A stretch of DNA of 64,000 nucleotides from Janibacter sp. A1S7 (lineage in GTDB: Bacteria > Actinomycetota > Actinomycetes > Actinomycetales > Dermatophilaceae). The DNA lies in the NCBI RefSeq assembly GCF_037198315.1, contig NZ_CP144913.1:1240001-1304000 (forward strand), read 5' to 3'. Below the pieces are notes generated by a model. The model made no database searches and was not told the DNA's origin. It worked only from the letters and a program-made list of their open reading frames with translations. Within the stretch, counting starts at the first letter, position 1, and every line of letters starts with the position of its first letter. A program made the translations under genes and the position numbers. Below are positions 1-64,000 of the stretch, one piece after another.

Positions 1-1
1 G

Positions 2-580
2 GACGTCGTCGAGCACGCGGGCTCGGTCGGGCGACCGGTCGCCTTCATGGACTTCCGGATCCTCGACGAGATGGACCAGGACGTCCCCGTCGGGCACGTC
101 GGTGAGCTCTGCCTGCGGGGCCCGAGCGTCTTCGTGGGGTACTGGGACAAGCCCGAGGCAACGGCCGAGGCGATCCGGGACGGCTGGTTCCACACCGGCG
201 ACATGGCCCGGGTCGACGAGGAGGGCTTCTACAGCCTCGTCGACCGGAAGAAGGACATGATCATCACCGGCGGGGAGAACGTCTACCCGATCGAGGTCGA
301 GCAGGTGCTCTACGGACATCCTGACGTCGTCGAGGTCGCGGTGATCGGGGTCCTCGACGAGACCTGGGGCGAGACCGTCGCCGCCGTCGTCGTGCGCGCC
401 GCGGACTCGAGCCTCACCGCCGACGGGTTGCGCGAGTGGGCCCGGGAGCGGATCTCGCACTTCAAGGCACCCCGTCGAGTGGCCTTCGTCGACGAGCTGC
501 CCCGCAACGCCACCGGCAAGATCCTCAAGCGCGAGCTGCGCATCACCGAGGGCGGCGGCCACACGGCCGTCTCCCGCTGA
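2..580 (+). CDS. Acyl-CoA synthetase (AMP-dependent ligase), C-terminal part
   Basis: The reading frame is open from the first bases of the window, so the N-terminal adenylation core lies outside. What remains is the end of the large domain and the small swinging domain of an ANL-family ligase, which activates a carboxylic acid with ATP and loads it onto CoA. Visible family motifs are GWFHTGD (about residue 60 of the fragment), DRKKDMIITGGENVYP at the hinge, and the catalytic-lysine motif TGKILKREL near the C terminus. The stop is followed after 20 nt by an SDR gene with its own AGGAG site, and then by a second ligase, which suggests one operon for activating and oxidising an acyl or aromatic acid. 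The substrate cannot be read from this part. Confidence 0.9.
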   Translation, partial: DVVEHAGSVGRPVAFMDFRILDEMDQDVPVGHVGELCLRGPSVFVGYWDKPEATAEAIRDGWFHTGDMARVDEEGFYSLVDRKKDMIITGGENVYPIEVEQVLYGHPDVVEVAVIGVLDETWGETVAAVVVRAADSSLTADGLREWARERISHFKAPRRVAFVDELPRNATGKILKRELRITEGGGHTAVSR

Positions 581-600
581 CCACACAGGAGTTCACCACC

Positions 601-1428
601 ATGACCGCGAATCTTCAGGGACGCACGATCCTCATGTCCGGCGGCAGCCGCGGCATCGGACTGGCCATCGCCGAGCGGGCTGCCCGGGACGGCGCCAACG
701 TCGCCATCGTCGCCAAGACGGATACCCCGCACCCGAAGCTCGAAGGCACCATCCACACCGCCGCCGCTGCCATCGAGGCCGCCGGTGGTCGGGCGCTGCC
801 GATCCTCGGCGACGTCCGCTCCGAGGAGTCGGTCCAGGAGGCCGTGGACCGCACCGTCGAGCGCTTCGGTGGCATCGACATCGTCGTCAACAACGCCAGC
901 GCCATCGACCTCTCTCCCACGGAGGAGCTGCCGATGAAGAAGTACGACCTGATGCAGGACATCAACTGCCGCGGGTCCTTCCTCCTGGCGAAGACCGCGC
1001 TGCCGCAGCTGAAGGCATCCGAGGCGGCACACGTGCTCACCCTCTCGCCGCCGATCAACCTCGCACCGCGCTGGGCCGGTAGCCACCTGGGCTACACCAT
1101 CGCCAAGTACGGGATGAGCCTGGTCACGCTCGGCCTGGCCGAGGAGTGGGCCACGTACGGCATCGCGGCGAACAGCCTGTGGCCCAGGACGGCCATCGCC
1201 ACGGCGGCCGTGGAGAACCTCCTCGGCGGCGAGCAGACGATGGCCCGCAGCCGCAGCCCGCAGATCATGGCCGATGCGGCCCACGCGATCCTCACCCGGG
1301 ACCCTGCAGAGTTCACCGGACACTTCCTCATCGACGACGACGTCCTCGCCGAGGAAGGTGTCACCGACCTCTCCTCCTACGGGCCGCCGCTCGAGGAGCT
1401 CCTGCCCGACTTCTTCCTCGGCGAGTGA
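601..1428 (+). CDS. Short-chain dehydrogenase/reductase, HSDL2-like
   Basis: A 275-residue classical SDR, predicted to be a cytosolic NAD(P)-dependent oxidoreductase. It has the cofactor loop GGSRGIG (residues about 13-19), the NNAS motif, and the YxxxK active-site pair in YTIAK (Y165, K169). The C-terminal half (SLWPRTAIATAAVENLLGG) matches the HSDL2-like group, often linked to fatty-acid or sterol metabolism. The ATG at 601 is preceded by AGGAG with correct spacing. A longer upstream frame would run through the preceding ligase gene and is not believable. It lies between two acyl-CoA ligases, so its substrate may be an acyl-CoA or an alcohol/ketone derived from the same compound. Exact substrate unknown. 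Confidence 0.9.
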   Translation: MTANLQGRTILMSGGSRGIGLAIAERAARDGANVAIVAKTDTPHPKLEGTIHTAAAAIEAAGGRALPILGDVRSEESVQEAVDRTVERFGGIDIVVNNASAIDLSPTEELPMKKYDLMQDINCRGSFLLAKTALPQLKASEAAHVLTLSPPINLAPRWAGSHLGYTIAKYGMSLVTLGLAEEWATYGIAANSLWPRTAIATAAVENLLGGEQTMARSRSPQIMADAAHAILTRDPAEFTGHFLIDDDVLAEEGVTDLSSYGPPLEELLPDFFLGE

Positions 1429-1472
1429 CTGCCGCCCCGGACCACTCACCCCTTCGCGACAAGGACCTCCCG

Positions 1473-3077
1473 ATGCAACCCGACCTGTCACTCGTGGACC
1501 CCCTCGAGTACAACCTCGCGACCCGCACCAACGCGGGTGACGTCATCATCCGCTCGGCCGCGATCTTCCCCGACCGGGTGGCGATCGTGGACGGCGATCG
1601 TGAGGTGACCTACCGGGAGCTCGCCGAGACGGTGGACCGTCTCGGCCACGCACTGCTGGGTCTGGACCTGCCCGCCGGAAGCCCGGTGGCGCTGACGATG
1701 ATGAACTCCTGGCGGTTGCTGGCGACCTACTACGCCTGCGCCCGCGCCGGGCTGGTGTGCATGCCGCTGAACTTCCTGCTGGCCGGGGAGGACCAGGCCT
1801 GGATCCTGCAGGATGCGACGCCGCGCGCGCTCGTCACCGACGCGGCGTTCCGACCGTTGCACGAGCAGGTGCTGCCCGGCGTGACCTCCGTGGAGCACGT
1901 CATCGTCACCGACGAGGAGAGCCCGCAGCCCGTGGCCGGGCGGTCGACGCACCACTGGCAGTCGCTCGTCGACCGGGCGCCGGCGACGCCCCTGGAGGTG
2001 CTCGTCGACGATCGCGACACCGTGCAGTGCCTCTACACCTCGGGCACGACGTCCCGGCCGAAGGGGGTGCTGACCAGCCACACCGCGCTGGTCACCTCGC
2101 TGCTGTCGAACGCGCTGGTGACCCGTCAGTCGTGGGGCCGGGACTCGCCGGTCATGCTCGTCGTGCTGCCGATGTTCCACGTCACAGCCCTGAACACCGT
2201 GACCATGCCCGTGCTGATGATGGGCGGCACGGCCGTCCTGGCCGGCATGGCCTTCGACCCGGCCAGGAGCCTGGACCTGATGGAGCAACGCCGGGTGACG
2301 CACATGATGATGCTGCCGCTGATGCACCGCGCCTGCCTCGCCGAGCAGTCCGCTCGCCCGCGCGACCTGTCGTCGGTGACGACCGCGATCTACGCGATGG
2401 CGCCGATGCCGGCGGACCTGCTCGCCGCCGTCGACGAGATGTACCCCAACGCCGACGTCATCCTCGGCTCCGGTCAGACCGAAGTCGTACCGACGACCAC
2501 CATGCAGTGGCCCGAGCACCGGCACAGCGCCCCGGACTCGTGGGGGCCCCAGTCGGTGTCCGTGCTGACGCAGATCATGGACCCGATGGGCCGGTTGCGG
2601 GACGCCGGCGACACGGGCGAGATCGTCTACCGCGCCCCCAACGTGTGCAGCGGGTACTGGAACAACCCCGAGGCGAACCAGCAGGCCTTCGCCCACGGGT
2701 GGTTCCACTCCGGTGACGTCGGGCACCTCGACGAGGAGGGGGTGGTGTGGTTCACCGACCGCCTGAAGGACGTGATCAAGAGCGGCGGGGAGAACGTCTC
2801 CTCCGTCGCCGTCGAGGCCGTCCTCCTCGGTGCGCCCGGCGTGGCCGAGTGCACGGTGATCGGGGTCCCCCACGAGCACTGGGGTGAGGCCGTGTGTGCC
2901 GTGGTCGTGGCCGACGGCACGGTGGCCGTGGACGAGCTCCGGGCCGGGGTGATCGCCCACGCGAGGGCGCATCTGGCCGGTTTCCAGGTGCCCAAGGAGG
3001 TGCGGGTCATCGAGGAGCTGCCGAAGACCGCGACCGGGAAGATCCAGAAGCACCAGGTCCGCGGCCTCGTGCGGTGA
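1473..3077 (+). CDS. Acyl-CoA synthetase (AMP-dependent ligase)
   Basis: A 534-residue complete ANL ligase, the usual length for the family. The AMP-binding P-loop is YTSGTTSRPKGV (about residues 188-199). The common Gly after TSGTT is Ser here, a mild deviation. Further motifs are GWFHSGD, the hinge DRLKDVIKSGGEN and the C-terminal TATGKIQK with the adenylation lysine. Start: ATG at 1473 behind AAGGACC. An upstream in-frame extension would overlap the SDR gene and look unlike protein. It shares its strand and 44-nt spacing with the SDR, so the three genes at 2-3077 probably form one operon. Medium- or long-chain acids or aromatic acids are all possible substrates. Confidence 0.9.
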   Translation: MQPDLSLVDPLEYNLATRTNAGDVIIRSAAIFPDRVAIVDGDREVTYRELAETVDRLGHALLGLDLPAGSPVALTMMNSWRLLATYYACARAGLVCMPLNFLLAGEDQAWILQDATPRALVTDAAFRPLHEQVLPGVTSVEHVIVTDEESPQPVAGRSTHHWQSLVDRAPATPLEVLVDDRDTVQCLYTSGTTSRPKGVLTSHTALVTSLLSNALVTRQSWGRDSPVMLVVLPMFHVTALNTVTMPVLMMGGTAVLAGMAFDPARSLDLMEQRRVTHMMMLPLMHRACLAEQSARPRDLSSVTTAIYAMAPMPADLLAAVDEMYPNADVILGSGQTEVVPTTTMQWPEHRHSAPDSWGPQSVSVLTQIMDPMGRLRDAGDTGEIVYRAPNVCSGYWNNPEANQQAFAHGWFHSGDVGHLDEEGVVWFTDRLKDVIKSGGENVSSVAVEAVLLGAPGVAECTVIGVPHEHWGEAVCAVVVADGTVAVDELRAGVIAHARAHLAGFQVPKEVRVIEELPKTATGKIQKHQVRGLVR

Positions 3078-3083
3078 GGCGGG

Positions 3084-4166
3084 CTAGGCCAGGTCGAGGG
3101 TGATGAACTTCGGCCGGTAGATCGTCGGGTTGGCCATCAGCTCGTCGAAGTCGAAGGTGTTGACGTTGTAGGAGACGAGCAACTGACCGTCGGGCGACAG
3201 CTCCGGGTGGCCGTGCGCGTTGTACGTGAAGTGCTGCCCCTGCGTCTCCGGGGTCTCGTAGATCGTCTGCGGCTGCTCCCACGGCCCGCTGGGGGAGCAG
3301 GCCGTCCACGCGTTGATCTTCGGGCTGTATGCCTGCGTGGTGTCCGAGGAGATCATCAGGTACCCGTCGCGGAAGGGGGAGACACTCAGCTCGTTGGCGA
3401 CCCCCTTCGTCAACCGGGTGCTCTCGTCGGACTGCGCGCCCCACCCGTCCTCGCCGAGGTACTCCCACGTCGACCGGTCGGCCAGGGATCCTGCCGGAGC
3501 CCGTGCCACGTGCAGGTGCTTGACCTCCTCCCGGTCCTCGATGCCGTAGATCCAGGTGTGCGTCGCCGTCGTCAGCAGCCCCGCCCCCCACGCGACCGGC
3601 CCCTCGAAGCCCTCCTCGACGTCGGTGACCTCCAGCTCGGGCAGGGACACGTGGGCCAGGGTGTTGCGCTCCCACTCGAAGCCGTGCTCGCCCACCCGCG
3701 AGGTCAGGGACAGGAAGACGAGCAGCTCACCGCCTTCGACCTTGGCGTCCTGCACCCAGTGGTACGTCTGCTCGCCCGGGTCCGGGAAGAAGGACTCGGG
3801 CCCCTCGCGGGTCAGTGTGCTCAGCCGACCCGAGTCGTCCTCGACGACCAGGGCGTTGTGCACCATCGTCATCCCCGGCGCCGGGGTGCCGCGCTCGTCG
3901 AGGGCACCGATGAGCGAGTCGCTGAAGAGCCACAGCGTGCGGTCATCGGGCAGCTGCACCGAGTAGGTCGAGTCGCCCCCCACCCAGCCCGGCCCGGACA
4001 GCTCGAAGCGCGCGTCGTCGGAGCGCGAGGGCTGCGCCCAGTCGAGATCCGCCGTGATGGCCTCGCAGTCGCCCCGGTCCCGCTCACCCTCGTCGGCGCA
4101 CCCGGCGAGCAGGCCGGCGCCGATCGCGAGTACGGCGCAGCCCGCGGTCAGGCGTCTGCGGTGCAT
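3084..4166 (-). CDS. Secreted lipoprotein, DUF4185-like
   Basis: A 360-residue protein with a lipoprotein signal peptide: basic MHRRRL, a hydrophobic stretch and lipobox LLAGC (Cys23), so it should be anchored outside the membrane. The mature part carries repeated W/G-rich segments (STYSVQLPDDRTLWLFSDS, THTWIYGIED, YLMISSDTTQAYSPKINAW, LLVSYNVNTFDFDEL) like DUF4185/five-bladed-propeller glycosidase-like proteins. No catalytic residues can be assigned from sequence alone. The start ATG at 4166 has AGGAG upstream. An in-frame start further upstream would remove the signal peptide from the N terminus. Its stop is 6 nt from the convergent ligase stop. Carbohydrate binding or cleavage is a guess from the fold family. 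Confidence 0.7.
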   Translation of the reverse strand: MHRRRLTAGCAVLAIGAGLLAGCADEGERDRGDCEAITADLDWAQPSRSDDARFELSGPGWVGGDSTYSVQLPDDRTLWLFSDSLIGALDERGTPAPGMTMVHNALVVEDDSGRLSTLTREGPESFFPDPGEQTYHWVQDAKVEGGELLVFLSLTSRVGEHGFEWERNTLAHVSLPELEVTDVEEGFEGPVAWGAGLLTTATHTWIYGIEDREEVKHLHVARAPAGSLADRSTWEYLGEDGWGAQSDESTRLTKGVANELSVSPFRDGYLMISSDTTQAYSPKINAWTACSPSGPWEQPQTIYETPETQGQHFTYNAHGHPELSPDGQLLVSYNVNTFDFDELMANPTIYRPKFITLDLA

Positions 4167-4257
4167 GCGGGCTCCTGGCGAAGGGGGTGGGACGCCTCCC
4201 ATTGTGACCGATGGGTAGTCCCGGGGCCGTCCCACGCTGCGGTGCAGCCGGTCACGG

Positions 4258-4863
4258 TCAGAGCCAGCCGAGGTCCTGCGCTCGCCGGGCGGCCTCCACG
4301 CGCGTGCTGGAGCCGGTCTTGCCGATCGCCGAGGACAGGTGGTTGCGCACGGTTCCGGGGGAGAGATGCACCCGCGTGGCGATCGCGGCGGCCGAGCCGC
4401 CGTCGAGGGCATGGGTGAGTACCTCGCGCTCACGGTCGGTCAGCGGGTTGGGCCCGCCGACGACGCTCTCGGTCGCCAGCGACGGATCGACGACCCGGCC
4501 GCCCCGGGCGACGGAGCGCACGGCCTCGGCCAGCTCGTCGGACGGTGTGTCCTTGACGACGAAACCACTGGCCCCGGCCTCGAGCGCCCGGCGCAGATAG
4601 CCCGGCCGACCGAAGGTGGTGACGATGAGGATCTTCGTCCCGGGCACCTCGCGGGCGAGCTCGGCGGTTGCCGCGATGCCGTCCATCCCGGGCATCTCGA
4701 TGTCCAGGACCGCGACGTCGGGACGGGTTCGGCGAGCCGCCGCGAGGACCTCGTCACCGGAGCCGACCTCGGCGACGATCTCGAGGTCGCCCTCGAGCCC
4801 GAGCAGCGCGGCCATCGCCCCCCGCACGAGGGCCTGGTCGTCGGCGAGCAGCACGGTGGTCAC
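4258..4863 (-). CDS. Two-component response regulator, NarL/LuxR family
   Basis: A 201-residue receiver plus LuxR-type HTH. The receiver shows the acidic pair D8-D9, phospho-acceptor D54 in VLDIEMPG, and the K of FVVKD. The C-terminal HTH contains LTDREREVLTHALDGG and LSPGTVRNHLSSAIGKTG. The start is GTG at 4863 and overlaps the kinase stop as GTGA, so translation is probably coupled. It is the last gene of an operon of ABC ATPase, permease, histidine kinase and regulator, an arrangement typical of NarL-type systems that control their own exporter (drug, lipid or envelope stress). The inverted repeat at 7841-7856 is a possible binding site. Confidence 0.93.
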   Translation of the reverse strand: MTTVLLADDQALVRGAMAALLGLEGDLEIVAEVGSGDEVLAAARRTRPDVAVLDIEMPGMDGIAATAELAREVPGTKILIVTTFGRPGYLRRALEAGASGFVVKDTPSDELAEAVRSVARGGRVVDPSLATESVVGGPNPLTDREREVLTHALDGGSAAAIATRVHLSPGTVRNHLSSAIGKTGSSTRVEAARRAQDLGWL

Positions 4864-6002
4864 GGCAGCTCCACCCGCACCCTCGTGCCCGGCCCCGCGG
4901 AGCCGCCGATGCCGTCGCCGACCTCGATCCGCCCACCAGCCTGGTCGACGCGCTCGCGCAGACCGGTCAGCCCGGTGCCCTCCTTGCGACCGCGCAGCCC
5001 GCGGCCGTCGTCGGCGACCTCGAGCCACGAGGGGCCCCACTCGACCTCGACCCGCTTGGCGCCGCTGTGCCGAATGACATTGGTAATCGCCTCCCGCAGT
5101 GCCCACGCGATCGTGATCCGGTGGGCGGGGTCGACGATGTCGCCGTCCGCGGGCAGGACGGCCTCGATCCCGGCGTCGCGAAGGGCGGTGGCCGCCGACT
5201 CGCGCTCGTCGGCCAGCCGGGCCACCCGCAACCCGGAGACGGTCGCGCGGATCTCGGCCAGCGACTGCCGGGACAGTGCCCGGATGTCGGCCAGCTCCCC
5301 CTTCGCCCGCTCGGGGTCGATGTCGATCAGCCGCTCGGCGAGGTCCGCCTTGAGGGTGACCACGGTCAGGCTGTGACCGAGCACGTCGTGCACGTCCCGG
5401 GCGACGCGGTCACGCTCGGCGGAGACGGCCAGGGAGCGTTGCAGCACCTGGTGCCGCTCGTCGCTGAGGATCAGTCGACGCATCAGCAGGCCGAAGCCAC
5501 CGATGAGGACGGGCAGGAAGAGGAAGGGCCACGCCTGGGGGAAGGTCCCGGTGGTCACCAGGACCACCGCTGCGACGACGACGACGGCGACGACCGTCGG
5601 CAGGGGCCACCGGTCGGGGAAGCTGAAGGCGGCGACGGCGGTGAGGAAGGTGGTCATCCCGACGGCCTCCGCCCCGATGACCGGTACGAGCGCGAGCACG
5701 ATCAGCACCATCGCCGCGAAGCTGCCGAGCACGATGACCCGGTCGGTGCGCGACCACCCGCAGTGCAGTGCGCCCTGACCCCGGAGGAAGCCCCACAGGT
5801 AGAAGCCCGAGAAGGCCAGGACGGCGAGCAGTCCGGCAACGCGCTCTGCAGGTCGTCCGCTCGTCTCCTGCAGGATCGCCAGAGCCGGGAAGGCGAGGAA
5901 GACCAACCAGATGGCGGCGAGGACCCAGCCGTGCCGGGCCCACGGGTCCGTGCCGTACCCCTCGTCCGAGGGGGCCCCGGCGACGGACTCGGCAGCAGTC
6001 AC
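4860..6002 (-). CDS. Sensor histidine kinase, HisKA_3 type
   Basis: A 380-residue membrane kinase. The first ~165 residues are several hydrophobic segments with short loops and no large extracellular sensor, as in intramembrane-sensing kinases. The dimerisation/phospho-acceptor box is RDVHDVLGHSL with H205, and the ATPase domain shows the N-box EAITNVIRHSG, the G1 box VADDGRGLRG and the G2 box GTGLTGLRERV. I chose GTG at 6002, which overlaps the permease stop as GTGA. The frame continues upstream but only through the permease gene. It should phosphorylate the regulator encoded just downstream (GTGA overlap). The signal is unknown. Linkage to an ABC-2 exporter suggests an antimicrobial or membrane-stress cue. 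Confidence 0.92.
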   Translation of the reverse strand: MTAAESVAGAPSDEGYGTDPWARHGWVLAAIWLVFLAFPALAILQETSGRPAERVAGLLAVLAFSGFYLWGFLRGQGALHCGWSRTDRVIVLGSFAAMVLIVLALVPVIGAEAVGMTTFLTAVAAFSFPDRWPLPTVVAVVVVAAVVLVTTGTFPQAWPFLFLPVLIGGFGLLMRRLILSDERHQVLQRSLAVSAERDRVARDVHDVLGHSLTVVTLKADLAERLIDIDPERAKGELADIRALSRQSLAEIRATVSGLRVARLADERESAATALRDAGIEAVLPADGDIVDPAHRITIAWALREAITNVIRHSGAKRVEVEWGPSWLEVADDGRGLRGRKEGTGLTGLRERVDQAGGRIEVGDGIGGSAGPGTRVRVELP

Positions 6003-6757
6003 TGCCGCTCCCGGCTCCGCCTGGCCAGGTAGACCGTCGCCACGGCCATGATGATCGTCCACACCACCACGTTAGTCAGTGGCACCCACAGCGACTCGTG
6101 GGCGAGGTTGCCCTGCATGTCCACCGAGGAGCCCTCGGTCAGCGGGTACCGGGCGAGGGAGACCATCCCGTAGAGGGGGGTGAACTTCGCGATCGTGAGC
6201 ATGATCCCCGACAGCGGGATGAAGATGTTGCCCAGGAAGGCGAAGATCACCAGCGAGCCGGAGGCGGCGCCCACGGCGGACTCGGAGCGGAAGGCGAGCC
6301 CGAAGATCAGGCCGTAGAGGGCGAACAGGCAGGCTCCGAAGAGCACGATCGCCGCACTGGCGAACCAGACCCAGAGGTCTCCCTTCGCCCCGGTGCCGAT
6401 CCCGATGGCGTAGATGAGCACGATCGGGATCAGCGCGATCGCCAGGGCGATGATCGCCTTGCCCGCGACGTAGGAGCTGTCGCGAAGGGGGGTCAGCCCC
6501 AGCTGGCGCCCCCACCCCTGCTGGCGCTCGACGGCGGCCTGACCGCCGATGCTCACCGTCGCGGTGACGGCGCCGTAGACCGCCATCGAGATCATGATGT
6601 AGAGCGCGACGTTGCCTCGGCCGATGTCCTGCGCGCCGAAGGTCTGCGCGGCGCCGAAGACGATGTACATGAAGGCCGGCAGGACGGCGATGAAGAACAG
6701 GCCGACGTAGTCGCGGCCGATCCGCTTGATCTCCAGGCCGATGATCGTGGGGTTCAT
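5999..6757 (-). CDS. ABC-2 type transporter permease
   Basis: A 252-residue integral membrane protein with about six hydrophobic segments, the size of DrrB/NatB-like ABC-2 permeases. The N terminus MNPTIIGLEIKRIGRDYVGL is typical of the family, and the region GNIFIPLSGIMLTIAKFTPL corresponds to the conserved ABC-2 signature near the C-terminal third. Its ATG overlaps the ATPase stop (ATGA) and its stop overlaps the kinase GTG (GTGA), so stoichiometric coupled translation is expected. It forms the channel of an exporter with the preceding ATPase. Likely substrates are hydrophobic compounds such as drugs or lipids, by family only. Confidence 0.92.
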   Translation of the reverse strand: MNPTIIGLEIKRIGRDYVGLFFIAVLPAFMYIVFGAAQTFGAQDIGRGNVALYIMISMAVYGAVTATVSIGGQAAVERQQGWGRQLGLTPLRDSSYVAGKAIIALAIALIPIVLIYAIGIGTGAKGDLWVWFASAAIVLFGACLFALYGLIFGLAFRSESAVGAASGSLVIFAFLGNIFIPLSGIMLTIAKFTPLYGMVSLARYPLTEGSSVDMQGNLAHESLWVPLTNVVVWTIIMAVATVYLARRSRERQ

Positions 6758-7782
6758 CGCGTCTCCTCCAGGATCGCGTCGGTGGACCGGTCGTCACCGG
6801 GGTCTGCACCCGGCGCACTGCCCGGGTCGTCGGGCTCGGTCGTCGCCGCTCCGGTGATCGCCAGGAAGGCCGCGTCGAGGGAGGCGGTGGTGACCTCGAG
6901 GTTGCTGCCGCCGAGGTCGACGAGCAGCAGCCGGGCGAGCGCATCGGAGTCCTCACCGATCGCCGTGACCCGGTCGCCGGCGACGGTGACCGAGCTCGTC
7001 CCGGGCAGGCCGCGCAGACGCTCGGCGACAGCGCCGACGTCCCCCCTGCGGACGTCGGCACTGACGGTGCGACCGCTCGCGCGGGAGCGGATCTCCTCGG
7101 TGGTGCCGTCGGCGACGACCCGGCCACCGGCCATGAGGACGATCCGGTCGGCGAAGGTGTCGGCCTCCTCGAGGTAGTGGGTGGCGAAGAGGACGGTGCG
7201 CCCCTCGGCGGCGTCCTGGTGCATCGTGCGCCAGAACTCCCGGCGCGCGCGCACGTCCATCCCGGCGGTCGGCTCGTCGAGGATGAGCAGGTCCGGGTCG
7301 GGGAGCAGTGCCAGCGCGAAGCGCAACCGTTGCTGCTCACCGCCGGAGAGCTTCGCGACCAGGCGGTCGGCCAGGTCGGTGAGCCCGGCCCGCTCGATGA
7401 CCTCCTCGACCGGGCGGTGCTCCGGGAAGGTCGAGGCGATCATCCGCACGGTCTCGCCGGCGGTGAGGTCCCGCAGCAGGCCGCCGGTCTGCAGCACGGC
7501 CGAGACCCGCCCTTCGTGCACGGCGCGGCGGGGCGGGGCGCCGAAGGAGGTGATGCTGCCCGAGGTCGGCTCGGTCAGACCCAGGACCATGTCCAGGGTC
7601 GTCGTCTTGCCGGCACCGTTGGGCCCGAGGATCGCGACGACCTCGCCGGGACGGATGGTCAGGTCGACGCCGGTGACGGCGCTGACCGTCTGGGAACCGG
7701 AGCGGAAGTGCTTGGTCACCTCGCGGAGCTGGATCCCCTCGGCGTGGCGCGGCGTCGCCGCGTGGGTGCTCGTGTCGGTCAT
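6754..7782 (-). CDS. ABC transporter ATP-binding protein
   Basis: A 342-residue ATPase of the DrrA/NatA class. Walker A is GPNGAGKT (53-60), the signature LSGGEQQR (145-152) and Walker B LLILDEPT (165 on), followed by the H-loop FATHYLEEADTFADR. A C-terminal extension of about 100 residues, with an acidic Gly/Pro-rich tail, follows the core, as in DrrA-like exporters. I use the ATG at 7782, preceded by GGAG. A start 66 nt upstream would add a non-conserved leader. It powers the permease encoded next, and the same transcript encodes the kinase and regulator. Transcription probably starts upstream, near the inverted repeat at 7841-7856. Confidence 0.93.
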   Translation of the reverse strand: MTDTSTHAATPRHAEGIQLREVTKHFRSGSQTVSAVTGVDLTIRPGEVVAILGPNGAGKTTTLDMVLGLTEPTSGSITSFGAPPRRAVHEGRVSAVLQTGGLLRDLTAGETVRMIASTFPEHRPVEEVIERAGLTDLADRLVAKLSGGEQQRLRFALALLPDPDLLILDEPTAGMDVRARREFWRTMHQDAAEGRTVLFATHYLEEADTFADRIVLMAGGRVVADGTTEEIRSRASGRTVSADVRRGDVGAVAERLRGLPGTSSVTVAGDRVTAIGEDSDALARLLLVDLGGSNLEVTTASLDAAFLAITGAATTEPDDPGSAPGADPGDDRSTDAILEETR

Positions 7783-7840
7783 GACTCCAGCATCGGACGC
7801 CCGTACCTCCACCGGCCATCCTCGGATGTCACGACTCGGG

Positions 7841-7856
7841 CATGACACCTGTCATG
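7841..7856. promoter_or_regulatory. Inverted repeat, candidate operator of the ABC/two-component operon
   Basis: CATGACA and TGTCATG form perfect 7-bp arms around a 2-bp spacer, 59 nt upstream of the ATPase start. A further TGTCA lies 12 nt to the left of it. The position in front of a regulator-containing operon suggests autoregulation by the NarL-type protein. It also lies in the leader of the rightward gene at 7949. Binding is inference. Confidence 0.45.
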
Positions 7857-7948
7857 GAGGCAGACATCCGGGGCCCGAAGGGTCATGATGGAAGGAGAAA
7901 GGGTCCGGGGGTCCGACTCGGGCCGGCTACACGATGGAGGTCGAGATC

Positions 7949-8314
7949 ATGGGCGCCGCAGTGGAGATCAACACCGGGACGATCGCTCCGGTCCACCTCA
8001 AGGGCAAGCACATCATGCTCGGCACGCAGTCCCTCGGTGTGTTCGACGGGACCCAGTCGGTCGTGCGCTTCGAGATCCCGTCGGGCAAGCACGTGCTCTA
8101 CCTCAAGGACGGGCTGACCACGTCCGGCGCGGTCGCCTTCCGCGTCCGCACCGGCCACTGTGCCCAGCTGACGCTCAAGGACGTCGACGCGGGGATGTTC
8201 GCGGCGATCTTCGGCGGCTGGTTCGCGTTGAAGCGTGCCGGCGACGCGGTCCTCGACGAGGAGACCCCGGGCGCCGAGGAGATCTCCGTCGACGAGGTAC
8301 CGGTCGAGGCCTGA
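7949..8314 (+). CDS. Small conserved protein of unknown function
   Basis: A 121-residue protein I do not recognise. The first two thirds read as a compact beta-rich domain (INTGTIAPVHLKGKHIMLG, VVRFEIPSGKHVLYLKDG, AVAFRVRTGHCAQLTLKD), resembling small proteins that carry one ligand- or lipid-binding barrel. The tail is acidic (GAEEISVDEVPVEA). No signal peptide. The short hydrophobic piece AAIFGGWFAL is too weak for a clear membrane span. The start is ATG at 7949 because GGAGG ends 8 nt before it. The in-frame ATG at 7934 overlaps that same site. It is divergent from the ABC/two-component operon and 30 nt before the MOSC gene. Confidence 0.6.
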   Translation: MGAAVEINTGTIAPVHLKGKHIMLGTQSLGVFDGTQSVVRFEIPSGKHVLYLKDGLTTSGAVAFRVRTGHCAQLTLKDVDAGMFAAIFGGWFALKRAGDAVLDEETPGAEEISVDEVPVEA

Positions 8315-8344
8315 GCGCGCACCCCGCGTGGCACCATCGGTGCC

Positions 8345-9220
8345 ATGCAGGTCACTCAGCTTCGCATCTATCCGGTGAAGTCCCTCGGGGGCGTGGACGT
8401 CGACGCCGCACGCGTCGAGCCGTGGGGTCTGGCGGGGGACCGGCGCTGGGCGCTCGTCGACGAGTTGGGCGAGCGGGTCACCGCGCGCGAGGTCAACGCG
8501 CTGCTCGGGCTGCGGGCGCAGATCATCGACGACGAGACGATCCGCATCCACGCGGGCGAGGAGAGCATCCTCGTCGACACGCCGCTGGGGCTGCCTCCGG
8601 TCCCGGTGGGCATCGCCCGGCAGGGGTTCGCTCCGCCCGCCGACCAGGACGTCAGCGAGTGGATCAGCGAGCGCGTGGGTCGTCCGATGCGTCTGGTCTG
8701 GCAGGAGGACCCGCGGGTGCGGCGGATGTCCGGTGCCCACGGCGGGCAGGAGGGCGACTCCCTCTCGCTGGCCGACGCCGGTCCGCTGCTGCTCACCTCG
8801 CAGACCTCCCTCGCCCGGCTCGAGGAGTGGCTGGTCGCCGAGGCGGACGAGCCGGACCCGCAGGACCTGGACCCCGATGACGTCAGTGGCGCAGGGGCCG
8901 GTTCCGTGATGACGGGTGCAGGGAGAGCGAGCCTGAGCATGGTCCGCTTCCGCCCCAACCTCGTCATCGACGGCGAGGAACCCTTCGCCGAGGACGCGTG
9001 GCCGACCGTGCGGATCGGGGACGTGGAGTTCCGCACCGCCGAGACCTGCGACCGGTGCGTCATGACGACGATCGACCCGGAGACCCTCGAGCGCGGCACG
9101 GAGCCGATGCGCACCCTCGCGCGGCATCGCCGCTGGGATGGCAAGACGTGGTTCGGCACCCGACTCGTCCCCCTCACCCAGGGCGAGCTGGGGGTCGGCG
9201 ATGACGTCGTCCCCGGGTGA
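8345..9220 (+). CDS. MOSC domain protein (YcbX/mARC-like)
   Basis: A 291-residue protein with an N-terminal MOSC beta-barrel domain (VTQLRIYPVKSLGGVDVDAA at the start, GDRRWALVDELG) followed by the MOSC domain. The C-terminal part contains FRPNLVIDG and the cysteine motif C235-DR-C238 followed by TTIDPETLERG. In mARC/YcbX proteins the equivalent cysteine ligates the molybdenum cofactor. Family members reduce N-hydroxylated compounds or bind sulfurated Moco. There is no C-terminal ferredoxin domain, unlike YcbX, so electrons would come from a separate partner. The ATG at 8345 fits the family N terminus. The MFS gene starts 26 nt downstream and may be co-transcribed. Confidence 0.88.
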   Translation: MQVTQLRIYPVKSLGGVDVDAARVEPWGLAGDRRWALVDELGERVTAREVNALLGLRAQIIDDETIRIHAGEESILVDTPLGLPPVPVGIARQGFAPPADQDVSEWISERVGRPMRLVWQEDPRVRRMSGAHGGQEGDSLSLADAGPLLLTSQTSLARLEEWLVAEADEPDPQDLDPDDVSGAGAGSVMTGAGRASLSMVRFRPNLVIDGEEPFAEDAWPTVRIGDVEFRTAETCDRCVMTTIDPETLERGTEPMRTLARHRRWDGKTWFGTRLVPLTQGELGVGDDVVPG

Positions 9221-9246
9221 CCGGCGACCCGATGAGGAGGTCGAGC

Positions 9247-10524
9247 GTGACCCCACCTGAGGTCGTGACCGGGCCGGCGGAACTGCTGCCGAGCGAGGCG
9301 GAGCAGGCGCAGGTCCACCGGCGCACCCTGACCGTCGTCGTGGTCAGCCAGATCCTCGGCGGGGCCGGCCTGGCCGCAGGCATCTCCGTCGGGGCCCTGC
9401 TGGCCCAGGACATGCTTGGCTCGCCGGGGCTGTCCGGACTGCCGACGGGCCTGTTCACCCTCGGGTCGGCTCTGGCCGCCTACGCCGTGGGTCGCTCCAC
9501 CCAACGGCTGGGACGACGACTGGGCCTGGCCTACGGTTTCCTCGCCGGCGGGTTGGGGGCCTTCGGCGTGGTGCTGGCGGCCGTCGCCGACAACGTGCCC
9601 TTCCTCTTCCTCTCCCTCTTCGTCTACGGCTCCGGGACGGCCACGAACCTGCAGGCCCGGTACGCCGGGACCGACCTGGCACCGGAACACCGGCGCGGGT
9701 TCGGCACGAGCATGGCCATGGTCGCCACGACGGTGGGTGCGGTGGCGGGCCCCAACCTCATCGAGCCCATGGGCAGGGTTGCCGACACGCTGGGCGTGCC
9801 GGCCCTGGCCGGACCCTTCATCCTCTCCGGGGTGGCCTACAGCGCCGCCGGCGTGGTGCTCTTCGCCTTCCTGCGGCCCGACCCGTACCTGATGGCCAAG
9901 CGGATCGCCGCCGCGGGGTACGCCGCCGCGGGCGGGTCGGGGCCCGCCCGGGTCCCCACGATCGGCGCCGGCGCGTGGGTGGGAGCGACGGTGATGATCC
10001 TGACCCAGCTGGTGATGGTCGCCGTCATGACGATGACGCCCGTGCACATGCGGGCGCACGGCCACGACCTGGGCGCGGTCGGGGTGGTCATCGGTGCGCA
10101 CATCGCCGCCATGTGGCTGCCCTCGCCCCTGACCGGCGTCCTCATCGACAAGCTCGGACGCACCCCGATGGTGCTGGCGGCCGGCGTGACGCTGCTGGCC
10201 GCCGGGGTGGTCGGGGCGGTCGCGCCGGGCGACTCCCTGGGCCTGCTCATCGTGGCTCTCAGCCTGCTCGGGCTCGGCTGGAACCTCGGCCTGATCACCG
10301 GCACCACGCTCGTCGTCGACGCCACCGTCCCGCAGAACAGGGCCCGCACCCAGGGGACCATCGACGTCCTCGTCGCGCTCGCCGGCGCCGGGGGTGGTGT
10401 CTCCTCCGGTCTGGTGCTGGCGGCGAGCAGCTACCAGGCGCTCGCCCTCGGTGGCGGGTTGCTCGCCCTCGCCCTCGTCCCCGTCCTGCTCTGGGCGAGG
10501 GTGCACCACGCCGTCCGGGCCTGA
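9247..10524 (+). CDS. MFS transporter
   Basis: A 425-residue protein with twelve predicted membrane helices. The loop motif GRSTQRLGRRLGLAYGF between helices 2 and 3 is the MFS signature A equivalent, and DKLGRTPMVLAAGV is its repeat in the second half. The start GTG at 9247 follows GAGGAGG at good spacing. An earlier GTG at 9217 overlaps the MOSC stop but has no site. It lies directly downstream of the MOSC gene, so a joint role (for example moving a compound reduced by the MOSC protein) is possible but unsupported. Substrate unknown. The overall pattern suits efflux or uptake of a small hydrophobic compound. Confidence 0.88.
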   Translation: MTPPEVVTGPAELLPSEAEQAQVHRRTLTVVVVSQILGGAGLAAGISVGALLAQDMLGSPGLSGLPTGLFTLGSALAAYAVGRSTQRLGRRLGLAYGFLAGGLGAFGVVLAAVADNVPFLFLSLFVYGSGTATNLQARYAGTDLAPEHRRGFGTSMAMVATTVGAVAGPNLIEPMGRVADTLGVPALAGPFILSGVAYSAAGVVLFAFLRPDPYLMAKRIAAAGYAAAGGSGPARVPTIGAGAWVGATVMILTQLVMVAVMTMTPVHMRAHGHDLGAVGVVIGAHIAAMWLPSPLTGVLIDKLGRTPMVLAAGVTLLAAGVVGAVAPGDSLGLLIVALSLLGLGWNLGLITGTTLVVDATVPQNRARTQGTIDVLVALAGAGGGVSSGLVLAASSYQALALGGGLLALALVPVLLWARVHHAVRA

Positions 10525-10533
10525 GCAGCCGGC

Positions 10534-10944
10534 TCACTCGCAACCGATGCCGTCACCGTCCCGGTCGAGGTGGCGGCCGTATCCGGGGTCGCCCGCGCGC
10601 ACCGGTGCGCTTCCCGCGGCCCGGGCCGCGGTGCAGTTGGCGAAGGGGGCCTGCCCGGCTGCCGGGGGTGGCTGCGGGGGTGTCGTGGTCCGGGGCTCGG
10701 GCTCCGGTGCAGGGGTGACCTCCGGCTCGGCGGTCGGCGCCGGAACCGGCGTGGTCGTCGTCGTGGTGGTCGCAACGTCCGCGGTCACGGTCGGCGTCGT
10801 CGTCACGGTCGTGGTGGTCGTGGTGGTGACGGTCGTCGTGGGGGGTGGCGCAGCGGTGGGTTCACCCCCGCCGCCGCACCCGCCCGGGGCGAGCGCGAGG
10901 AGCACGGACGCGGCAGCGGGCCACGCCCCCTTCGCCCTGCTCAT
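10534..10944 (-). CDS. Secreted excalibur-domain lipoprotein
   Basis: A 136-residue exported protein. After MSRAKG comes a hydrophobic signal ending in LAPGGC, a poor lipobox. Next is a long low-complexity linker rich in Thr, Val, Pro and Glu, and a C-terminal excalibur motif: ANCTAARAAG and DRDGDGIGCE, with paired cysteines and a DxDxDG calcium-like loop. Excalibur domains sit on extracellular proteins, often nucleases or cell-wall proteins. The start ATG at 10944 overlaps the stop of the upstream nuclease gene (ATGA). I therefore reject a longer upstream start. The pair is probably made together as a secreted nuclease and its calcium-binding partner, which is inference. Confidence 0.82.
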   Translation of the reverse strand: MSRAKGAWPAAASVLLALAPGGCGGGGEPTAAPPPTTTVTTTTTTTVTTTPTVTADVATTTTTTTPVPAPTAEPEVTPAPEPEPRTTTPPQPPPAAGQAPFANCTAARAAGSAPVRAGDPGYGRHLDRDGDGIGCE

Positions 10945-11792
10945 GGGGCGCCCCGCGCGGGTACGCCGGTACCCGCGGGCGTCGGCAGCGGCTGGCCGGG
11001 GCACGAATCGAGGATCCGGGTCAGCGCATCGTGCTCGGGAGGAGTCACCCACAGGTCGTAGCGCTGCTTGACCGCGACCTGGCGGGCGGCGTAGTCGCAG
11101 CGGAAGGACGTGCGCGGCAGCCAGGTGGCGGCATCGCCGTCACCCTTGTGCGCGTTGGCGCTGCCGTGGACGGCGAGCAGGTTGAGCGGGTCGTTGGCCA
11201 GGTTCTCCCGCTGCTGCGCTCCCAGCTGCTGCGCGCCCGTCTGCCACGCGTTGGACAGGGCCACGAGGTGGTCGATCTGCACCTCACGCGAGGTGTCCCG
11301 GCCGCGGACGAAGGAGATCGTCGTACTCGTGAAGGGGTCCTGCAGCGTCCCCGTGAGCACGACGCACCCCCCGGTGGACGGGTCGAGCGTGATGGCGGCA
11401 AGGTCCCGGCGCAGCACGTCGTTGCGGGTGTCGCAGCCGTTGTGACCACCGTCGACCTCGACCGCGTCGCTCCACGCCTGGCCGAACTGCGCTCGGTCGT
11501 ACCCCGTCCTCGGCGCTCGCCCCTTGACCGGGAGGCTCTCCAGCACGTCGAGCGTGGGGGAGGAGGCGCCGGCGGTGGACGTGCCGCCGGGGCCGTCCGC
11601 GGCGGGCGTCGGTGCCGTCTCGGTGACCGTCACCGGGGACGGGGTGACCGTCGTGGGCGAGGCCGTGGTCGTGGCGCTCGCCGTCTCGGTCACCGTCGTC
11701 GTCGCTGCGGTCGGCCCGCCCGGCGCGGTGCACGCCGATGCGACGACGCTCGCGAGCAAAATCGCAAGCCCTCCTCGGGACCTTGTGGACAT
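10941..11792 (-). CDS. Secreted HNH-type nuclease, DUF1524 domain
   Basis: A 283-residue exported protein. The N terminus is a signal with lipobox-like VVASAC, then a Thr/Val/Pro linker, then a DUF1524/HNH domain. Conserved landmarks are GYDRAQFGQAW, CDTRNDVLRRDL, the catalytic-histidine motif VQIDHLVALSNAW, the NDPLNLLAV segment and AHKGDGDAATWLP. This is the GmrSD/secreted-nuclease type of HNH fold, with a His general base and an Asn-containing metal site. An extracellular DNA-degrading role (nutrition or competition) is likely. The start ATG at 11792 gives a correct signal peptide. A TTG 30 nt upstream is less likely. Its stop overlaps the ATG of the excalibur lipoprotein. Confidence 0.87.
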   Translation of the reverse strand: MSTRSRGGLAILLASVVASACTAPGGPTAATTTVTETASATTTASPTTVTPSPVTVTETAPTPAADGPGGTSTAGASSPTLDVLESLPVKGRAPRTGYDRAQFGQAWSDAVEVDGGHNGCDTRNDVLRRDLAAITLDPSTGGCVVLTGTLQDPFTSTTISFVRGRDTSREVQIDHLVALSNAWQTGAQQLGAQQRENLANDPLNLLAVHGSANAHKGDGDAATWLPRTSFRCDYAARQVAVKQRYDLWVTPPEHDALTRILDSCPGQPLPTPAGTGVPARGAP

Positions 11793-11857
11793 GAGCCGAA
11801 CCGTAGCCGGGGCTGGGGACAACCCGGTCGGCGGCCGCAGTCACGAGGATCCACCTG

Positions 11858-11870
11858 CGACACAGTGTCG
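11858..11870. promoter_or_regulatory. Palindrome between divergent nuclease and monooxygenase genes
   Basis: CGACAC and GTGTCG arms around a single A, 71 nt before the monooxygenase start and 65 nt before the nuclease start. The place and symmetry suggest an operator in the shared upstream region of 149 nt. No regulator can be assigned, and the arm is short enough to arise by chance. Confidence 0.3.
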
Positions 11871-11941
11871 GAAACAGACCGCGTCAGTTACCCCACCCGG
11901 CCCGATGACAGGGGCCTCGAGGCGTTCCTAGCATCGTCACC

Positions 11942-13165
11942 ATGGACGAGCAGATACCCCACGACGACGTGGTGATCATCGGCGCCGGCATCGGCGGTCT
12001 GACCCTGGCCCTCGCCCTGCGCGAGCGCGGCATCGACGCGCGGATCCTCGAGCGCACCGCCGAGCTGCGTGAGGTCGGGGCCGCTGTCGCCCTCTCGGCC
12101 AACGCGACGAACCTGCTTCGTCGCTTCGGCGTCTACGCTGACCTCGACGAGGTGTCCTGGCCGCAGACGGACCTGATCTTCCGCGACGGTCGCACCGGGT
12201 CGACGCTGGGACGTACCCCCGTCGGGAGCACCTACCGCGAGCGATTCGGCGCGGATTACTGGGGGGTGCATCGCGCGGACCTGCAGCGGGTCCTCTCCGA
12301 CGCCGTCGGCGCCGACCGGATCAGGCTCTCCCACCATCTGGTCGACCTGCACGAGGAGGACGACCGAGTCCTGCTCGACCTCGCCGACGGGTCGCAGCGC
12401 AGTGCCGGGATCGTCGTCGGTGCGGACGGGGTCCGCTCTCTCCTGCGCCGCTGGGTCGTCGGTCACGACGACGCGATCTACTCCGGACGCTCGGGTTTCC
12501 GCGGGATCATCCCCACCGAGCAGCTGACCGCGCTGCCCGACCCGAGGGCCATCCAGTTCTGGATCGGTCCGACCGGGCATCTCCTGCACTACGCGATGGG
12601 CGGTCAGGGCCAGGACGTGAACTTCCTGGCCGTCAGCCGCACCCCTCACGAGTGGACCGCCGACGGGTGGGTGGTGCCGGCCACCGACGAGGAGAAGTTC
12701 GTCCCCTTCACCGGCTGGCACCCCGCCGTCACGCAGATGCTCGGGGCGGTCGAGGTCGACCAGCGCTGGGCCCTGATGCGCCGCCCGCCGCTGCCGACCT
12801 GGCACCGGGGTCGGGTGGTCCTCCTCGGCGACGCCGCGCACGCCCTCGTCCCGCACCACGGTCAGGGCGCCAACCAGGCCATCGAGGACACGTGGGCGCT
12901 CGCGGACGAACTCGCGGGTGCCGATCCGGACGACCCGACGCGGGCCTTCGAGGCCTTCGAAGGGAGGCGTCGCCTGCGCACGCGCGCGGTGCAGTACGCG
13001 TCGTGGCAGGTCGCGGAGGTGCTCCATCTCCCGGACGGGCCCCTGGCGGACGCACGCAACGCAGAAATGGCCAGGACGGACTACTTCGAGGACACGCTCG
13101 CCTGGATCCACGGGTACGACCCGGTCGTCGACTCGGGGATCCGGCCGGGCGCGCTCAACCGGTGA
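11942..13165 (+). CDS. FAD-dependent aromatic monooxygenase (salicylate/3-hydroxybenzoate hydroxylase-like)
   Basis: A 407-residue class A flavoprotein monooxygenase, the usual length. It has the Rossmann GAGIGG (14-19), the VGADGVRS motif that contacts FAD and NAD(P)H, and GDAAHALVPHHGQGANQAIE near residue 297, the second FAD site. Such enzymes hydroxylate phenolic acids with NAD(P)H and O2. The substrate is not readable. 3-hydroxybenzoate, salicylate or anthranilate are candidates. Anthranilate is the product of the kynurenine genes a few kb away, which makes it worth testing. The ATG at 11942 is natural. It is convergent with the PucR-type regulator, overlapping it by 11 nt at the stop codons. 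Confidence 0.88.
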   Translation: MDEQIPHDDVVIIGAGIGGLTLALALRERGIDARILERTAELREVGAAVALSANATNLLRRFGVYADLDEVSWPQTDLIFRDGRTGSTLGRTPVGSTYRERFGADYWGVHRADLQRVLSDAVGADRIRLSHHLVDLHEEDDRVLLDLADGSQRSAGIVVGADGVRSLLRRWVVGHDDAIYSGRSGFRGIIPTEQLTALPDPRAIQFWIGPTGHLLHYAMGGQGQDVNFLAVSRTPHEWTADGWVVPATDEEKFVPFTGWHPAVTQMLGAVEVDQRWALMRRPPLPTWHRGRVVLLGDAAHALVPHHGQGANQAIEDTWALADELAGADPDDPTRAFEAFEGRRRLRTRAVQYASWQVAEVLHLPDGPLADARNAEMARTDYFEDTLAWIHGYDPVVDSGIRPGALNR

Positions 13166-14312
13166 GCATCCCGGCCAGTCGGGCCACCCGCAGACCGGTG
13201 TGCAGATCGCGGCGGGCCACACCGTCGCGCAGGTCCGCGCCGGTCGTGGAGCGGATGCGGGTGAGGCGGTAGTACAGCGTTGAGCGATGGATGCCCAGAC
13301 CCGTGGCCGTGGCCCGGGCATCCCCGCCCGCGGCGAGGTAGGCCTCGAGCGTCGGGACGTCGACCTCGCGGTGGTCGTCCGACATCAGCCGGGACACCGC
13401 GTCGGGCAGGTCGTCGGCGGTCAGCCGCTCCAGCGGCAGACGGAGCACCAGCTTGTCCAGGCCGAGCTGCGTCCATGACGTCACCCGCGCGTACGTCCTC
13501 GGGTCGAGGCACGCAGCCCGCCAGGCCAACTGGGCCTGGTCATGGCTCGTCGCCGCGTCGGCGAGGCTGGTGACGGTGCCCCCGATGCCGGCGTGCACGT
13601 CGGCGAGTCCCGGTGCGTCGAGCACCCGCTCCAGCCGGTCGTGCACGACCGGCCGGGGGAAGACGAGCACGCCGGTGCCGCCGATGAGGCCCCCGACGAC
13701 GGTGGCCGTGGACGTGCGCGCGACGAAGTCGAGGGTCGCCTCGACGGACGTGCGAGCGGCCAACGCGCCATCCGGGTGACCCGTTGGAGCGCCGAGGACG
13801 ACCGTGCAGTACTGACCGGTTGACCCGACGAGCCCCTCGACGACGAGGGCGGTTGCGGCGCAGTCCCGTTGTTCCGCGGAGGCATCCGTCGCGAGAAGCG
13901 AGGTCAGCAGCTCATCGGTTCTGGCAGCCTCACGCTCGACCAACTTCGTCCGCAGGGACAGCAGGACACTCAGGCGGGCCGCACCGTCGGCGAGGATCTC
14001 GCCGGTCGGCGCAGGGACGCCCTTCGCTCGGACGTGCAGGAGGTGGCCGACGCGGTGACGATCGTCGCGAAGGGGGTGCAGCACCCACTCCGTCCCGTCG
14101 CCCGCGGTGCGGGTGGTCGGCCCGTTGCCGGCGGGCAGGGGCGGCCAGGTGTCGCTGTGGGCCAGCAGGTGCGACAGCCGGGCCCGGTCCGCGTCGGTCT
14201 CGTGGATGGAGTAGGCGAGCACCCGCATCCTCGCGTCGACGACGACGAGTCGCCGTTGGAGGGCCTCGGCCAGGTCCTGCAGCTCGTCGTCGAGGTTGGT
14301 CACGGGGTGCAC
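13155..14312 (-). CDS. PucR/CdaR-family transcriptional regulator
   Basis: About 385 residues ending in the PucR C-terminal helix-turn-helix (VDVPTLEAYLAAGGDARATA, then LGIHRSTLYYRLTRI). The middle is a GGDEF-like degenerate domain of the CdaR type, and the N terminus (DDELQDLAEALQRRLVVVDA, GEILADGAARLSVLL) is a GAF-like sensor part. Family members activate catabolic genes on binding a metabolite. There is no ATG near the expected N terminus. GTG at 14312 has AGGATGGGG upstream and GTG at 14303 is the alternative. It is divergent from the formamidase-like gene at 14424, so it may control the tryptophan-degradation genes. This is inferred from position only. Confidence 0.82.
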   Translation of the reverse strand: MHPVTNLDDELQDLAEALQRRLVVVDARMRVLAYSIHETDADRARLSHLLAHSDTWPPLPAGNGPTTRTAGDGTEWVLHPLRDDRHRVGHLLHVRAKGVPAPTGEILADGAARLSVLLSLRTKLVEREAARTDELLTSLLATDASAEQRDCAATALVVEGLVGSTGQYCTVVLGAPTGHPDGALAARTSVEATLDFVARTSTATVVGGLIGGTGVLVFPRPVVHDRLERVLDAPGLADVHAGIGGTVTSLADAATSHDQAQLAWRAACLDPRTYARVTSWTQLGLDKLVLRLPLERLTADDLPDAVSRLMSDDHREVDVPTLEAYLAAGGDARATATGLGIHRSTLYYRLTRIRSTTGADLRDGVARRDLHTGLRVARLAGMLTG

Positions 14313-14423
14313 GGCCCCATCCTGCACCCCACGCGACCGAGAATTCTGCAGTGCGTTTGCGGTGAGGCCCGGACGGGACGAGCATGGGTGGTTCGTGCAG
14401 ACCGACGAAGGGAGGGGCCGACC

Positions 14424-15179
14424 GTGCCGCAGCAGCCCACCCCTGTCGAGGCCGCCGAGGACGAGACGCTCGCCCGCTTGCTCGAGGAGGGGCAGGGCGA
14501 CGACGTGGGGACCGTGCAGCGCTACGGCACCTCGGAGGATGCGGTCCTCGAGCGCTACGGACCGGTGGACGCCCCGACCGTCGTCCTCGTGCACGGTGGC
14601 TACTTCCGGCCGGGCGTGGACCGGACCCACTCGCGTCCCCAGGCGCGGGCACTCGTGGCCGCGGGGTGGCAGGTGGTTCTCCCCGAGTACCGACGAGTAC
14701 CGGGGGCGGCCTGCACCGCGACCGAGGACCTCGCCGCGCTGACCGCGTACCTGCGTGAGGAGCACGTCGACGTGCGTGTCTGGGTCGGTCACTCCGCCGG
14801 CGGCGCTCTGGTGCTCTGGCGCGCACTGGCCGGCGATCTGCCACCGGTGCGCGTGGTCGCCCTCGCCCCGGTGGCCGACTTCGACGCGGCGGTGGCGCAG
14901 CGGCTCGGGGGCGACGCGGTCCGTGACTGGGTCGGCGCCGGCCCACAGGAGGCGCCCATGACGTACGCCCGGCTCGATCCGACCCGTCTGGCGGCCCGCA
15001 GCGCCGACGCCCTGGCGCGCATCCACCTCGTCCACGGCACGGTGGACGCGACGGTCCCCGTCAGGCAGAGCGAGGACTTCCCCGCCGCCCGGACGCTCGT
15101 GCCCGGTGCGCACCACTTCGATCTCGTCGACCCCGCGTCACCCCACTGGCCGAGCGTCCTGGGCGCCATCGACGGCTGA
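14424..15179 (+). CDS. Alpha/beta hydrolase, probable kynurenine formamidase
   Basis: A 251-residue alpha/beta hydrolase. The oxyanion-hole motif LVHGGYFRPGVDR (about residue 56) resembles the HGGYW motif of arylformamidases. The nucleophile is S124 in GHSAGG, the acid is probably the Asp of HGTVDATVP, and the base is one of the two His in GAHHFDLVDP (about 230). The start GTG at 14424 follows GGGAGGGG. It sits next to kynureninase and tryptophan 2,3-dioxygenase genes, which lack any other formamidase in this window, so hydrolysis of N-formylkynurenine to kynurenine would complete the route to anthranilate. A general esterase remains possible. Confidence 0.72.
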   Translation: MPQQPTPVEAAEDETLARLLEEGQGDDVGTVQRYGTSEDAVLERYGPVDAPTVVLVHGGYFRPGVDRTHSRPQARALVAAGWQVVLPEYRRVPGAACTATEDLAALTAYLREEHVDVRVWVGHSAGGALVLWRALAGDLPPVRVVALAPVADFDAAVAQRLGGDAVRDWVGAGPQEAPMTYARLDPTRLAARSADALARIHLVHGTVDATVPVRQSEDFPAARTLVPGAHHFDLVDPASPHWPSVLGAIDG

Positions 15180-15225
15180 GCCGGTCCCGACCGGGGGCCT
15201 CGGCGACGCACTGGCGTGCGGTTCG

Positions 15226-15690
15226 TCAGCGCAGGTCGAGGTCGACGAGGACGGGTAGGTGATCGGATCGCAGGCTCTGCCGGGTTCGCGGTTTCGATGT
15301 GCTCACGCCAGCGATCGACCCTCCCGGCAGGCGGCCATCGACAACGCGAGCACCACGGCGACCACCCCCACGGTCGCGGCCACCAGGAGCGGTCTGCTCC
15401 CGACGTGGGGGAGGACCAGGCGCGCCACGAGGGCCACCCCGAGCAGCGCGGGCACCACCGCACTCACGGGGCCGGCCGACGACCGAGCACGAGGAGGACC
15501 ACGAGGGGAGTGGCGGTCACCCCCACCGCGAAGGCGCCGAGGATCTCGGGCGGTGTCTCGGCGGCGCGGCCGAAGACGGTGATGAGCAGGGGAGTCCACC
15601 CCCGCAGGAGCTCGATGAGCAACCACACCAGCGTGGCCACGGCGAGGGTGGCAGCGCCGACCGCTTCGTCATGGTGGTGCTGGGGGTCAT
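15226..15690 (-). pseudogene. Remnant of membrane-anchored endonuclease/exonuclease/phosphatase-family gene
   Basis: No intact gene fits this stretch. An ATG at 15690 overlaps the kynureninase stop (ATGA) and begins [11 protein letters not shown]. The frame must then shift to read AVGAATLAVATLVWLLIE and LGAFAVGVTATPLVVLLVL, membrane segments ending at a TGA. A further shift gives VVPALLGVALVARLVLP and a second hydrophobic piece, ending in a stop. The 3' end, in yet another segment, reads RQSLRSDHLPVLVDLDLR. The SDHLPV box is the C-terminal catalytic histidine motif of the EEP family. The metal-binding catalytic core between is missing. I read this as an EEP membrane protein that lost its core by deletion plus frameshifts. 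Sequencing error could explain the shifts but not the missing domain. Confidence 0.6.
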
Positions 15691-16907
15691 CCGCGGGCGA
15701 GCTGGTCGCCGATGGCCTCGAGCGCCTCGGCGACCTCGGTGTAGGAGGTGCTCAGCGGTGACAGCCCGAGCCGGATCCCATCGGGCTCACGGAAGTCGGG
15801 GATGATGTCCTGCGCCCACAGCTCGCGGGTGACCTCGCGGGAGCGTGGATGCCCGATCGTCACGTGGGCGCCGCGACGCGTGTCCTCGCGCGGCGAGACC
15901 ACCCGCACACCGCGGGTGGCCAGCGTCTCGTCGACGCTCTCGATGACGAAGCGTCCCAGCGAGCTCGCCTTGGCCCGGACCCGGTCCGGACCGACGCGCT
16001 CGATGAGGTCGACGGTGTCCTCGATGCCGGCCATCGCGAGAACGGACGGGGTCCCGGAGACGAAGGCACGCATCCCCGCGCCGGGCCGGTACCCCGGTCC
16101 CATGACGAAGGGCTCGGCGTGACCCATCCACCCCTGGATGGGCTGGCGCAGTCGCTCCTGGTGGCGGGCGGCGACGTACCCGAAGGCAGGTGCCCCCGGG
16201 CCGCCGCCGAGGAACTTGTAGCTGCAGCCCACGGCCAGGTCGACCTCGTGGGCGTCGAGGTCGCTCGGCAGCACCCCGACCGAGTGGCACAGGTCCCACA
16301 GCACGAGGGCGCCCGCGTCGTGGGCGAGGGCGGTGATCGCCGGCAGGTCGGCGACCCACGCCGACTTGTACGCGACGTGCGAGAGGAGGACGACACCGGT
16401 GCGTTCGGTGAGGGCACCGGCCACGAGGTCGGGAGTGACCCCCTTCGCCGGGTCCGGCTCCAGCCAGACCAGCTGTGCGCCGGTCTCCGCCGCGATCCCC
16501 TCTGCGACGTAGCGGTCGGTGGGGAAGTTCTCCGTGTCGAGGACGACCTGCGGGCGCTGCGGTCCCGCAGCGGCGACGGCTGCCCGCAGCAGCTTGTAGA
16601 GCATCACGGTCGTCGAGTCACCGACGACCGTCTGGCCGGGGGCCGCGCCGAGGCAGACCTGCCCGATCCGGTCGCCCAGGCGCAGCGGCAGCTCCATCCA
16701 CTGCTCGTCCCAGGAACGGATCAGTCGAGTGCCCCAGTCGTGGCGCACGAGGTGCTCGATCCGCTGCGCGGTGGCGCGAAGGGGGCGCCCGAGCGAGTTG
16801 CCGTCGAGATAGGCGACCAGACCCTCGGCCGGCAGGAACTCGTCCCGGCAGGCGGCCAGCGGGTCCGTGGCGTCCAGGTGCGCGGCACGTGCGCGCAGGG
16901 TGCTCAC
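15687..16907 (-). CDS. kynU: Kynureninase
   Basis: A 406-residue PLP enzyme of fold type I, the normal length. It cleaves kynurenine to anthranilate and alanine. Diagnostic segments are [11 protein letters not shown] near the N terminus, [32 protein letters not shown] with the cofactor Asp, and [11 protein letters not shown] with the Schiff-base lysine K231, then [15 protein letters not shown] at 16907 overlaps the stop of tryptophan 2,3-dioxygenase (GTGA), so the two are coupled. Its own stop overlaps the ATG of the decayed gene downstream. No kynurenine 3-monooxygenase of the standard type is in the window, so the route most likely ends at anthranilate. Confidence 0.96.
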
Positions 16908-17752
16908 GTCCCGACCTCCGTACGCAGGGCGAACAGCTCGGGGAAGAACGTCAGGTCGAGGGCCTGCTGCAGGAAGCCGACGCCGGAGCTGCCGCCGGTG
17001 CCCCGCTTCATGCCGATGATGCGCTGGACGGTCTTCAGGTGGCGGAAGCGCCACAGCTGGAAGTTGTCCTCGAGGTCGACCAGCTCCTCGCAGGCCTCGT
17101 AGACGTCCCAGTTGTCCTCGGCGTGCTCGTAGATGTGGCAGAAGAGCGCGGTCAGCTGCGGATCGAGCTCGTGGGCACGGGTGACGTCACGGGTGAGCAC
17201 CCGCTCGGGGATCGCATGACCGCGGCGCGCGAGGCACCGCAGGAACTCGTCGTAGAGACTCGGCGCCGCCAGCAGTTCGGCGAGCACGGCGTGGGCATCC
17301 GGGTCGTCGGCGAAGACCCGGAGCATGCCGGGGTGCTTGTTGCCCAGGGCGAACTCGACCGCGCGGTACTGCCAGGACTGGAAGCCCGAGGCGCGGCCCA
17401 GGTGCGGGCGCAGCTCCTGGTACTCGTTGGGCGTCAGGGTGGCCAGCACCGACCACTGGTCGGTCAGGGTGCGCTGGATGTGCTTGACCCGGGCGACCCG
17501 CTTCAGCGCCATGCGCATCTCGTCGGCCGCGAGCAGCGCCATGGCCGAGCGGGTTTCGTGCAGGACGAGCTTCAGCCACAGCTCGGAGGTCTGGTGCTGG
17601 ATGATGAAGAGCATCTCGTCGTGGTGCTCCGGGACGCTGATCGGGCGCTGCGCGTCGAGCAGGGTGTCAAGCGCCAGGTAGGAGCTGTAGGACATCTCCT
17701 CGCGGAAGTCCTGGTGGACACCCTCTTCGATGTCCCTGGTGTTGCCACTCAT
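16904..17752 (-). CDS. kynA: Tryptophan 2,3-dioxygenase
   Basis: A 282-residue haem dioxygenase that opens the indole ring of L-tryptophan to N-formylkynurenine. Conserved family blocks are all present: [36 protein letters not shown] with the substrate-binding segment, [18 protein letters not shown] carrying the proximal haem histidine, and [12 protein letters not shown]. The start ATG at 17752 lies behind GGAGCCGAGG. It is the first enzyme gene of the tdo-kynU pair, with a GTGA overlap. An MFS gene ends 56 nt upstream on the same strand and might import tryptophan or export a product, though this is not shown. Confidence 0.97.
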
Positions 17753-17808
17753 CCTCGGCTCCTTCGCCGTCGTCGGGTCCGTCAAGCCTACGGGCGACGC
17801 CGCGCGGA

Positions 17809-19137
17809 CTACCCGCGGGAGACCTCCGGAAGGCGTGCGGAGGCGACGACCCCGAGCAGACCGAGGCCCGCGAGGAAGAGCAATGCCCAGATGACACCGA
17901 GGGTCGCCAGGGCGGAGCTGAGGGCGCCGACGACGAGCAGGACCAGTCCCATCGCCGAGTTGGACACCGCGACGTAGGTCGTGCGCTGGTCCCCCTCGGC
18001 GATGTCGACGATGTAGGTCTTGCGCCCCACTCGGACGCCGGTGTGGGTCAGGGTGAGCAGGAAGTAGCTGCCGACGAAGAGCGCGTAGGCGAGCAGGGAC
18101 CCCTCCGGGACGTCGACGACGGTGACCGCGAGCACCAGCAGGACGATGATCGTCGAGGCAAGGGCCGCGCCGCCGGCCATCAGACGCTTGCTGGAGCGGT
18201 CGGCCAGTCGACCGAAGATGCGCCCGCCGAGCAGCGCCGCCACGCCCGAGGCGAGGATGAAGCCCCCCAGCCCACCGAGTGCCTGAGTGCCCGAACGCAC
18301 CGAGAGCACGACGACGAAGGGCGGGGACAGCGCCGAGACGAGCAGGAAGCTGCGCACGACGACGAAGGTGCGGAAGGTCTTGTCGCGGCGCAGCATCGAG
18401 AAGGTCTGGACGAACCAGTTCGGCCCGTCGTCGGTGCTGCGCAGCGCTGGTGCGTCGGTGTCGTCGGCGGGTTCGCGGATGGTGATGTACACCGCCGCGA
18501 CGAGTGTCCACAGGATCGCGCCCGCCGCGAGCAGCCAGGCCAGTTGGGTGGCCGAGACGTCGCCGCCACCGATGCTGCGTACCGCGAGGCCGAGCGTGAT
18601 CGCGACCAGGCCCGATGCGGTCGTGGCGAGACCGTTGATCTGGCCACGTTGCCCCTTCGGAAGGGTGCGCCCCTGCACGTCCTTGGAGGAGATCGAGCAC
18701 AGGCACCGGCCGAGCGAGAAGACCGCGAGGGCGAGGATGATGGTCACTCCGGCAGCCAGCCCGTGCCCGAGGGCAGCGGTCCCGGCCATGACGGACACGG
18801 AGGCGGCCTGCACGAGAGCGCCGGTGACGAAGACGTGCTTGCGATGGCGTACCCGCAGGATCAGCGGAGTCAGGAGGGCCTGGGGGAGCATCGACCCCGA
18901 CTCGCGGATCGGCACGAGGACCCCCGTGAGGGCCGGGGGCACGCCCAGGACGTGGAAGAGCCACGGCAGGACCGTCGAGGCGCTGACCGTCTGGTCACCG
19001 GAGGACTGGAGGGCCTGGGCGAGGACGAGTCGCAGACCGTTGCCGGGCACGTTGCGGCGCACGGCCTCCGGCAGGGCCTGCTCGGCCTCGACGTCGCGCC
19101 GGATCAGTCGGTCGTGGATCCGCTCGGTGGTGCTCAC
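17809..19137 (-). CDS. MFS transporter
   Basis: A 442-residue protein (using GTG at 19137) with about twelve hydrophobic helices. It carries an MFS loop with [19 protein letters not shown] between helices 8 and 9, and the unusual polar piece [20 protein letters not shown] in helix 4-5, a pattern I remember from EmrB/BCR-unrelated actinobacterial MFS. Several GTG codons (19137, 19176, 19182) could be the start and none has a clear ribosome site. Direction and spacing place it upstream of tryptophan 2,3-dioxygenase, so it may share that transcript. The substrate is unknown. Confidence 0.8.
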
Positions 19138-19249
19138 CCGGGAAGTATCCCGCACCCGCAGAGGGCTGTCGGACACGTGCACGCCCGTGCGGGGTCATGA
19201 CCCGACACGGGCGCGCACGACCCCGACGGACGACCGGGGCAGCGTGGCC

Positions 19250-20089
19250 TCAGGCCCAGGCGCGCGCCGCCAGCCCGTGGTCCTGCGCGTAGGCCGCCCG
19301 CTGCGGCGGCCGCCACCCGACCAGCGCGTCGTCCGGCACCGAGTACACCTCGATGCCCAGAGGGCGGCAGACCGACTCGGCGTCACCGGCGTGCGGTCCG
19401 AACATCGGTACCGACAGGTCGCCGCCGGGGCACGTGGACAGCGCGGCGAGGAGGTCGATCTCCGCGAAGAACTCGAAGTAGTCACCCTTGCTCGCCGGGC
19501 AGGTCCTCATGAAGTACTCGTCGCGCTCGTTCAGCCCCGTGCACTGGAAGACGTTGAGCACGTCGTGCACGTCGAACTCGGTCAGGTGCCATGGCCGCAC
19601 GGCCCGGGTGAGGTTGGAGTGGCAGTGGTAGTCGAAGGGGACGCCGCCCAGCATCTGGTTGACGTAGGGATCGCACCGGGTGCCCAGCAGGTCGTGGACG
19701 CGGCCCCCCTCGCGGTCCCTGCCGTAGCCCGCGAGCGAGTCGCCGGTGATCGTCACGAGCGGACGCAGGAAGGGCAGCGTCGACCACAACCGGTCGAAGG
19801 TCGACACGTGCGCCGACTGCAGCTGTCGGGTGCGCGAGGCCCACAGGCGCTCACGGGGGTCGTGGAGGTTCCAGAGGTTGAGGTCGGCGACCTGCGGTCC
19901 CTCGATGGTCACGATCCGGCAGACGTGACCGGCCGGCACCTCCCACGCGAGACCGCTGCGGATCGGCAGGACGAAGGAGTCGACGAGCTCACGCCCGTGG
20001 GTCGACGATCCGATCCGACCGTAGAGATCACGGTCGACGTCGAGGGGGCCCCCGGGCTCGGACTGGTAGGCGGCATCGGTGAGGTTCAT
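19250..20089 (-). CDS. DUF1989 family protein (urea carboxylase-associated type)
   Basis: A 279-residue soluble protein matching DUF1989. Recognisable parts are GLAWEVPAGHVCRIVTIEGP, QVADLNLWNLHDPRERLWAS, FDYHCHSNLTRAV, and the cysteine-containing NVFQCTGLNERDEYFM and MRTCPASKGDYFEFFAE. In other bacteria these proteins lie beside urea carboxylase/allophanate hydrolase or aminotransferase genes, and their chemistry is little known. No urea genes are visible here. The start ATG at 20089 follows GGATGGAGTC. It lies 18 nt after the adenosyltransferase stop region on the same strand, and could be in one transcript with the PduO and FAD-reductase genes. Confidence 0.82.
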   Translation of the reverse strand: MNLTDAAYQSEPGGPLDVDRDLYGRIGSSTHGRELVDSFVLPIRSGLAWEVPAGHVCRIVTIEGPQVADLNLWNLHDPRERLWASRTRQLQSAHVSTFDRLWSTLPFLRPLVTITGDSLAGYGRDREGGRVHDLLGTRCDPYVNQMLGGVPFDYHCHSNLTRAVRPWHLTEFDVHDVLNVFQCTGLNERDEYFMRTCPASKGDYFEFFAEIDLLAALSTCPGGDLSVPMFGPHAGDAESVCRPLGIEVYSVPDDALVGWRPPQRAAYAQDHGLAARAWA

Positions 20090-20107
20090 GACTCCATCCT
20101 GTGCCAC

Positions 20108-20671
20108 TTACTCGTGGCTGGGGGATTCCGCGTCGCCGGCACTGGCCCGGGCGAGGACGTAGACGAGGTCGCTCATCCGGTTCAGCGTCAGCAGCACCGG
20201 GTCGGACACGGTCTGGCCGGCCCGCGCGGCGGCGACGGCGTGGCGCTCCGCCCGGCGCACGACGCCGCGCGCGAGGTCGAAGGCGGCCGAGGCGCGTGTC
20301 GCCCCCGGCACGATGAAGACGGGCTCGAGCGGGTGCTGCGCGACGAGGGCGTCGATGTCCTTCTCGACGGCCCCGACGAGGTCGGCGTCGACGAGCGAGG
20401 TACCCGGCTCGAGCCGCTCGCGTGAGTGCGGGTTGGCCATCAGGTCGGCGGCCACGACGAAGAGCCGCCGCTGGTTCGCCAGCGTCAGCTCCGCCAGGTC
20501 CGACCCGGGGTCGAGCTCGGCGCGTGCCAGGCCGAGTGCGCCGACGGCCTCGTCGATGTCACCGCAGGCCTCGATCAGCGGGTCGTCCTTGCCGACCCGG
20601 CCACCGAAGAGCCGTCCGGTCGTGCCGTCGTCCCCGGTCTTGGTGTAGATGCGTGATGCGTCGCCGCTCAT
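20108..20671 (-). CDS. Cob(I)alamin adenosyltransferase, PduO type
   Basis: A 187-residue ATP:cob(I)alamin adenosyltransferase that makes adenosylcobalamin. The ATP-binding N terminus IYTKTGDDGTTGRLFGGRV, the RRAERHAV segment and LNRMSDLVYVLAR are the hallmarks of the PduO family. The start ATG at 20671 has GGAGG upstream. Next to it, 15 nt away, lies an FAD/NAD(P)H reductase that could reduce cob(II)alamin or serve unrelated oxygenases. Adenosylcobalamin is also the chromophore expected for the CarH-like regulator 15 kb away, so this gene may supply that light sensor. The link is inference. Confidence 0.95.
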   Translation of the reverse strand: MSGDASRIYTKTGDDGTTGRLFGGRVGKDDPLIEACGDIDEAVGALGLARAELDPGSDLAELTLANQRRLFVVAADLMANPHSRERLEPGTSLVDADLVGAVEKDIDALVAQHPLEPVFIVPGATRASAAFDLARGVVRRAERHAVAAARAGQTVSDPVLLTLNRMSDLVYVLARASAGDAESPSHE

Positions 20672-20686
20672 CGTTCCTCCTTCGTG

Positions 20687-21451
20687 TCAGTCGCCGTGCC
20701 ACGGGATCGGTTCGGCGTAGAACTCCTCGGTGTGCAGCCGCCCCGGCCGTGCCCCGAGGTCCTGGGCGGCGCGGGTGCAGGCATCGACGAAACCCGGTGC
20801 GCCGGAGACGTGGACGGCGTGCTCGGCCAGGTCGTCGACGAGCGAGGGCAGGAGCGCCGGCACCCTGCCCAGGGGAGGCGGCGCGCCACCCTCGGGGACG
20901 CGGGTGAGGGTACGCACGTAGTCGAGGCCCGGATGCTCGGCCGCAAGCCGGGTCAGCCGCTCGTGGTCGATGACGTCCTCGGCGGTGCGCCCGGAGAAGA
21001 CGAGAGTGTGCCGTCGCATCGGGTCGTCGGCCCCACCATCCCTGACCGCTGCCTCGATCAGGGCCAGCGCCGGTGCCAGCCCGGAGCCTCCCGCGAGGTA
21101 GAGCGTGGGCCCCGCGTGGTCGGGGTCGGCGACGAAGGTGCCGTACGGGCCGGAGGCGAGCAGCCGGTCGCCGATGGCGGCATCGCGTGCCAACCACGTG
21201 CTGGTCGCGCCGCCCGGGACGGCGGTGACGAGGATGTCGAGGGTGCCGTCCTCGCGCGGTGCGTTGGCGACGGAGTAGGAGCGCACCGGGACCAGCCGCT
21301 CCTCGTCCTGCAGCAGCACGTACTGCCCGGGTGCGAAGTCGATGCGGTCCGCGAGCGGCCGCAGCGTCAGCCCGGCGACAACCGGTGTGCACCACCGGCG
21401 TCCGGTCAGGACGACGTCGACGTCCTGGTCGGGCAGCGGGGCGAGAGGCAT
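20687..21451 (-). CDS. Ferredoxin-NADP reductase-like FAD oxidoreductase
   Basis: A 254-residue single-component FAD/NAD(P) domain protein of the FNR family, without a 2Fe-2S domain. The FAD motif is VRSYSVANAP (R-x-Y-S type). The pyridine-nucleotide site is YLAGGSGLAPALALIE, and the C-terminal part has VHVSGAPGFVDACTRAA. It should pass electrons from NAD(P)H to a partner such as an oxygenase, a flavodoxin or cobalamin. The start ATG at 21451 lies behind CAGGAC. The adenosyltransferase gene follows 15 nt downstream, which hints at a reductase for cob(II)alamin. The large LuxR gene is divergent. Confidence 0.82.
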   Translation of the reverse strand: MPLAPLPDQDVDVVLTGRRWCTPVVAGLTLRPLADRIDFAPGQYVLLQDEERLVPVRSYSVANAPREDGTLDILVTAVPGGATSTWLARDAAIGDRLLASGPYGTFVADPDHAGPTLYLAGGSGLAPALALIEAAVRDGGADDPMRRHTLVFSGRTAEDVIDHERLTRLAAEHPGLDYVRTLTRVPEGGAPPPLGRVPALLPSLVDDLAEHAVHVSGAPGFVDACTRAAQDLGARPGRLHTEEFYAEPIPWHGD

Positions 21452-21521
21452 GTCCTGACAGTACGACCGGACGCCGAGCAGGACTAGGGTGGTGGGGGCG
21501 AGTGTTCCGGGAAGTGGTTCC

Positions 21522-24272
21522 ATGACGCAGCAGGACGCAGGATCCACGCTCGCGCACGCACTGCGTGGCGAGTGGCCCTTCACCAGCCGTGACGCCGAGC
21601 TGGACCTGATCACCGCGCTGCTGGATCCCGCCTGCGATGACCCGAGGGGTCCCCGGGGGGCGGTCGTGGTGGCGCCCGCCGGCGTCGGGAAGACCCGCCT
21701 GCTGCGCGAGGTGCGGTCGTGGGCGGAGGCCCGGGGGCTGCCGACGTCCTCGGTCATCGCCACGCGGGCGGCCTCGGGCACGCCCTACGGGGCAGTCCTG
21801 CACCTGCTGCCCGAGGGGGCTGCCGACCATCCCGACCGGGCCGGGTGGCACGGCTCGTTCTCCGCGCGGCTGCGGTCCGAGGGAGGCAGGAGGGTGGTGC
21901 TGGTCGACGACGCGCACCTCCTGGACCAGGCCTCCGCCGCCCTGCTGCTGCAGCTGAGCCTGGACGGCGTGGCGACGCCGGTGGTCACGGTGCGGCGCGG
22001 AAGGTCCGTCCCGGACCCGGTCACCGCGCTGTGGAAGGAGGACCTGGCGCTGCGGGTGGACCTGCAGCCCCTCTCGGCCACCGAGGTGGCGGACCTGATC
22101 CGTCGGGCACTGGGCGGGCCGGTCAGCGACCGCACGATCGCCCGTCTGACCGCCGTCAGCGGCGGCAACGTGCTCTACGCCCGAGAGCTGGTCATGGCCG
22201 CAGCCGAGCGTGGGTCACTGCGGTCCTTGGACGGGGTGTGGATGTGGGATGAGCAGGTGGTGCTGGCACCCCGCCTGGTGGATGCGGTGTGGGCCCGGCT
22301 GGAGGCGCTGGATGCCGCCCAACGGCGGGCCCTGGCCGTGGTGGCCGTCGGGGAGACCTTGCCGCTGACCGTCGCCGAGGTCGTCGCGCCACCGGACGTG
22401 CTCTCCTGGCTGGAGGAGGTCGGTCTCGTGCGCGTCGACGACTCGGACGGTCGCGAGGTCCTGCGTCTGGGGCACCCGCTCTACGGCGAGGTGCTGTTGG
22501 CGCGGATCGGCGCGATCGGGCGACGTCGGCTGGTGGGTTCCTTGGCCGAGGCCTTCGACGCGGCCGGCCCCCGTGAGGTGGAGAGCGCCCTGGTGCGGGT
22601 CGTGACCTGGCGACTGGACGCCGGTCGGGAGCAGACCCGGGAGACGTTGCTGGACGCGGCGACCCGGGCGAACCAGGTCTTTGCGCACGCGCTGGCGGCA
22701 CGGTTGGCCCGGGCAGCGCTGGAGGCCGGTGACGCAGATCCCGTCGGGCGCGCGCCCGCAGTCATCGAGCTCGGCCGGGGGCTGGTGGGGTCCAACCGGG
22801 CCGGGGAGTCCCTTGCCCTGCTCACGCAGGTCGAGGATGCCGTGCTCACCGGATCGGACCCGCACCTGGTGGATGACTACGTCGACGTGCGGTTCCGGGC
22901 GAAGTACCACGGCCTGGGTGACGTCCAGCAGGTCGAGGCGTTCCTGGACCGTGTCGGCAGCTCGACCGGGATCCCGTCGGGTGGCGACGGCGCCCCGAGC
23001 CGGGAGAACCGGCTGGCGCCCTACCGGGCGACCATCGCCAGCGGTCAGGGGCGACCGCACGAGGCGCTGGTCATCGCCGAGCCGTTGCTGGAGCGCACCG
23101 ACCTGTCGCCGCTGCACCGGCTGATGATCCTGGAGACCACCGGTGAGGCACTGGGCCAGCTCGGTCTGCACCGTCGGGCCGAGGGAGTGTGGGAGCGGCT
23201 GCGGCAGTTCCCCGTCGGATCCACCTCCCGTGCCTCGGATGTCGGGGTCCGGGCCGACCTCCAGGCCGCGTTCAGCGGCCTGCGGGACGGACGCGTGGCG
23301 GACGTGCTGCCGGTGTTCACCGCGATGCACAGCGCGATGGTCGACAGTCCTGATGTGGTCAACCGCGGGCTGGTGTGCTTGGGCCTGGGCCGCTGCCTCA
23401 TCCACGCCGGGCGGCTGGCGCATGCCCGCGCCGTGCTGCTGGACGCCGTCGAGGACTTCCGCAAGGTCGACCTGGACGATTCGCTCGCCTGGGCGTTGAC
23501 CCTGCTCAGTCAGGTGGCCTCGCTCAGTCACCGGACCGAGAGGGCACGGCGGCGTCGGGACGACGCCCTGGCCTCGCGGCGGGAGCCCGGACCCGCCCGA
23601 CAGGCTGCTGACGTGGTCGTGGCGGACGTGTGGCTCACGGTCGCCGAGGGTGATCACACGGGCGCGGCAGCGATCGCGCTCGCCGGGGCGCAGCAGTACC
23701 CGCAACTGGAGCTGGCCCGCGCCGGCCTGCTCCATCTGGCCTGTCGGTTGGGTGAGCGGGGCAGCGAGGTGACCCACTCCCTTCACCTTGTCGCCGATCG
23801 GGTCGAGTGCGACTACCCGAGACTGCTCGCCGACCACGCGGACGCGATGCGTTCGGGAGACCGGCACGCCCTGGAGGCGGTGGCCGAGCGCTTCGCCCGG
23901 CGCGGGCTGCTCCCGCTGGCCGTCGAGGCAGCCGCGCAGGCGGCAACGGCGCACCGTGCCGTCGGGGCCGGTGACGGCGCCCGCCGGATGGCCGGTCGGA
24001 TGCAGGTGCTGGCCAGCCGGATCGACGGCGGGGCCACCCAGACGCTGGCTGCGCAGGAGCCGGTCCCCGTACTCAGCCGGCGTGAGCAGGAGGTGGCTTC
24101 CCTGGCCGCGGCCGGGCTGAGCAACGCGTCCATCGCGCACCGCCTCGTGGTCTCGGTGCGCACGGTGGAGTCCCACCTCTACCAGGCGTTCGGGAAGCTG
24201 GGCGTCACCTCCCGTGCGGACCTCGAGCGCTACCTGCCCCCGTCCCGGGGCGGCGTCAGCCGCCCCCAGTAG
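21522..24272 (+). CDS. Large LuxR-family regulator with AAA/STAND ATPase domain
   Basis: A 916-residue LAL-type regulator. Walker A is APAGVGKT (51-58), Walker B VVLVDDAHLLD about residue 127, followed by a long helical/TPR-like region, and a C-terminal LuxR HTH from about 850: LSRREQEVASLAAAGLSNAS and RTVESHLYQAFGKLGVTSRA. Such STAND regulators bind ATP and an inducer and activate transcription. The start ATG at 21522 gives the family N terminus, and GGGAAGTGG is a weak ribosome site. The short HTH peptide gene downstream lies on the same strand. Target genes are unknown. The divergent FAD-reductase operon shares a 70-nt upstream region and is the nearest candidate. Confidence 0.9.
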   Translation: MTQQDAGSTLAHALRGEWPFTSRDAELDLITALLDPACDDPRGPRGAVVVAPAGVGKTRLLREVRSWAEARGLPTSSVIATRAASGTPYGAVLHLLPEGAADHPDRAGWHGSFSARLRSEGGRRVVLVDDAHLLDQASAALLLQLSLDGVATPVVTVRRGRSVPDPVTALWKEDLALRVDLQPLSATEVADLIRRALGGPVSDRTIARLTAVSGGNVLYARELVMAAAERGSLRSLDGVWMWDEQVVLAPRLVDAVWARLEALDAAQRRALAVVAVGETLPLTVAEVVAPPDVLSWLEEVGLVRVDDSDGREVLRLGHPLYGEVLLARIGAIGRRRLVGSLAEAFDAAGPREVESALVRVVTWRLDAGREQTRETLLDAATRANQVFAHALAARLARAALEAGDADPVGRAPAVIELGRGLVGSNRAGESLALLTQVEDAVLTGSDPHLVDDYVDVRFRAKYHGLGDVQQVEAFLDRVGSSTGIPSGGDGAPSRENRLAPYRATIASGQGRPHEALVIAEPLLERTDLSPLHRLMILETTGEALGQLGLHRRAEGVWERLRQFPVGSTSRASDVGVRADLQAAFSGLRDGRVADVLPVFTAMHSAMVDSPDVVNRGLVCLGLGRCLIHAGRLAHARAVLLDAVEDFRKVDLDDSLAWALTLLSQVASLSHRTERARRRRDDALASRREPGPARQAADVVVADVWLTVAEGDHTGAAAIALAGAQQYPQLELARAGLLHLACRLGERGSEVTHSLHLVADRVECDYPRLLADHADAMRSGDRHALEAVAERFARRGLLPLAVEAAAQAATAHRAVGAGDGARRMAGRMQVLASRIDGGATQTLAAQEPVPVLSRREQEVASLAAAGLSNASIAHRLVVSVRTVESHLYQAFGKLGVTSRADLERYLPPSRGGVSRPQ

Positions 24273-24317
24273 CCGACTACTGGGGCCACCGGAACTGGGT
24301 CGTGCTCGGATGGACGC

Positions 24318-24509
24318 ATGACCAGCAGCCGGTGGGAGCAACGGGTCGACGCCATGTCGCCGGCCCACGCAGTCGCCCTCCGGCTGCACCGCGCCGGGTA
24401 CGAGGACGTCGTCATCGCCACGGCGCTGGGGCTGCCGGTGGAGGCGGTGTCCGTGTTGCTGCAGGTGGCGCAGGAAAAGTTCCGGGCCGCTGGCGACGAC
24501 CCGGGGTAG
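24318..24509 (+). CDS. Short helix-turn-helix protein, sigma region 4-like
   Basis: A 63-residue protein beginning MTSSRWEQRVDAMSPAHAVA. The stretch ALRLHRAGYEDVVIATALG plus LPVEAVSVLLQVAQEKFRAA has the spacing of a sigma-70 region 4 or RNA-polymerase-binding HTH: a helix, the phrase IATALGLPVEAV as turn and recognition helix, then a long helix. It follows the LuxR gene by 45 nt. It may modulate the same targets, or may be a remnant of a longer sigma-like gene. Start ATG 24318, with GGATGGAC upstream. Coding character is good, but function is not established. Confidence 0.5.
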   Translation: MTSSRWEQRVDAMSPAHAVALRLHRAGYEDVVIATALGLPVEAVSVLLQVAQEKFRAAGDDPG

Positions 24510-24592
24510 GCAGAACCAGTACTCGACCACTGATGCGAGGGTCCGCTGAGGAGCCTACTGTCGCCCCAGTTCACATCTCCGGGGGGAGACGT

Positions 24593-24624
24593 GAGGGGCC
24601 CGCCCCGGGGGAGGTGGGCCCCTC
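24593..24624. terminator. Hairpin between convergent genes
   Basis: GAGGGGCCC and GGGCCCCTC form a perfect 9-bp stem around a 14-nt loop. The hairpin stands between the stops of the rightward HTH gene (24509) and the leftward LLM gene (24642), so it may end transcription from both sides. No clear T-run follows, as is common in high-G+C actinobacteria. Confidence 0.6.
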
Positions 24625-24641
24625 CGCCTGTCGGTGGGGGG

Positions 24642-25697
24642 TCAGGACCGGACGTGCAGGGCCTCGACGGGGCCGCTCGTGTTGGGTCGCCAGCCGAGCG
24701 ACGGGGCGACGTGCTCGGCGAAGGCGCGCAGCACGTGCAGGTTGTAGTCGACGCCGAGCTGGCTGGGGACGGCGAGCATGACGGTGTCCGCGGCGGCGAT
24801 CGCCGGGTCGGCCCGCAGCTGCTCGATCAGGACGTCGGGTTCGTCGGCGTAGGTGCGTCCGAAGGTCGAGCGCAGGTCGTCGATGACCCCGACCTGGTCG
24901 CTGGAGGCCTGTCCGCGCAGGCCGAAGAGCTGCCGGTCGATGTCGCTGACGATCGGGAAGATGCTGCGCGAGACCGACACCCGTGGGGACCACTCGTGTC
25001 CGGCGTCCCGCCACGCGGCGCGGTAGCGGTCGATCTGCTCGCGCTGCAGCTCTGTGAAGGACGCGCCGGTGGCCTCGGTGAGCAGGGTCGAGCTCATCAG
25101 GTTCACACCCTGGCGGGCGGTCCACTCGGCGCTCTCGCGGCTGCCCGCACCCCACCAGATGCGGCGCTCCAGACCGGGGGAGTGGGGCTCGACGCGCAGC
25201 CGGCCTGCGGGACCCGTCCGCGGGTCGGCGTCGACGACCGGTTCGCCGCGGACGGCGCCCATGAAACGGTCGAAGTGCTCGTAGGCGACATCCGCGCCGC
25301 GCGGGTCCGTCGAGCCGGTGTAGCCGAATGCCTCCCAGCCGCGCTTCGCCGGCTCGGGCGATCCTCGGGAGACACCCAGGGCGACGCGACCGTCGGCGAT
25401 GAGATCGAGGGCGGCGGCCTCCTCGGCGAGGTGCAGCGGGTTCTCGTAGCGCATGTCGATCACGCCGGTGCCGACCTCGATGTCCCGCGTGCGGGCGGCG
25501 ATCGCCGACAGCAAGGGCATGGGAGAGGCGGATTGGCGGGCGAAGTGGTGGACTCGGAAGTAGGCGCCGTTCACCCCGATCTGGTCGGCGCCGACACCGA
25601 TCTCGACAGCGTCATGGAGGGCTTGGCGGGCGTCGGGGTCGCCGAGCCCGCTCCCGTGGCCGTAGTGGCCGAAGCTCAAGAATCCGAAGGCATGCAC
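24642..25697 (-). CDS. LLM-class flavin-dependent oxidoreductase
   Basis: A 351-residue TIM-barrel protein of the luciferase-like monooxygenase class, using FMNH2 or F420. The family pattern is seen in FLSFGHYGHGSG, GVNGAYFRVHHFARQSASP, LLSAIAARTRDIEVGTGVID, the active segment ENPLHLAEEAAALDLIADGR, ALGVSRGSPEPAKRGW and RIWWGAGSRESAEWTARQG. The start is GTG at 25697. No other in-frame start gives the expected N terminus, and the ribosome site is weak. It is divergent from the OYE gene with 56 nt between starts, so the two flavin enzymes may share control. The substrate is unknown. Confidence 0.88.
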   Translation of the reverse strand: MHAFGFLSFGHYGHGSGLGDPDARQALHDAVEIGVGADQIGVNGAYFRVHHFARQSASPMPLLSAIAARTRDIEVGTGVIDMRYENPLHLAEEAAALDLIADGRVALGVSRGSPEPAKRGWEAFGYTGSTDPRGADVAYEHFDRFMGAVRGEPVVDADPRTGPAGRLRVEPHSPGLERRIWWGAGSRESAEWTARQGVNLMSSTLLTEATGASFTELQREQIDRYRAAWRDAGHEWSPRVSVSRSIFPIVSDIDRQLFGLRGQASSDQVGVIDDLRSTFGRTYADEPDVLIEQLRADPAIAAADTVMLAVPSQLGVDYNLHVLRAFAEHVAPSLGWRPNTSGPVEALHVRS

Positions 25698-25753
25698 GAG
25701 CGGTCCAACATGGTTGATTGTGAACGTATTTCCCTGCTTGCGAGGATGGCCCC

Positions 25754-26827
25754 ATGACTTCCATCCCTGAGCTGCACGACGGCCTCGACCTGGCCCACGG
25801 GCCGGCCTGGTCCAACCGGTTCGCCCTGGCCCCCCTGACCAACACCCAGAGCAACCCGGACGGCACCCTCTCCGACGACGAGTACCACTGGCTGATGGCC
25901 AGGGCCGAAGGGGGTTTCGGCCTGACGATGACCTGCGCCACCTACGTCGCGCCGGCCGGGCAGGCCTGGGCCGGGCAGCTCGGGATCAGCGACGACCGGC
26001 ATCTGCCGGGACTGACCCGCCTGGCCGAGGGGATCCGTGCCACCGGGAGCGTGTCCTCGGTCCAGCTGCACCATGCGGGTCGCCGGGCCAACCCGGACGT
26101 GCACGGTGGCCCGAACGTCGCACCGTGGGACGACCCGGAGAAGAACACCCGCGCGCTGACCACCGCGGAGGTGGAGCGGGCGATCGAGGAGTTCGTCGTC
26201 GCGGCGCGGCGTGCCGAGCGGGCGGGTTTCGACGGGGTCGAGGTGCACGGTGCGCACGGGTACCTGCTCACGCAGTTCCTCGACGGTCGCCACAACGACC
26301 GCACGGACGGCTACGGCGGCTGCCTCGAGGACCGCTCGCGGGCGCTCCTCGACGTGCTGCGCGGTGTGCGGGAGGGCACCGGCGACGACTTCCAGGTCGG
26401 AGTGCGCCTGACCCCGCGGGGCAACGGGGTCGTCCTCGACGAGGGTGTGGCCGTCGCGCAGTGGGTCCTCGACTCGGGCCTCGTCGACTACGTCGACATG
26501 TCCCTGTGGGACGCCTTCGCGACGGTGGACGAAGGGGGCTCCCTCCTCATCGACCGGTTCACCCGACTGCCCCGCGGTGCCACGCGGCTCGGGGTGGCCG
26601 GCAGGATCCGCACGGTCGAGCAGGCCCGTTGGTGCATGGAGCACGGCGCCGACTTCGTCGACCTCGGACGCGCAGCGATCGTGCACCACGACTTCCCGCG
26701 CCGGGCAGCCGACGCCGACTTCGCGATGGCCGACCTGCCGGTCACTCGTGACCACCTGCGTGCCGAGCGAGTGGGGGAGGACTTCATCGACTACCTCGAC
26801 GCCGGGTGGTCCGACTTCGTCGCCTGA
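25754..26827 (+). CDS. NADH:flavin oxidoreductase, Old Yellow Enzyme family
   Basis: A 357-residue FMN-dependent TIM-barrel ene-reductase. The FMN/active-site motifs are APLTNTQSNPDG at the N terminus, VQLHHAGRRANPD, the substrate-binding pair in GVEVHGAHGYLLTQFLDGRH, NDRTDGYGG, and GRAAIVHHDFP at the phosphate site. It reduces activated double bonds with NAD(P)H, in detoxification or catabolism. ATG at 25754 is the only good start. It is divergent from the LLM gene and convergent with fumarylacetoacetase, 11 nt apart. Confidence 0.92.
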   Translation: MTSIPELHDGLDLAHGPAWSNRFALAPLTNTQSNPDGTLSDDEYHWLMARAEGGFGLTMTCATYVAPAGQAWAGQLGISDDRHLPGLTRLAEGIRATGSVSSVQLHHAGRRANPDVHGGPNVAPWDDPEKNTRALTTAEVERAIEEFVVAARRAERAGFDGVEVHGAHGYLLTQFLDGRHNDRTDGYGGCLEDRSRALLDVLRGVREGTGDDFQVGVRLTPRGNGVVLDEGVAVAQWVLDSGLVDYVDMSLWDAFATVDEGGSLLIDRFTRLPRGATRLGVAGRIRTVEQARWCMEHGADFVDLGRAAIVHHDFPRRAADADFAMADLPVTRDHLRAERVGEDFIDYLDAGWSDFVA

Positions 26828-26838
26828 GCAGCGAATCG

Positions 26839-28065
26839 TCAGGTCGCGGGGGTGATCGTGCCCACGCACTCGCCGAAGTCGATGATCGATCCGTTGGCGC
26901 CGGGGGCGGTGCCGCGCAGGGTGACGGTCTGGCCGTCCTCGAGGAAGGCCTGCTCGCGGCCGTCCGCCAGCCTCAGGGGCTCCTTGCCGCCCCAGGAGAG
27001 CTCGATGAAGGACCCGCGCTGATCGACCTCGGTCCCGGAGACGGTGCCGGAGCCGAAGAAGTCGCCCGGTCGCAGGCTCGCCCCGTTCACCGTCATGTGC
27101 GCGACCATCTGGGGTGCGGTCCAGTACAGCGTCCGCGCCGGCGGGTGCGAGACGACCTGGCCGTCGATCTCGACCTCCATCGTGATGTCCAGGCCCCACG
27201 GCCCGTTGACGGAGTCGTCGAGGTAGGCCGTGAGCTCGTGGTCACGGGCGGGCGGCTCGACGCGGGCGTCGGCCAGCGCGTCGAAGGGCACGACCCACAT
27301 CGAGATCGACGAGGCGAAGGACTTGCCCAGGTACGGGCCGAGCGGCACGTACTCGTAGGCCTGGATGTCGCGTGCGGACCAGTCGTTGAAGAGCACGACG
27401 CCGAAGAGGTGCTCGGCGCCGGCGCGCGCGACGGACACCTCGCCTTCGGGCACCGACCCGCCGACGACGAAGCCCAGCTCGGCCTCGATGTCCAACCGGC
27501 GCGAGGCACCGAAGCTCGGCGTGCCACCCTGTTCGGGGCGTAGGCCCTTGGGGCGGGGGATGTCGGTGCCGGAGGCGATGACCGTGCCCGCGCGGCCGTG
27601 GTACCCGACGGGCAGGTGCTTCCAGTTGGGCTTGAGCGGGTCCTCGTCGGGGCGGAACATCTGCCCGATGTTCGAGGCGTGGTGCTCGCTGGCGTAGTAG
27701 TCGACGTAGTCGGCGACGGTGAAGGGCAGGTGCAGCTGCACGTCGGTCACCGGGGTGGCGGCCGACTCCACCGCGGCGTCGAGTCCGTCGGTGGTCACGA
27801 CCTGCTGCAGCCAGGCACGCAGCGGCTGCCAGGCGGTGTGCCCGGCCGCGAGCAGTGCGTCCAGGTCGGGGCCGGAGACCGCATCGCGGGCCGCGTCGTC
27901 GAGCCGTGGGGAGCCGACCTGCGCGGCGAGCGCGGCGACGGCGATGACGTGGTCGCCCAGGCGCACGCCCAGACGGCGCTCGCCCCCGGCGACGGAGAAG
28001 GAAGCGTAGGGCAGGTTCTCTGCGCCGAATCCGGTGGTGGCGAATCGCGCTGCAGCGGTGGTCAA
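26839..28065 (-). CDS. fahA: Fumarylacetoacetase
   Basis: A 408-residue hydrolase cutting fumarylacetoacetate to fumarate and acetoacetate, the last step of tyrosine/homogentisate breakdown. Family blocks are DYVDYYASEHHASNIGQMFR, PNWKHLPVGYHGRAGTV, LDIEAELGFVVGG with the metal-binding Glu residues, FNDWSARDIQAYEYVPLGPY, GKSFASSISMWVVP and LRPGDFFGSGTVSG. The length is that of true fumarylacetoacetases rather than the shorter FAH-fold proteins. The start is TTG at 28065 with AGGAG six bases upstream. No ATG or GTG lies near. It is the last gene of the homogentisate operon, 50 nt after the unknown protein. Confidence 0.96.
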   Translation of the reverse strand: MTTAAARFATTGFGAENLPYASFSVAGGERRLGVRLGDHVIAVAALAAQVGSPRLDDAARDAVSGPDLDALLAAGHTAWQPLRAWLQQVVTTDGLDAAVESAATPVTDVQLHLPFTVADYVDYYASEHHASNIGQMFRPDEDPLKPNWKHLPVGYHGRAGTVIASGTDIPRPKGLRPEQGGTPSFGASRRLDIEAELGFVVGGSVPEGEVSVARAGAEHLFGVVLFNDWSARDIQAYEYVPLGPYLGKSFASSISMWVVPFDALADARVEPPARDHELTAYLDDSVNGPWGLDITMEVEIDGQVVSHPPARTLYWTAPQMVAHMTVNGASLRPGDFFGSGTVSGTEVDQRGSFIELSWGGKEPLRLADGREQAFLEDGQTVTLRGTAPGANGSIIDFGECVGTITPAT

Positions 28066-28115
28066 TTGAGGCTCCTGGTTGGTGGTCAGGTCAGGTCAGG
28101 TCTTTGGTGGCCGGG

Positions 28116-28964
28116 TCAGCTGGGGAAGAGGTCGAGTCGGCGCAGGCTGTCGGCGGGCTCGCTGACGCTGCAGGTGCCGAAGGAGCGGAAGGACTCGCGC
28201 CACGAGCCGTCGGAGTCGGCCGCCGCCGCACGCAGGACCTCCGGGTCGGTCTCCGCGAGCCATCCGGCGACGCGCTCGGCGCTCTGCCCGGCCCGCGCGG
28301 CCTGCGTGGCCAGGGCGATGTTGAGGAAGCCGTGGTGGTCGAAGCCGGTGTTCGGGTCGGTGTAGCGGATCGCCTCGTGCAGCCCGGCGGTCAGCTTGAA
28401 CGGCACACCGGCCGCGACCGCCCTCGTGAGCACCGCACCGAGCTGCTGAGGGGTGGGGAAGAGGTGCGCCTCGATCCCGCCGGTGCGGTACTTCAGCGCC
28501 AGCCCGGTGTCGACGAGCAGGTCCAGCCCATCGTCGGCCACCTGCGCCGCGGTCAACTCGACGAAGATCGGGACACCGCTCACCGCGGCGGCCTCGGCGA
28601 TCTGCTCGGCCATCACCTCGCGGTCGCCCGGGTCGGTCTTCAGCTCGATCGCGACCACCTGCAGCTGCGGCCGCACCTCGTCGATGGCCTCGAGCGCCTG
28701 CGCGAGTGCGCCGGCCGGGGTGACGACGGCGACCTCGACGGGACCGCTCGCCAGGTCGAAGGCGTCGGCGATCTCCCGGGCCCGTTGCAGGTCGGCCAGG
28801 GCCAGCACCGCCGGCCCGACCGCGGGGACGAAGGGGGCGGAGCGTCGCTCCACGTGGTCGGCCACCGCCTGCTCGACCGGGGCGAGCCCGGGCGGGAAGG
28901 TCGCCGCGTCGTCGAAGAAGCGCAGGAACTGCTCGGGGACCGTCTGTGGCGACACGGCGCTCAT
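28116..28964 (-). CDS. Conserved protein of unknown function in the homogentisate operon
   Basis: A 282-residue cytosolic protein I cannot name. It reads as an alpha/beta barrel: FFDDAATFPPGLAPVEQAV near the N terminus, then alternating hydrophobic strands (VEVAVVTPAG, LQVVAIELKTDPGD, GVPIFVELTAAQV) and LALKYRTGGIEAHLFPTP, PFKLTAGLHEAIRYTD, DHHGFLNIALA. Polar conserved-looking residues (E in VAIELK, K in ALKYRTGG, K in PFKLTAGLHE, paired His in DHHGF) sit at strand ends as in aldolase-type barrels. Its ATG overlaps the dioxygenase stop (ATGA). Position between ring cleavage and hydrolase fits the missing isomerase step or an auxiliary enzyme. That is inference only. Confidence 0.75.
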   Translation of the reverse strand: MSAVSPQTVPEQFLRFFDDAATFPPGLAPVEQAVADHVERRSAPFVPAVGPAVLALADLQRAREIADAFDLASGPVEVAVVTPAGALAQALEAIDEVRPQLQVVAIELKTDPGDREVMAEQIAEAAAVSGVPIFVELTAAQVADDGLDLLVDTGLALKYRTGGIEAHLFPTPQQLGAVLTRAVAAGVPFKLTAGLHEAIRYTDPNTGFDHHGFLNIALATQAARAGQSAERVAGWLAETDPEVLRAAAADSDGSWRESFRSFGTCSVSEPADSLRRLDLFPS

Positions 28965-30181
28965 GCCTCTCTCCGCTCGCCCAGCCAACGGCCGCCGGTC
29001 CACGAGGAGGCGTACTTCCCGTCGTCGGTCGCCCGAGCGGCCGGGCCGAGGTCGAGCGGGCGGAAGGTGTCGACCATGACCGCCGTCTCGTCGAAGAACT
29101 CCGTGCCCATCGCGGCCTCGACCGCGCCCGGCTGCGGTCCGTGGTTGTGCCCACCCGGGTGGATCGAGATCGAGCCCTTGCCGATGCCCGAGCCCTTGCG
29201 CGCCTCGTAGTCGCCGTCGACGTAGAACATGATCTCGTCGGAGTCGACGTTGGAGTGGTAGTACGGCACCGGCACCGCCAGCTCGTGGTAGTCGACCTTG
29301 CGCGGCAGGAAGTTGCAGATGACGAAGTTGTTGGCCTCGAAGACCTGGTGCACCGGCGGCGGTTGGTGCACCTTGCCGGTGATCGGCATGAAGTCACGGA
29401 TGTTGAAGGTGTACGGGTAGAGGCACCCGTCCCACCCGACGACGTCGAAGGGGTGCTCGGGCACCGTGTGCACGGTGCCGGCGATCCCCCCTTCGCCCCG
29501 GCCGCGGTGCTTGATGTAGACGTCGACGTCGCTCTCCTCGCGCAGCAGCGGCTCGCTCGGACCGTGCAGGTCCCGCTCGCAGTAGGGCGCGTGCTCGAGG
29601 AACTGGCCGTAGCGGGAGAGGTAGCGCTTCGGTGGGGCGATGTGGCTGTTGGCCTCGATGACGTACAGGCGAGCGGTCTCGCCCTCGCGCACCACCCAGC
29701 GGTGGATGGTGGCGCGCGGGATGATCACGTAGTCACCCTCACTCGCCTCGAGGGCCCCGAACTGGGTCTCCACCAGGGCCGACCCGCGCTCGACGTAGAC
29801 GCACTCGTCACCGATCGCGTTCTTGTACAGCGGCGACGTCGCGCCGACGTGGGCGTACGAGATGCGCACGTCACCGTTGCCCAGCACCAGTCGACGGTCG
29901 GTGACCGCGTCGGTGCCGGCGACCTCCGCGTCGGTGAAGAGGTCGTGCAGCCTCAGGTGACGGGGCAGCAGAGGCTGGTTCGGCACCAGCGACTGGTCCG
30001 GCAGCACCCACTCGCGTGCGCCCACGATCCCCGAGGGGATGTGCCGGTGGTAGAGCAGCGAGGAGTCGGAGGAGAAACCCTCCTCGCCCATCAACTCCTC
30101 GGACAGGATGCGACCGTCCTCGTCCTTGAAGAGGGTGTGCCGCTGCTGCGGCACCGGTCCGATCTGGCGGTAGTGGGCCAT
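28961..30181 (-). CDS. hmgA: Homogentisate 1,2-dioxygenase
   Basis: A 406-residue Fe(II) cupin dioxygenase that opens homogentisate to maleylacetoacetate. The iron site is visible in PYYHSNVDSDEIMFYVDG (His and Glu) and in SIHPGGHNHGPQPGAVE (His). Other conserved blocks are HPFDVVGWDGCLYPYTFNIR, ITGKVHQPPPVHQVFEANNF and VICNFLPRKVDYHELAVP. ATG at 30181 follows AGAGGAC. The gene is coupled to the unknown protein by ATGA, and preceded 39 nt upstream by a GntP-type permease on the same strand. Length is a little below the roughly 440 of animal enzymes, normal for this actinobacterial group. Confidence 0.96.
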   Translation of the reverse strand: MAHYRQIGPVPQQRHTLFKDEDGRILSEELMGEEGFSSDSSLLYHRHIPSGIVGAREWVLPDQSLVPNQPLLPRHLRLHDLFTDAEVAGTDAVTDRRLVLGNGDVRISYAHVGATSPLYKNAIGDECVYVERGSALVETQFGALEASEGDYVIIPRATIHRWVVREGETARLYVIEANSHIAPPKRYLSRYGQFLEHAPYCERDLHGPSEPLLREESDVDVYIKHRGRGEGGIAGTVHTVPEHPFDVVGWDGCLYPYTFNIRDFMPITGKVHQPPPVHQVFEANNFVICNFLPRKVDYHELAVPVPYYHSNVDSDEIMFYVDGDYEARKGSGIGKGSISIHPGGHNHGPQPGAVEAAMGTEFFDETAVMVDTFRPLDLGPAARATDDGKYASSWTGGRWLGERREA

Positions 30182-30220
30182 GTCAGTCCTCTCGGTGGTG
30201 GGTGCGGGGGCAGGGCGTCA

Positions 30221-31780
30221 TCAGAACGAGCCTACGACCATGCCGAGACCGATGACGGTCAGCAGGCCGGCCAGCGGCACGAGGACGGTGACGACGAAGA
30301 TGTCCTTGTAGGACTCACGGTGGGACAGGCCGGTCACGAGCAGCAGGGTGATGATCGCGCCGTTGTGCGGCAGCGAGTCGAAGCCGATCGAGGCCATCGC
30401 CGTCACCCGGTGCATCAGGTCCATCGCGATGCCCTGCTCGGTCGCCATCCGGGTCAGGTCGGCTCCGAACGTCTGCAGGGTGATCGTCAGTCCGCCGGAG
30501 GCGGATCCGGTCAACCCGGAGATCCCGGAGGTGGAGGCGGCCGCGACGATGAGCGGGTTCTCGCTGATGCCGAAGATGTTGTCGCGAATGGCCACGAAGA
30601 CGGCCAGGGAGGCGATGACGGCGCCGTAGCCGACCTCGCTGGCGGTGTTGAAGACCGGCAGCACCGCGTTCTTCGCACCGTCGGACAGTCCCTCGACGTA
30701 GTCGGAGAAGGACCCGATGCGTAGCAGGAAGACCAGCGCGATGCCGGCGAGCATCGCGACGGTCACCGACCAGATGCCCATGACCCCGTCGAGGGAGGTG
30801 GATCCGTACTTCTCCTGCGCGAGGAAGCCGAAGTCCATGGCGGGGAAGACCACATAGGTGCACAGCGCGTTGACCGCGACGATCGCCAGGATCGGGCTGA
30901 GACCGATCAGACCCGCGGCCGCGGACGGGGGAGCGGCCACGGCGGTGGGCGCTCCGGTCGAGGTGAGCGACGTGCGCTCCCGCGTGGCCACCGCCGGGCC
31001 GTGCCCGTGCGGCTGGACGGCGTCCGCGCCCGCACCCTCGGTGGGGCCGGTGCTCTGGCGGGGGGCGCCGCCCCCTTCGCCCGTGCGGACCGGGCCCTCG
31101 CCGCGCTGGGCCTGCTTGAGCTCGGCATGGGTGGCGTCGCGGAAGGACTCACCCGCGCGAGCCAGCTGCTTCTGCCGGTGCTCCAGCCAGAGCATGCCCA
31201 GACCGAAGACCAGGACCGCGGCGATCAGGCCGAGGCCGGGCGCGGCGAAGGTGTTGGTGCCGAAGAACTTCGTCGGGATGGTGTTGTGGATCTGCGGGGA
31301 ACCCGGCAGGGCCGCCGTGGCGAAGGTGAAGATGCCCAGCGCGATGGCAGCCGGCATCAGGCGCCGCGGGATGTCGGCCTCCTCGAAGAGCGCCATCCCG
31401 ATCGGGAAGATCGTGAAGACGACCACCCAGGCGCTGACGCCACCGTAGGTCAGCAGCGCGGTGGCCAGGACCGTGACGAGGATGGCGAAGCGCGGTCCGA
31501 GCATCCCGGAGATCCACCGGGCCAGGTCCTGCGCGTAGCCGCTGATCGTCATCAGCCGACCGAAGATCGCGCCCACGAGGAACAGCGGGAAGAAGGCGAT
31601 CAGGAAGGAGCCCAGAGCGGGCATGAAGACCTGTGTATAGCTGGCCAGCAGTGGTGCCCCGGACATGATCACCGCGATGGAGGCGGCGAAGGGGGCCACG
31701 GCGATCACCGAGTGACCGCGATAGGCGAGGGTGATCAGGAGGCCCAGCGAGAGGAGGATCCCCAGGAGTGCAAGCGTCAT
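30221..31780 (-). CDS. GntP-family permease
   Basis: A 519-residue integral membrane protein with twelve or more hydrophobic helices. Features of the gluconate/H+ symporter family include GSFLIAFFPLFLVGAIFGRL, LPGSPQIHNTIPTKFFGT and the C-terminal GSASGGLTITLQTF. A hydrophilic loop of about 80 residues, rich in Gly, Thr and Ala (after residue 205), splits the two halves, longer than in classical GntP. ATG at 31780 follows AAAGGCAGCC. It stands between the P450 and homogentisate dioxygenase genes, all leftward, so it may import the organic acid that feeds this pathway. No sequence feature tells the substrate. Confidence 0.87.
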   Translation of the reverse strand: MTLALLGILLSLGLLITLAYRGHSVIAVAPFAASIAVIMSGAPLLASYTQVFMPALGSFLIAFFPLFLVGAIFGRLMTISGYAQDLARWISGMLGPRFAILVTVLATALLTYGGVSAWVVVFTIFPIGMALFEEADIPRRLMPAAIALGIFTFATAALPGSPQIHNTIPTKFFGTNTFAAPGLGLIAAVLVFGLGMLWLEHRQKQLARAGESFRDATHAELKQAQRGEGPVRTGEGGGAPRQSTGPTEGAGADAVQPHGHGPAVATRERTSLTSTGAPTAVAAPPSAAAGLIGLSPILAIVAVNALCTYVVFPAMDFGFLAQEKYGSTSLDGVMGIWSVTVAMLAGIALVFLLRIGSFSDYVEGLSDGAKNAVLPVFNTASEVGYGAVIASLAVFVAIRDNIFGISENPLIVAAASTSGISGLTGSASGGLTITLQTFGADLTRMATEQGIAMDLMHRVTAMASIGFDSLPHNGAIITLLLVTGLSHRESYKDIFVVTVLVPLAGLLTVIGLGMVVGSF

Positions 31781-31834
31781 TGGCTGCCTTTGGTATCTGG
31801 TGGGGGGCGGAGGACAGAGGTGGTGACGAAGGGG

Positions 31835-34168
31835 TCAGAGCCCGAGGACGATCCGGTCGCCGACTGCCCGGGAGCAGCAGGACATCATCCGGTCGCCCGC
31901 GCGGCGCTCGGACCCGGACAGGACGACGTCGCGGTGGTCGACGTCGCCGTCGAGGACGGGCACCTCGCAGGTGCCGCACAGCCCTTCCCGGCAGTTGGCC
32001 GGGATGGCCCGTCCGGCATCGCGCAGGGTCTGCAGGAGGGTGCGGTCGCGGGGGACGACGAGGTCGACATCGGAGTCCGCGAGGTGCACGGTGAACTCGT
32101 GCTCGACCTCCGGGTCGAGCTCGCCGAGCGTGGAGGAGAAGTGCTCGAAGACGACCGTCCCCTCCGGCCAGTCGGCGCTGCCGGTGGTCAGGTCGTCGAT
32201 CATCCGCTGCGGGCCGCACGCGTAGAGGTGGAGGTCTCCGGCGCGACCCCGGTCGGACAGGTCGGCCATCAGCCGATGCAGGTCGGCGCGGCCCCCTTCC
32301 CCCGAGCAGTGCACCACCAGGTGCTCCCCGTGCTCGGTCGCGAGCTCGTCGACGAAGGCCATGCCCGCCCGCTCCCGACCCAGGTAGTGGATCTCGTAGG
32401 CGACGCCCTCGCGAGCGGCGTGGGCAGCCATGGCCCGGATGGGGGTGATGCCGATGCCACCGGCGACGAAGACGTAGCGCTGCGCCTGCTCGGGCAGACG
32501 GAAGTGGTTGCGCGGACCGCGGACGGTGAGGACATCCCCTTCGTGCACGTGATCGTGCACCCAGTCCGAACCGCCGCGGGACTCCTGCTCGCGCAGCACC
32601 GCGATCTCGTACTCCTGCGGTCGCGGGGTGTGCGGGACCGGACACCCCGCCGGCTGTACCGGCGCGGGCGGGCTGCCGCACAGCGAGTACTGGCGCACGA
32701 TGCCGGAGTCTGCGCACTCGACGTCGATGTGCGAGCCGGGGGTGAAGGTCGGCAGCGCGGTCCCGTCGTCGCTGACGAGGGTGATGTGCCGGACGTCGTC
32801 CGCGGCGTCGACGACGCGCACGACGCGCATCGGCCGCGAGTGGTGGGCCGCCGTCGGTTCGCCGATGTTGACCTCGACGCGCGGGCGCAGCACGCAGGGG
32901 TCGCGGCGCTCGGGGTTGTCCGCGGGATCCCACTCGACCCACAGGTGCTCCGGGCCGCGGAAGGAGGTGTTGGGCACGTAACTGAACTCCTGCGCCGCGA
33001 GCCGCATGTGCGGCAGGCGTCCGGTCAGCTCCTCGAGGAAGATCTGCATCTCCATGCGGGCGAGGTTCTTGCCCAGGCACTGGTGGGCGCCGTAGCCGAA
33101 GGTCAGGTGGTCGGCGGCGTCGTCGCGGCGCACGTCGACCAGCTCGGGGTCCTCGAACCGGCGGGTGTCGTGGTTGCCGGAGGAGGAAACCATGAGGATG
33201 CGGGCGCCCTCGGGCAGGGACACGCCACCGACCTCGGTCGGCGTGGTCGTGATGCGCCGCCACGCTGCCTGCGACCCGTTGTGCCGCAGGCACTCCTCGA
33301 CCGCGTTGGGGATGAGCGTGGGGTCGGCGCAGACCTGCTCCCAGATCTCGCGGTTCTCCAGCAGCAGCTTCACGGCGTTGGCGATGCCGTTCGCCGTGGT
33401 CTCGTGTGCGGCGACGATGCCGGCCATCATCATCGAGTGCAGGTAGGAGTCGGTGACGACCTCGGGCAGCTCGCGCTGCATCCGGATGCCGTACTGCATC
33501 CACCCGTGGTCGTCGGGGCGCTCGCGCATCCGCTCCAGGACGCCGCCGGCGTACTGCCAGAAGTTGCCGACCGCGTGGGCGACGGCGACCTGCTCCTCCG
33601 GCTCCGGCCGGCCCCAGGTGTTGACGGTGTGGGCGACGGAGTACTCCCGCAGCTTCGGCTTGTCGTCGTCGGGGACCCCGAGGAACTCCAGGGCCACGGT
33701 CAGCGGGATCTCCCAGAACATCTGGTTGACCAGGTCCGCCCGGCCGTCGTCGATGAAGGCGTCGACGTACTCGCGCACCAGGGCGCGGACCATCGGCTCG
33801 TGGTGGGCCAGGTGCTCGGGGTCGAAGGGCTCCATCAGCGCCCGCCTGCGCTCCATGTGCGCCGGCTCGTCCTCGTTCACCAGGGTGCGGTTCATCCCGT
33901 AGTCGTAGGAGGCCAGGACGTCGTTGGCCTCCTGGCTGGTGGGCGTGATCTTCTCCAGCGCGACGGCGGGGGAGAAGGTGAGGTTGTCGCGGAAGATCGC
34001 CTTGATGTCCTCGTAGCGGGTGACCACCCAGTAGTCGAGCTTGGGGCTGTAGAAGACCGGCTCGCTCTCGCGGGACCACGCCACGTAGGCCGGTGGGTCC
34101 TGCTGGTAGCCGTCACCGAAGGGGTCGAACTCGTCGGCCGGCGAGGAGATCGGACAGGCGGTGGTCAT
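31835..34168 (-). CDS. Self-sufficient cytochrome P450 fused to FMN/2Fe-2S reductase (CYP116B-like)
   Basis: A 777-residue fusion. The N-terminal P450 domain (about 1-430) has the I-helix piece IVAAHETTANGIANA, the haem-cysteine motif FGYGAHQCLGKNLARME (C364), and the clade-typical VPNTSFRGPEHLWVEWDP. A reductase of the phthalate dioxygenase reductase type follows: FMN region RQYSLCGSPP, nucleotide site VFVAGGIGITPIRAMAAH, and a C-terminal ferredoxin with C726, C731, C734 in CREGLCGTC plus a fourth Cys in MMSCCSRA. NAD(P)H thus drives hydroxylation in one chain. ATG 34168 follows GGGAGTG. A longer start would cross the palindromic operator. Located in an operon with homogentisate genes, it may make a hydroxyphenylacetate precursor. 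Substrate not proven. Confidence 0.95.
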   Translation of the reverse strand: MTTACPISSPADEFDPFGDGYQQDPPAYVAWSRESEPVFYSPKLDYWVVTRYEDIKAIFRDNLTFSPAVALEKITPTSQEANDVLASYDYGMNRTLVNEDEPAHMERRRALMEPFDPEHLAHHEPMVRALVREYVDAFIDDGRADLVNQMFWEIPLTVALEFLGVPDDDKPKLREYSVAHTVNTWGRPEPEEQVAVAHAVGNFWQYAGGVLERMRERPDDHGWMQYGIRMQRELPEVVTDSYLHSMMMAGIVAAHETTANGIANAVKLLLENREIWEQVCADPTLIPNAVEECLRHNGSQAAWRRITTTPTEVGGVSLPEGARILMVSSSGNHDTRRFEDPELVDVRRDDAADHLTFGYGAHQCLGKNLARMEMQIFLEELTGRLPHMRLAAQEFSYVPNTSFRGPEHLWVEWDPADNPERRDPCVLRPRVEVNIGEPTAAHHSRPMRVVRVVDAADDVRHITLVSDDGTALPTFTPGSHIDVECADSGIVRQYSLCGSPPAPVQPAGCPVPHTPRPQEYEIAVLREQESRGGSDWVHDHVHEGDVLTVRGPRNHFRLPEQAQRYVFVAGGIGITPIRAMAAHAAREGVAYEIHYLGRERAGMAFVDELATEHGEHLVVHCSGEGGRADLHRLMADLSDRGRAGDLHLYACGPQRMIDDLTTGSADWPEGTVVFEHFSSTLGELDPEVEHEFTVHLADSDVDLVVPRDRTLLQTLRDAGRAIPANCREGLCGTCEVPVLDGDVDHRDVVLSGSERRAGDRMMSCCSRAVGDRIVLGL

Positions 34169-34180
34169 GCAACACTCCCT

Positions 34181-34218
34181 TGTGCGGACAGCGCACACCT
34201 GTGCGCGGACTCCGCACA
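34181..34218. promoter_or_regulatory. Nested palindrome, candidate IclR operator before the P450 gene
   Basis: Outer perfect arms TGTGCGGA (34181-34188) and TCCGCACA (34211-34218) enclose inner perfect arms GCGCACA (34191-34197) and TGTGCGC (34200-34206) with a 2-nt centre. The axes differ by only one base. It lies 13-50 nt upstream of the P450 start, where a promoter would be, and the IclR-type gene is immediately upstream. This is a strong structural case for a two-dimer repressor or activator site. Confidence 0.65.
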
Positions 34219-34335
34219 ACGTAGTGCAGGCGTGATCCGTGGTCAAGAGCGTGATCGAGGCCGACGCATGGGGCGACGGGTCATGCCGGTTGGGGTGCGC
34301 GGAGCTTCGTGACGAGCCCCGAGACCGGTGACTCC

Positions 34336-35016
34336 TCAGTACAGGCGCGCCACGGCCGCCCGCGCGTCGCGGACCAGGGGGAGGAGCCGCTCGATGTCCA
34401 GGTTGCCGGGCAGGCCGAGTCGGATGACTCCGATCGACGCCTCGACGTCGGTGGTCGAGGCGTCCCCGCCGGTGCCGACGGCGATGCCGACGGCGCCCGG
34501 CTGCACTTCACCGTCGGAGATCGCGTACCCCTGCGCGCGGGACTGCTGCACGGCCTCGCTGTCGGTGACGCGTTCGGGGCGTTGGGCGAGGATCGCCAGG
34601 CCGTCGGCGCCCTGTTCGAGGGGGTGGCGGGCTCCGACCCGGTAGCTGATCCCGATGGAGCCACGAGCGGCCGGCTCGGCGACGGCGATGGCGATCGACT
34701 CGTCACCGTCGGCGATGGCGACGAAGGCGGTGCAGCCGCTGCGGTCGGCGAGATCCTGCACCACTGGCTGGGCCGAGGTGCGGTACTGGCTCATGAAGCG
34801 ACCCGCGACGACGAGGGCCCCGCTGCCGAGGCGGTAGAGACCGTCGTGCCCCTTGGCCACGAGGTGGCGCTGCTCGAGGGTGGCGAGGATCCGGTAGGCG
34901 CCGGCGCGGTGTACGCCGAGCTCGTCGGCCAGCGCGGCGGGGGAGGTGCCGCCGGTTCGCTGCGAGATGATCTCGATCGCCTCGAGCCCGCGGTCGAGCG
35001 TCTGCAGGGTGCTCAT
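34336..35016 (-). CDS. IclR-family transcriptional regulator
   Basis: A 226-residue regulator, slightly shorter than the usual 250. The N-terminal winged HTH includes TLDRGLEAIEIISQRTGG, SPAALADELGVHRAGAYRIL and a wing through DGLYRLGSGAL. The C-terminal effector-binding domain shows GCTAFVAIADGDESIAIAV, YRVGARHPLEQGADGLAIL and the closing GLPGNLDIERLLPLV. IclR proteins control aromatic and acid catabolism. It is encoded upstream of, and on the same strand as, the P450-permease-homogentisate genes, and the nested palindrome at 34181-34218 is its likely target. Its own promoter lies within 35017-35128, where I see no other obvious gene. Start ATG at 35016. Confidence 0.92.
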   Translation of the reverse strand: MSTLQTLDRGLEAIEIISQRTGGTSPAALADELGVHRAGAYRILATLEQRHLVAKGHDGLYRLGSGALVVAGRFMSQYRTSAQPVVQDLADRSGCTAFVAIADGDESIAIAVAEPAARGSIGISYRVGARHPLEQGADGLAILAQRPERVTDSEAVQQSRAQGYAISDGEVQPGAVGIAVGTGGDASTTDVEASIGVIRLGLPGNLDIERLLPLVRDARAAVARLY

Positions 35017-35128
35017 GGTCCGGTGAGTCTACGCAGCGCGCCCGCGCTGCAGGCCACGTGGTGCTCCCTCGGGCTGGGCTCCCCGGATGCCCTGCCGGCG
35101 GCGTCGGCAGGAGGGGGTCGACGGGATG

Positions 35129-35254
35129 TCAGCCGGAGTGACGGTCAACGTGGGTCGGTCCGGTCATCAGGGTCTTCTCCACCCACGCCATGGCGAAGGG
35201 AAGCAGGGCCCCGGCGACCATCCCGGCCGATGCGAGAGCGACAGTGAGTGCCAT
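35129..35254 (-). CDS. Possible small membrane protein (41 aa)
   Basis: Within the 317-nt gap between the IclR and MerR genes, a leftward frame starts at ATG 35254 (or GTG 35263) and reads MALTVALASAGMVAGALLPF, then AMAWVEKTL and a short polar tail ending in HSG. It looks like one transmembrane helix plus a tail. Ribosome-site evidence is poor. It could be a genuine small protein or chance. Nothing else in the gap is recognisable. Confidence 0.35.
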   Translation of the reverse strand: MALTVALASAGMVAGALLPFAMAWVEKTLMTGPTHVDRHSG

Positions 35255-35333
35255 GGACGCCACGGTGGCACTTCTGGCGTACCGGGTGCGGGATTGGAGC
35301 GCTGCGCCTCGCCCGGTGTCACCAAATGGTGAC

Positions 35334-36257
35334 CTACGGTTCGGCTGTCAACGAGGCGGTGAGCGCCGCTGCCGCCGGACCGAGCGCGTGACCCAAAGCG
35401 GTGACGAGTGCTCCACCCACGTCGCCCTGGCGATCACCGCCGACGGCGACGGGCACCGTGGGGTGGGAGGCGGACAACGCGTCGATGACGGCCTGCGCGG
35501 CGGGCGCGTCCTGGGCCCTGGGTATCGCGAGCACCGCGCACCGCGCGACGTGGACATCCATCGCTGCGCACCATGCGTCGGCGGGCAGGTTCGGTCCGAG
35601 GTAGACGACGTCGAGTCCGCCACGGCGCAACGCGACGGCGAAGGCGAAGATCCCCAGCTCGTGGTGGACCTCCGCAGGAAGCCCGACGATGACCGTCGGA
35701 CCGCCGGGCCGGCTGGCCGCGGCGTCGTAGGACGTGGCCAGGCGACGCAGCACCGCGTGGGCGACGAGGTGCTCGCCGGCAACCGAGATCCGCTGGTCCG
35801 CCCACGCGTCACCAACTTCTGCCAGGGCCGGCATGAGCCATCCGTCGACGACGGACTCGAAGGAGCCGGCCGCGAACCGCTCGTCGAGCACCCGGGCGAC
35901 CGCGGCCGCGTCGAGGCGCGCCGCGGCGTCCACGAGGTGCTCCGTCCTGTTCCCCGCGGCGGAGGCGTCCGCCGGGATCGGGTCCGCCGCGAGGGTGCGC
36001 AGAACGATCTCGGGGCCGGGGGGAGCGCCCTTCGCCGTCGGTGCCACCCGGGCGACCTCCTTGGCCGCTTGGCTGGGGGTCCAGCCGTCGGCCACGAGGG
36101 AGGCCAGCGCGCGGATGCGGGCCAGGCTCTCCTCGTCGTAGACCCGGTAGCCGGCCTCGGTGCGCTCGGGTTCGATGACGCCGTAGCGGCGCTCCCACGC
36201 CCGTAGGGTGGCAGCCGGTACGCCGGTCAGCTCGGCGGCGCGCTTGATCGTGTACAT
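35334..36257 (-). CDS. MerR-family regulator with B12-binding domain (CarH/LitR-like photoreceptor)
   Basis: A 307-residue regulator. The MerR HTH occupies 1-70 (MYTIKRAAELTGVPAATLRA, WERRYGVIEPERTEAGYRVY). A helical B12-capping domain contains W152-x9-E162-H163, the W-x9-EH signature of CarH-type adenosylcobalamin light sensors. The Rossmann B12 domain has AEVHHELGIFAFAVALRRGG with H199 as likely lower cobalt ligand, and VVYLGPNLPADAW. In known homologues AdoCbl makes a dark tetramer that represses, and light breaks it. Start ATG 36257 has a weak site. It follows a SRPBCC gene by 21 nt and is divergent from the lipid-modification genes, which it most likely controls. Confidence 0.9.
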   Translation of the reverse strand: MYTIKRAAELTGVPAATLRAWERRYGVIEPERTEAGYRVYDEESLARIRALASLVADGWTPSQAAKEVARVAPTAKGAPPGPEIVLRTLAADPIPADASAAGNRTEHLVDAAARLDAAAVARVLDERFAAGSFESVVDGWLMPALAEVGDAWADQRISVAGEHLVAHAVLRRLATSYDAAASRPGGPTVIVGLPAEVHHELGIFAFAVALRRGGLDVVYLGPNLPADAWCAAMDVHVARCAVLAIPRAQDAPAAQAVIDALSASHPTVPVAVGGDRQGDVGGALVTALGHALGPAAAALTASLTAEP

Positions 36258-36278
36258 CTCGGGTGGCCCGTGGGCCCC

Positions 36279-36713
36279 TCAGAGCCGGGGTAGTTCTCGG
36301 TTGAGGGCCTCCTCGGCCTCGTCGCCGAGCTTCGTCAGCGGGCCGCGCAGGAACGGGGTGGCCAGCTTGACCAGGCCCTTGAAGGTGAAGTCCGCCTCGT
36401 AGACGAGCTCGGTGCCCACACCACCCGGCCCGGGGCGGATGGACATCGTGTCCTGCACGATGACCGTCCTGTTCTCCCCGCGCATGACGACCAGGCGGTC
36501 CTCCTGCAGGTCCATGGTGACGTAGGTCAACTCGGTCTCGTTGCCGCGGAAGACCGAGCGGTTGTGGTACGTGCTACCGACCGCGCCGTCCCCCTCGACC
36601 AAGGTGGTGTCGATGGTGCCCGGGTCCCACTGGTCGCTCGTGGTGAAGTCCGACAGGTAGGCGTAGACAGCCGAAGGGGGGGTGTCGACCGTGATGGTCC
36701 GAGTGATCTTCAT
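36279..36713 (-). CDS. SRPBCC (START-like) family protein
   Basis: A 144-residue single-domain protein of the SRPBCC/polyketide-cyclase-like fold, which binds hydrophobic ligands in a deep cavity. Typical features: TRTITVDTPPSAVYAYLSDF at the N terminus, the DQWDPGT turn, alternating beta strands, and a C-terminal long helix (KLGDEAEEALNRELPRL). No signal peptide. Its ATG is 41 nt from the divergent promoter region and it is followed 21 nt downstream by the B12-type regulator, so both probably form one transcript. A role in binding a lipid or tetrapyrrole is inferred from the neighbours. Confidence 0.85.
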   Translation of the reverse strand: MKITRTITVDTPPSAVYAYLSDFTTSDQWDPGTIDTTLVEGDGAVGSTYHNRSVFRGNETELTYVTMDLQEDRLVVMRGENRTVIVQDTMSIRPGPGGVGTELVYEADFTFKGLVKLATPFLRGPLTKLGDEAEEALNRELPRL

Positions 36714-36730
36714 GCCGGGAGGCCTTCCTT

Positions 36731-36795
36731 AGACAAACATTTGACAGCCTGTTCACCGTGACTCTACCGTTTGCACGAAGGTTGAACAATCCGTC
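36731..36795. promoter_or_regulatory. Divergent promoter/operator region of the B12-regulated cluster
   Basis: On the + strand TTGACA (36741-36746) and TACCGT (36765-36770), 18 nt apart, fit a vegetative promoter for the rightward genes. The same stretch is unusually A/T-rich and carries repeats: CAAA/TTTG arms around CA at 36734-36743, ACAG/CTGT around a single C, and the related pieces TTTGACA, TTTGCAC and GTTGAACA. MerR/CarH proteins typically bind such repeats across the -35 region. The position between the divergent operons makes this the expected regulator target. Binding is not shown. Confidence 0.5.
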
Positions 36796-36862
36796 GATGT
36801 CATGGCGTCGAATCACTGGTGTCCCCCGACCCGCCGCACGATCATCCGCAGGAGCTTGCACC

Positions 36863-38176
36863 GTGACCGATTCTCCCGCCCGACCCACCCGGCCGGCCGG
36901 CCCGCGCCCCACGGCCGCCGTCGTCGGCGCCGGGGTCTCCGGACTGACCGCGGCCTACGTCCTGTCACGGACCCACGACGTCACCCTCTACGAGTCGGAC
37001 GCGCGTCTGGGGGGCCACGCCCACACCCACACCGTGGCCACGAGCACCGGCGAGGACGTGCGGGTCGACAGCGGCTTCATCGTCCACAACGAGCGGACGT
37101 ATCCGAACCTGCTGCGGTTGTTCCGCGAGCTCGATGTGCCGACCCAGCCGACGGAGATGAGCATGTCCATCACCTGCGACGGGTGCGGCCTGTCCTGGGC
37201 CGGCGGCCGTGGGCCGGGCGCGGTCCTGGCCCAACCGCGCCGGTTGCTCGACCCGCGATTCCTGCGGATGCTCGTCGAGATCCCGCGCTTCCACAAGGCC
37301 GCGAAGGCCGTCCTCGCCGGGGCCGAGGCCGTCGACGTGTCGTCGGGCACCGACCCGACGTGGGGAGAGTTCCTCGAGCGGGGCGGCTTCTCCGACTACT
37401 TCATCGCCCACTTCGCGCTCCCGCTCGTCTCCTGCGTGTGGTCCTCGGGGGACGAGGACTCCTTGCACTACCCGGCGCGGCACCTCTTCGCCTTCCTCGA
37501 CCACCACGGCATGCTCAGCGTCTCCGGATCCCCGACCTGGCGCACCGTCACCGGTGGGTCGGCCACCTACGTCGACGCACTCGCTGCCCGCTTGGGTCAG
37601 GTGCGCACGAGTGCCCGGGTCACGTCCGTGAGTCGACACCCGGACGGTGTCGACGTGCGCACGGCAGATGGTGTCACCACTTTCGACCGGACCGTCATCG
37701 CCACCCACGCCGACCAGGCACTGGAACTCCTCGCCGACGCGAGCGCGCAGGAGAAGGAGGACCTCGCGGCCATCCGCTACTCGCGCAATGCGACCGTCCT
37801 CCACCGTGACACCAGTCACCTGCCGAGCGCGAAGCGGGCCAGGGCCTCGTGGAACTACCGCAGCGCCAGCTGCGGCGGGGCGAGTGAACCGCGGGTGAGC
37901 TACTGGATGAACCGGCTGCACGGGTTCGACGAGGAGGGCGACCAGTTCCTCGTCACCCTCAACCCCGCCACCCCCGTCGACGACGGGGACGTGATCGCCC
38001 GGATGGATTACGCCCACCCCGTCTTCACCGCGGAGGCCGTCGCGGCCGCGACCCGGTTGTCCACCGCAGGCGGTGACCGGCTCGCCTTCGCCGGGGCGCA
38101 CCTGGGCTGGGGTTTCCACGAGGACGGGTGCCGCTCCGGCGTCCGGGCAGCGGAGCGCTTCGGGGTGGGATGGTGA
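36863..38176 (+). CDS. FAD-dependent amine-oxidase-like oxidoreductase (Rv0449c-like)
   Basis: A 437-residue NAD(P)/FAD-binding protein. The Rossmann loop is GAGVSG (22-27) in AAVVGAGVSGLTAAYVL, followed by YESDARLGGHAHTHTVATST and VRVDSGFIVHNERTYPNLL, typical of the group annotated as flavin-containing amine oxidase/desaturase-like. The C-terminal FAD loop is FAGAHLGWGFHEDGC. GTG at 36863 follows CAGGAG. Homologues lie beside DUF1365 and CFA-type methyltransferase in many bacteria, including the mycobacterial sigK locus. They probably modify unsaturated fatty-acyl chains. The downstream DUF1365 start overlaps this stop (TGATG). Confidence 0.9.
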   Translation: MTDSPARPTRPAGPRPTAAVVGAGVSGLTAAYVLSRTHDVTLYESDARLGGHAHTHTVATSTGEDVRVDSGFIVHNERTYPNLLRLFRELDVPTQPTEMSMSITCDGCGLSWAGGRGPGAVLAQPRRLLDPRFLRMLVEIPRFHKAAKAVLAGAEAVDVSSGTDPTWGEFLERGGFSDYFIAHFALPLVSCVWSSGDEDSLHYPARHLFAFLDHHGMLSVSGSPTWRTVTGGSATYVDALAARLGQVRTSARVTSVSRHPDGVDVRTADGVTTFDRTVIATHADQALELLADASAQEKEDLAAIRYSRNATVLHRDTSHLPSAKRARASWNYRSASCGGASEPRVSYWMNRLHGFDEEGDQFLVTLNPATPVDDGDVIARMDYAHPVFTAEAVAAATRLSTAGGDRLAFAGAHLGWGFHEDGCRSGVRAAERFGVGW

Positions 38177-38973
38177 TGAGCGTGACCCACGACGACGTGA
38201 CCGCTGAGTCCGCTCCGACCGCGCAGACCATCGAGCTGCCCACCCTGCCGGCGCTCGTCGTCGGCACGGTGAGCCACACCCGCCGCACGCCCCTGAAGCA
38301 TGCCTTCACCAACCGCCAGTACCAGTGGCTCGTCGACCTCGACGACCTGCCCCAGCACGACTGGCCGATGCGGGTGCTGACCCGGATCGAAGCCCGCGAC
38401 CACCTCGACGCAGGCCGCCTCGGAGGTGGCATCCGCGGTGACGTCGAGCGATTCCTTGCCAACCGTGGGGTCGTGCTCGACGCCTCGGACCGGGTGATCA
38501 TGCTCGCCAACGCGCGCGTGCTCGGTCACGTCTTCGACCCCCTCACCGTCTTCTGGTGCCTCTCGCCCGACGGCGCCCTGCGGGCCTGCATCTTCGAGGT
38601 GCACAACACCTACGGGGAGCGACACGCCTACCTCCTCGATGTCGACGGCACCGGTCGGGCCACGACCGAGAAGGCGTTCTACGTCTCGCCCTTCAACGAC
38701 ACCAGTGGTGAGTACGCGGTGAGCCTGCGTCTCGACCCCGGGCGGGTCACCGTCACCGTCGGCCTCGAGCGTGCGGGACGGCGCATCCTCACCGCGACCA
38801 CGACCGGCGTGCCACGAGCGGCCACGGATGGCACCGTTGTGCGCACCGCCGCCCGGCACCTGCTCATGACCTGGCGCGTCAGTGCCTGGATCCGCATCCA
38901 CGGCATCTGGCTCTGGGCACGCCGGCTCCCGATCCAGCCCCGCCGTCCCCACTCGCAGGAGAACGTCCGATGA
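38176..38973 (+). CDS. DUF1365 family protein
   Basis: A 265-residue member of DUF1365. Conserved segments: GTVSHTRRTPLKHAFTNRQY, VLGHVFDPLTVFWCLSPDG, FEVHNTYGERHAYLLDVD, EKAFYVSPFND and a C-terminal RIHGIWLWARRLP motif. The biochemical role is not known, but it is always found between an FAD oxidoreductase and a CFA-type methyltransferase, and is linked to modified membrane fatty acids in light/singlet-oxygen regulons. No signal peptide or clear membrane span. I chose ATG 38176, which overlaps the preceding stop. ATG 38170 is the alternative. The stop overlaps the next ATG (ATGA). Confidence 0.9.
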   Translation: MSVTHDDVTAESAPTAQTIELPTLPALVVGTVSHTRRTPLKHAFTNRQYQWLVDLDDLPQHDWPMRVLTRIEARDHLDAGRLGGGIRGDVERFLANRGVVLDASDRVIMLANARVLGHVFDPLTVFWCLSPDGALRACIFEVHNTYGERHAYLLDVDGTGRATTEKAFYVSPFNDTSGEYAVSLRLDPGRVTVTVGLERAGRRILTATTTGVPRAATDGTVVRTAARHLLMTWRVSAWIRIHGIWLWARRLPIQPRRPHSQENVR

Positions 38974-40244
38974 CCGCCCTGACCCCTCACGTCGACGAAC
39001 CCATCTGTCTGCGCCGCCCTGCCCTGCGGCCGTGGTGCCTGCGTGCGCACATCGCACGTCCGATCCTGTTCAAGGTGCTCGAGCGCGCACCGGTGCGGGT
39101 GGCCATGCCCGACGGGACCACCGTGGGAGGCGGCACGGGCCTGGACGCTCCCACCCTGCAGATCCTGCACCCGACTGCGCTCTTCGAGCGGATGGCCCAC
39201 CACCCCAAGATCGGCTTCGGGGAGGGGTACATGGCCGGAGACTGGGCGGCAGCGCCCGGCACCGATCTCGCCGACGCACTCGTGCCCTTCGCGCAGCGGC
39301 TGACGAGTCTCGTGCCGCCGGGGCTGGCCCGGATGCGTGGCATCGTCAACCGCCGGATCCCACGATCCACCCGCAACACGATCTTTGGTTCGCGCAAGAA
39401 CATCGAGGCGCACTACGACCTGAGCAACGACCTCTTCACCGCCTTCCTCGACGAGACCCTGAGCTACAGCTCGGCACTGTTCGATCGCAGTCGACCGCTG
39501 GCGGAGCAGAGCCTCCAGGAGGCGCAGCAGGCGAAGATCGAGGCCGTTCTCGACACAGCCGATGTCGCTGCCGGCTCGCGCGTGCTGGAGATCGGTACCG
39601 GCTGGGGATCGCTCGCGATCGCTGCCGCCCGTCGCGGCGCCACCGTCACCTCGATCACCCTCTCCCACGAGCAGGCCGCCCTCGCCGACGAGCGGATCGC
39701 GGCCGCCGACGTGGACGAGCCCGGTCTCGCCGACCGGATCGAGGTGCGGCTGCAGGACTACCGGGAGGTGGGTGGCCAGTTCGACGCGATCGTCAGCGTC
39801 GAGATGATCGAGGCCGTCGGCGAGGAGTACTGGCCGACGTACTTCCGGACCATCGACGACCTGCTCGCTCCCGGCGGGGTCGCGGCCATCCAGTCGATCC
39901 TCATGTCCCATGACCGCTACCAGGCCACGCGCAACTCCTACGGATGGATCCAGAAGCACATCTTCCCCGGGGGGCTCATCCCCTCGCAGGAGGCCATCGA
40001 GGAGACCACGGCCGAGCACACCTCGCTGCGGGTGACGTCCACCCACCGTTTCGGGCGCGACTATGCCGAGACGCTGCGCCGGTGGCGGCGGACCTTCCTG
40101 CGGCAGTGGCCCACGATCGCCGCTGCCGGTTTCGACGAGACCTTCCGTCGGAAGTGGGAGTTCTACCTCGCGTACTGCGAGGCAGGGTTCGCCGCCGACT
40201 ACATCGACGTCGCCCAGATTCGCTTCGAACGAACGAACCACTGA
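38970..40244 (+). CDS. CFA-type S-adenosylmethionine-dependent fatty-acid methyltransferase (UfaA1-like)
   Basis: A 424-residue enzyme of the cyclopropane-fatty-acyl-phospholipid synthase family. An N-terminal membrane-binding domain (about 1-130) includes GFGEGYMAGDW. The catalytic domain starts with HYDLSNDLFTAFLDETLSYS. SAM motif I is VLEIGTGWGSLAIAA (205-219), and IVSVEMIEAVGEEYWPTYF and FPGGLIPSQEAIEET follow. It adds a methyl or methylene group across or beside an acyl double bond in phospholipids. The linked FAD and DUF1365 genes argue for a branched, methylated or furan fatty acid rather than plain cyclopropane. The ATG overlaps the DUF1365 stop, and the SDR ATG overlaps its TGA. Confidence 0.93.
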   Translation: MTALTPHVDEPICLRRPALRPWCLRAHIARPILFKVLERAPVRVAMPDGTTVGGGTGLDAPTLQILHPTALFERMAHHPKIGFGEGYMAGDWAAAPGTDLADALVPFAQRLTSLVPPGLARMRGIVNRRIPRSTRNTIFGSRKNIEAHYDLSNDLFTAFLDETLSYSSALFDRSRPLAEQSLQEAQQAKIEAVLDTADVAAGSRVLEIGTGWGSLAIAAARRGATVTSITLSHEQAALADERIAAADVDEPGLADRIEVRLQDYREVGGQFDAIVSVEMIEAVGEEYWPTYFRTIDDLLAPGGVAAIQSILMSHDRYQATRNSYGWIQKHIFPGGLIPSQEAIEETTAEHTSLRVTSTHRFGRDYAETLRRWRRTFLRQWPTIAAAGFDETFRRKWEFYLAYCEAGFAADYIDVAQIRFERTNH

Positions 40245-40996
40245 TGAGCAGCCTTGTCGGCCAGCGCATCTGGCTCGTCGGTGCCTCCAGCGGCATCGGC
40301 GCAGCCCTGGCCGAGGAGCTGCACCGGCGCGGCGTCATCGTCGCGGTCAGCGCGAGAAGGGCGGAGCACCTCCGGCAGGTCGCACAGGGGCGGTTCGCGA
40401 CGGTCCCCCTCGACGTCACCGATCGTGGGGCGACGCGCAGGGCTGCGCAGGACGTGCGCAGTGCGCTCGGGCAGATCGACACCGTCATCTGGTGCGCGGG
40501 CTACTGGAAGACCTTCGAGGCGACCGACTGGCAGGCCGACGAGTTCGCCACGCACATCGAGGTCAACCTGCTCGGGCTGAACAACGTCATCGACGCGACC
40601 GTGCCGGCGATGGTCGCCGCCCGCAGCGGGCACCTCGTCGCCCTCGCCTCCGTCGCGGGCTACCGCGGGCTGTCCGGGGGAGAGGCCTACGCCGCGACGA
40701 AGGCCGCCCAGATCAACCTGCTGGAGTCGATGAGGGCCTCGCTGTCGACGAAGGACGTGCGCGTGACCACCGTGTGCCCCGGATTCGTCCGTACGGACAT
40801 GACTGCCGACAACTCCTTCCCGATGCCCTTCATCATCGACCCCGACGAGGCCGCCAGGGACATCGCCGACGGGTTGGCGGCGGACGCGATCGAGATCGTC
40901 TTCCCACGTCGGATGGCCGTGACGATGAAGATCGCCCGCGTCCTGCCCGTGCGGCTGTGGACGGCGATCACCGCTCGACTGGCGGGCTCCTCGTGA
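40244..40996 (+). CDS. Short-chain dehydrogenase/reductase
   Basis: A 250-residue classical SDR. Cofactor loop GASSGIG (13-19), CAGYW in place of the usual NNAG, active-site Ser in VALASVAGYRGLSGG and YxxxK in YAATK. The C-terminal part (FPRRMAVTMKIARVLPVRLW) ends in a basic amphipathic helix that could bind the membrane, in line with an acyl-lipid substrate. ATG at 40244 overlaps the methyltransferase stop by one base. It belongs to the same light-type cluster, where an SDR accompanies the CFA enzyme in several LitR-regulated loci. The substrate is not known. Confidence 0.9.
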   Translation: MSSLVGQRIWLVGASSGIGAALAEELHRRGVIVAVSARRAEHLRQVAQGRFATVPLDVTDRGATRRAAQDVRSALGQIDTVIWCAGYWKTFEATDWQADEFATHIEVNLLGLNNVIDATVPAMVAARSGHLVALASVAGYRGLSGGEAYAATKAAQINLLESMRASLSTKDVRVTTVCPGFVRTDMTADNSFPMPFIIDPDEAARDIADGLAADAIEIVFPRRMAVTMKIARVLPVRLWTAITARLAGSS

Positions 40997-41087
40997 CCGT
41001 CGGTCTGCGTCCTCCGTGCGGAACCGAGCACGCCACGCAGCGTCGTGGGACGCTCGAGGGACACGAGTCGACGCCGAGGAGGTGACG

Positions 41088-41810
41088 GTGACGAACCCGG
41101 TCCGCGAGTTGCGCGACTTCGCCGCGGCGGCGCTCGTGGAGCCGGTGCCGCGGGATCACACGGAGCCGGACGCGCTCTTCCGCAGACGTCGTGTCGTGAC
41201 CGCGGTGACGCTCGTCGTCGGCTCGGTCATCCTCGGCGCCACGCTGCGCATCCCCCCCGGGGACGACCTGTTCTACATCGGCGGTCTCGGGCTGGCCGCG
41301 GTCTGGATCGCCGGGGGGTTGGCTGCCGGTCGACTCCACCTGGGCTGGGCCCACACCCGGGAGGAGGGCTTCGCCCGTCCCGTCGTCCAGCCCTTGGCGC
41401 TGGCAGCCCTCGCGATCGGCATCTTCACGGCCGGGGCGGTCGTCGTGGGGCAGATCCCGTGGCTCGCCGGTGCGGTCGACGAGGTGCTCGACCACGCACG
41501 CTACGGGTCGCTGGGGCTCATCTGGGCGATCACCGTCATCAACGGCATCGGGGAGGAGCTGTTCTTTCGAGGGGCCCTCTTCGCCGCCGTCGGACGCCGC
41601 CACGCCCTCGCCATCACGACTGCCGTCTACGTCCTGGCCACCGCGGCCACCGGCAACCTCATGCTTGCCGTCGCCGCCCTCCTGCTCGGTCTGCTCACGG
41701 GGGCCCAGCGCCGGGTCACCGGTGGCGTCCTCGCCCCGATCATCACCCACGTCCTGTGGTCCAGTGCCATGCTCCTGCTCCTCCCGCCCGTCCTCGACCT
41801 CGTCAGGTGA
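41088..41810 (+). CDS. CPBP-family intramembrane metalloprotease
   Basis: A 240-residue membrane protein with about seven hydrophobic segments and the CPBP (Abi) motifs: EELFFRG with E156, E157 and R161 in GIGEELFFRGALFAAVGR, and a C-terminal His in IITHVLWSSAML. The family includes prenyl-processing proteases and uncharacterised proteins. The start GTG at 41088 has GAGGAGG with 5-nt spacing, and is preferred to GTG at 41082. It is 91 nt after the SDR stop and 4 nt before the SDR-TspO fusion, on the same strand. Role in the lipid cluster unknown, perhaps processing of a lipid-linked or light-stress target. Confidence 0.88.
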   Translation: MTNPVRELRDFAAAALVEPVPRDHTEPDALFRRRRVVTAVTLVVGSVILGATLRIPPGDDLFYIGGLGLAAVWIAGGLAAGRLHLGWAHTREEGFARPVVQPLALAALAIGIFTAGAVVVGQIPWLAGAVDEVLDHARYGSLGLIWAITVINGIGEELFFRGALFAAVGRRHALAITTAVYVLATAATGNLMLAVAALLLGLLTGAQRRVTGGVLAPIITHVLWSSAMLLLLPPVLDLVR

Positions 41811-41814
41811 AACC

Positions 41815-43236
41815 ATGAACGAACACACATCCACTCCCGGGACCCGCGGCACCGTCCTGGTCACCGGAGCGACGGGCTACATCGGTGGGCTGCTCGTGCC
41901 GAGGCTGCTCGAGGCCGGCTGGAACGTGCGCGCCCTGAGCCGGTCGGCCGAGCGGCTGCGCTCTCGGGACTGGGCCGGCCACATCGAGATCGTCGAGGGT
42001 GACGTCACCTCCGGTGAGGACCTGCGTGAGGCGCTGGCCGGGGTCGACGTCGCCTACTACCTGGTGCACTCCATGGACGGCGGCGGGGACCTGGCCCGGC
42101 GCGACCGCGAGCTGGCCCAGGGTTTCGCCACCGCTGCGGCGGACGAGGGGGTCGGGCGCATCGTCTACCTCGGCGGACTGCACCCCGAGGGCGCCGACCT
42201 CTCGGTCCACCTCGCCTCCCGGGTCGAGGTCGGTCAGGTGCTCCTCGACGCTCCCGTGCCTGCGGCGGTGCTTCAGGCCGCGGTCATCCTCGGTGACGGG
42301 TCGGTTTCCTTCGACATGCTGCGCTACCTGACCGAGCGGCTGCCCGCGATGGTCGCCCCGCGCTGGTTGCGCAACCGGATCCAGCCGATCGCCGTCGACG
42401 ACGCGCTGCACTACCTCGTGGGGGCGGCCGGACTGCCTGCGCAGATCAACCGCACCTTCGACATCGGGGGACCCGAGGTGCTGACCTACGAGGAGATGAT
42501 CCAGCGGTTCGCCTCGGTCAACGGTCTTCGCCGGCGTCTGATCGTCGGGGTGCCGGTGCTGACCCCGTGGCTGGCCAGCCACTGGGTGGGTGTGATCACA
42601 CCGGTCGAGGCCGATGTCGCGAAGCCGCTCGTCGGCAGCCTGGTCCACGAGGTCGTCCGGCGGGAGTGGGACCTCGACGAGTACGTGGGGCTCCCGGCTG
42701 ATGGGTTGCTCGGATTCGACGAGGCGGTCGACAGGGCGATGCGTGGTGTCCGTCCCGACCGCGCGCTGCGTGACGTGCTGACGGTCACCGGGGCGAGTGT
42801 TGCCAGCGCCACCATCGGCGCAGTGGCCACGCAGCCGGACAGCCGCTGGTACCGCTCGCTGGACCTGCCGTCGTGGCAGCCCCCGACGATTGCCTTCCCG
42901 CTGGTGTGGACCCCGCTGTACGCCGACATCGCAGCGACGTCGATCGCCACCCTCTCCCGCCTCGAAGGAGAGGGGAGGGTCGAGGAGGCCGCCCGGTACC
43001 GACGGGCCCTGTGGGCCAACCTTGCGCTCAACACCGCCTGGAGCGTGCTCTTCTGGCGAGTGCGTCGCCCGGCGCTGGCGGCCGCGGAGGCCGGGGCGCT
43101 CGCGGTCAGCTCTGCGGACCTGGCGCGTCGCGCCGGATCGGCCGACGGGCGCGCGGGCTGGGCGCTCGTGCCGTACGCGGCGTGGACGGCCTTCGCCGCC
43201 GTGCTGTCGACGGCGATCGCCCGACGCAACTGCTGA
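41815..43236 (+). CDS. Fusion of NAD(P)-binding SDR domain and TspO/MBR domain
   Basis: A 473-residue two-domain protein. Residues 1-300 are an extended SDR/NmrA-like Rossmann domain: VTGATGYIGG (loop 18-24), AYYLVHSMDGGGDL, RIVYLGGLHP, FDIGGPEVLTYEEM. From about 320 comes a five-helix TspO (tryptophan-rich sensory protein) domain: WYRSLDLPSWQPPTIAFPLV (W345 on), WTPLYADIAATS, LWANLALNTAWSVLFWRVR, and LVPYAAWTAFAAVLSTAIAR. TspO binds porphyrins and is tied to tetrapyrrole handling and light stress. ATG 41815 follows AGGTGA 4 nt after the CPBP stop. This is the last gene of the B12-controlled cluster. Separate domains would be ordinary. The fusion suggests a membrane-bound NAD(P)H reductase for a tetrapyrrole or lipid. 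Confidence 0.9.
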   Translation: MNEHTSTPGTRGTVLVTGATGYIGGLLVPRLLEAGWNVRALSRSAERLRSRDWAGHIEIVEGDVTSGEDLREALAGVDVAYYLVHSMDGGGDLARRDRELAQGFATAAADEGVGRIVYLGGLHPEGADLSVHLASRVEVGQVLLDAPVPAAVLQAAVILGDGSVSFDMLRYLTERLPAMVAPRWLRNRIQPIAVDDALHYLVGAAGLPAQINRTFDIGGPEVLTYEEMIQRFASVNGLRRRLIVGVPVLTPWLASHWVGVITPVEADVAKPLVGSLVHEVVRREWDLDEYVGLPADGLLGFDEAVDRAMRGVRPDRALRDVLTVTGASVASATIGAVATQPDSRWYRSLDLPSWQPPTIAFPLVWTPLYADIAATSIATLSRLEGEGRVEEAARYRRALWANLALNTAWSVLFWRVRRPALAAAEAGALAVSSADLARRAGSADGRAGWALVPYAAWTAFAAVLSTAIARRNC

Positions 43237-43244
43237 AGCCGTGA

Positions 43245-43382
43245 GGCGACCGGTTCAAGTCCACGGACGACGAACTGGCAGGACAGCGAAAGGTGCGCCT
43301 TGCGCTGCTGGCCGACAACGACGCGGAGGAGGTCGGCGAGTTCACGGCACTCGAGAATGCCCGAGCGCGGGGGACCTCCTGA
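43245..43382 (+). pseudogene. Possible 3' remnant of an unknown gene
   Basis: Between the TspO fusion and the TauE/SafE gene an open rightward frame without a start codon at its head reads FKSTDDELAGQRKV, RLALLADNDAEEVGEF and TALENARARGTS before a stop. The composition resembles a real protein tail (acidic, helical) and not the neighbouring genes in other frames. It lacks a proper N terminus, so it may be a decayed gene end. I recognise no family. Chance coding cannot be excluded. Confidence 0.25.
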
Positions 43383-43384
43383 TC

Positions 43385-44137
43385 TCAGCCACTGATCACC
43401 TGCGAGAGCCCGCGCACGAGCGTCGCGCTCGACCCGATGACCACGAGGACCACGGCCACCCGCCGTGCCGTTGCCGCCGACACGCGCCGGGAGACCCACG
43501 TGCCGACGAGCACGCCCACCGGCACCGTTCCCACGGTGGCCGCGATCAGGGGCCACGACGGAAGCTGGCTCGTGTCACTGGCACCGACGAGCAGTTTCGT
43601 TACCACCGACGCCACACCCATGGTCAGGAAGATCGGCTGCAGCGTGGCGGCGAAGGGCCGCTGCTCCCATCGGGTCACCTGGGCGTAGACGAGCATCACG
43701 GCGGCCGCGACCCCGACGGCCGTGTTGAGGAAACCGCCGACGAAGCCGGCGACCAGACCCGCCACCAGCGGCGGCACCTGGCCCAGTGGTGGCAACAGCG
43801 AGGACGCCGCCAGTGAGAGCAGCAGCGTGGCACCGATGATCACCTCGAGCCACCCGGAGCCGGTCGCGTACACGAGCAGCGCAGCGGGTACGGATCCGGC
43901 GACGATGGTCGGCGCGACCCGCACGTAGCGCCCCCAGTCGATGTCGGTGCGGACCGCGTACGTCAGGACGACGGCCGCCGCCACGGTGGTCGCGTTCGTC
44001 AGCAGGATCCCCGTGACGGGGCCGATCGCGAGAGTCAGCGTCGGGGAGAGCACCAGCCCGGTGCCCATGCCACTCGTGCGCTGCAGGGTGATCCCCAGGA
44101 TGACGGCGCCGATGACGACGAGGAGCACCGTACTCAC
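43385..44137 (-). CDS. TauE/SafE-family membrane permease
   Basis: A 250-residue protein with about eight hydrophobic helices and the TauE/SafE pattern of two repeats: GMGTGLVLSPTLTLAIGPVT near the N terminus and VAGLVAGFVGGFLNTAVGVA in the middle. Relatives export or import sulfonates, sulfite or related anions. GTG at 44137 is the only suitable start and has GGACGG upstream. It faces away from a 278-nt region upstream that contains a hairpin and the small membrane gene at 44416. No sulfur-metabolism genes are visible next to it, so the substrate stays unassigned. Confidence 0.88.
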   Translation of the reverse strand: MSTVLLVVIGAVILGITLQRTSGMGTGLVLSPTLTLAIGPVTGILLTNATTVAAAVVLTYAVRTDIDWGRYVRVAPTIVAGSVPAALLVYATGSGWLEVIIGATLLLSLAASSLLPPLGQVPPLVAGLVAGFVGGFLNTAVGVAAAVMLVYAQVTRWEQRPFAATLQPIFLTMGVASVVTKLLVGASDTSQLPSWPLIAATVGTVPVGVLVGTWVSRRVSAATARRVAVVLVVIGSSATLVRGLSQVISG

Positions 44138-44345
44138 CCGTCCAATGTAGGTCGTGGCGCCAGCAGTCGATGGTCGAGGTGGCGGCGTTGTCAGTGGTCA
44201 CTGTCAGAGTTTCACGTGTCCACACAGGACACGAAGGGGAGTGACCGGGGCGACCGGGGCGGTGGACGGGGAGGTCCGCCGGCCAGCGCATCAGCAGTCA
44301 GTGAGCTGTCCGGTCGCTCGGGGGGATCGCAGGTGCGGTACCGCC

Positions 44346-44376
44346 CCGTCACCGCTTGCCGCGCAAGCGGTGACGG
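44346..44376. repeat. Perfect 13-bp hairpin upstream of a small membrane-protein gene
   Basis: CCGTCACCGCTTG (44346-44358) and CAAGCGGTGACGG (44364-44376) pair perfectly around a 5-nt loop. It lies 39 nt before the start of the gene at 44416. No U-run follows, so a simple terminator is less likely than a regulatory or protein-binding element. Apart from this hairpin, 44138-44345 shows nothing I can identify. Confidence 0.55.
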
Positions 44377-44415
44377 TCCTTCGTGCGACGTACCACCGCA
44401 TCCGGGGGGATGACC

Positions 44416-44793
44416 ATGTTCTTCAAGTCCTTCATCACGCCTGCCGTCATGGCATTCGTGGCCGTTCTCGTCGCCGGCGTGGCGATCCTGCCCGAGTACC
44501 TGGGCCAGGACAGGCGCACGGTGGAGTTCACCACCGTCGAGCCCAGCGCGACGGCGCCTGTTGCGCCCGTCGGCGCGCTCGAGCTGGCCCGGGCCCACGC
44601 CGAGGAGCACGGCCTCACCGACTGCGTGGACCCGGCCTACGCCCGTCTGGACGACGTGATCCTCACCGTCCCCAGTGATCCCGGCGCCGACGCCGCCATC
44701 ACGCCGGTGGGCTTCGACGAGGCCCTGGCGTCGGGTGAGCTGGGCCGGTGGAACGTGTTGTCCTGCAAGGCTGCCGACCGCAGTCAGAGGTAG
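44416..44793 (+). CDS. Small membrane-anchored protein of unknown function
   Basis: A 125-residue protein. A single N-terminal hydrophobic helix (ITPAVMAFVAVLVAGVAIL after MFFKSF) serves as signal anchor, and the remaining ~95 residues would lie outside: a short acidic/Pro linker, then HAEEHGLTDCVDPAYARLDD and a C-terminal part with a second Cys in NVLSCKAAD. The two cysteines could form a disulfide. No recognised domain. I prefer ATG 44416 with GGGGGG six bases upstream over ATG 44410. The end overlaps the convergent MBL gene by 10 nt. The hairpin at 44346-44376 lies in its leader. Confidence 0.6.
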   Translation: MFFKSFITPAVMAFVAVLVAGVAILPEYLGQDRRTVEFTTVEPSATAPVAPVGALELARAHAEEHGLTDCVDPAYARLDDVILTVPSDPGADAAITPVGFDEALASGELGRWNVLSCKAADRSQR

Positions 44794-45782
44794 CGCCAGA
44801 CCCCGTCGACGAGGCTCTCCCGAACCCGGTCCTGTGCCACCAGCACCTGCAGGTGCGCGAGCGTCTCGGTGGTGGCGAGCATCTGGTTCATCGGGTCCAG
44901 CTCGGACAGGTGCCGCTCGTGGCGGGTCCAGCGCAGAGTCTCGGTGACGGCGAAGCCGGAGGAGGCGCCGGCGTGCACGGCAGCCTCGGTCTGGGACAGG
45001 CGCGACTCGTGGTGGGCCAGCAGCTCCTCCACGCGCGCATGGAGGCCGCCTCCGGCCGGGCCGTGCGCGGGCAGCAGCAAGCGGTCGCGCTCGGTGAGCA
45101 TGTCCGCCAGCGAGCCGAGGTAGTCCGCCAGCGGAGTCTTCACCGGCTTGGCCTGGAAACCGATCGACGGCGTGATGTGCGGCAGCACGTGGTCCCCGGC
45201 GAAGACCAGGTCGCACTCGTCGTCGAAGAAGACCACGTGCCCCTGCGTGTGTCCGGGCGTCGCGCGGACCCGCAGCGAGCGGCCCGCGGCCGCAACGCAC
45301 TCCTCGTCCTGCAACCAGCGATCGGGGTCGGCGAAGCCGTCGAGATCGACCCGGTCCACCGGCAGTGCCGCCAGTCCCTCGATCACGCTCGTGGCATCAG
45401 CGGCCAGCAGCAGGGCATCGGCACCCGAGAACGCGCCATCGCTGGCGCGGATCGCCTCGAGCTGCTCGGCCTCCCCTTCGCCCAGACCGACGATCAGGCC
45501 GGCGCGTCGTCGCAGGCCGAGCGCCATCGTGTAGTGGTCGCGGTGGTGGTGCGTGACCAGGCACTGGTCGAAGTCCTGCGGCGCCAGCCCGAGCCCACCC
45601 AGCGCGTCACCCAACGCCTTCTGGGCGACGTCGATCTCCCACCCGCCGTCGATGAGGGTGTGCGAGTCCTCGCCGATGACGGCGTAGACATTGACTGCCT
45701 TGAGCCCGTCCATCGGCAGGGGGAGGGGGATGCGGTGGACTCCCGGCGCGACCTCTTCGGGCCCCGGTGCCGTCCAGTCCAT
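44784..45782 (-). CDS. MBL-fold metallohydrolase
   Basis: A 332-residue metallo-beta-lactamase-fold hydrolase. The dinuclear metal motif is THHHRDH (H78, H80, D82, H83). Later metal ligands are in TPGHTQGHVVFF and FAGDHVLPHI, and the C-terminal extension of ~90 residues (LLPAHGPAGGG, RLSQTEAAVHAG) matches the LACTB2/GLX2-like group with a winged-helix-like tail. ATG at 45782 follows GGGAGAACG. It is convergent with the small membrane gene and divergent from the hydrolase at 45903. Possible substrates are lactones, thioesters or nucleic acids. I cannot choose between them. Confidence 0.88.
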   Translation of the reverse strand: MDWTAPGPEEVAPGVHRIPLPLPMDGLKAVNVYAVIGEDSHTLIDGGWEIDVAQKALGDALGGLGLAPQDFDQCLVTHHHRDHYTMALGLRRRAGLIVGLGEGEAEQLEAIRASDGAFSGADALLLAADATSVIEGLAALPVDRVDLDGFADPDRWLQDEECVAAAGRSLRVRATPGHTQGHVVFFDDECDLVFAGDHVLPHITPSIGFQAKPVKTPLADYLGSLADMLTERDRLLLPAHGPAGGGLHARVEELLAHHESRLSQTEAAVHAGASSGFAVTETLRWTRHERHLSELDPMNQMLATTETLAHLQVLVAQDRVRESLVDGVWRYL

Positions 45783-45902
45783 CGTTCTCCCTTCGCCGCC
45801 GTTGCCCATCACCGTATCCCGACCCGGTGCAGGCTCAGCCAACGGCCAGCCGAGCGTGCCAGACTCGCGCAGGTGACCACGTCGCACGAGTCCGAGAACC
45901 TC

Positions 45903-46517
45903 ATGGCCGCGATCCGACAGGGGCGCGTGCGCGTGCGACCGCACGCCCGGGCGGTGGCGCTCATCCTGCACGGGGGACGCGCCGTCGAACCGCGACCGCG
46001 CCGCTCGCGCGACGTCTCGTACCTGCGGATGCTGCCCTTCGCACCCGCGGTGTGGCGGGCCTCGCGGGGGAGCGTCGCTCCGGTCCTCGTGCACAACCGG
46101 GACGGGGGCTGGATCGCCCCCACCGGCAGCGGCCTCGCCCAGACCCGCGAACTGGTGCGCCGGCTCGCCGACGAGCACGGGCTGCCGGTCGTGCTGCTCG
46201 GGCACTCCAGCGGGGGGTGGGCGGCGTTGCGGTGCGGCGACGAGGAGGCCGTGGCCGGTGCCGTGGCGCTCGCCCCGTGGATCGGCGAGGAGGATCCGGA
46301 CGAGCACCTGCGGCAGAAGGTCGTGCGGGTCGTGCACGGCGAGGCGGACACGGTGTGCAGCCCTCAGCGGTCACGTGACTTCGTCGAGCGGTTGCGCGCC
46401 GCCGGAGGTGACGCGACCTATCAGGGGGTCTCCGGTGGCCACGCCCTCCTCGAGCGGCCGCGACGGTGGCACGCCCTGGCTGCTCAGGCCGTGGTGGAGG
46501 TGGCTGCCCGGGGCTGA
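45903..46517 (+). CDS. Alpha/beta hydrolase (small)
   Basis: A 204-residue alpha/beta hydrolase. The oxyanion region is VALILHGGRAVEPRPRRS. The nucleophile is the Ser of LLGHSSGGWAALRC, the acid is the Asp in VHGEADTVCSPQRS, and the base is the His of SGGHALLERP. The lid domain is absent, so it is a minimal esterase/dienelactone-type fold. I use ATG 45903. GTG 45873 is an alternative start that extends the N terminus by 10 residues without a clear site. It is divergent from the MBL gene and convergent with the DUF1295 gene (37 nt apart). Substrate unknown. Confidence 0.8.
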   Translation: MAAIRQGRVRVRPHARAVALILHGGRAVEPRPRRSRDVSYLRMLPFAPAVWRASRGSVAPVLVHNRDGGWIAPTGSGLAQTRELVRRLADEHGLPVVLLGHSSGGWAALRCGDEEAVAGAVALAPWIGEEDPDEHLRQKVVRVVHGEADTVCSPQRSRDFVERLRAAGGDATYQGVSGGHALLERPRRWHALAAQAVVEVAARG

Positions 46518-46554
46518 GCGAAGCCGGTGTCGTCGACGGATCGGCCGTGGTGGC

Positions 46555-47331
46555 TCAGGACCGTGTCGGCGGCAGCGGGAAGAACATCGACGTGCGCTCC
46601 ATGTACTCCGGGTACCCGGGGCGCTGGGCCATGGAGCGCTCGAGCAGGCGGGCACCGGTCCCGAAGGCGAGCAGATAGGTCATCGCCAGCGGCGAGAGCA
46701 CGGTGAGCACTCCCGGCCAGGCACCGGCGGCGATCAGCCACAGGCCCCACCACACGCAGGCGTCACCGAAGTAGTTCGGGTGCCGTGTCCACGCCCACAA
46801 CCCGCGGTCCATGACCCGACCCTTGTTCGCCGGGTCGGCCTTGAAGGCCTTCAGCTGGGCGTCGCCGATCGCTTCGAAGAGGATCCCGACCAGCCACACG
46901 AGCGCCCCCAGCGCCGCGACGAACCCGAGGTCGTGATCCGTCGTCGCCGCCACCATCAGCGGCAGGCCGACGAACCACGCCACCACGCCCTGGGTCAGGA
47001 AGATCTTGCGCACCGCGACGGCGAAGCGACGCTCGGGCGGGACGTCCTCCAGCATCTCGGAGTAGCGCGGGTCCTCACCGGCCCCGCGCAGCCGGCCGAC
47101 GAGGTGCCACGCCAGGCGTCCGCCCCACACCGTGGCGAGCACGGCCAGCAGCCAGGAGCGTCCGCTCCCTTCGCCCGCCGCCACGCTCGCCCAGGCGATG
47201 AGGACGAAGAGGAGCGGCCACGTCGCATCGATCACCGCGAAGCGGCCCTGCCGCTGCGCGACGAGCGCGGTGACCGCGAGCGCGGCGGCGACGATGCCCA
47301 GTCCCGCCAGCCCGACGACGAGGTAACTCAT
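46555..47331 (-). CDS. DUF1295 (steroid 5-alpha-reductase-like) membrane protein
   Basis: A 258-residue protein with six or seven hydrophobic helices. The C-terminal region has the reductase-like motif GLWAWTRHPNYFGDACVWW and LAFGTGARLLERSMAQRPGY, typical of DUF1295/isoprenylcysteine methyltransferase-like reductases that use NADPH in the membrane. ATG 47331 overlaps the stop of the upstream CFA gene (ATGA), so the pair is coupled. In mycobacteria the homologous pair Rv0446c/Rv0447c sits with DUF1365 and FAD genes. Here those are found separately at 36863-38973. It probably reduces an unsaturated acyl intermediate made by the methyltransferase. This is inference. Confidence 0.88.
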   Translation of the reverse strand: MSYLVVGLAGLGIVAAALAVTALVAQRQGRFAVIDATWPLLFVLIAWASVAAGEGSGRSWLLAVLATVWGGRLAWHLVGRLRGAGEDPRYSEMLEDVPPERRFAVAVRKIFLTQGVVAWFVGLPLMVAATTDHDLGFVAALGALVWLVGILFEAIGDAQLKAFKADPANKGRVMDRGLWAWTRHPNYFGDACVWWGLWLIAAGAWPGVLTVLSPLAMTYLLAFGTGARLLERSMAQRPGYPEYMERTSMFFPLPPTRS

Positions 47332-48584
47332 CCGGACTCCTCGGGTCGGCGGGAGAGGATCTGGTCCACGCCCATCCTGCCATCGCGGAAGGCCTGCCGC
47401 CCACCGACGAGGTAGAGGCGCCAGACCCGCACGACCTCCTCGCCGACGAGCTCGGTCAGCGCCGTCAGGTGCTCCTCGAAGGTCGCCAGCCACGCGTCCA
47501 CCGTCCAGACGTAGTGCTCACGCATCGCCCGCACGTGCCGCACCTCCAGACCGCCGGACTCGAAGAACTCGACGGTCTCGCCGAGGGGGCGCATGTGCAT
47601 GTCCGGCGCGATGAAGGCCTCGATGAAGGGACCACCACCGGGGTGCTTGCCGCGTCGTGACATCTGCTGGATGAGCACGTGTCCTCCGGGCCGCACCCGC
47701 CGACGCAGCGTGTCGACGTAGGTGGGGTAGTTCTCCTGCCCGACGTGCTCACCCATCTCGACCGAGCCGACTGCGTCGAACTGCCCGGAGACCTCCCGGT
47801 AGTCCCGCAGCTCGATGGTCACCCGGTCGTCGAGGCCCCGGGTGCGGACCTGCTCGTCGATGTAGGCCTTCTGCTCCGCGGCGATCGTCACCCCGGTGAC
47901 CTGCGCGCCGTAGTGCTCCGCGGCGTGCAGGCTGAGTGAGCCCCACCCGCAGCCGACGTCGAGGAGGGTGTCACCCGGCGTCAACTGCAGCGCCTGGCAG
48001 ATCAGGTCCAGCTTCGCCCGTTGGGCCTGCACGAGTGGACGGTGCGGATCCAGGTCATCGCCCTCACCGAACCACGCGCACGAGTAGGCCATCGTCTCCT
48101 CGAGCAGCAGCGCGTAGAAGTCGTTGGACAGGTCGTAGTGGTGGCTGATCGCCGACCGGTCCCGCAGCAGCGTGTGCCGGCGCCCGCGCAACCGTGCCTG
48201 GCTCGCCGGTGGCTGCGGGGGAGTTGAGAGCAGCCCGAGGTCCTTGGCCAGCCGCACGAGAGCGGGCAGGGAACCCACCGCGGCGCGGGTCGGGAAGCCC
48301 GTCAGCCCGCGCCGTGCGAACTCCTCCCGGACCCGGTCGAGGAGGTGTCCGACGTCGCCGTCGATCTCCAGCTCGCCGGTGACGTAGGCCTGCGCCGCCC
48401 CGAGCTCACCGGGCGACCACAGCAGCCGACGAAGGGCGTCGGGGTGGCGCAGATGGACCGTCGGCCCGTCGGGGAGTCCTGCCTGCGAGCCGTCCCACGC
48501 CGTCACCGGCACGGGCAGCGGCCCACGCAGCAGCGGATCCAGTGCGGCCTGGAGCCTGTGGGCGATGCCTGATGCTTCTGCCAT
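47328..48584 (-). CDS. CFA-type fatty-acid methyltransferase (second copy)
   Basis: A 418-residue SAM-dependent methyltransferase of the CFA synthase family. The N-terminal lipid-binding part has AAQAYVTGELEIDGDVGHLL. The catalytic domain opens with HYDLSNDFYALLLEETMAYS. SAM motif I is LLDVGCGWGSLSLHA (about residue 200), followed by VGSVEMGEHVGQENYPTYVD. It differs clearly from the first copy at 38970 (for example DVGCGWG against EIGTGWG, and GGGPFIEAFIAPDMHM near the C terminus), so the two are paralogues with different products rather than duplicates. ATG 48584 follows GAGAGG. Coupled to DUF1295 by ATGA. Confidence 0.93.
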   Translation of the reverse strand: MAEASGIAHRLQAALDPLLRGPLPVPVTAWDGSQAGLPDGPTVHLRHPDALRRLLWSPGELGAAQAYVTGELEIDGDVGHLLDRVREEFARRGLTGFPTRAAVGSLPALVRLAKDLGLLSTPPQPPASQARLRGRRHTLLRDRSAISHHYDLSNDFYALLLEETMAYSCAWFGEGDDLDPHRPLVQAQRAKLDLICQALQLTPGDTLLDVGCGWGSLSLHAAEHYGAQVTGVTIAAEQKAYIDEQVRTRGLDDRVTIELRDYREVSGQFDAVGSVEMGEHVGQENYPTYVDTLRRRVRPGGHVLIQQMSRRGKHPGGGPFIEAFIAPDMHMRPLGETVEFFESGGLEVRHVRAMREHYVWTVDAWLATFEEHLTALTELVGEEVVRVWRLYLVGGRQAFRDGRMGVDQILSRRPEESG

Positions 48585-48630
48585 CCGTCGATCCTCTCGT
48601 GCCGGGTGCTACGTGGCGAATTCGCAGCCG

Positions 48631-48662
48631 ACGGCACATCCGGATGCCGAACGACGTGCCGT
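48631..48662. repeat. Inverted repeat upstream of the second CFA gene
   Basis: ACGGCAC (48631-48637) and GTGCCGT (48656-48662) are perfect 7-bp arms around 18 nt, 47 nt before the leftward CFA start and after the asparaginase stop (48695). It may end the asparaginase transcript or serve as operator for the CFA/DUF1295 pair. Long spacing makes a stable hairpin less certain. Confidence 0.3.
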
Positions 48663-48694
48663 GCGCCAGGCGCGAGGGGAGGTGGACCCTCGCC

Positions 48695-49696
48695 TCAGCC
48701 GGTGACGGCGCTTCTCCTCGCGAGCTCCTCCCTGACCTCCCCGACGCCGGCGCCGTGGCACAGCAGCTCGGCCAGCAGCACCCGTGCCTTGCGCGGGTGC
48801 AACCAACCGGCGGCGATCACGCCACGGGCGAGGAGGTCGACCTCGGACCCGGCGTAGCCGTAGCTGGCCTCGTGCGTGGGCCCGTCACCCGCGCGGGTCG
48901 CCATGACGACGACCACCCCGGCGTCGAGGGCGCGCTGGACCGCGTCGACCATGCGCTCGGGCACGTGCCCGACGCCGAAGCCGGCGATGACCACACCGTC
49001 GTACCCGGCCCGCGTCACCAGGTCGAGCACGTCGCCGGTGTCATCGAGGTGGGTCTCCAGCAGCGCGACCGACGGGGGGTCGCCCTCCGTCGCCACGGGA
49101 AGTGCGGGGCGCCGGTGGCCGGGGGCGCGCAGGTGCAGCTGCTCCTCCTCGAGGAACCCGAGCGGCCCGAAGGGCCGGGAGACGAACGCGTCCGGGTGGC
49201 TGCTGCGTGCCTTGAGCACCTCGACGGCGGTGTGGACCGTGTCGTTCAGCACGACGAGCACGCCGCGGTCGCGGGCCTCCTGCGCCGATGCCGTGAGGAC
49301 CGCGGCGAGGAGGTTGGCCGGGCCGTCTGCCCCGGGGGTGGCGGGGGGACGCATCGCCCCGGTGACGACCAGCGGCTCGGGGTGATCCCAGTGCAGGTCC
49401 AGCCAGTAGGCGGTCTCCTCGATCGAGTCCGTCCCCTGCGTGACGACGACGCCGCGGGCGCCCGCCGCGACCCGGGCCCCGGCCCACTCGATCACCGTCG
49501 CCAGGTCGAGCGAGGTCACCGACGCGCTCGGCCGGGTCGCCACCGTGGTCGCGGTGACCTCGGCGATCTCGCCGAGCCGGGGCACCGCCGCGACGAGGTC
49601 GTCGGCGGTGAGGGTCGGCGTCACCTCGCGTCCGGTCTGCGACGTCATGGCGATCGTGCCGCCCAGGGCTGCCACGCCGATGCGCGGTGCGCTCAT
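48695..49696 (-). CDS. L-asparaginase, type II/AnsA-like
   Basis: A 333-residue amidohydrolase. Both catalytic threonine regions are present: ALGGTIAMTSQTG with T14, and VVTQGTDSIEETAYWLDL with T86-D90 and the nearby K equivalent later. Further family segments are PLVVTGAMRPPATPGADGPA and the C-terminal GYAGSEVDLL. It releases ammonia from asparagine to make aspartate. No signal peptide is visible, which favours a cytosolic enzyme. ATG at 49696 is preceded by GAGGGGACGAGGG. It is divergent from the D-threonine aldolase-like gene with 49 nt between starts. Confidence 0.92.
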   Translation of the reverse strand: MSAPRIGVAALGGTIAMTSQTGREVTPTLTADDLVAAVPRLGEIAEVTATTVATRPSASVTSLDLATVIEWAGARVAAGARGVVVTQGTDSIEETAYWLDLHWDHPEPLVVTGAMRPPATPGADGPANLLAAVLTASAQEARDRGVLVVLNDTVHTAVEVLKARSSHPDAFVSRPFGPLGFLEEEQLHLRAPGHRRPALPVATEGDPPSVALLETHLDDTGDVLDLVTRAGYDGVVIAGFGVGHVPERMVDAVQRALDAGVVVVMATRAGDGPTHEASYGYAGSEVDLLARGVIAAGWLHPRKARVLLAELLCHGAGVGEVREELARRSAVTG

Positions 49697-49745
49697 CCCT
49701 CGTCCCCTCTCGTCAGGTACCCGGTGCCTGCACCATCATGCCCAC

Positions 49746-50873
49746 ATGACGACTTCTGCCGAGACCCCCTTCGCCCTCGTCGACCGCGCCAAGGTCGAAC
49801 GCAACGTCGCGCGTCTGCGTGACCACCTGGGCGGGCTCGGTGTGGCGCTGCGGCCGCACGTGAAGACCACCAAGGCACTCGAGCCGACGAGCATGGCCTT
49901 CGGCGGTGGCACCGGCCCGATCACCGTCTCCACGCTGGCGGAGGCGGAGTTCTTCGCCGGTGCGGGCTACACCGACATCCTCTACGCGGTGGGCATCGCG
50001 CCCGGCAAGCTCGACCGGGTCGCGCGGCTGCGCCAGCGAGGCGTGGACCTGACGATCCTGCTCGACACCGTGACCCAGGCGGAAGCGGTGGTCGCCTTCG
50101 CCACCGAGCACGACGTGCCCCTGCCGGCGCTCATCGAGATCGACAGCGACGGGCACCGCGGCGGGGTGCGCGCCGACGACCCGCAGCTGCTCGAGATCGC
50201 CGGTGTCCTCGCCGAGGGTGGGGTGGAGGTGCGGGGGGTGATGACGCACGCGGGGGAGTCCTACTTCGCCTACACGCCGGAGGCCCTGCGGGCCGCCGCT
50301 GAGGGGGAGCGCCGGGCGATCGTCGACGCCGCGACCCGGTTGCGCGACGGGGGGCACCCCGCGCCCGTGGTCAGCGTCGGCTCCACCCCCACCGCCCACG
50401 CGGCGACCGACCTGAGCGGGGTCACGGAGGTGCGGGCGGGCAACTACGTCTTCTTCGACCTCGTGATGGCCGGCATCGGCGTGTGCACAGTCGAGGACAT
50501 CGCGCTGTCGGTCGCCGCGACCGTCATCGGACGCGGACCCGATGAGTCCCTGCTCACCGATGCGGGCTGGACGGCCACCTCCAGCGACCGGGGTACCTCG
50601 GTCCAGCCCGTCGACCAGCACCTCGGGATCGTGACCACGGACGAGGGGGTGGTCATCGAGGACCTGGTGATGGTCGGGGCGAGCCAGGAGCACGGGGTGC
50701 TGGCCGTCCGGCCGGGAGCCGGGCGTGGGCTGCCGGACCTCGCGGTCGGCACCCGGGTGCGCATCCTGCCGATCCACGCCTGCGCCACCGCCGCCCAGCA
50801 CGACCACTACGAGGTCATGCTCGGCGAGGGGGAGCCGGTCACCGAGCGCTGGGAGCGTGCACACGGCTGGTGA
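49746..50873 (+). CDS. D-threonine aldolase/D-serine dehydratase-like PLP protein
   Basis: A 375-residue PLP enzyme of fold type III (alanine-racemase-like barrel). The Schiff-base lysine is K40 in ALRPHVKTTKALE. VTEVRAGNYVFFDLVMAG is the conserved phosphate-binding strand, and the C-terminal metal site is PIHACATAAQHDHYEV with His and Cys ligands. Family members are D-threonine aldolase, D-serine dehydratase and D-hydroxyaspartate dehydratase, and motifs alone do not separate them. ATG 49746 is the natural start. The divergent asparaginase suggests amino-acid catabolism, but no shared regulator is visible. Confidence 0.88.
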   Translation: MTTSAETPFALVDRAKVERNVARLRDHLGGLGVALRPHVKTTKALEPTSMAFGGGTGPITVSTLAEAEFFAGAGYTDILYAVGIAPGKLDRVARLRQRGVDLTILLDTVTQAEAVVAFATEHDVPLPALIEIDSDGHRGGVRADDPQLLEIAGVLAEGGVEVRGVMTHAGESYFAYTPEALRAAAEGERRAIVDAATRLRDGGHPAPVVSVGSTPTAHAATDLSGVTEVRAGNYVFFDLVMAGIGVCTVEDIALSVAATVIGRGPDESLLTDAGWTATSSDRGTSVQPVDQHLGIVTTDEGVVIEDLVMVGASQEHGVLAVRPGAGRGLPDLAVGTRVRILPIHACATAAQHDHYEVMLGEGEPVTERWERAHGW

Positions 50874-50897
50874 CGGCGGTGGGCGCGCTGGCCCGGG

Positions 50898-51662
50898 TCA
50901 GGCCCTTGCCGTGGCCAGCGTGGTCTCGATCGCGGCGATCAGCGACACCGGTGTCTCGAACATCGCGTAGTGACCGGCGTTGGGGATGACGGTCAGCTCG
51001 CAACCGGACAGCTGCTCCAGCCAGGTCGCGCGCATCGTCTCCTCGCCGAGGGCCGGGTCGTGCTCACCGACGACTGCGTGCACCGGCACGGTGGCCGCCG
51101 GCAGGTCGGCGACGAAGTCCGCGCCGGTCCACGACCTGAGGTAACCGGCCACCGCCTCGGGCCGCGAGTGCTGCGCCGAGTAGGCGACCATCCCGTCGAT
51201 CCAGCTCTTCGGCTGGCGGTTGCCGGTGGTGAAGTCGATGATCGCGTGGCGGTTCGCGTTGTCCTGCGCGGCACCGTCGAAGAGGGCCTGCGAGTCGGCA
51301 TCGAGCGGGACCCCGGATGCGGGGACGGGGCTGACGCCCACGACCGCCGTGATCCGCTCCGGGGCTCGGCAGAGGGCGCGCAACCCCATGGCCCCGCCCA
51401 TCGAGTGCCCGACCAGGGCGAACCGCTGCCAGCCGAGCTCGTCGGCCAGCGCGAACACGTCGTCGGCGACCTCGTCCAGGGTGAAGTCGCTCGAGACGTC
51501 CGCGCGCGAGCCGTACCCACGCAGGTCGAAGAAGGCGAACGTGCAGGCCTCGGTGTCGACGAGATCGGGGAGCAGCCCCCAGCCGTCCGCACCCCCGAAC
51601 CATCCGTGCACGGTGATGACCTTGGTCGGGCCGGTGCCCACCAGCGTGTGGTTGATCGTCAT
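50898..51662 (-). CDS. Alpha/beta hydrolase
   Basis: A 254-residue alpha/beta hydrolase. VITVHGWFGGADGW gives the oxyanion strand, ALVGHSMGGAMGLRAL the nucleophile Ser, VVGEHDPALGEETM the acid, and NAGHYAMFETP the His base. The fold resembles C-C hydrolases, esterases and haloperoxidase-like proteins. No signal peptide. ATG at 51662 fits, preceded by AAGGCGA at long spacing. It is convergent with the PLP enzyme (24 nt apart) and faces the 213-nt region holding two hairpins. Substrate unknown. Confidence 0.88.
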   Translation of the reverse strand: MTINHTLVGTGPTKVITVHGWFGGADGWGLLPDLVDTEACTFAFFDLRGYGSRADVSSDFTLDEVADDVFALADELGWQRFALVGHSMGGAMGLRALCRAPERITAVVGVSPVPASGVPLDADSQALFDGAAQDNANRHAIIDFTTGNRQPKSWIDGMVAYSAQHSRPEAVAGYLRSWTGADFVADLPAATVPVHAVVGEHDPALGEETMRATWLEQLSGCELTVIPNAGHYAMFETPVSLIAAIETTLATARA

Positions 51663-51735
51663 TGATCGTCGCCTTTCATCCGTCGGGCAGTGCCCGCGTG
51701 TCGAGGAGTCGGAGTCTACGCAGTCGCAGTCTCGG

Positions 51736-51770
51736 GGTGCCGTCGCCGGCACCCGGTGCCCGAGGCACCG
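51736..51770. repeat. Two adjacent hairpins with the same arms
   Basis: GGTGCC/GGCACC pair around 6 nt at 51736-51753, immediately followed by CGGTGCC/GGCACCG around 3 nt at 51754-51770. The first arm of one hairpin can also pair with the last arm of the other, so alternative folds exist. They lie between the divergent starts 51662 and 51876, closer to the leftward gene. The rest of this 213-nt gap shows no other feature. Confidence 0.4.
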
Positions 51771-51875
51771 ACGGTCGTGCCCGAACCTGCCGCGGACACC
51801 CCTCCCGCACCCTGCGTACCGGTCCACCCGGCGCGCCCCCGGGGCGCCCGCGTGCGCGACTGAGACGATGGGCGC

Positions 51876-52382
51876 GTGGATGACCCCTACCCGCCCTCCT
51901 CGAGGAGGGCGCGACACCTCGGCACGTGGATTGCTGTCGTCGTCGTCCTCGTCGCCATGGTCCTGGCCGCGATCGTCTACGCGATGGTCCGTCCCGAAGC
52001 CGACGTGCAGTCCCCGAGCGCAGACTCCTCGCCGGAGAGGGTGGTGGCCACCTATCTGCAGGCCATGCAGGTCCGCGACCGGGGCACGATGCGTGACATC
52101 GTCCTCGACGACGAGCTGGTTCCCACGTGGCGTGACGTCCTGACCGACAGCGATCCCGGGGTCACCGACGTCACCCTGGGGGAGCTCCGGCAGGTGGCGA
52201 GTCCGACGGAGTCGGCGGGTGCGCAGTGGCAGCAGGCCGTCACGGTCCCGGCGCAGTTCCGCGTCACCCGGTCCGGCGGTGGTCTCGTCGAGGGCGAGGA
52301 GTCATCGCAGGAGTACCTCCTCGTGCGTGACGGCGACGACGAGCCGTGGCAGATCGCCGAGGTCGGGCAGAGTTCGGGCTGA
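51876..52382 (+). CDS. Membrane-anchored NTF2-like protein of unknown function
   Basis: A 168-residue protein with a short basic N terminus (SSRRARHLG), one transmembrane helix (TWIAVVVVLVAMVLAAIVYA) and an exported domain. The domain begins SPERVVATYLQAMQVRDRGT, the opening helix of DUF4878/NTF2-like folds, and continues with beta strands ending EEPWQIAEVG-like (DDEPWQIAEVGQ). Such domains are often in lipoproteins and signalling proteins and bind small ligands. GTG at 51876 is the only in-frame start near the helix. Function unknown. It is convergent with the TetR gene, 70 nt apart. Confidence 0.68.
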   Translation: MDDPYPPSSRRARHLGTWIAVVVVLVAMVLAAIVYAMVRPEADVQSPSADSSPERVVATYLQAMQVRDRGTMRDIVLDDELVPTWRDVLTDSDPGVTDVTLGELRQVASPTESAGAQWQQAVTVPAQFRVTRSGGGLVEGEESSQEYLLVRDGDDEPWQIAEVGQSSG

Positions 52383-52452
52383 GCCGGGCCACGGCGAAGG
52401 GGGTGGGCGCCGGCGCGCCTGCTGGGGCGCCTGCCGCGGCCGGAGGCGCGGC

Positions 52453-53034
52453 TCAGTCCCCGCCGGACACACCGCGCATGCGGGAGACCACCCGCAGCAG
52501 CGAGTCGATGTCCGACAGGTCCGGAGCCGCCACCGGTGCAGCCTCCTGGGTCGGGGAGTCTTGGCCGCCGAGGGAGTCCAGGGCCAGCGAGGCGCTGTAG
52601 TAGAGCCCGTCACCCATCAGCAGGATCGCCAGCGCGAGGTCGCGGTCGCCGACCTCCTCCGTGATCAGCTCCAGCCAGCGCACGCGGATTCCCTGGATCG
52701 CATCCGTCACCCGGGACTCGGACCCGGGGGCCAGGCGGAAGGCGGCGAGCAGGGTCTGGTCGAAGGCGGAGCCCACCTGCGCGGAGGTGCGCACGTAGTA
52801 GGCGGCCGGGCCGTCCGGCGAATCCCGCATCGCCGCGGCGTCCTGCTCGGCGCGGTCCTGCATGCGCGCGACGAGCCCGTCGATGAGCGCAGCCTTCGAC
52901 GCGAAGTGGTAGAGCAAGCCGCCCTTGGACACGCGCGCGCGGGTGGCCACCGCGTCCAGGGTCGCGGCGCGCTCGCCCTCCTCGATGAGCAGCTCCTCGA
53001 GGGCATCGAGCAGTCCTTCGCGTGCAGTCGGCAT
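52453..53034 (-). CDS. TetR-family transcriptional regulator
   Basis: A 193-residue repressor. The N-terminal HTH is complete: LLDALEELLIEEGERAATLD, ATRARVSKGGLLYHFASKAA and LIDGLVARM. The C-terminal ligand domain is helical (AFRLAPGSESRVTDAIQGIR, LALAILLMGDGLYYSASLAL). It is divergent from a DHA2-type MFS exporter with 121 nt between starts, the classic layout of a drug-responsive repressor next to its pump. The inverted repeat at 53090-53105 between them is the likely operator. ATG at 53034; an in-frame extension upstream would cross that site. Confidence 0.92.
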   Translation of the reverse strand: MPTAREGLLDALEELLIEEGERAATLDAVATRARVSKGGLLYHFASKAALIDGLVARMQDRAEQDAAAMRDSPDGPAAYYVRTSAQVGSAFDQTLLAAFRLAPGSESRVTDAIQGIRVRWLELITEEVGDRDLALAILLMGDGLYYSASLALDSLGGQDSPTQEAAPVAAPDLSDIDSLLRVVSRMRGVSGGD

Positions 53035-53089
53035 GAGCGTGACCCTATCGGCCGGACGAGCGCGGGCGACCGGGATCGGGTCGCCACTG

Positions 53090-53105
53090 TACCGGCTGGA
53101 CGGTA
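53090..53105. promoter_or_regulatory. Candidate TetR operator
   Basis: TACCG and CGGTA form perfect 5-bp arms around 6 nt, 50 nt before the exporter start and 55 nt before the TetR start. Size (16 bp) and place match TetR operators that control a divergent pump. Binding is inferred. Confidence 0.5.
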
Positions 53106-53155
53106 AGGTGGATGGTGACTCACCACCCGCCTGTCCACACCCACCTCGGAGCACG

Positions 53156-54712
53156 ATGCCCGCCCCCGCCCTGACGACGACCCGCCACGAACCCCTGCTC
53201 GGCGTGCGCCGACGCTGGGCGGCACTGGGCGTCCTGATGCTGCCGGTGCTCCTCATCGCCGTGGACAACACCGTGCTGGCGTTCGCACTGCCGGGGATCT
53301 CGACCGCACTGTCTCCTTCCGGGACGCAGCTGCTGTGGATCGTCGACGCCTATCCGCTGGTGCTCGCCGGTCTGCTGGTCCCGATGGGGAGTCTGGGCGA
53401 TGCGATCGGTCGGCGTCGGCTCCTGATGATCGGCGGCCTCGGTTTCGCCGCCGTCTCCGCGTTCGCCGCGTTCGCGCCGACGGCGGAGGTGCTCATCGCC
53501 TCTCGCGCGGCGCTGGGATTATTCGGGGCGATGCTCATGCCCGCGACCCTGTCGATCATCCGCAACGTCTTCACCGACCCCACGGAGCGGCGCACCGCCA
53601 TCGCGGTCTGGGCGGCCGGCTTCGCCGGGGGCGCGGCACTGGGCCCCATCGTGGGTGGCTTCCTGCTCGAGCACTTCTGGTGGGGGTCGGTGCTGTTGCT
53701 CGCGGTGCCGGTGCTGGTGCCGCTCCTGGTCCTCGGGCCCTGGCTCGTCCCCGAGTCCAGGGACCCCGACCCAAGCCCGGTCGACCCCGCGAGCATCGTG
53801 CTGGTGATGGCGACGATGACCCCGATCGTGTGGGCCGTCAAGGAGGTCTCCCACTCCGGTCCGACCGGGGCCCCGGCGGTGGCGGGACTCGTGGGAGTGA
53901 TGAGCGGGGCCCTCTTCGTCCACCGGCAGCTGCAACGCCCGCGGCCCATGCTCGACGTGCGCCTGTTCTCCGTCCCGGCCTTCAGCGGGGCGCTGGCGGC
54001 GAATCTGCTCAGCGTGTTCTCACTGGTCGGGTTCCTGTTCTTCATCTCCCAGCACCTGCAGCTGGTCAGCGGACGCGGCCCCCTCGAGTCGGGACTCTTC
54101 CTGCTGCCGGGTCTCGTGGTCACGATCATCGCGGGTCTGGCCGCCGTGTGGCTGGTCCGGCTCCTCACGCCGGCGACCGTCGTCGCCGGTGGTCTGCTGC
54201 TGAACGCGATCGGGTACGGCGTGGTCCTCGTGAGCGGTTGGGCGGGCTCCGACCTGGGGCTCCTGATCGCCTTTGCGATCCTCGGTGCGGGCGTCGGCAT
54301 GGCCGAGACGATCTCGAACGACGTGATCCTGTCCGCGGTGCCGGCGCACAAGGCGGGGGCGGCCTCCGCCGTCTCGGAGACCGCGTACGAAGGCGGTGCG
54401 GTGCTGGGCACCGCCGTGCTCGGCAGTGTGCTCACCGCGGCCTACCGGTCCCGGGTGGACGTCCCCGCAGAGGTGCCGCCGGCGGCCGCGGCTGCCGCGC
54501 GCGAGACGCTCGGTGGTGCGGTCGAGGTGGCCGGCGGGCTGCCCTCGCCCCTGGCGGCGCAGCTGCTCGAGTCCGCCCGCAGCGCCTTCGACTCCGGTGT
54601 CGTCGTGACCTCGTCGATCGCCGCGATCCTCATGCTCACGGCAGCGGTGATCGCGGGGCTGACACTGCGTCAACAGCCCGATGTGCAGTCCGTCGCGCAG
54701 GCGCACCGGTGA
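53156..54712 (+). CDS. MFS multidrug exporter, DHA2 family (14 helices)
   Basis: A 518-residue transporter with fourteen hydrophobic helices. Motif VDNTVLAFALPGISTALSPS with the Asp in helix 1 is the DHA2 signature, LLWIVDAYPLVLAGLLVPMG is helix 2 with its loop, and GSLGDAIGRRRLLMIGGLGF is motif A. It should expel hydrophobic cations or dyes using the proton gradient. ATG 53156 follows CGGAGC. A much longer frame upstream overlaps the TetR gene and is not coding. Expression is expected to be repressed by the divergent TetR. The DUF222 gene begins 63 nt after its stop. Confidence 0.93.
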   Translation: MPAPALTTTRHEPLLGVRRRWAALGVLMLPVLLIAVDNTVLAFALPGISTALSPSGTQLLWIVDAYPLVLAGLLVPMGSLGDAIGRRRLLMIGGLGFAAVSAFAAFAPTAEVLIASRAALGLFGAMLMPATLSIIRNVFTDPTERRTAIAVWAAGFAGGAALGPIVGGFLLEHFWWGSVLLLAVPVLVPLLVLGPWLVPESRDPDPSPVDPASIVLVMATMTPIVWAVKEVSHSGPTGAPAVAGLVGVMSGALFVHRQLQRPRPMLDVRLFSVPAFSGALAANLLSVFSLVGFLFFISQHLQLVSGRGPLESGLFLLPGLVVTIIAGLAAVWLVRLLTPATVVAGGLLLNAIGYGVVLVSGWAGSDLGLLIAFAILGAGVGMAETISNDVILSAVPAHKAGAASAVSETAYEGGAVLGTAVLGSVLTAAYRSRVDVPAEVPPAAAAAARETLGGAVEVAGGLPSPLAAQLLESARSAFDSGVVVTSSIAAILMLTAAVIAGLTLRQQPDVQSVAQAHR

Positions 54713-54775
54713 GGTGACCCCCGGGTCCGGCATCCAACGCGGAGCGTTGTCGGTGGTCGCTGCCAGGCTTTCCCC

Positions 54776-56065
54776 ATGACGGCGACGGTGACGTTCGGCA
54801 GCGAGTTGGGAGTTCTCTCCCACCTCCGTGATGCCGCGCGGTCACTGGTCGGCGCAGGTGATGCGGCCGGTTCGATCTGGCAGCTCGGGGAGGCGGAGGT
54901 CGCCGATGGGCTGGCCACGGTCGGCGCGTTGCGGCAGCTGCTTGACGTCGCCGAGGTCGCCCTGGTCCGCGAGGGCCTGGAGCGCGGGTTGCCAGCGCAG
55001 GAGTCGTGGTCGGCTCAGGACTGGGTCTGCCGTGCCGAGGCGCAGCGGGCGCCGACGCCGGAGGGCCGGCACGTCGCGCAGGTGCTGCGGGTGGCGAAGG
55101 GGGAGTCCCGGGTCGCCCAGGTGACGCAGGCTTTCGCCGTGGGTGACCTTCCCTTGGGCAAGGCGGACCAGCTGGTCCGCTTCGAGGATCACGTCTCCCG
55201 GGTCGCCGACCCGGACGAGGTGGCTGAGGCGGTCGCGGTGGTGCTGGAGGGGACCCGCGACACGGTCGTCCCGACCGGGCCCGACGGTCGTGGTCCGCAC
55301 CAGCGGGTCCGGGGTCTGACCGAGAGGGAGGTGTCGACCGCGCTGACTCGCACGGGGCGGCTGCTCCGACCGGATACGGACCTGGAGCGGGAGGACACGA
55401 AGGCGAAGGCGGGTCGGGCGCTGTGGCGCCAGGAGGGGCCGGCCGGGCTGACGACCTACCGGGTCGTCCTGGATGCCGAGGGAGCAGCGGTGGTCGACGG
55501 TGCACTGGCTGCGCTGTCCGAGCCGGTGACCGGCCCGGAGGGTGAGCGCGACGACCGGCCACCGGCTCGACGTCGGGCGGATGCCCTGCTCGAGGTGGTC
55601 CGGCGCGGAGTGTCCGCTCCGGGCGACGTACCCAGGAGCGACAAGGCGCAGGTGCACGTGACGATCCCGCTCGGTGACCTGCTGGGGCAGGGCGCGCACG
55701 GTGCGGGCGTGACCATGACCGGTCAGGTCCTGGCACCATCCGTGGTCCGACGGATGGCCTGCGATGCGGGCATCATCCCGGTTGTCCTGGGTGGCGACGG
55801 CGAGATCCTGGACATGGGGCGCTCGGTGCGGCTCTTCACCCCCGGGCAGAGACGCGCGGTGTGGCTGCGCGACGGAGGCTGTACCTACCCGGGGTGCACG
55901 ATGCCTCCGCAGTGGTGCGACGCCCACCACGTGGACTGGTGGTCCCGCGGGGGAGATACGGACATGGACAACGCAGCCCTGCTGTGCCAACGGCACCACA
56001 CGAAGGTCCACACCCGAGACCTGGTGGCCACCGTCACGGCCACCGGGGTGACCTGGCACCTGTAG
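54776..56065 (+). CDS. DUF222 plus HNH endonuclease protein (REP13E12-type)
   Basis: A 429-residue protein. The DUF222 domain covers about 1-330, with the family repeats LGEAEVADGLATVGALRQLL, SAQDWVCRAEAQRA, VGDLPLGKADQLVRFEDHVS. The C-terminal HNH domain is CTYPGCTMPPQWCDAHHVDW followed by WSRGGDTDMDNAALLCQRHH, with four zinc-type cysteines and the His-Asn-His active site. Such genes are repeated in actinobacterial genomes and are linked to mobile or repeated elements, with unproven function. ATG 54776 follows CAGGC, and the frame has good codon use. A perfect hairpin at 56081-56100 ends the gene, and the tandem repeat follows. Confidence 0.9.
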   Translation: MTATVTFGSELGVLSHLRDAARSLVGAGDAAGSIWQLGEAEVADGLATVGALRQLLDVAEVALVREGLERGLPAQESWSAQDWVCRAEAQRAPTPEGRHVAQVLRVAKGESRVAQVTQAFAVGDLPLGKADQLVRFEDHVSRVADPDEVAEAVAVVLEGTRDTVVPTGPDGRGPHQRVRGLTEREVSTALTRTGRLLRPDTDLEREDTKAKAGRALWRQEGPAGLTTYRVVLDAEGAAVVDGALAALSEPVTGPEGERDDRPPARRRADALLEVVRRGVSAPGDVPRSDKAQVHVTIPLGDLLGQGAHGAGVTMTGQVLAPSVVRRMACDAGIIPVVLGGDGEILDMGRSVRLFTPGQRRAVWLRDGGCTYPGCTMPPQWCDAHHVDWWSRGGDTDMDNAALLCQRHHTKVHTRDLVATVTATGVTWHL

Positions 56066-56080
56066 CGACCACGCCCCGCA

Positions 56081-56100
56081 GCCCTTCCCCGGGGAAGGGC
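56081..56100. terminator. Palindromic terminator-like hairpin after the DUF222-HNH gene
   Basis: GCCCTTCCCC followed directly by GGGGAAGGGC, a perfect 20-bp palindrome starting 16 nt after the HNH stop. It can form a strong stem of eight or more pairs. There is no T-run, usual for this kind of genome. The 266-nt gap to the next gene also holds the tandem repeat. Confidence 0.55.
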
Positions 56101-56176
56101 CCCGAGGCATGCCTCGAGCACCCAGGATGTGGGCACGGATTACGGGGCACATGAGGGCACGTGGGGGCCATGGGCA

Positions 56177-56282
56177 GGTGAGTGCGGGCACGTGGGCGCG
56201 GGGAGGTGCGTGCGGGCAGGTGAGTGCGGGCACGTGGGCGCGGGGAGGTGCGTGCGGGCTGGTGAGTGCGGGCACGTGGGCA
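56177..56282. repeat. 42-bp tandem repeat, about 2.5 copies
   Basis: Units begin at 56177, 56219 and 56261 with GGTGAGTGCGGGCACGTGGG. Two full copies are near identical and the third is cut after about 22 nt. A degenerate half copy precedes it (56151-56176). Each unit carries the palindrome CACGTG at 56189, 56231 and 56273, with one more at 56158. The period is 14 codons long, yet no start or ribosome site suggests coding. It looks like replication slippage. Repeat-protein or regulatory use is open. Confidence 0.7.
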
Positions 56283-56331
56283 CCGGCAGGCGCGGCCGCG
56301 TGCTCGCATGCGGCGGCAGCCGCTGAGGCCC

Positions 56332-57069
56332 TCAGCTCGTGCCGGCCCTCCCGGCCAGGTGGGTGGCGAGCCAGTCGGTCGTGACCGGCCATGCGCGCGC
56401 CGAGGCCTGCGCGTGGTGGAAGGCCGGGGACGGGTTGTCGAAGGCGTGCCCGGCGCCGTCGTAGCGGCAGAACGTGGCGTTCCGACCGGCCGTGACTGCT
56501 TCCTCGACGGCGTCGACGCCCTCGGGCGGGATGAACTGATCCGCATTGCCCCAGTGGTGCAGCTGGGGCGAGCGGATCCGGCCGGCCAGATCCAGCAGGG
56601 TCGGGATCTGCGATCCGTAGTAGGCGACCAACGCGGCAGGCGCCTCGCCCTCATCGGCCAGGTGCGCGGCCGTCGCCCACGCGAGGCCACCCCCGAAGCA
56701 GAAGCCCACCAGCCCGGTGGGTCCGGACACCTCCGGGCGTCGTCCCAGGTACCGGGTCGCCGCCACGGCGTCGGCGACGGTCCGGTCCCAGTCGAGCCGG
56801 CCGGAGGTGGCCATGGCCTCCTCGAGACCGTCCATCCCCTCGCTGATCACCGGGCTGCCCAGGCGCCAGTAGGACTCCGGGACGAGGACGACATAGCCCA
56901 GGTCCGCGAGGTCGCGGGCCCGTGAGCGGATGTATCCGGTGACGCCGAAGATCTCTTGGAAGAGCACGACCCCCGGGCCGCCCTCGGCAGCAGGAAGGAA
57001 GACCTGGACGGGTAGGTCGCCACCCTCGACCGGGACGGTGGACTGCGTGTCGGGAGTGGTCGTGGTCAT
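56332..57069 (-). CDS. Dienelactone hydrolase family protein
   Basis: A 245-residue alpha/beta hydrolase with the Cys-His-Asp triad of dienelactone hydrolases: VVLFQEIFGVTGYI (E39 near the oxyanion hole), GLVGFCFGGGLAW with nucleophile C124, and DGAGHAFDNPSP with the His base at about 211. The Asp is probably in WGNADQFIPP. It opens dienelactones in aromatic pathways or acts as a general carboxylesterase. ATG at 57069 is preceded by a weak site. An in-frame start 93 nt upstream would add a non-conserved leader. It is followed on the same strand, beyond the tandem repeat, by nothing related. Confidence 0.9.
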   Translation of the reverse strand: MTTTTPDTQSTVPVEGGDLPVQVFLPAAEGGPGVVLFQEIFGVTGYIRSRARDLADLGYVVLVPESYWRLGSPVISEGMDGLEEAMATSGRLDWDRTVADAVAATRYLGRRPEVSGPTGLVGFCFGGGLAWATAAHLADEGEAPAALVAYYGSQIPTLLDLAGRIRSPQLHHWGNADQFIPPEGVDAVEEAVTAGRNATFCRYDGAGHAFDNPSPAFHHAQASARAWPVTTDWLATHLAGRAGTS

Positions 57070-57127
57070 GGACGTCACCCTCGCACGACCTCTCCGCTCC
57101 GTCGAGGAGGTCGCCGTCGGACGCTGG

Positions 57128-58198
57128 TCAGAGCAGGTGCTCGAGCTCCTGCTCGACGGCACGTCGGGTGCACTGCGCCGTCTGGCCCCACGACGCGTCC
57201 TCGCCGAAGCGCGCGCTGAGGTCGACGGTCGTCACCCGAGCGGGCAGATCGGGTACGTCCTCCCGGATGGTGCCGGCGAGGACGAGCACCGGGAGGTCGT
57301 GGTGCAGCGCGGCCTCGACGACGCCGCCGACGACCTTGCCGTTGAAGGACTCTGCGTCCAGGGCGCCCTCGCCGGTGACGACCACGTCGACGTCCTCGAG
57401 CGCCTCGTCCAGGCCGACCTGCTCGGCCACGAGTCGCAGCCCCGGGACGAGCTCGCCGCCGAGCACGAGCAGACCGCCGCCCAACCCGCCCGCGGCGCCG
57501 CCCCCCGGCGCAGTGGCGAGATCGACGCCGTGGTCGGTCAGCCAGGCACCGTACCGGTCGTCGTAATGGCTCCGGACCCGGCGCAACCGGTCGGTCAGCT
57601 CGACGACCTGGTCGGGATCGGCGCCCTTCTGCGGTCCGAAGACCGCGGCCGCGTCGGTGAAGACCGTCGCGACGTCGCAGGCGACGAGCAGCTCGACCCC
57701 GCGGTCGATCGGCCGCTGCCCGGCCAGACGATCGACGACCGCCTCGACCGCAGCCATGCCGCCATCGGTCATGGCCGAGCCGCCCAGGCCGACGATGACG
57801 CGCTGCGCCCCGTCCAGGACGGCATCGGCGATGAGCTCACCGGTCCCGCGACTGGTGGCCGCCATCGGGTCGTTGACCGAGCCGCCACCGGCCAGGTCCA
57901 GCCCCGAGGCGCGCGCGCTCTCGATGACGGCGACACCGTCCGCGTGGCGCCACTGTGCCTCCACCGGTCGACCGTGCGGCCCGGTGACGGTGCTCGTGCG
58001 GTTGGGCCCGCCGAAGGCGTCGAGCATGCCCTCGCCGCCATCGGCCAGGGGGCGCGCCACGACGTCCCACCCCAGTGGCCCGGCGGCCGCGGTGACAGCA
58101 GCCACCACCTCGGGCGCGGTGAGCGACCCCCGGAACTTGTCCGGGGCGGCGAGCAGCGTGCGCCGCCGGGAGCGGCCCCCTTCGTCCGTGGCGGCCAT
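57128..58198 (-). CDS. glxK: Glycerate kinase
   Basis: A 356-residue glycerate 2-kinase of the GlxK family, phosphorylating D-glycerate with ATP. Family segments: APDKFRGSLTAPEVVAAV near the N terminus, RPLADGGEGMLDAFGG, VIVGLGGSAMTDGGMAAVEA, CDVATVFTDAAAVFGPQKGA and DVVVTGEGALDAESFNGKVV. ATG at 58198 overlaps the DeoR stop (TGATG by one base), so it is the last gene of the acid-sugar operon. The link suggests that glycerate, or an acid that gives glycerate, is part of the pathway served by the GntP permease. Confidence 0.95.
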   Translation of the reverse strand: MAATDEGGRSRRRTLLAAPDKFRGSLTAPEVVAAVTAAAGPLGWDVVARPLADGGEGMLDAFGGPNRTSTVTGPHGRPVEAQWRHADGVAVIESARASGLDLAGGGSVNDPMAATSRGTGELIADAVLDGAQRVIVGLGGSAMTDGGMAAVEAVVDRLAGQRPIDRGVELLVACDVATVFTDAAAVFGPQKGADPDQVVELTDRLRRVRSHYDDRYGAWLTDHGVDLATAPGGGAAGGLGGGLLVLGGELVPGLRLVAEQVGLDEALEDVDVVVTGEGALDAESFNGKVVGGVVEAALHHDLPVLVLAGTIREDVPDLPARVTTVDLSARFGEDASWGQTAQCTRRAVEQELEHLL

Positions 58199-59028
58199 CA
58201 GTCCTCCCGGTCACCCGTGGCGACCGGGACCACGTCGACCCCGGCCTCGCGGAAGGGCTCCAGACGGGACCGGATCGACTCATCCGTGACGAGGGTCCAT
58301 CCCGGGGGCAGGGGGGCCCAGGCCGGCACCGACCCGGGGGTCAGCTTGGCGGCGTGGGCGAGGACCACCGTGCGGCGGGCGTTGCGCGCCGCCACCTCCT
58401 TTGTCGCGGCCTCCTCGATCGTCGGCTCGCCGACCCCCCGGTCGGGGTGGACGGCGTCGCAGCCGAGGAAGGCGATGTCCACCGCGAACCGCTCGAGGAC
58501 CAGCTGGGTGACCGAGCCCGTCAGCCCGTGGCTCGACGGCGAGACCGCCCCGCCGACGACGATCACCTCGATCCGGCTGTCCGCGAGGGTCAGGGCGATC
58601 TCGATCCCACGGGTGAGGACGGTCAGGCCCTCCCGGCCGCGCAGGTTCTCGACGAGGTGCGAGGTCGTGGACCCGGCGTCGACGAAGATGGTCGCCCCGT
58701 CCTCGACGAGCTCGGCAGCGGCTGCCCCGATGCGTGCCTTGGCCGCCACCTCCAGGGACATCCGCTCCTGCAGCAGCGTCTCGCGGAAGGGAGCGAAGGG
58801 CTGGGCCCCGCCGTAGGTCCGGGCGATCGCGCCCTCGGCCTCCAGGGAGGCGAGGTCGCGGCGCACCGTCGACTCGGAGACCTCCACCGCCACCGCGAGG
58901 TCCTCCACGCGGGTGATCCCGGAGTGCAGCAGCCGGATGATCTCGCTCAACCGCTGGCCACGCCCCCGGTGCATCCCGACCCGGTGCTCGTTCATCTGGC
59001 TGCCTGACTGTCGTGGGTGGCCGGTCAC
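58198..59028 (-). CDS. DeoR-family transcriptional regulator
   Basis: A 276-residue DeoR/GlpR-type repressor. The HTH is RLSEIIRLLHSGITRVEDLA and VSESTVRRDLASLEAEGAIA with the wing RTYGGAQ. The sugar-phosphate-binding domain has VDAGSTTSHLVENLRGR, VVVGGAVSPSSHGLTG and LGCDAVHPDRGVGEP. GTG at 59028 overlaps the PdxA2 stop as GTGA. ATG 58995 is an alternative without the overlap. It probably represses its own operon (GntP permease to glycerate kinase) and releases on a phosphorylated sugar acid. The repeats at 63021-63059 are its likely target. Confidence 0.92.
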   Translation of the reverse strand: MTGHPRQSGSQMNEHRVGMHRGRGQRLSEIIRLLHSGITRVEDLAVAVEVSESTVRRDLASLEAEGAIARTYGGAQPFAPFRETLLQERMSLEVAAKARIGAAAAELVEDGATIFVDAGSTTSHLVENLRGREGLTVLTRGIEIALTLADSRIEVIVVGGAVSPSSHGLTGSVTQLVLERFAVDIAFLGCDAVHPDRGVGEPTIEEAATKEVAARNARRTVVLAHAAKLTPGSVPAWAPLPPGWTLVTDESIRSRLEPFREAGVDVVPVATGDRED

Positions 59029-60071
59029 CTCGGCAGGTACTCCTCCCGGATGCCATCGACGAAGGGAGCGTAGTCGACCGCGGCGAGGTAGGCCGAGCGC
59101 ATGGTGCCGTGGTCGGCCCTGCCGCTGCCGGCGATGTCGAAGGCGGTGCCGTGGTCGACGGAGGTGCGCAGGATGGGCAGTCCCACGGTCACCGAGATCG
59201 TGCCGTCGAAGTCGTAGGTCTTCGCCGCGATGTGACCCTGGTCGTGATACTGCGAGAGCACCCCGTCGTAGCGCCCGATGAGGCCGTGGTGGAAGACCGA
59301 GTCCGCCGGGATCGGACCGGCGATGTCCAGACCCCTCTCGTTGACGGCGGCGACCGCGGGACGCAGGATCTCGATCTCCTCGTCACCGAAGGCGCCGTTC
59401 TCCCCGCCGTGCGGGTTGATCGCGGCGGTGGCCAGGCGCGGGGTGTCCACGCCGTAGATCTGCAGCGCCCGGTGCGCGCGCTCGATCGAGTCGATCTGGG
59501 TCTCGACGGTGATCGCGTCGAGCGCCTTGCGCAGGGAGGTGTGCCGCGTGGCGAAGAAGATGCGCAGGTGGTGGCCGCCGTGGGCGTCGTTGCGCACGAC
59601 GAACATCGTGTCCTGCTTGGTCACGCCGGTCAGCTCACCGAGCATCTCGGTGTGGCCCAGGTGCTCACTGCCGGCGGCCCAGATGGCCTCCTTGTTGATC
59701 GGGCCGGTGACGGTGCCGGCGACCTGCTGGTCCATCGCGGCCTTGGCAGCCACCTCGATGGCCACGATGGCAGCCCGCCCGGCCGTGCCGTCGACGGTGC
59801 CCCACTCGAGCATCGTGTCGCCGAGGACACCGATGTCGAAGACGTCGATGACGCCCTCGCCGGCGGGGGGAGTGTCCCACCCCTCGACCGAGCGGACCTC
59901 GACGTCGAGGCCGAGGACCTCGACTGCCTTCTCGAGGGCGATGCGGTCGCCGACGGCGATGCCGTGGTGGCCGGGGTCGCCGGCGAACTCGGCCAGGGTC
60001 TGGGCGGTGATCTCGGGGCCGATGCCGACGGGGTCGCCGAGGGTGAGGGCGAGGACGGGCGCGGAAGTCAT
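59025..60071 (-). CDS. pdxA2: PdxA2-type 4-phospho-sugar-acid dehydrogenase
   Basis: A 348-residue NAD-dependent dehydrogenase of the PdxA family. Typical blocks: LTLGDPVGIGPEITAQTL, GTVTGPINKEAIWAAG, GHTEMLGELTG, TAAINPHGGENGAFGDEEIE with zinc-binding His, and SQYHDQGHIAAKTYDFD. True PdxA works in vitamin B6 synthesis. Next to a DUF1537 kinase, as here, PdxA2 paralogues oxidise D-threonate or D-erythronate 4-phosphate and release dihydroxyacetone phosphate (known for this family). ATG at 60071 has GGAG. It is 11 nt after the kinase stop. Confidence 0.93.
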   Translation of the reverse strand: MTSAPVLALTLGDPVGIGPEITAQTLAEFAGDPGHHGIAVGDRIALEKAVEVLGLDVEVRSVEGWDTPPAGEGVIDVFDIGVLGDTMLEWGTVDGTAGRAAIVAIEVAAKAAMDQQVAGTVTGPINKEAIWAAGSEHLGHTEMLGELTGVTKQDTMFVVRNDAHGGHHLRIFFATRHTSLRKALDAITVETQIDSIERAHRALQIYGVDTPRLATAAINPHGGENGAFGDEEIEILRPAVAAVNERGLDIAGPIPADSVFHHGLIGRYDGVLSQYHDQGHIAAKTYDFDGTISVTVGLPILRTSVDHGTAFDIAGSGRADHGTMRSAYLAAVDYAPFVDGIREEYLPR

Positions 60072-60082
60072 GCTGGTCTCCT

Positions 60083-61444
60083 TCACGGCCCGGACGGGCC
60101 GTTGTCGTGGATGGGGGGAGTGTGCGACTGGGTGGTCAGGGAGGGTGCGGCGCGGACCGCCCTTCGTCTGGCGTGGACCATCTCGCAGAGGCGGTCCAGA
60201 CACAGGACCGTGGTCTCGGTGTCGCCGACCAGGCCACCCTTGGTGACCATGGGCAGGCCCGAGTGCGGGCCGGAGACGATCCCGCCCGCCACGGCGAGGG
60301 GGACGACCTCGTCCTCGACCTCGAGTCCCTGACCGTCGAGGTGGTGCAGGACCGCCGCGGTGATGTCACCACCGGTGGTGAAGAGGCCGTCCACCGCGGA
60401 CTGCGCGAGCGTCCGTCGGGTGATCTCGCCGAGGGCCACCGGAAGCTCGTCGCCCTCCTCGGGGGAGAGCCGGCGCAGGTCACTGTTGTCGATGACCGTG
60501 GCCACGAGGACGATCTCGCCGGGGCCGGCCTGCTCGAGCGTCCGCACCACGTCGGGGACGGTGGCGTCGACGTCGGGCACGACCGAGTCGGGGAGCGTCG
60601 TGGGACGCACGACGTGACAGTCGCGCTCGCTGATCAGGCGTTGCAACTGCGCCCGGGTCAGCTCGGTGGCCGACCCCGAGACGGCCAGGAGAGGGCCTGA
60701 GCCGGACTGGTCGGGGAGCCCGAGCGCCGTCGCCATGGCGAGCGCGCCGGGCCCGGGGTCGACGGTCACCCACTGGACGCCTTCGCCCGCGGCGACCGCC
60801 GCAGCGGCCACGTGGTCCAGGTGCTCGGTGGTGAGGGCGTCGGCGACGATGACGTCGATGTCCTCGCCCAACAGGGCGCGGATGGTCTCCACGAGTTCCT
60901 CGTGCTGGCTGGTGACCGCTCGCAGGCGCAGGTAGCCGACGCGCAGGTCGGTGGAGCGGGTCAGCAGCTCGCCGACGTCCGAGGTGTCGACCGGGGTACG
61001 TGGGTCCCGGGCGAGCTCGGTGTGCTCGAGGCGACTGCCGCGCAGGAGCTGGTGGCCGTCGACGGTGACCCGACCGGCGTCGGGGTGGGCAGTCATGCAC
61101 AGGGCCGTCACCCGACGGTCGGACAGTGCCCGGACGGCGGTGAGCATCGCCTCGGTGGCGACGCCGATGTTGCCCCGCAGCGTCGTGTCGACCCGGGTGC
61201 TGAGCAGCTCGACGGGCCAGCCGGCCCGCACGGCATCGTCGATGGGGCCGGACACGTCCTGCACGTCGGCGTGCCGGGAGTCGGTCGTCACGACGATCGT
61301 GTCGAACTGCGGGTGGAACCGGGTGATCGCGCTCCACTCGTCGGCCCGGCCCAGGGTCACGGCCCGCATGCCGGCCCTCGCGAAGCCCGCCGCACTGGCG
61401 TTGGCGCCGGTGAGGTCGTCGGCGACCACGAGAACTTTGGCCAT
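60083..61444 (-). CDS. Four-carbon acid sugar kinase, DUF1537 family
   Basis: A 453-residue kinase of the DUF1537 family (DtnK/OtnK), phosphorylating a four-carbon sugar acid such as D-threonate. N-terminal substrate domain: VLVVADDLTGANASAAGFAR, VVTTDSRHADVQDVS, RVDTTLRGNIGVATEAML. C-terminal nucleotide-binding domain: LAVSGSATELTRAQLQRLI and LFTTGGDITAAVLHHLDGQG, then GIVSGPHSGLPMVTKGGLVG. Length and order are normal. ATG 61444 begins 4 nt after the permease stop. It acts with PdxA2 downstream. The pair is the known signature of D-threonate/D-erythronate use. Confidence 0.94.
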   Translation of the reverse strand: MAKVLVVADDLTGANASAAGFARAGMRAVTLGRADEWSAITRFHPQFDTIVVTTDSRHADVQDVSGPIDDAVRAGWPVELLSTRVDTTLRGNIGVATEAMLTAVRALSDRRVTALCMTAHPDAGRVTVDGHQLLRGSRLEHTELARDPRTPVDTSDVGELLTRSTDLRVGYLRLRAVTSQHEELVETIRALLGEDIDVIVADALTTEHLDHVAAAAVAAGEGVQWVTVDPGPGALAMATALGLPDQSGSGPLLAVSGSATELTRAQLQRLISERDCHVVRPTTLPDSVVPDVDATVPDVVRTLEQAGPGEIVLVATVIDNSDLRRLSPEEGDELPVALGEITRRTLAQSAVDGLFTTGGDITAAVLHHLDGQGLEVEDEVVPLAVAGGIVSGPHSGLPMVTKGGLVGDTETTVLCLDRLCEMVHARRRAVRAAPSLTTQSHTPPIHDNGPSGP

Positions 61445-61448
61445 CTCG

Positions 61449-62957
61449 TCAGCCCATCACCAGGTTGAGGACGAAGAGCAGTGGGATCGAGCCGGCCCAG
61501 ACGGCCGTGGTGATGCCCGACCAGCCCTTCAGGGCTGCTGTGCCCTCGAGCCCGGTGAACCGGGTGACCACCCAGAAGTAGGAGTCGTTGAAGTAGCTGA
61601 AGACCATCGAGCCCGAGGTGCAGGCCAGGACGGCGACGACCGGGTCGATGCCGAGGTTGGTCACGAGCGGAGCGGTGACCGACGCCGCGGTGATCATGGC
61701 GACGGTGCCCGAGCCCTGCGCGATCCGCACGACCGTCGCGATGGCGAAGGGGACGAGGAAGACGGGCAGGGCCGTTGCGGCGATGGCCTCGGCGAGGGCG
61801 TCCCCGACACCCGAGTCGCGCAGGACCTGTCCGAAGGCACCACCGGCGCCGGTGATCAGCAGGATCAGTCCGGCCGAGGCTGCGGCGTCGGCGAACCATC
61901 CCTGGACCTTGTTGCGCGGGGTCCAGCGGGGCAGCAGGACGTAGACGGCTAGGATGGCGCCGATCACGAGCGCGACGACCGGGTTGCCGAGGAAGGCGAA
62001 GGGGACCGTCCAGCTGCTCGGGTCGTAGTCGCCGGACAGTGCGCCCTGCTGGTCACGGTCGATCGCGGCGGTGACGGTGTTGAGCACGATGAGCACGAGC
62101 GGGATGGCCAGGGGGAGGGACCCCACGAAGGCGCCGACGTGGCGGTGACTCTGGCCTGCGGGAGGCTCGCCGAGGTAGTCGGACGGGTTGTAGGTGGCGA
62201 CGTCGCTCATCTCGTCGCCGTCGGTGGATGCCGGGGCATCCGTCGGACCGCCGCCGCCGGAACCGCTACCGCCGCCGGTGGAGCCCACGCCCACCGTCGC
62301 GAGCGTGCCGTAGACGGCTTCGCGCACCTCGGGGATGACGCGGTCCTCCAAGGTGGGGCCGACCCAGCGCGCGTAGGCGATGACGACCGGGAGCAGGATG
62401 ATCGTGAAGACCAGGCCGGTGACGATGACCAGGCCCAGGTCGGCTCCGAGGATGCCGGTGGCGGCGAGCGGACCGGGAGTCGGGGGGACGAGGTGGTGGG
62501 TCAGCGTCATGCCGCAGCCGAGCGCGAGCGCGAGCGCGACGTAGCCACCGCGCTTGACTCGGGCGATCGAGCGAGCCAGCGGGTTCATGATCACGTAGCC
62601 GGAGTCGCAGAAGACGGGGATCGAGACCAACGAGCCGACGGAGCCCATGGCCCACTCCTCACGGCCCTTGCCGAAGGCCCGCAGGAACGCCCGGGCCAGG
62701 GAGTCCGCCGCTCCGGAGACCTCGAGGATCTTGCCGATGGCGACCCCGAGCCCGATGACGATGCCGATGCTTCCGAGGGTGTTGCCGAAGCCGGTCGTGA
62801 TCGAGTCGACGATGCCGGTCAGCTGCTGGCCGGACACGACACCGGTGACGAGACAGGCGATCAGCAGGGCGACGAAGGCGTCGAGCCGGGTGCGCAGGAC
62901 CAGCACGATGATGACTGCGATGCCCAGCACCAGGGCCAGCAGCAGTTGGATGTCCAC
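61449..62957 (-). CDS. GntP-family sugar-acid permease
   Basis: A 502-residue permease with about twelve helices and clear GntP motifs: GFGNTLGSIGIVIGLGVAIG, FCDSGYVIMNPLARSIARV, HHLVPPTPGPLAATGILGAD, and QGSGTVAMITAASVTAPLV. A hydrophilic Gly/Ser-rich loop (STGGGSGSGGGGPTDAP) splits the halves. The start is GTG at 62957 with GGAGAG upstream. The open frame continues upstream, but the promoter and first transcribed bases lie there. It should import the sugar acid (for example threonate) that the downstream kinase phosphorylates. It is the first gene of the operon. Confidence 0.93.
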   Translation of the reverse strand: MDIQLLLALVLGIAVIIVLVLRTRLDAFVALLIACLVTGVVSGQQLTGIVDSITTGFGNTLGSIGIVIGLGVAIGKILEVSGAADSLARAFLRAFGKGREEWAMGSVGSLVSIPVFCDSGYVIMNPLARSIARVKRGGYVALALALGCGMTLTHHLVPPTPGPLAATGILGADLGLVIVTGLVFTIILLPVVIAYARWVGPTLEDRVIPEVREAVYGTLATVGVGSTGGGSGSGGGGPTDAPASTDGDEMSDVATYNPSDYLGEPPAGQSHRHVGAFVGSLPLAIPLVLIVLNTVTAAIDRDQQGALSGDYDPSSWTVPFAFLGNPVVALVIGAILAVYVLLPRWTPRNKVQGWFADAAASAGLILLITGAGGAFGQVLRDSGVGDALAEAIAATALPVFLVPFAIATVVRIAQGSGTVAMITAASVTAPLVTNLGIDPVVAVLACTSGSMVFSYFNDSYFWVVTRFTGLEGTAALKGWSGITTAVWAGSIPLLFVLNLVMG

Positions 62958-63005
62958 GATGACTCTCCTCAAAGCGGGGGCGGGCGGCACTGCCCGACAT
63001 GAGCG

Positions 63006-63059
63006 ATTATGGCACGCAGTATTGCGCAAAACAAGCAGTATCTGCATGAATTACGCAAT
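63006..63059 (-). promoter_or_regulatory. Promoter and candidate DeoR operator of the acid-sugar operon
   Basis: On the minus strand TTGTTT (63034-63029) and CATAAT (63011-63006) are 17 nt apart, a good vegetative promoter for the rare A/T-rich stretch here. Related repeats ATTGCGTAAT (63059-63050) and TTTGCGCAAT (63030-63021) flank the -35 box, the spacing expected of a repressor site, about 29 nt centre to centre. The transcript would begin near 63000, some 40 nt before the GTG start of the permease. Confidence 0.6.
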
Positions 63060-63176
63060 CCAGCACCATGTGTGGCCGGTTCGTGGACGCAGGACGGGCT
63101 GCGCGGAGTGGGGGTCCGACAGGAGGACGTACTACAAACTATTGACGGTGACTCATAATCGATGTAGAAGTTTGCG

Positions 63177-64000
63177 ATGGCCAACCCGCTCTTTTCCCAG
63201 CCGAGCATCGTCCGTGAGGACCGCCCCGACGGGTCGATCCTCCTGCGGTCGACCGAGCCTCTGTCCGGGTACCCGCCCACGGTCATGCACACCTTCGCGC
63301 AGTGGGCGACCACGGACCCCGACCACGTGCTCGTGGCCGAGCGCGACGGCGAGGGGGGCTGGCGGGAGGTCACCTACGGGGAGGCACTCGCCGCGACCCG
63401 GTCGATCGGTCAGGCGCTGCTGGATATGGGGCTCGGTCCGCACCGGCCGCTGCTCATGCTGTCCGGCAACGGTGTGGCGCACATGCTCACCGCGATGGGT
63501 GCGCTCGGGGTGGGCATTCCGATCGCACCGACGAGCGTCGCCTACTCCCTGCAGTCGCAGGACCACGCCCGGATCAAGCAGATCGCTGAGCTGATCACCC
63601 CGGGGGCGGTCTTCGCCGACGACGGCTCCGCCTTCTCGAAGGCGATCGGTGCGCTCGGGGACATGCCGAGGATCGTTGCCGCCGGCGAGGGGGACCGCAC
63701 CCTCGACGAGCTGCGCGCGATCGAGCCGACCGAGGCGGTGGACGCCGCCTTCGCTGCCCTGACGCACGACTCCCTGGCCAAGATCCAGTTCACCTCCGGA
63801 TCGACCGGTTCACCGAAGGGCGTCCAGGTCACCCACGGGATGTGGTCGGCGAACCAGCAGATGATGCGCGAGGTGTGGCCCTTCCTGTCGCAGGAGCGGC
63901 CGGTCATCGTCGACTGGCTGCCGTGGAGCCACACCTTCGGGGGCAACCACAACGTCGGGATGGTGCTGGTCAACGGGGGCACGTTGTACATCGACGGGGG
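63177..64000 (+). CDS. Feruloyl-CoA synthase-like ligase, N-terminal part
   Basis: The gene runs off the window end, so 274 residues are visible. The N terminus SIVREDRPDGSILLRSTEPL and DWLPWSHTFGGNHNVGMVLV are typical of feruloyl-CoA synthases, and the AMP-binding loop is FTSGSTGSPKGV. These enzymes activate ferulate and related cinnamic acids to CoA thioesters. ATG 63177 is the only sensible start. No strong ribosome site lies before it (AGAAG is weak), and TTGACG at 63142 could direct a start very near the ATG, leaving an almost leaderless message. CAAACT/AGTTTG arms at 63135 and 63069+100 flank this region as a possible operator. Confidence 0.85.
   Translation, partial: MANPLFSQPSIVREDRPDGSILLRSTEPLSGYPPTVMHTFAQWATTDPDHVLVAERDGEGGWREVTYGEALAATRSIGQALLDMGLGPHRPLLMLSGNGVAHMLTAMGALGVGIPIAPTSVAYSLQSQDHARIKQIAELITPGAVFADDGSAFSKAIGALGDMPRIVAAGEGDRTLDELRAIEPTEAVDAAFAALTHDSLAKIQFTSGSTGSPKGVQVTHGMWSANQQMMREVWPFLSQERPVIVDWLPWSHTFGGNHNVGMVLVNGGTLYIDG

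Follow-up and report, generated by a model that had tools for sequence, protein, structure and literature searches.

In Pseudomonas, LitR-type regulators are found with phrB, an SDR, a FAD oxidoreductase and ufaM, and according to the accessible text of PMC9758184 these genes are repressed in the dark and inducible by light. These class II LitRs (PplR1/PmlR1) keep the 4-helix bundle of the B12 domain alone, are thought not to bind B12 and are relieved by a LOV protein, while class V LitRs, described from Micrococcales, are without the B12 domain (both from the accessible text of PMC9758184). CarH of Thermus thermophilus and Bacillus megaterium is marked by its fold, a Wx9EH motif, an axial His and 11-bp direct repeats overlapping promoters (accessible text of PMC8156234). 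Enzymes of the same kinds, namely UfaD, UfaO, UfaM/CfaS, SDR and PhrA, belong to the RpoE/ChrR singlet-oxygen regulon of Rhodobacter sphaeroides (accessible text of PMC7074977 and PMC7380195). Here we analysed a related locus in a window of 64,000 nucleotides, the whole stretch of DNA studied, from Janibacter sp. A1S7. We consider it fairly likely that the locus is a CarH/LitR-type light-regulated operon, in which light probably turns a lipid gene set on. This reading rests on the fold and motifs of the regulator, repeats over both promoters, the photolyase in the operons of relatives and conservation across genera.

All the genes that a preliminary description of this DNA had named were recovered with Pfam profiles where it had placed them. 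It had rightly put the MerR gene divergent from the FAD gene, but an SRPBCC/Polyketide_cyc2 gene (36279..36713, minus strand; PF10604, 63.3 bits) lies between them and had been missed. The regulator gene (35334..36257, minus strand; 307 aa) is therefore the second of the leftward unit and the SRPBCC gene leads it. Its product was assigned as a CarH/LitR-like MerR regulator with a B12-binding domain from Pfam, motifs and an AF2 model. The rightward genes, all on the plus strand, encode a FAD-dependent amine-oxidase-type oxidoreductase starting at GTG 36863 (36863..38176; PF01593, 112.7 bits), a DUF1365 protein (38170..38973; PF07103, 208.8 bits), a CFA/UfaM-type SAM methyltransferase (38970..40244; PF02353, 277.7 bits), a short-chain dehydrogenase (SDR, 40244..40996; PF00106, 140.9 bits), a CPBP/Rce1-like membrane protein (41088..41810; PF02517, 46.8 bits) and a fusion of an NmrA-like NAD(P)-binding domain with a TspO domain (41815..43236; PF13460, 66.2 bits; PF03073, 109.6 bits). 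The chain of overlapping stops and starts noted earlier from FAD to SDR was confirmed, with junctions of TGATG or 7 nt (FAD/DUF1365), ATGA (DUF1365/CFA) and TGATG (CFA/SDR). The CPBP gene most likely starts at GTG 41088, 91 nt past the SDR stop, and the fusion starts at ATG 41815, 4 nt past the CPBP stop. The gene order after the SDR was as described before, but a photolyase 3' end in the 91-nt gap had been overlooked.

Both MerR_1 (57.7 bits) and B12-binding_2 (44.8 bits) scored above cut-off in the regulator. In one profile search its B12-binding Rossmann domain scored 29.2 bits, short of the cut-off at 32.1, and in a second it just attained 32.1. All 50 among the PDB matches listed for the AF2 model, including the best, were T. 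thermophilus CarH/LitR. The protein has the architecture of CarH and class I LitR, with an N-terminal MerR domain and a C-terminal B12-binding helical bundle and Rossmann domain; the B12-type domain seen in Pfam and the model ruled out class V identity. The Wx9EH motif (WADQRISVAGEH) and the axial His were present in all 24 aligned regulator sequences, window included. Of the W-x9-EH signature and B12 Rossmann domain claimed earlier, the motif was upheld, and the Rossmann domain has a CarH-like fold in the model and a Pfam score at or below cut-off. Compared with the published CarH and class I LitR motif, ExHx2G-x41-SxV/T-x22-27-GG (accessible text of PMC8156234), His, Gly and GG are kept, ExHx2G reads VxHxxG and SxV/T reads AxP. 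A Glu sits one place before the position of the E expected in ExHx2G. Three of the four elements of the published light signature GxxW, EH, GxxH and GxxxP (PMC11796333) are present; the window protein has ExxH for GxxH, and among 12 genus relatives one has NxxH and the other 11 GxxH. The regulator is judged CarH-like and is not filed as CarH itself, because it scored 115.2 bits against the cut-off of 400 of the NCBIfam CarH equivalog NF052513. It possesses Ala at the position of T. thermophilus CarH His132, where only 12 of 104 CarH-like proteins compared have His. In one study the H132A variant mostly retained the tetramer in light (accessible text of PMC10442372). The host genome carries two cobalamin adenosyltransferases.

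Two predicted promoters face each other between the divergent units, TTGACA-N18-TACCGT rightward (36741..36770, plus strand) and TTGTTC-N17-TAGAGT leftward (36761..36789, minus strand), with overlapping -10 elements. They were picked out by eye where the alignment is conserved, and patterns made for them served as a check afterwards; a strict sigma-70 consensus scan called neither. With patterns composed after viewing the alignment, TTGACA-N18-TAnnnT and a loose form of the leftward promoter were each found in 13/13 Janibacter intergenic regions. Each -35 is covered by an operator-like pair of 11-bp direct repeats, site A (36726..36747, plus strand) on the rightward and site B (36768..36789, plus strand) on the leftward promoter. 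Site B is degenerate (ACG/ACA) in the window and intact in 12 same-genus relatives. Relative to the published consensus nAnnTnnACAn, the 11-bp period, T5 and ACA8-10 are kept, and position 2 is C, not A. The pattern T..ACA.{5}T..ACA was searched up to 600 bp upstream of the regulator, with the reversed pattern as control, and was present in all 13 Janibacter loci (25 pairs in 8.0 kb upstream against 0 in 212.9 kb elsewhere in the loci; control 0). Among 30 other actinobacterial loci, 16 had a pair upstream and 14 had no exact pair (20 pairs in 18.0 kb upstream against 6 in 443.8 kb elsewhere; control 0 and 1). When a more stringent 20-mer was searched genome-wide, allowing at most 3 mismatches, it gave one site (control 0). 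A looser pattern gave seven matches (control 0): two are the promoter at the locus, one is a further perfect repeat pair flanked by genes for a TipAS-type MerR protein and a CHRD-domain protein, and the remainder are one palindromic place counted on both strands plus two more. None of the looser matches was accepted as a regulon member beyond the locus, and in this genome-wide scan none lay at the resident photolyase gene.

The oxidoreductase, the DUF1365 protein and the methyltransferase form together a trio of the UfaD, UfaO and UfaM type, the first two being named UfaD-like and UfaO-like by gene set. UfaD is a flavoprotein. The trio was present in 12/12 same-genus clusters. At two positions that are Cys and His in E. 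coli Cfa, the aligned methyltransferase has Ser and Gln; we take these to be bicarbonate-site positions. The bfa operon (BfaAB) has the FAD protein and the methyltransferase without DUF1365, and BfaAB-type enzymes are selected for a conserved Cfa bicarbonate site (accessible text of PMC5660069 and PMC7791843). BfaAB-type 10-methyl fatty acids were considered as the product and set aside, as DUF1365 is present here and Ser and Gln replace the Cfa residues. No phytoene synthase was detectable in this genome.

CPBP glutamic intramembrane proteases carry EExxxR, FxxxH and a third His motif. In the CPBP protein of the locus, EExxxR and the last His were present in all 21 aligned sequences, and no His was seen at the FxxxH position in the same alignment. 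Since the second-motif His is missing, a protease role is doubtful from sequence, and the intramembrane protease of the preliminary description was not borne out. The fusion exceeds the TspO_MBR cut-off of 24 bits by a wide margin, and its model shows a Rossmann domain followed by five long C-terminal helices (318-473), as expected of five transmembrane helices. Residues W346, Y347, P357, P358, W366, Y370, W410 and W458 were invariant across 20 of 21 distinct fusions, window included and L068 left out. TspO is carried by 7/13 Janibacter and is missing or broken in 6/12 relatives. Thus the SDR-TspO fusion reported earlier does contain TspO, but judged from these genomes the domain is an optional part of the cluster. 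In NmrA-DUF2867 proteins of actinobacteria the NAD(P)-binding half is homologous to that of the fusion (58-64% identity in three checked) and the C-terminus is DUF2867, where the window fusion has TspO.

The gene order recurred in all 12 same-genus genomes with a full-length regulator (15 searched), as did the SRPBCC gene, so the arrangement is more than chance. Photolyase lies inside the operon in 6 of these 12 clusters, with a remnant in a seventh. The scar in the window (41026..41085, plus strand) represents the last ~20 codons of such a gene; it matched the photolyase 3' end of one relative, G005, in blastn (77% over 48 nt, E 3.9e-6) and in its C-terminal residues. Outside the genus the association is patchy. 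A scan of named genomes, based on 10 aligned regulator orthologues including that of the window, gave 585 candidates, of which the best 80 were kept. Among these 80 loci, FAD and DUF1365 matches were both near the regulator in 9 and photolyase in 16. The regulator does not neighbour FAD genes in G032 and G035. In Tessaracoccus and Enemella, homologues of the regulator are divergent from genes of carotenoid type, namely NUDIX, polyprenyl synthetase and amine-oxidase family genes.

In the dark, the AdoCbl-loaded regulator would bind the direct repeats over the two promoters (36726-36789). It would thereby shut down the rightward operon, FAD-DUF1365-CFA-SDR-CPBP-NmrA::TspO, as well as the leftward one in which it is encoded together with the SRPBCC protein. 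Light would break the Co-C bond and release the repressor, and the operon would be expressed. The oxidoreductase, DUF1365 protein and methyltransferase may then methylate and oxidise unsaturated membrane acyl chains, probably to methyl-branched or furan fatty acids which would shield the membrane from photo-oxidation, and the fusion may act on membrane porphyrins or oxidised lipophiles. A bolder version, which we put forward tentatively and think rather unlikely as a whole, is that a CarH-type photoreceptor of an actinobacterium has been rewired, with the carotenoid pathway undetectable, to lipid methylation and oxidation and to a new kind of bifunctional membrane enzyme. In this enzyme an NAD(P)H-binding reductase, joined to TspO where DUF2867 would otherwise stand, would bind light-sensitising porphyrins or oxidised lipids and destroy them by reduction, and the light switch would work without the His132 bis-His step. 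Of the photoprotection system under a B12 photoreceptor proposed before, a CarH/LitR-type regulator beside a putative photoprotection operon is retained; the TspO and protease parts are not kept as stated.

The regulator might alternatively be a B12-independent CarA-like repressor, or it might respond to redox state or to the supply of AdoCbl and not to light. The operon would then be induced when cobalamin is short or under oxidative stress, with light acting only indirectly. The regulator's departures from the published B12 motifs and its borderline B12-binding Pfam match favor this, as does the control of a similar Pseudomonas gene set through LOV proteins by class II LitRs (accessible text of PMC9758184). 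CarA, however, is without the Wx9EH motif (accessible text of PMC8156234) that the aligned regulators all have, and photolyase within the operons of relatives speaks for light. The myxobacterial loci L160 and L165 also argue against a CarA-like protein, as a motif script found in each one protein with Wx9EH and one without, side by side. CarH and CarA are neighbours in myxobacteria. Taken together, we regard a CarA-like or non-light sensor as unlikely.

Somewhat less probable still is that two modules merely adjoin, FAD-DUF1365-CFA-SDR under the regulator and CPBP-NmrA-TspO transcribed separately with an unrelated function. The two parts do occur apart: CPBP-NmrA(-TspO) was seen without FAD-DUF1365-CFA in the examined stretches of L083, L084, L088 and L184-L186, and the FAD trio without CPBP-NmrA(-TspO) in L078, L081 and L087. 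But in G033 it is SRPBCC-NmrA-CPBP-photolyase that accompanies the regulator and a repeat pair, the FAD trio being elsewhere, and photolyase adjoins CPBP-NmrA(-TspO) in G021, G028, G103 and G321. A terminator scan of 34900-44300 called no site, a point of little weight as shuffles gave 1.5. It appears improbable that the locus is a common stress operon for membrane lipids and that its regulator no longer senses light. The regulator does diverge faster within the genus (57-67% identity to the window, against mostly 70-91% for the enzymes), yet every one of the 13 Janibacter clusters retains Wx9EH, the axial His and one repeat pair or more.

The light-regulated reading predicts a B12 light repressor over membrane-lipid chemistry, not pigments, in Micrococcales, with defined operator and promoter coordinates. 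The fusion also offers a clue to TspO function, as the domain is covalently joined to what resembles a reductase dependent on NAD(P)H. CarH-like proteins that naturally lack His132 may further help to explain how the light switch works where bis-His ligation is impossible.

The regulator shares with CarH the features named at the outset and differs in the variant ExHx2G and GxxH motifs, position 2 of the repeats and the missing His132. CarH is known for carotenogenesis, whereas the window regulator adjoins a lipid-modification operon. The Pseudomonas cluster has the same LitR family and similar genes, but its PplR1/PmlR1 sites are TGTACA-N12-TGTACA, unlike the 11-bp direct repeats here, and the accessible text names no NmrA-TspO or CPBP (PMC9758184). 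The Rhodobacter regulon is controlled by an ECF sigma/anti-sigma pair and the window by a predicted B12 repressor instead. In Mycobacterium kansasii, also an actinobacterium, light induces phrB-tspO-mmpL2, with TspO and photolyase together, but TspO is a separate gene, the regulator discussed is the MarR-type CrtR, and the accessible text holds no DUF1365 or cyclopropane term (PMC9861118). The preliminary description knew of no account of these genes as a unit. Its core is known with LitR in Pseudomonas and the set including DUF1365 in Rhodobacter; in the literature searched, no report was found of an actinobacterial CarH-like version with the NmrA-TspO fusion. Most parts are thus known from other bacteria, and what appears new is that they are combined with an unusual fused membrane protein.

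The cluster lies in a complete genome of 3.36 Mb (window at positions 1240001-1304000) and is composed of two divergent arms. The leftward arm (-) encodes a MerR-B12 regulator of 307 aa (35334-36257), likened here to CarH and class I LitR, and an SRPBCC protein (36279-36713). The rightward arm (+) encodes a FAD oxidoreductase (36863-38176), a DUF1365 protein (start at 38170 or 38176, end at 38973), a CFA-type methyltransferase (38970-40244), an SDR (40244-40996), a CPBP protein (41088-41810) and a fusion of an NmrA-like domain with TspO (41815-43236). All the genes named in the preliminary description were present at their coordinates, while the SRPBCC gene had been overlooked. An IclR-type gene (34336-35016, -) comes after the regulator gene, and such a gene is near the regulator in several Janibacter genomes, with or without additional intervening DNA. 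The long open frame at 31835-34246 (-) resembles a cytochrome P450-ferredoxin reductase fusion, as read by eye from its translation.

The cluster is real and is conserved in the genus and beyond. The full-length regulator was found in 12 of 15 other genomes of the genus (E 3.2e-101 or better); G015, which is 79% complete, has a regulator fragment, and G001 and G003 gave only a weak match confined to the DNA-binding end. The gene order, earlier described from this stretch alone, recurs elsewhere. All 12 relatives with the full-length regulator retain regulator-SRPBCC divergent from FAD-DUF1365-CFA-SDR-CPBP-NmrA, divided between two contig ends in G012 and with the FAD gene spread over two frames in G004. 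The same layout was found in G030, G031 and Terrabacter sp. Root181 (L101), the SDR match being absent from the clusters of the latter two. In a genome of another family (G050), regulator-SRPBCC faces FAD-DUF1365-CFA-SDR-photolyase, and in G016, G020, G026 and G027 more distant regulators (31-37% identity) adjoin the FAD-DUF1365-CFA trio. In G033, the regulator adjoins SRPBCC-NmrA-CPBP-photolyase and the trio is at a separate place; in G032 and G035, the regulator (49% and 43% match) does not adjoin the trio. Among the 80 named regulator loci (best 80 of 585 candidates; many of the 80 are short or distant in sequence from the window), FAD and DUF1365 matches occur together in 9 (L100, L101, L103, L115, L131, L154, L156, L161 and L174) and photolyase in 16. 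Regulator neighbours with no evident light link include an OpuAC-type binding protein, a 5'-nucleotidase domain protein and an acyl-CoA dehydrogenase. Gammaproteobacterial L131, L154 and L156 have a CarH-like regulator with the trio nearby, so the association crosses phyla.

Of the 12 Janibacter relatives, 6 have a complete photolyase gene between SDR and CPBP, and G002 has a 3' remnant of it (blastp); Pfam confirmation covers the query plus three loci from other genera. In the window, photolyase is gone from the operon, and the 91-nt gap retains about its last 20 codons (41026-41085). This scar aligns with the 3' end of the G005 photolyase gene at 77% over 48 nt (blastn, E 3.9e-6), and its C-terminal residue string agrees with the G005 photolyase. 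The lineage of the window thus once carried photolyase in the operon, and this connects the operon with light. The sole photolyase found in this genome is at 143575-144138.

TspO, earlier named as part of the unit, seems to belong to the module and yet to be optional. The complete fusion is present in 7 of 13 Janibacter (6 of 12 relatives and the window); G007 has it in broken form, and in G002, G004, G005, G006 and G009 it is absent or truncated. Among the matches listed from 296 genomes of the class, six including the window span NmrA and TspO, all from the same family, and the others stop at or soon after the NmrA half. DUF2867 takes the place of TspO at the C-terminus of three NmrA-half homologues and of the in-cluster homologue of G020, whose cluster has a standalone TspO gene. 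In Enemella (L123), a fusion is about 8 kb from the regulator. The model of the fusion has a Rossmann domain, nearest to triphenylmethane reductase and other SDR-type proteins including NDUFA9-like ones, followed by five long helices. Light-induced TspO with photolyase is known from M. kansasii (PMC9861118).

The CarH repeat is described as 11 bp, nAnnTnnACAn, tandem across the promoter (PMC8156234). Two such CarH-like 11-bp repeats (36726-36747) lie over the -35 of the rightward promoter (TTGACA 36741-36746, TACCGT 36765-36770), with C at position 2 against A in the published consensus. A second, degenerate pair (36768-36789) lies over the -35 of the leftward promoter (TTGTTC-N17-TAGAGT). All 13 Janibacter regions contain forms of both promoters, according to patterns composed after viewing the alignment. 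The pattern T..ACA.{5}T..ACA, counted in one locus per genome among related loci and hence not as independent events, was present in 13 of 13 Janibacter loci, with 25 pairs within the 8,008 bp taken upstream of regulator genes and none in the remaining 212,925 bp; the reversed pattern was absent from both parts. Among other actinobacteria, 16 of 30 loci showed it, with 20 pairs within 17,989 bp upstream and 6 in the remaining 443,778 bp, where the reversed pattern gave 0 and 1, respectively. Left out of this count were L060, L095, L073 and L097, as second loci of a genome already represented; L058, which lacks a regulator; the fragment in G015; and L106, L113 and L116, which are from Chloroflexi. 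A second perfect direct-repeat pair is found at L206 6160-6177 (genome 3247159-3247176), flanked by a TipAS-type MerR gene and a CHRD-domain gene and close to glutathione peroxidase; it may be a target of the window regulator or of another one.

All 50 listed PDB matches of the regulator AlphaFold model (pLDDT 86.7) were T. thermophilus CarH/LitR, and all 24 aligned sequences, that of the window among them, retain Wx9EH and the axial His. Against CarH membership, published motifs are altered (ExHx2G to VxHxxG, SxV/T to AxP and GxxH to ExxH), and the NF052513 equivalog score is 115 bits, where the cut-off is 400. Ala directly follows Trp, where T. thermophilus CarH has His132. The H132A variant of that protein largely remained tetrameric in light, contradicting an earlier report (PMC10442372), but Arg stands there in CtMerR, which is described as a light-responsive protein (PMC11796333). 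His occupies this position in only 12 of 104 CarH-like sequences (those with Wx9EH among 108, the other 4 lacking it; a few genomes enter twice). The motif script was checked on myxobacterial L160 and L165: each gave adjacent proteins, one with and one without Wx9EH, matching the side-by-side CarH (with) and CarA (without) known in myxobacteria (PMC8156234).

Regulator homologues (37-39%) of Tessaracoccus (L118) and Enemella (L123) are divergent from a NUDIX and polyprenyl synthetase open frame and from an amine-oxidase-family gene, which together look like a carotenoid set, judged from domains other than phytoene synthase. Phytoene/squalene synthase (PF00494) gave no match in the window genome, the one genome searched, and in that genome a CarH-type switch without carotenoids is the point to note. 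Two cobalamin adenosyltransferases are encoded, at 20108-20671 (-) of the window and at 877792-878322 of the genome; the former is 15 kb from the B12 regulator and adjoins a DUF1989 gene.

The window methyltransferase aligns Ser and Gln with the Cys and His of E. coli Cfa, which we take to be bicarbonate site residues. Among the sequences listed, both replacements are shared by the trio CFA of gammaproteobacterial L131 and L154, whereas several second CFA copies retain Cys. From these residues, the product is perhaps not a plain cyclopropane. Second CFA-like genes, with about 30% identity to the window CFA, stand beside the trio in family members L072, L075, L081, L086, L087 and L089.

The best explanation of the cluster is a CarH-like photoprotection operon under light control, for which we infer the response to light, the binding of B12, the lipid product and the role of TspO. 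Neither the NmrA-TspO fusion nor an actinobacterial CarH operon of such composition was found described in the open PubMed Central literature searched, where coverage of the LitR class is incomplete. UfaD is a flavoprotein. The FAD, DUF1365 and CFA genes correspond to the furan fatty acid set UfaD/UfaO/UfaM of R. sphaeroides (PMC7380195). That set, like PhrA and an SDR, is part of the singlet-oxygen regulon (PMC7074977), and a LitR regulator with a similar gene set is already described in Pseudomonas (PMC9758184). The gene set is known with LitR or singlet-oxygen regulators, and the actinobacterial CarH-like version with the fusion is a variant on it.
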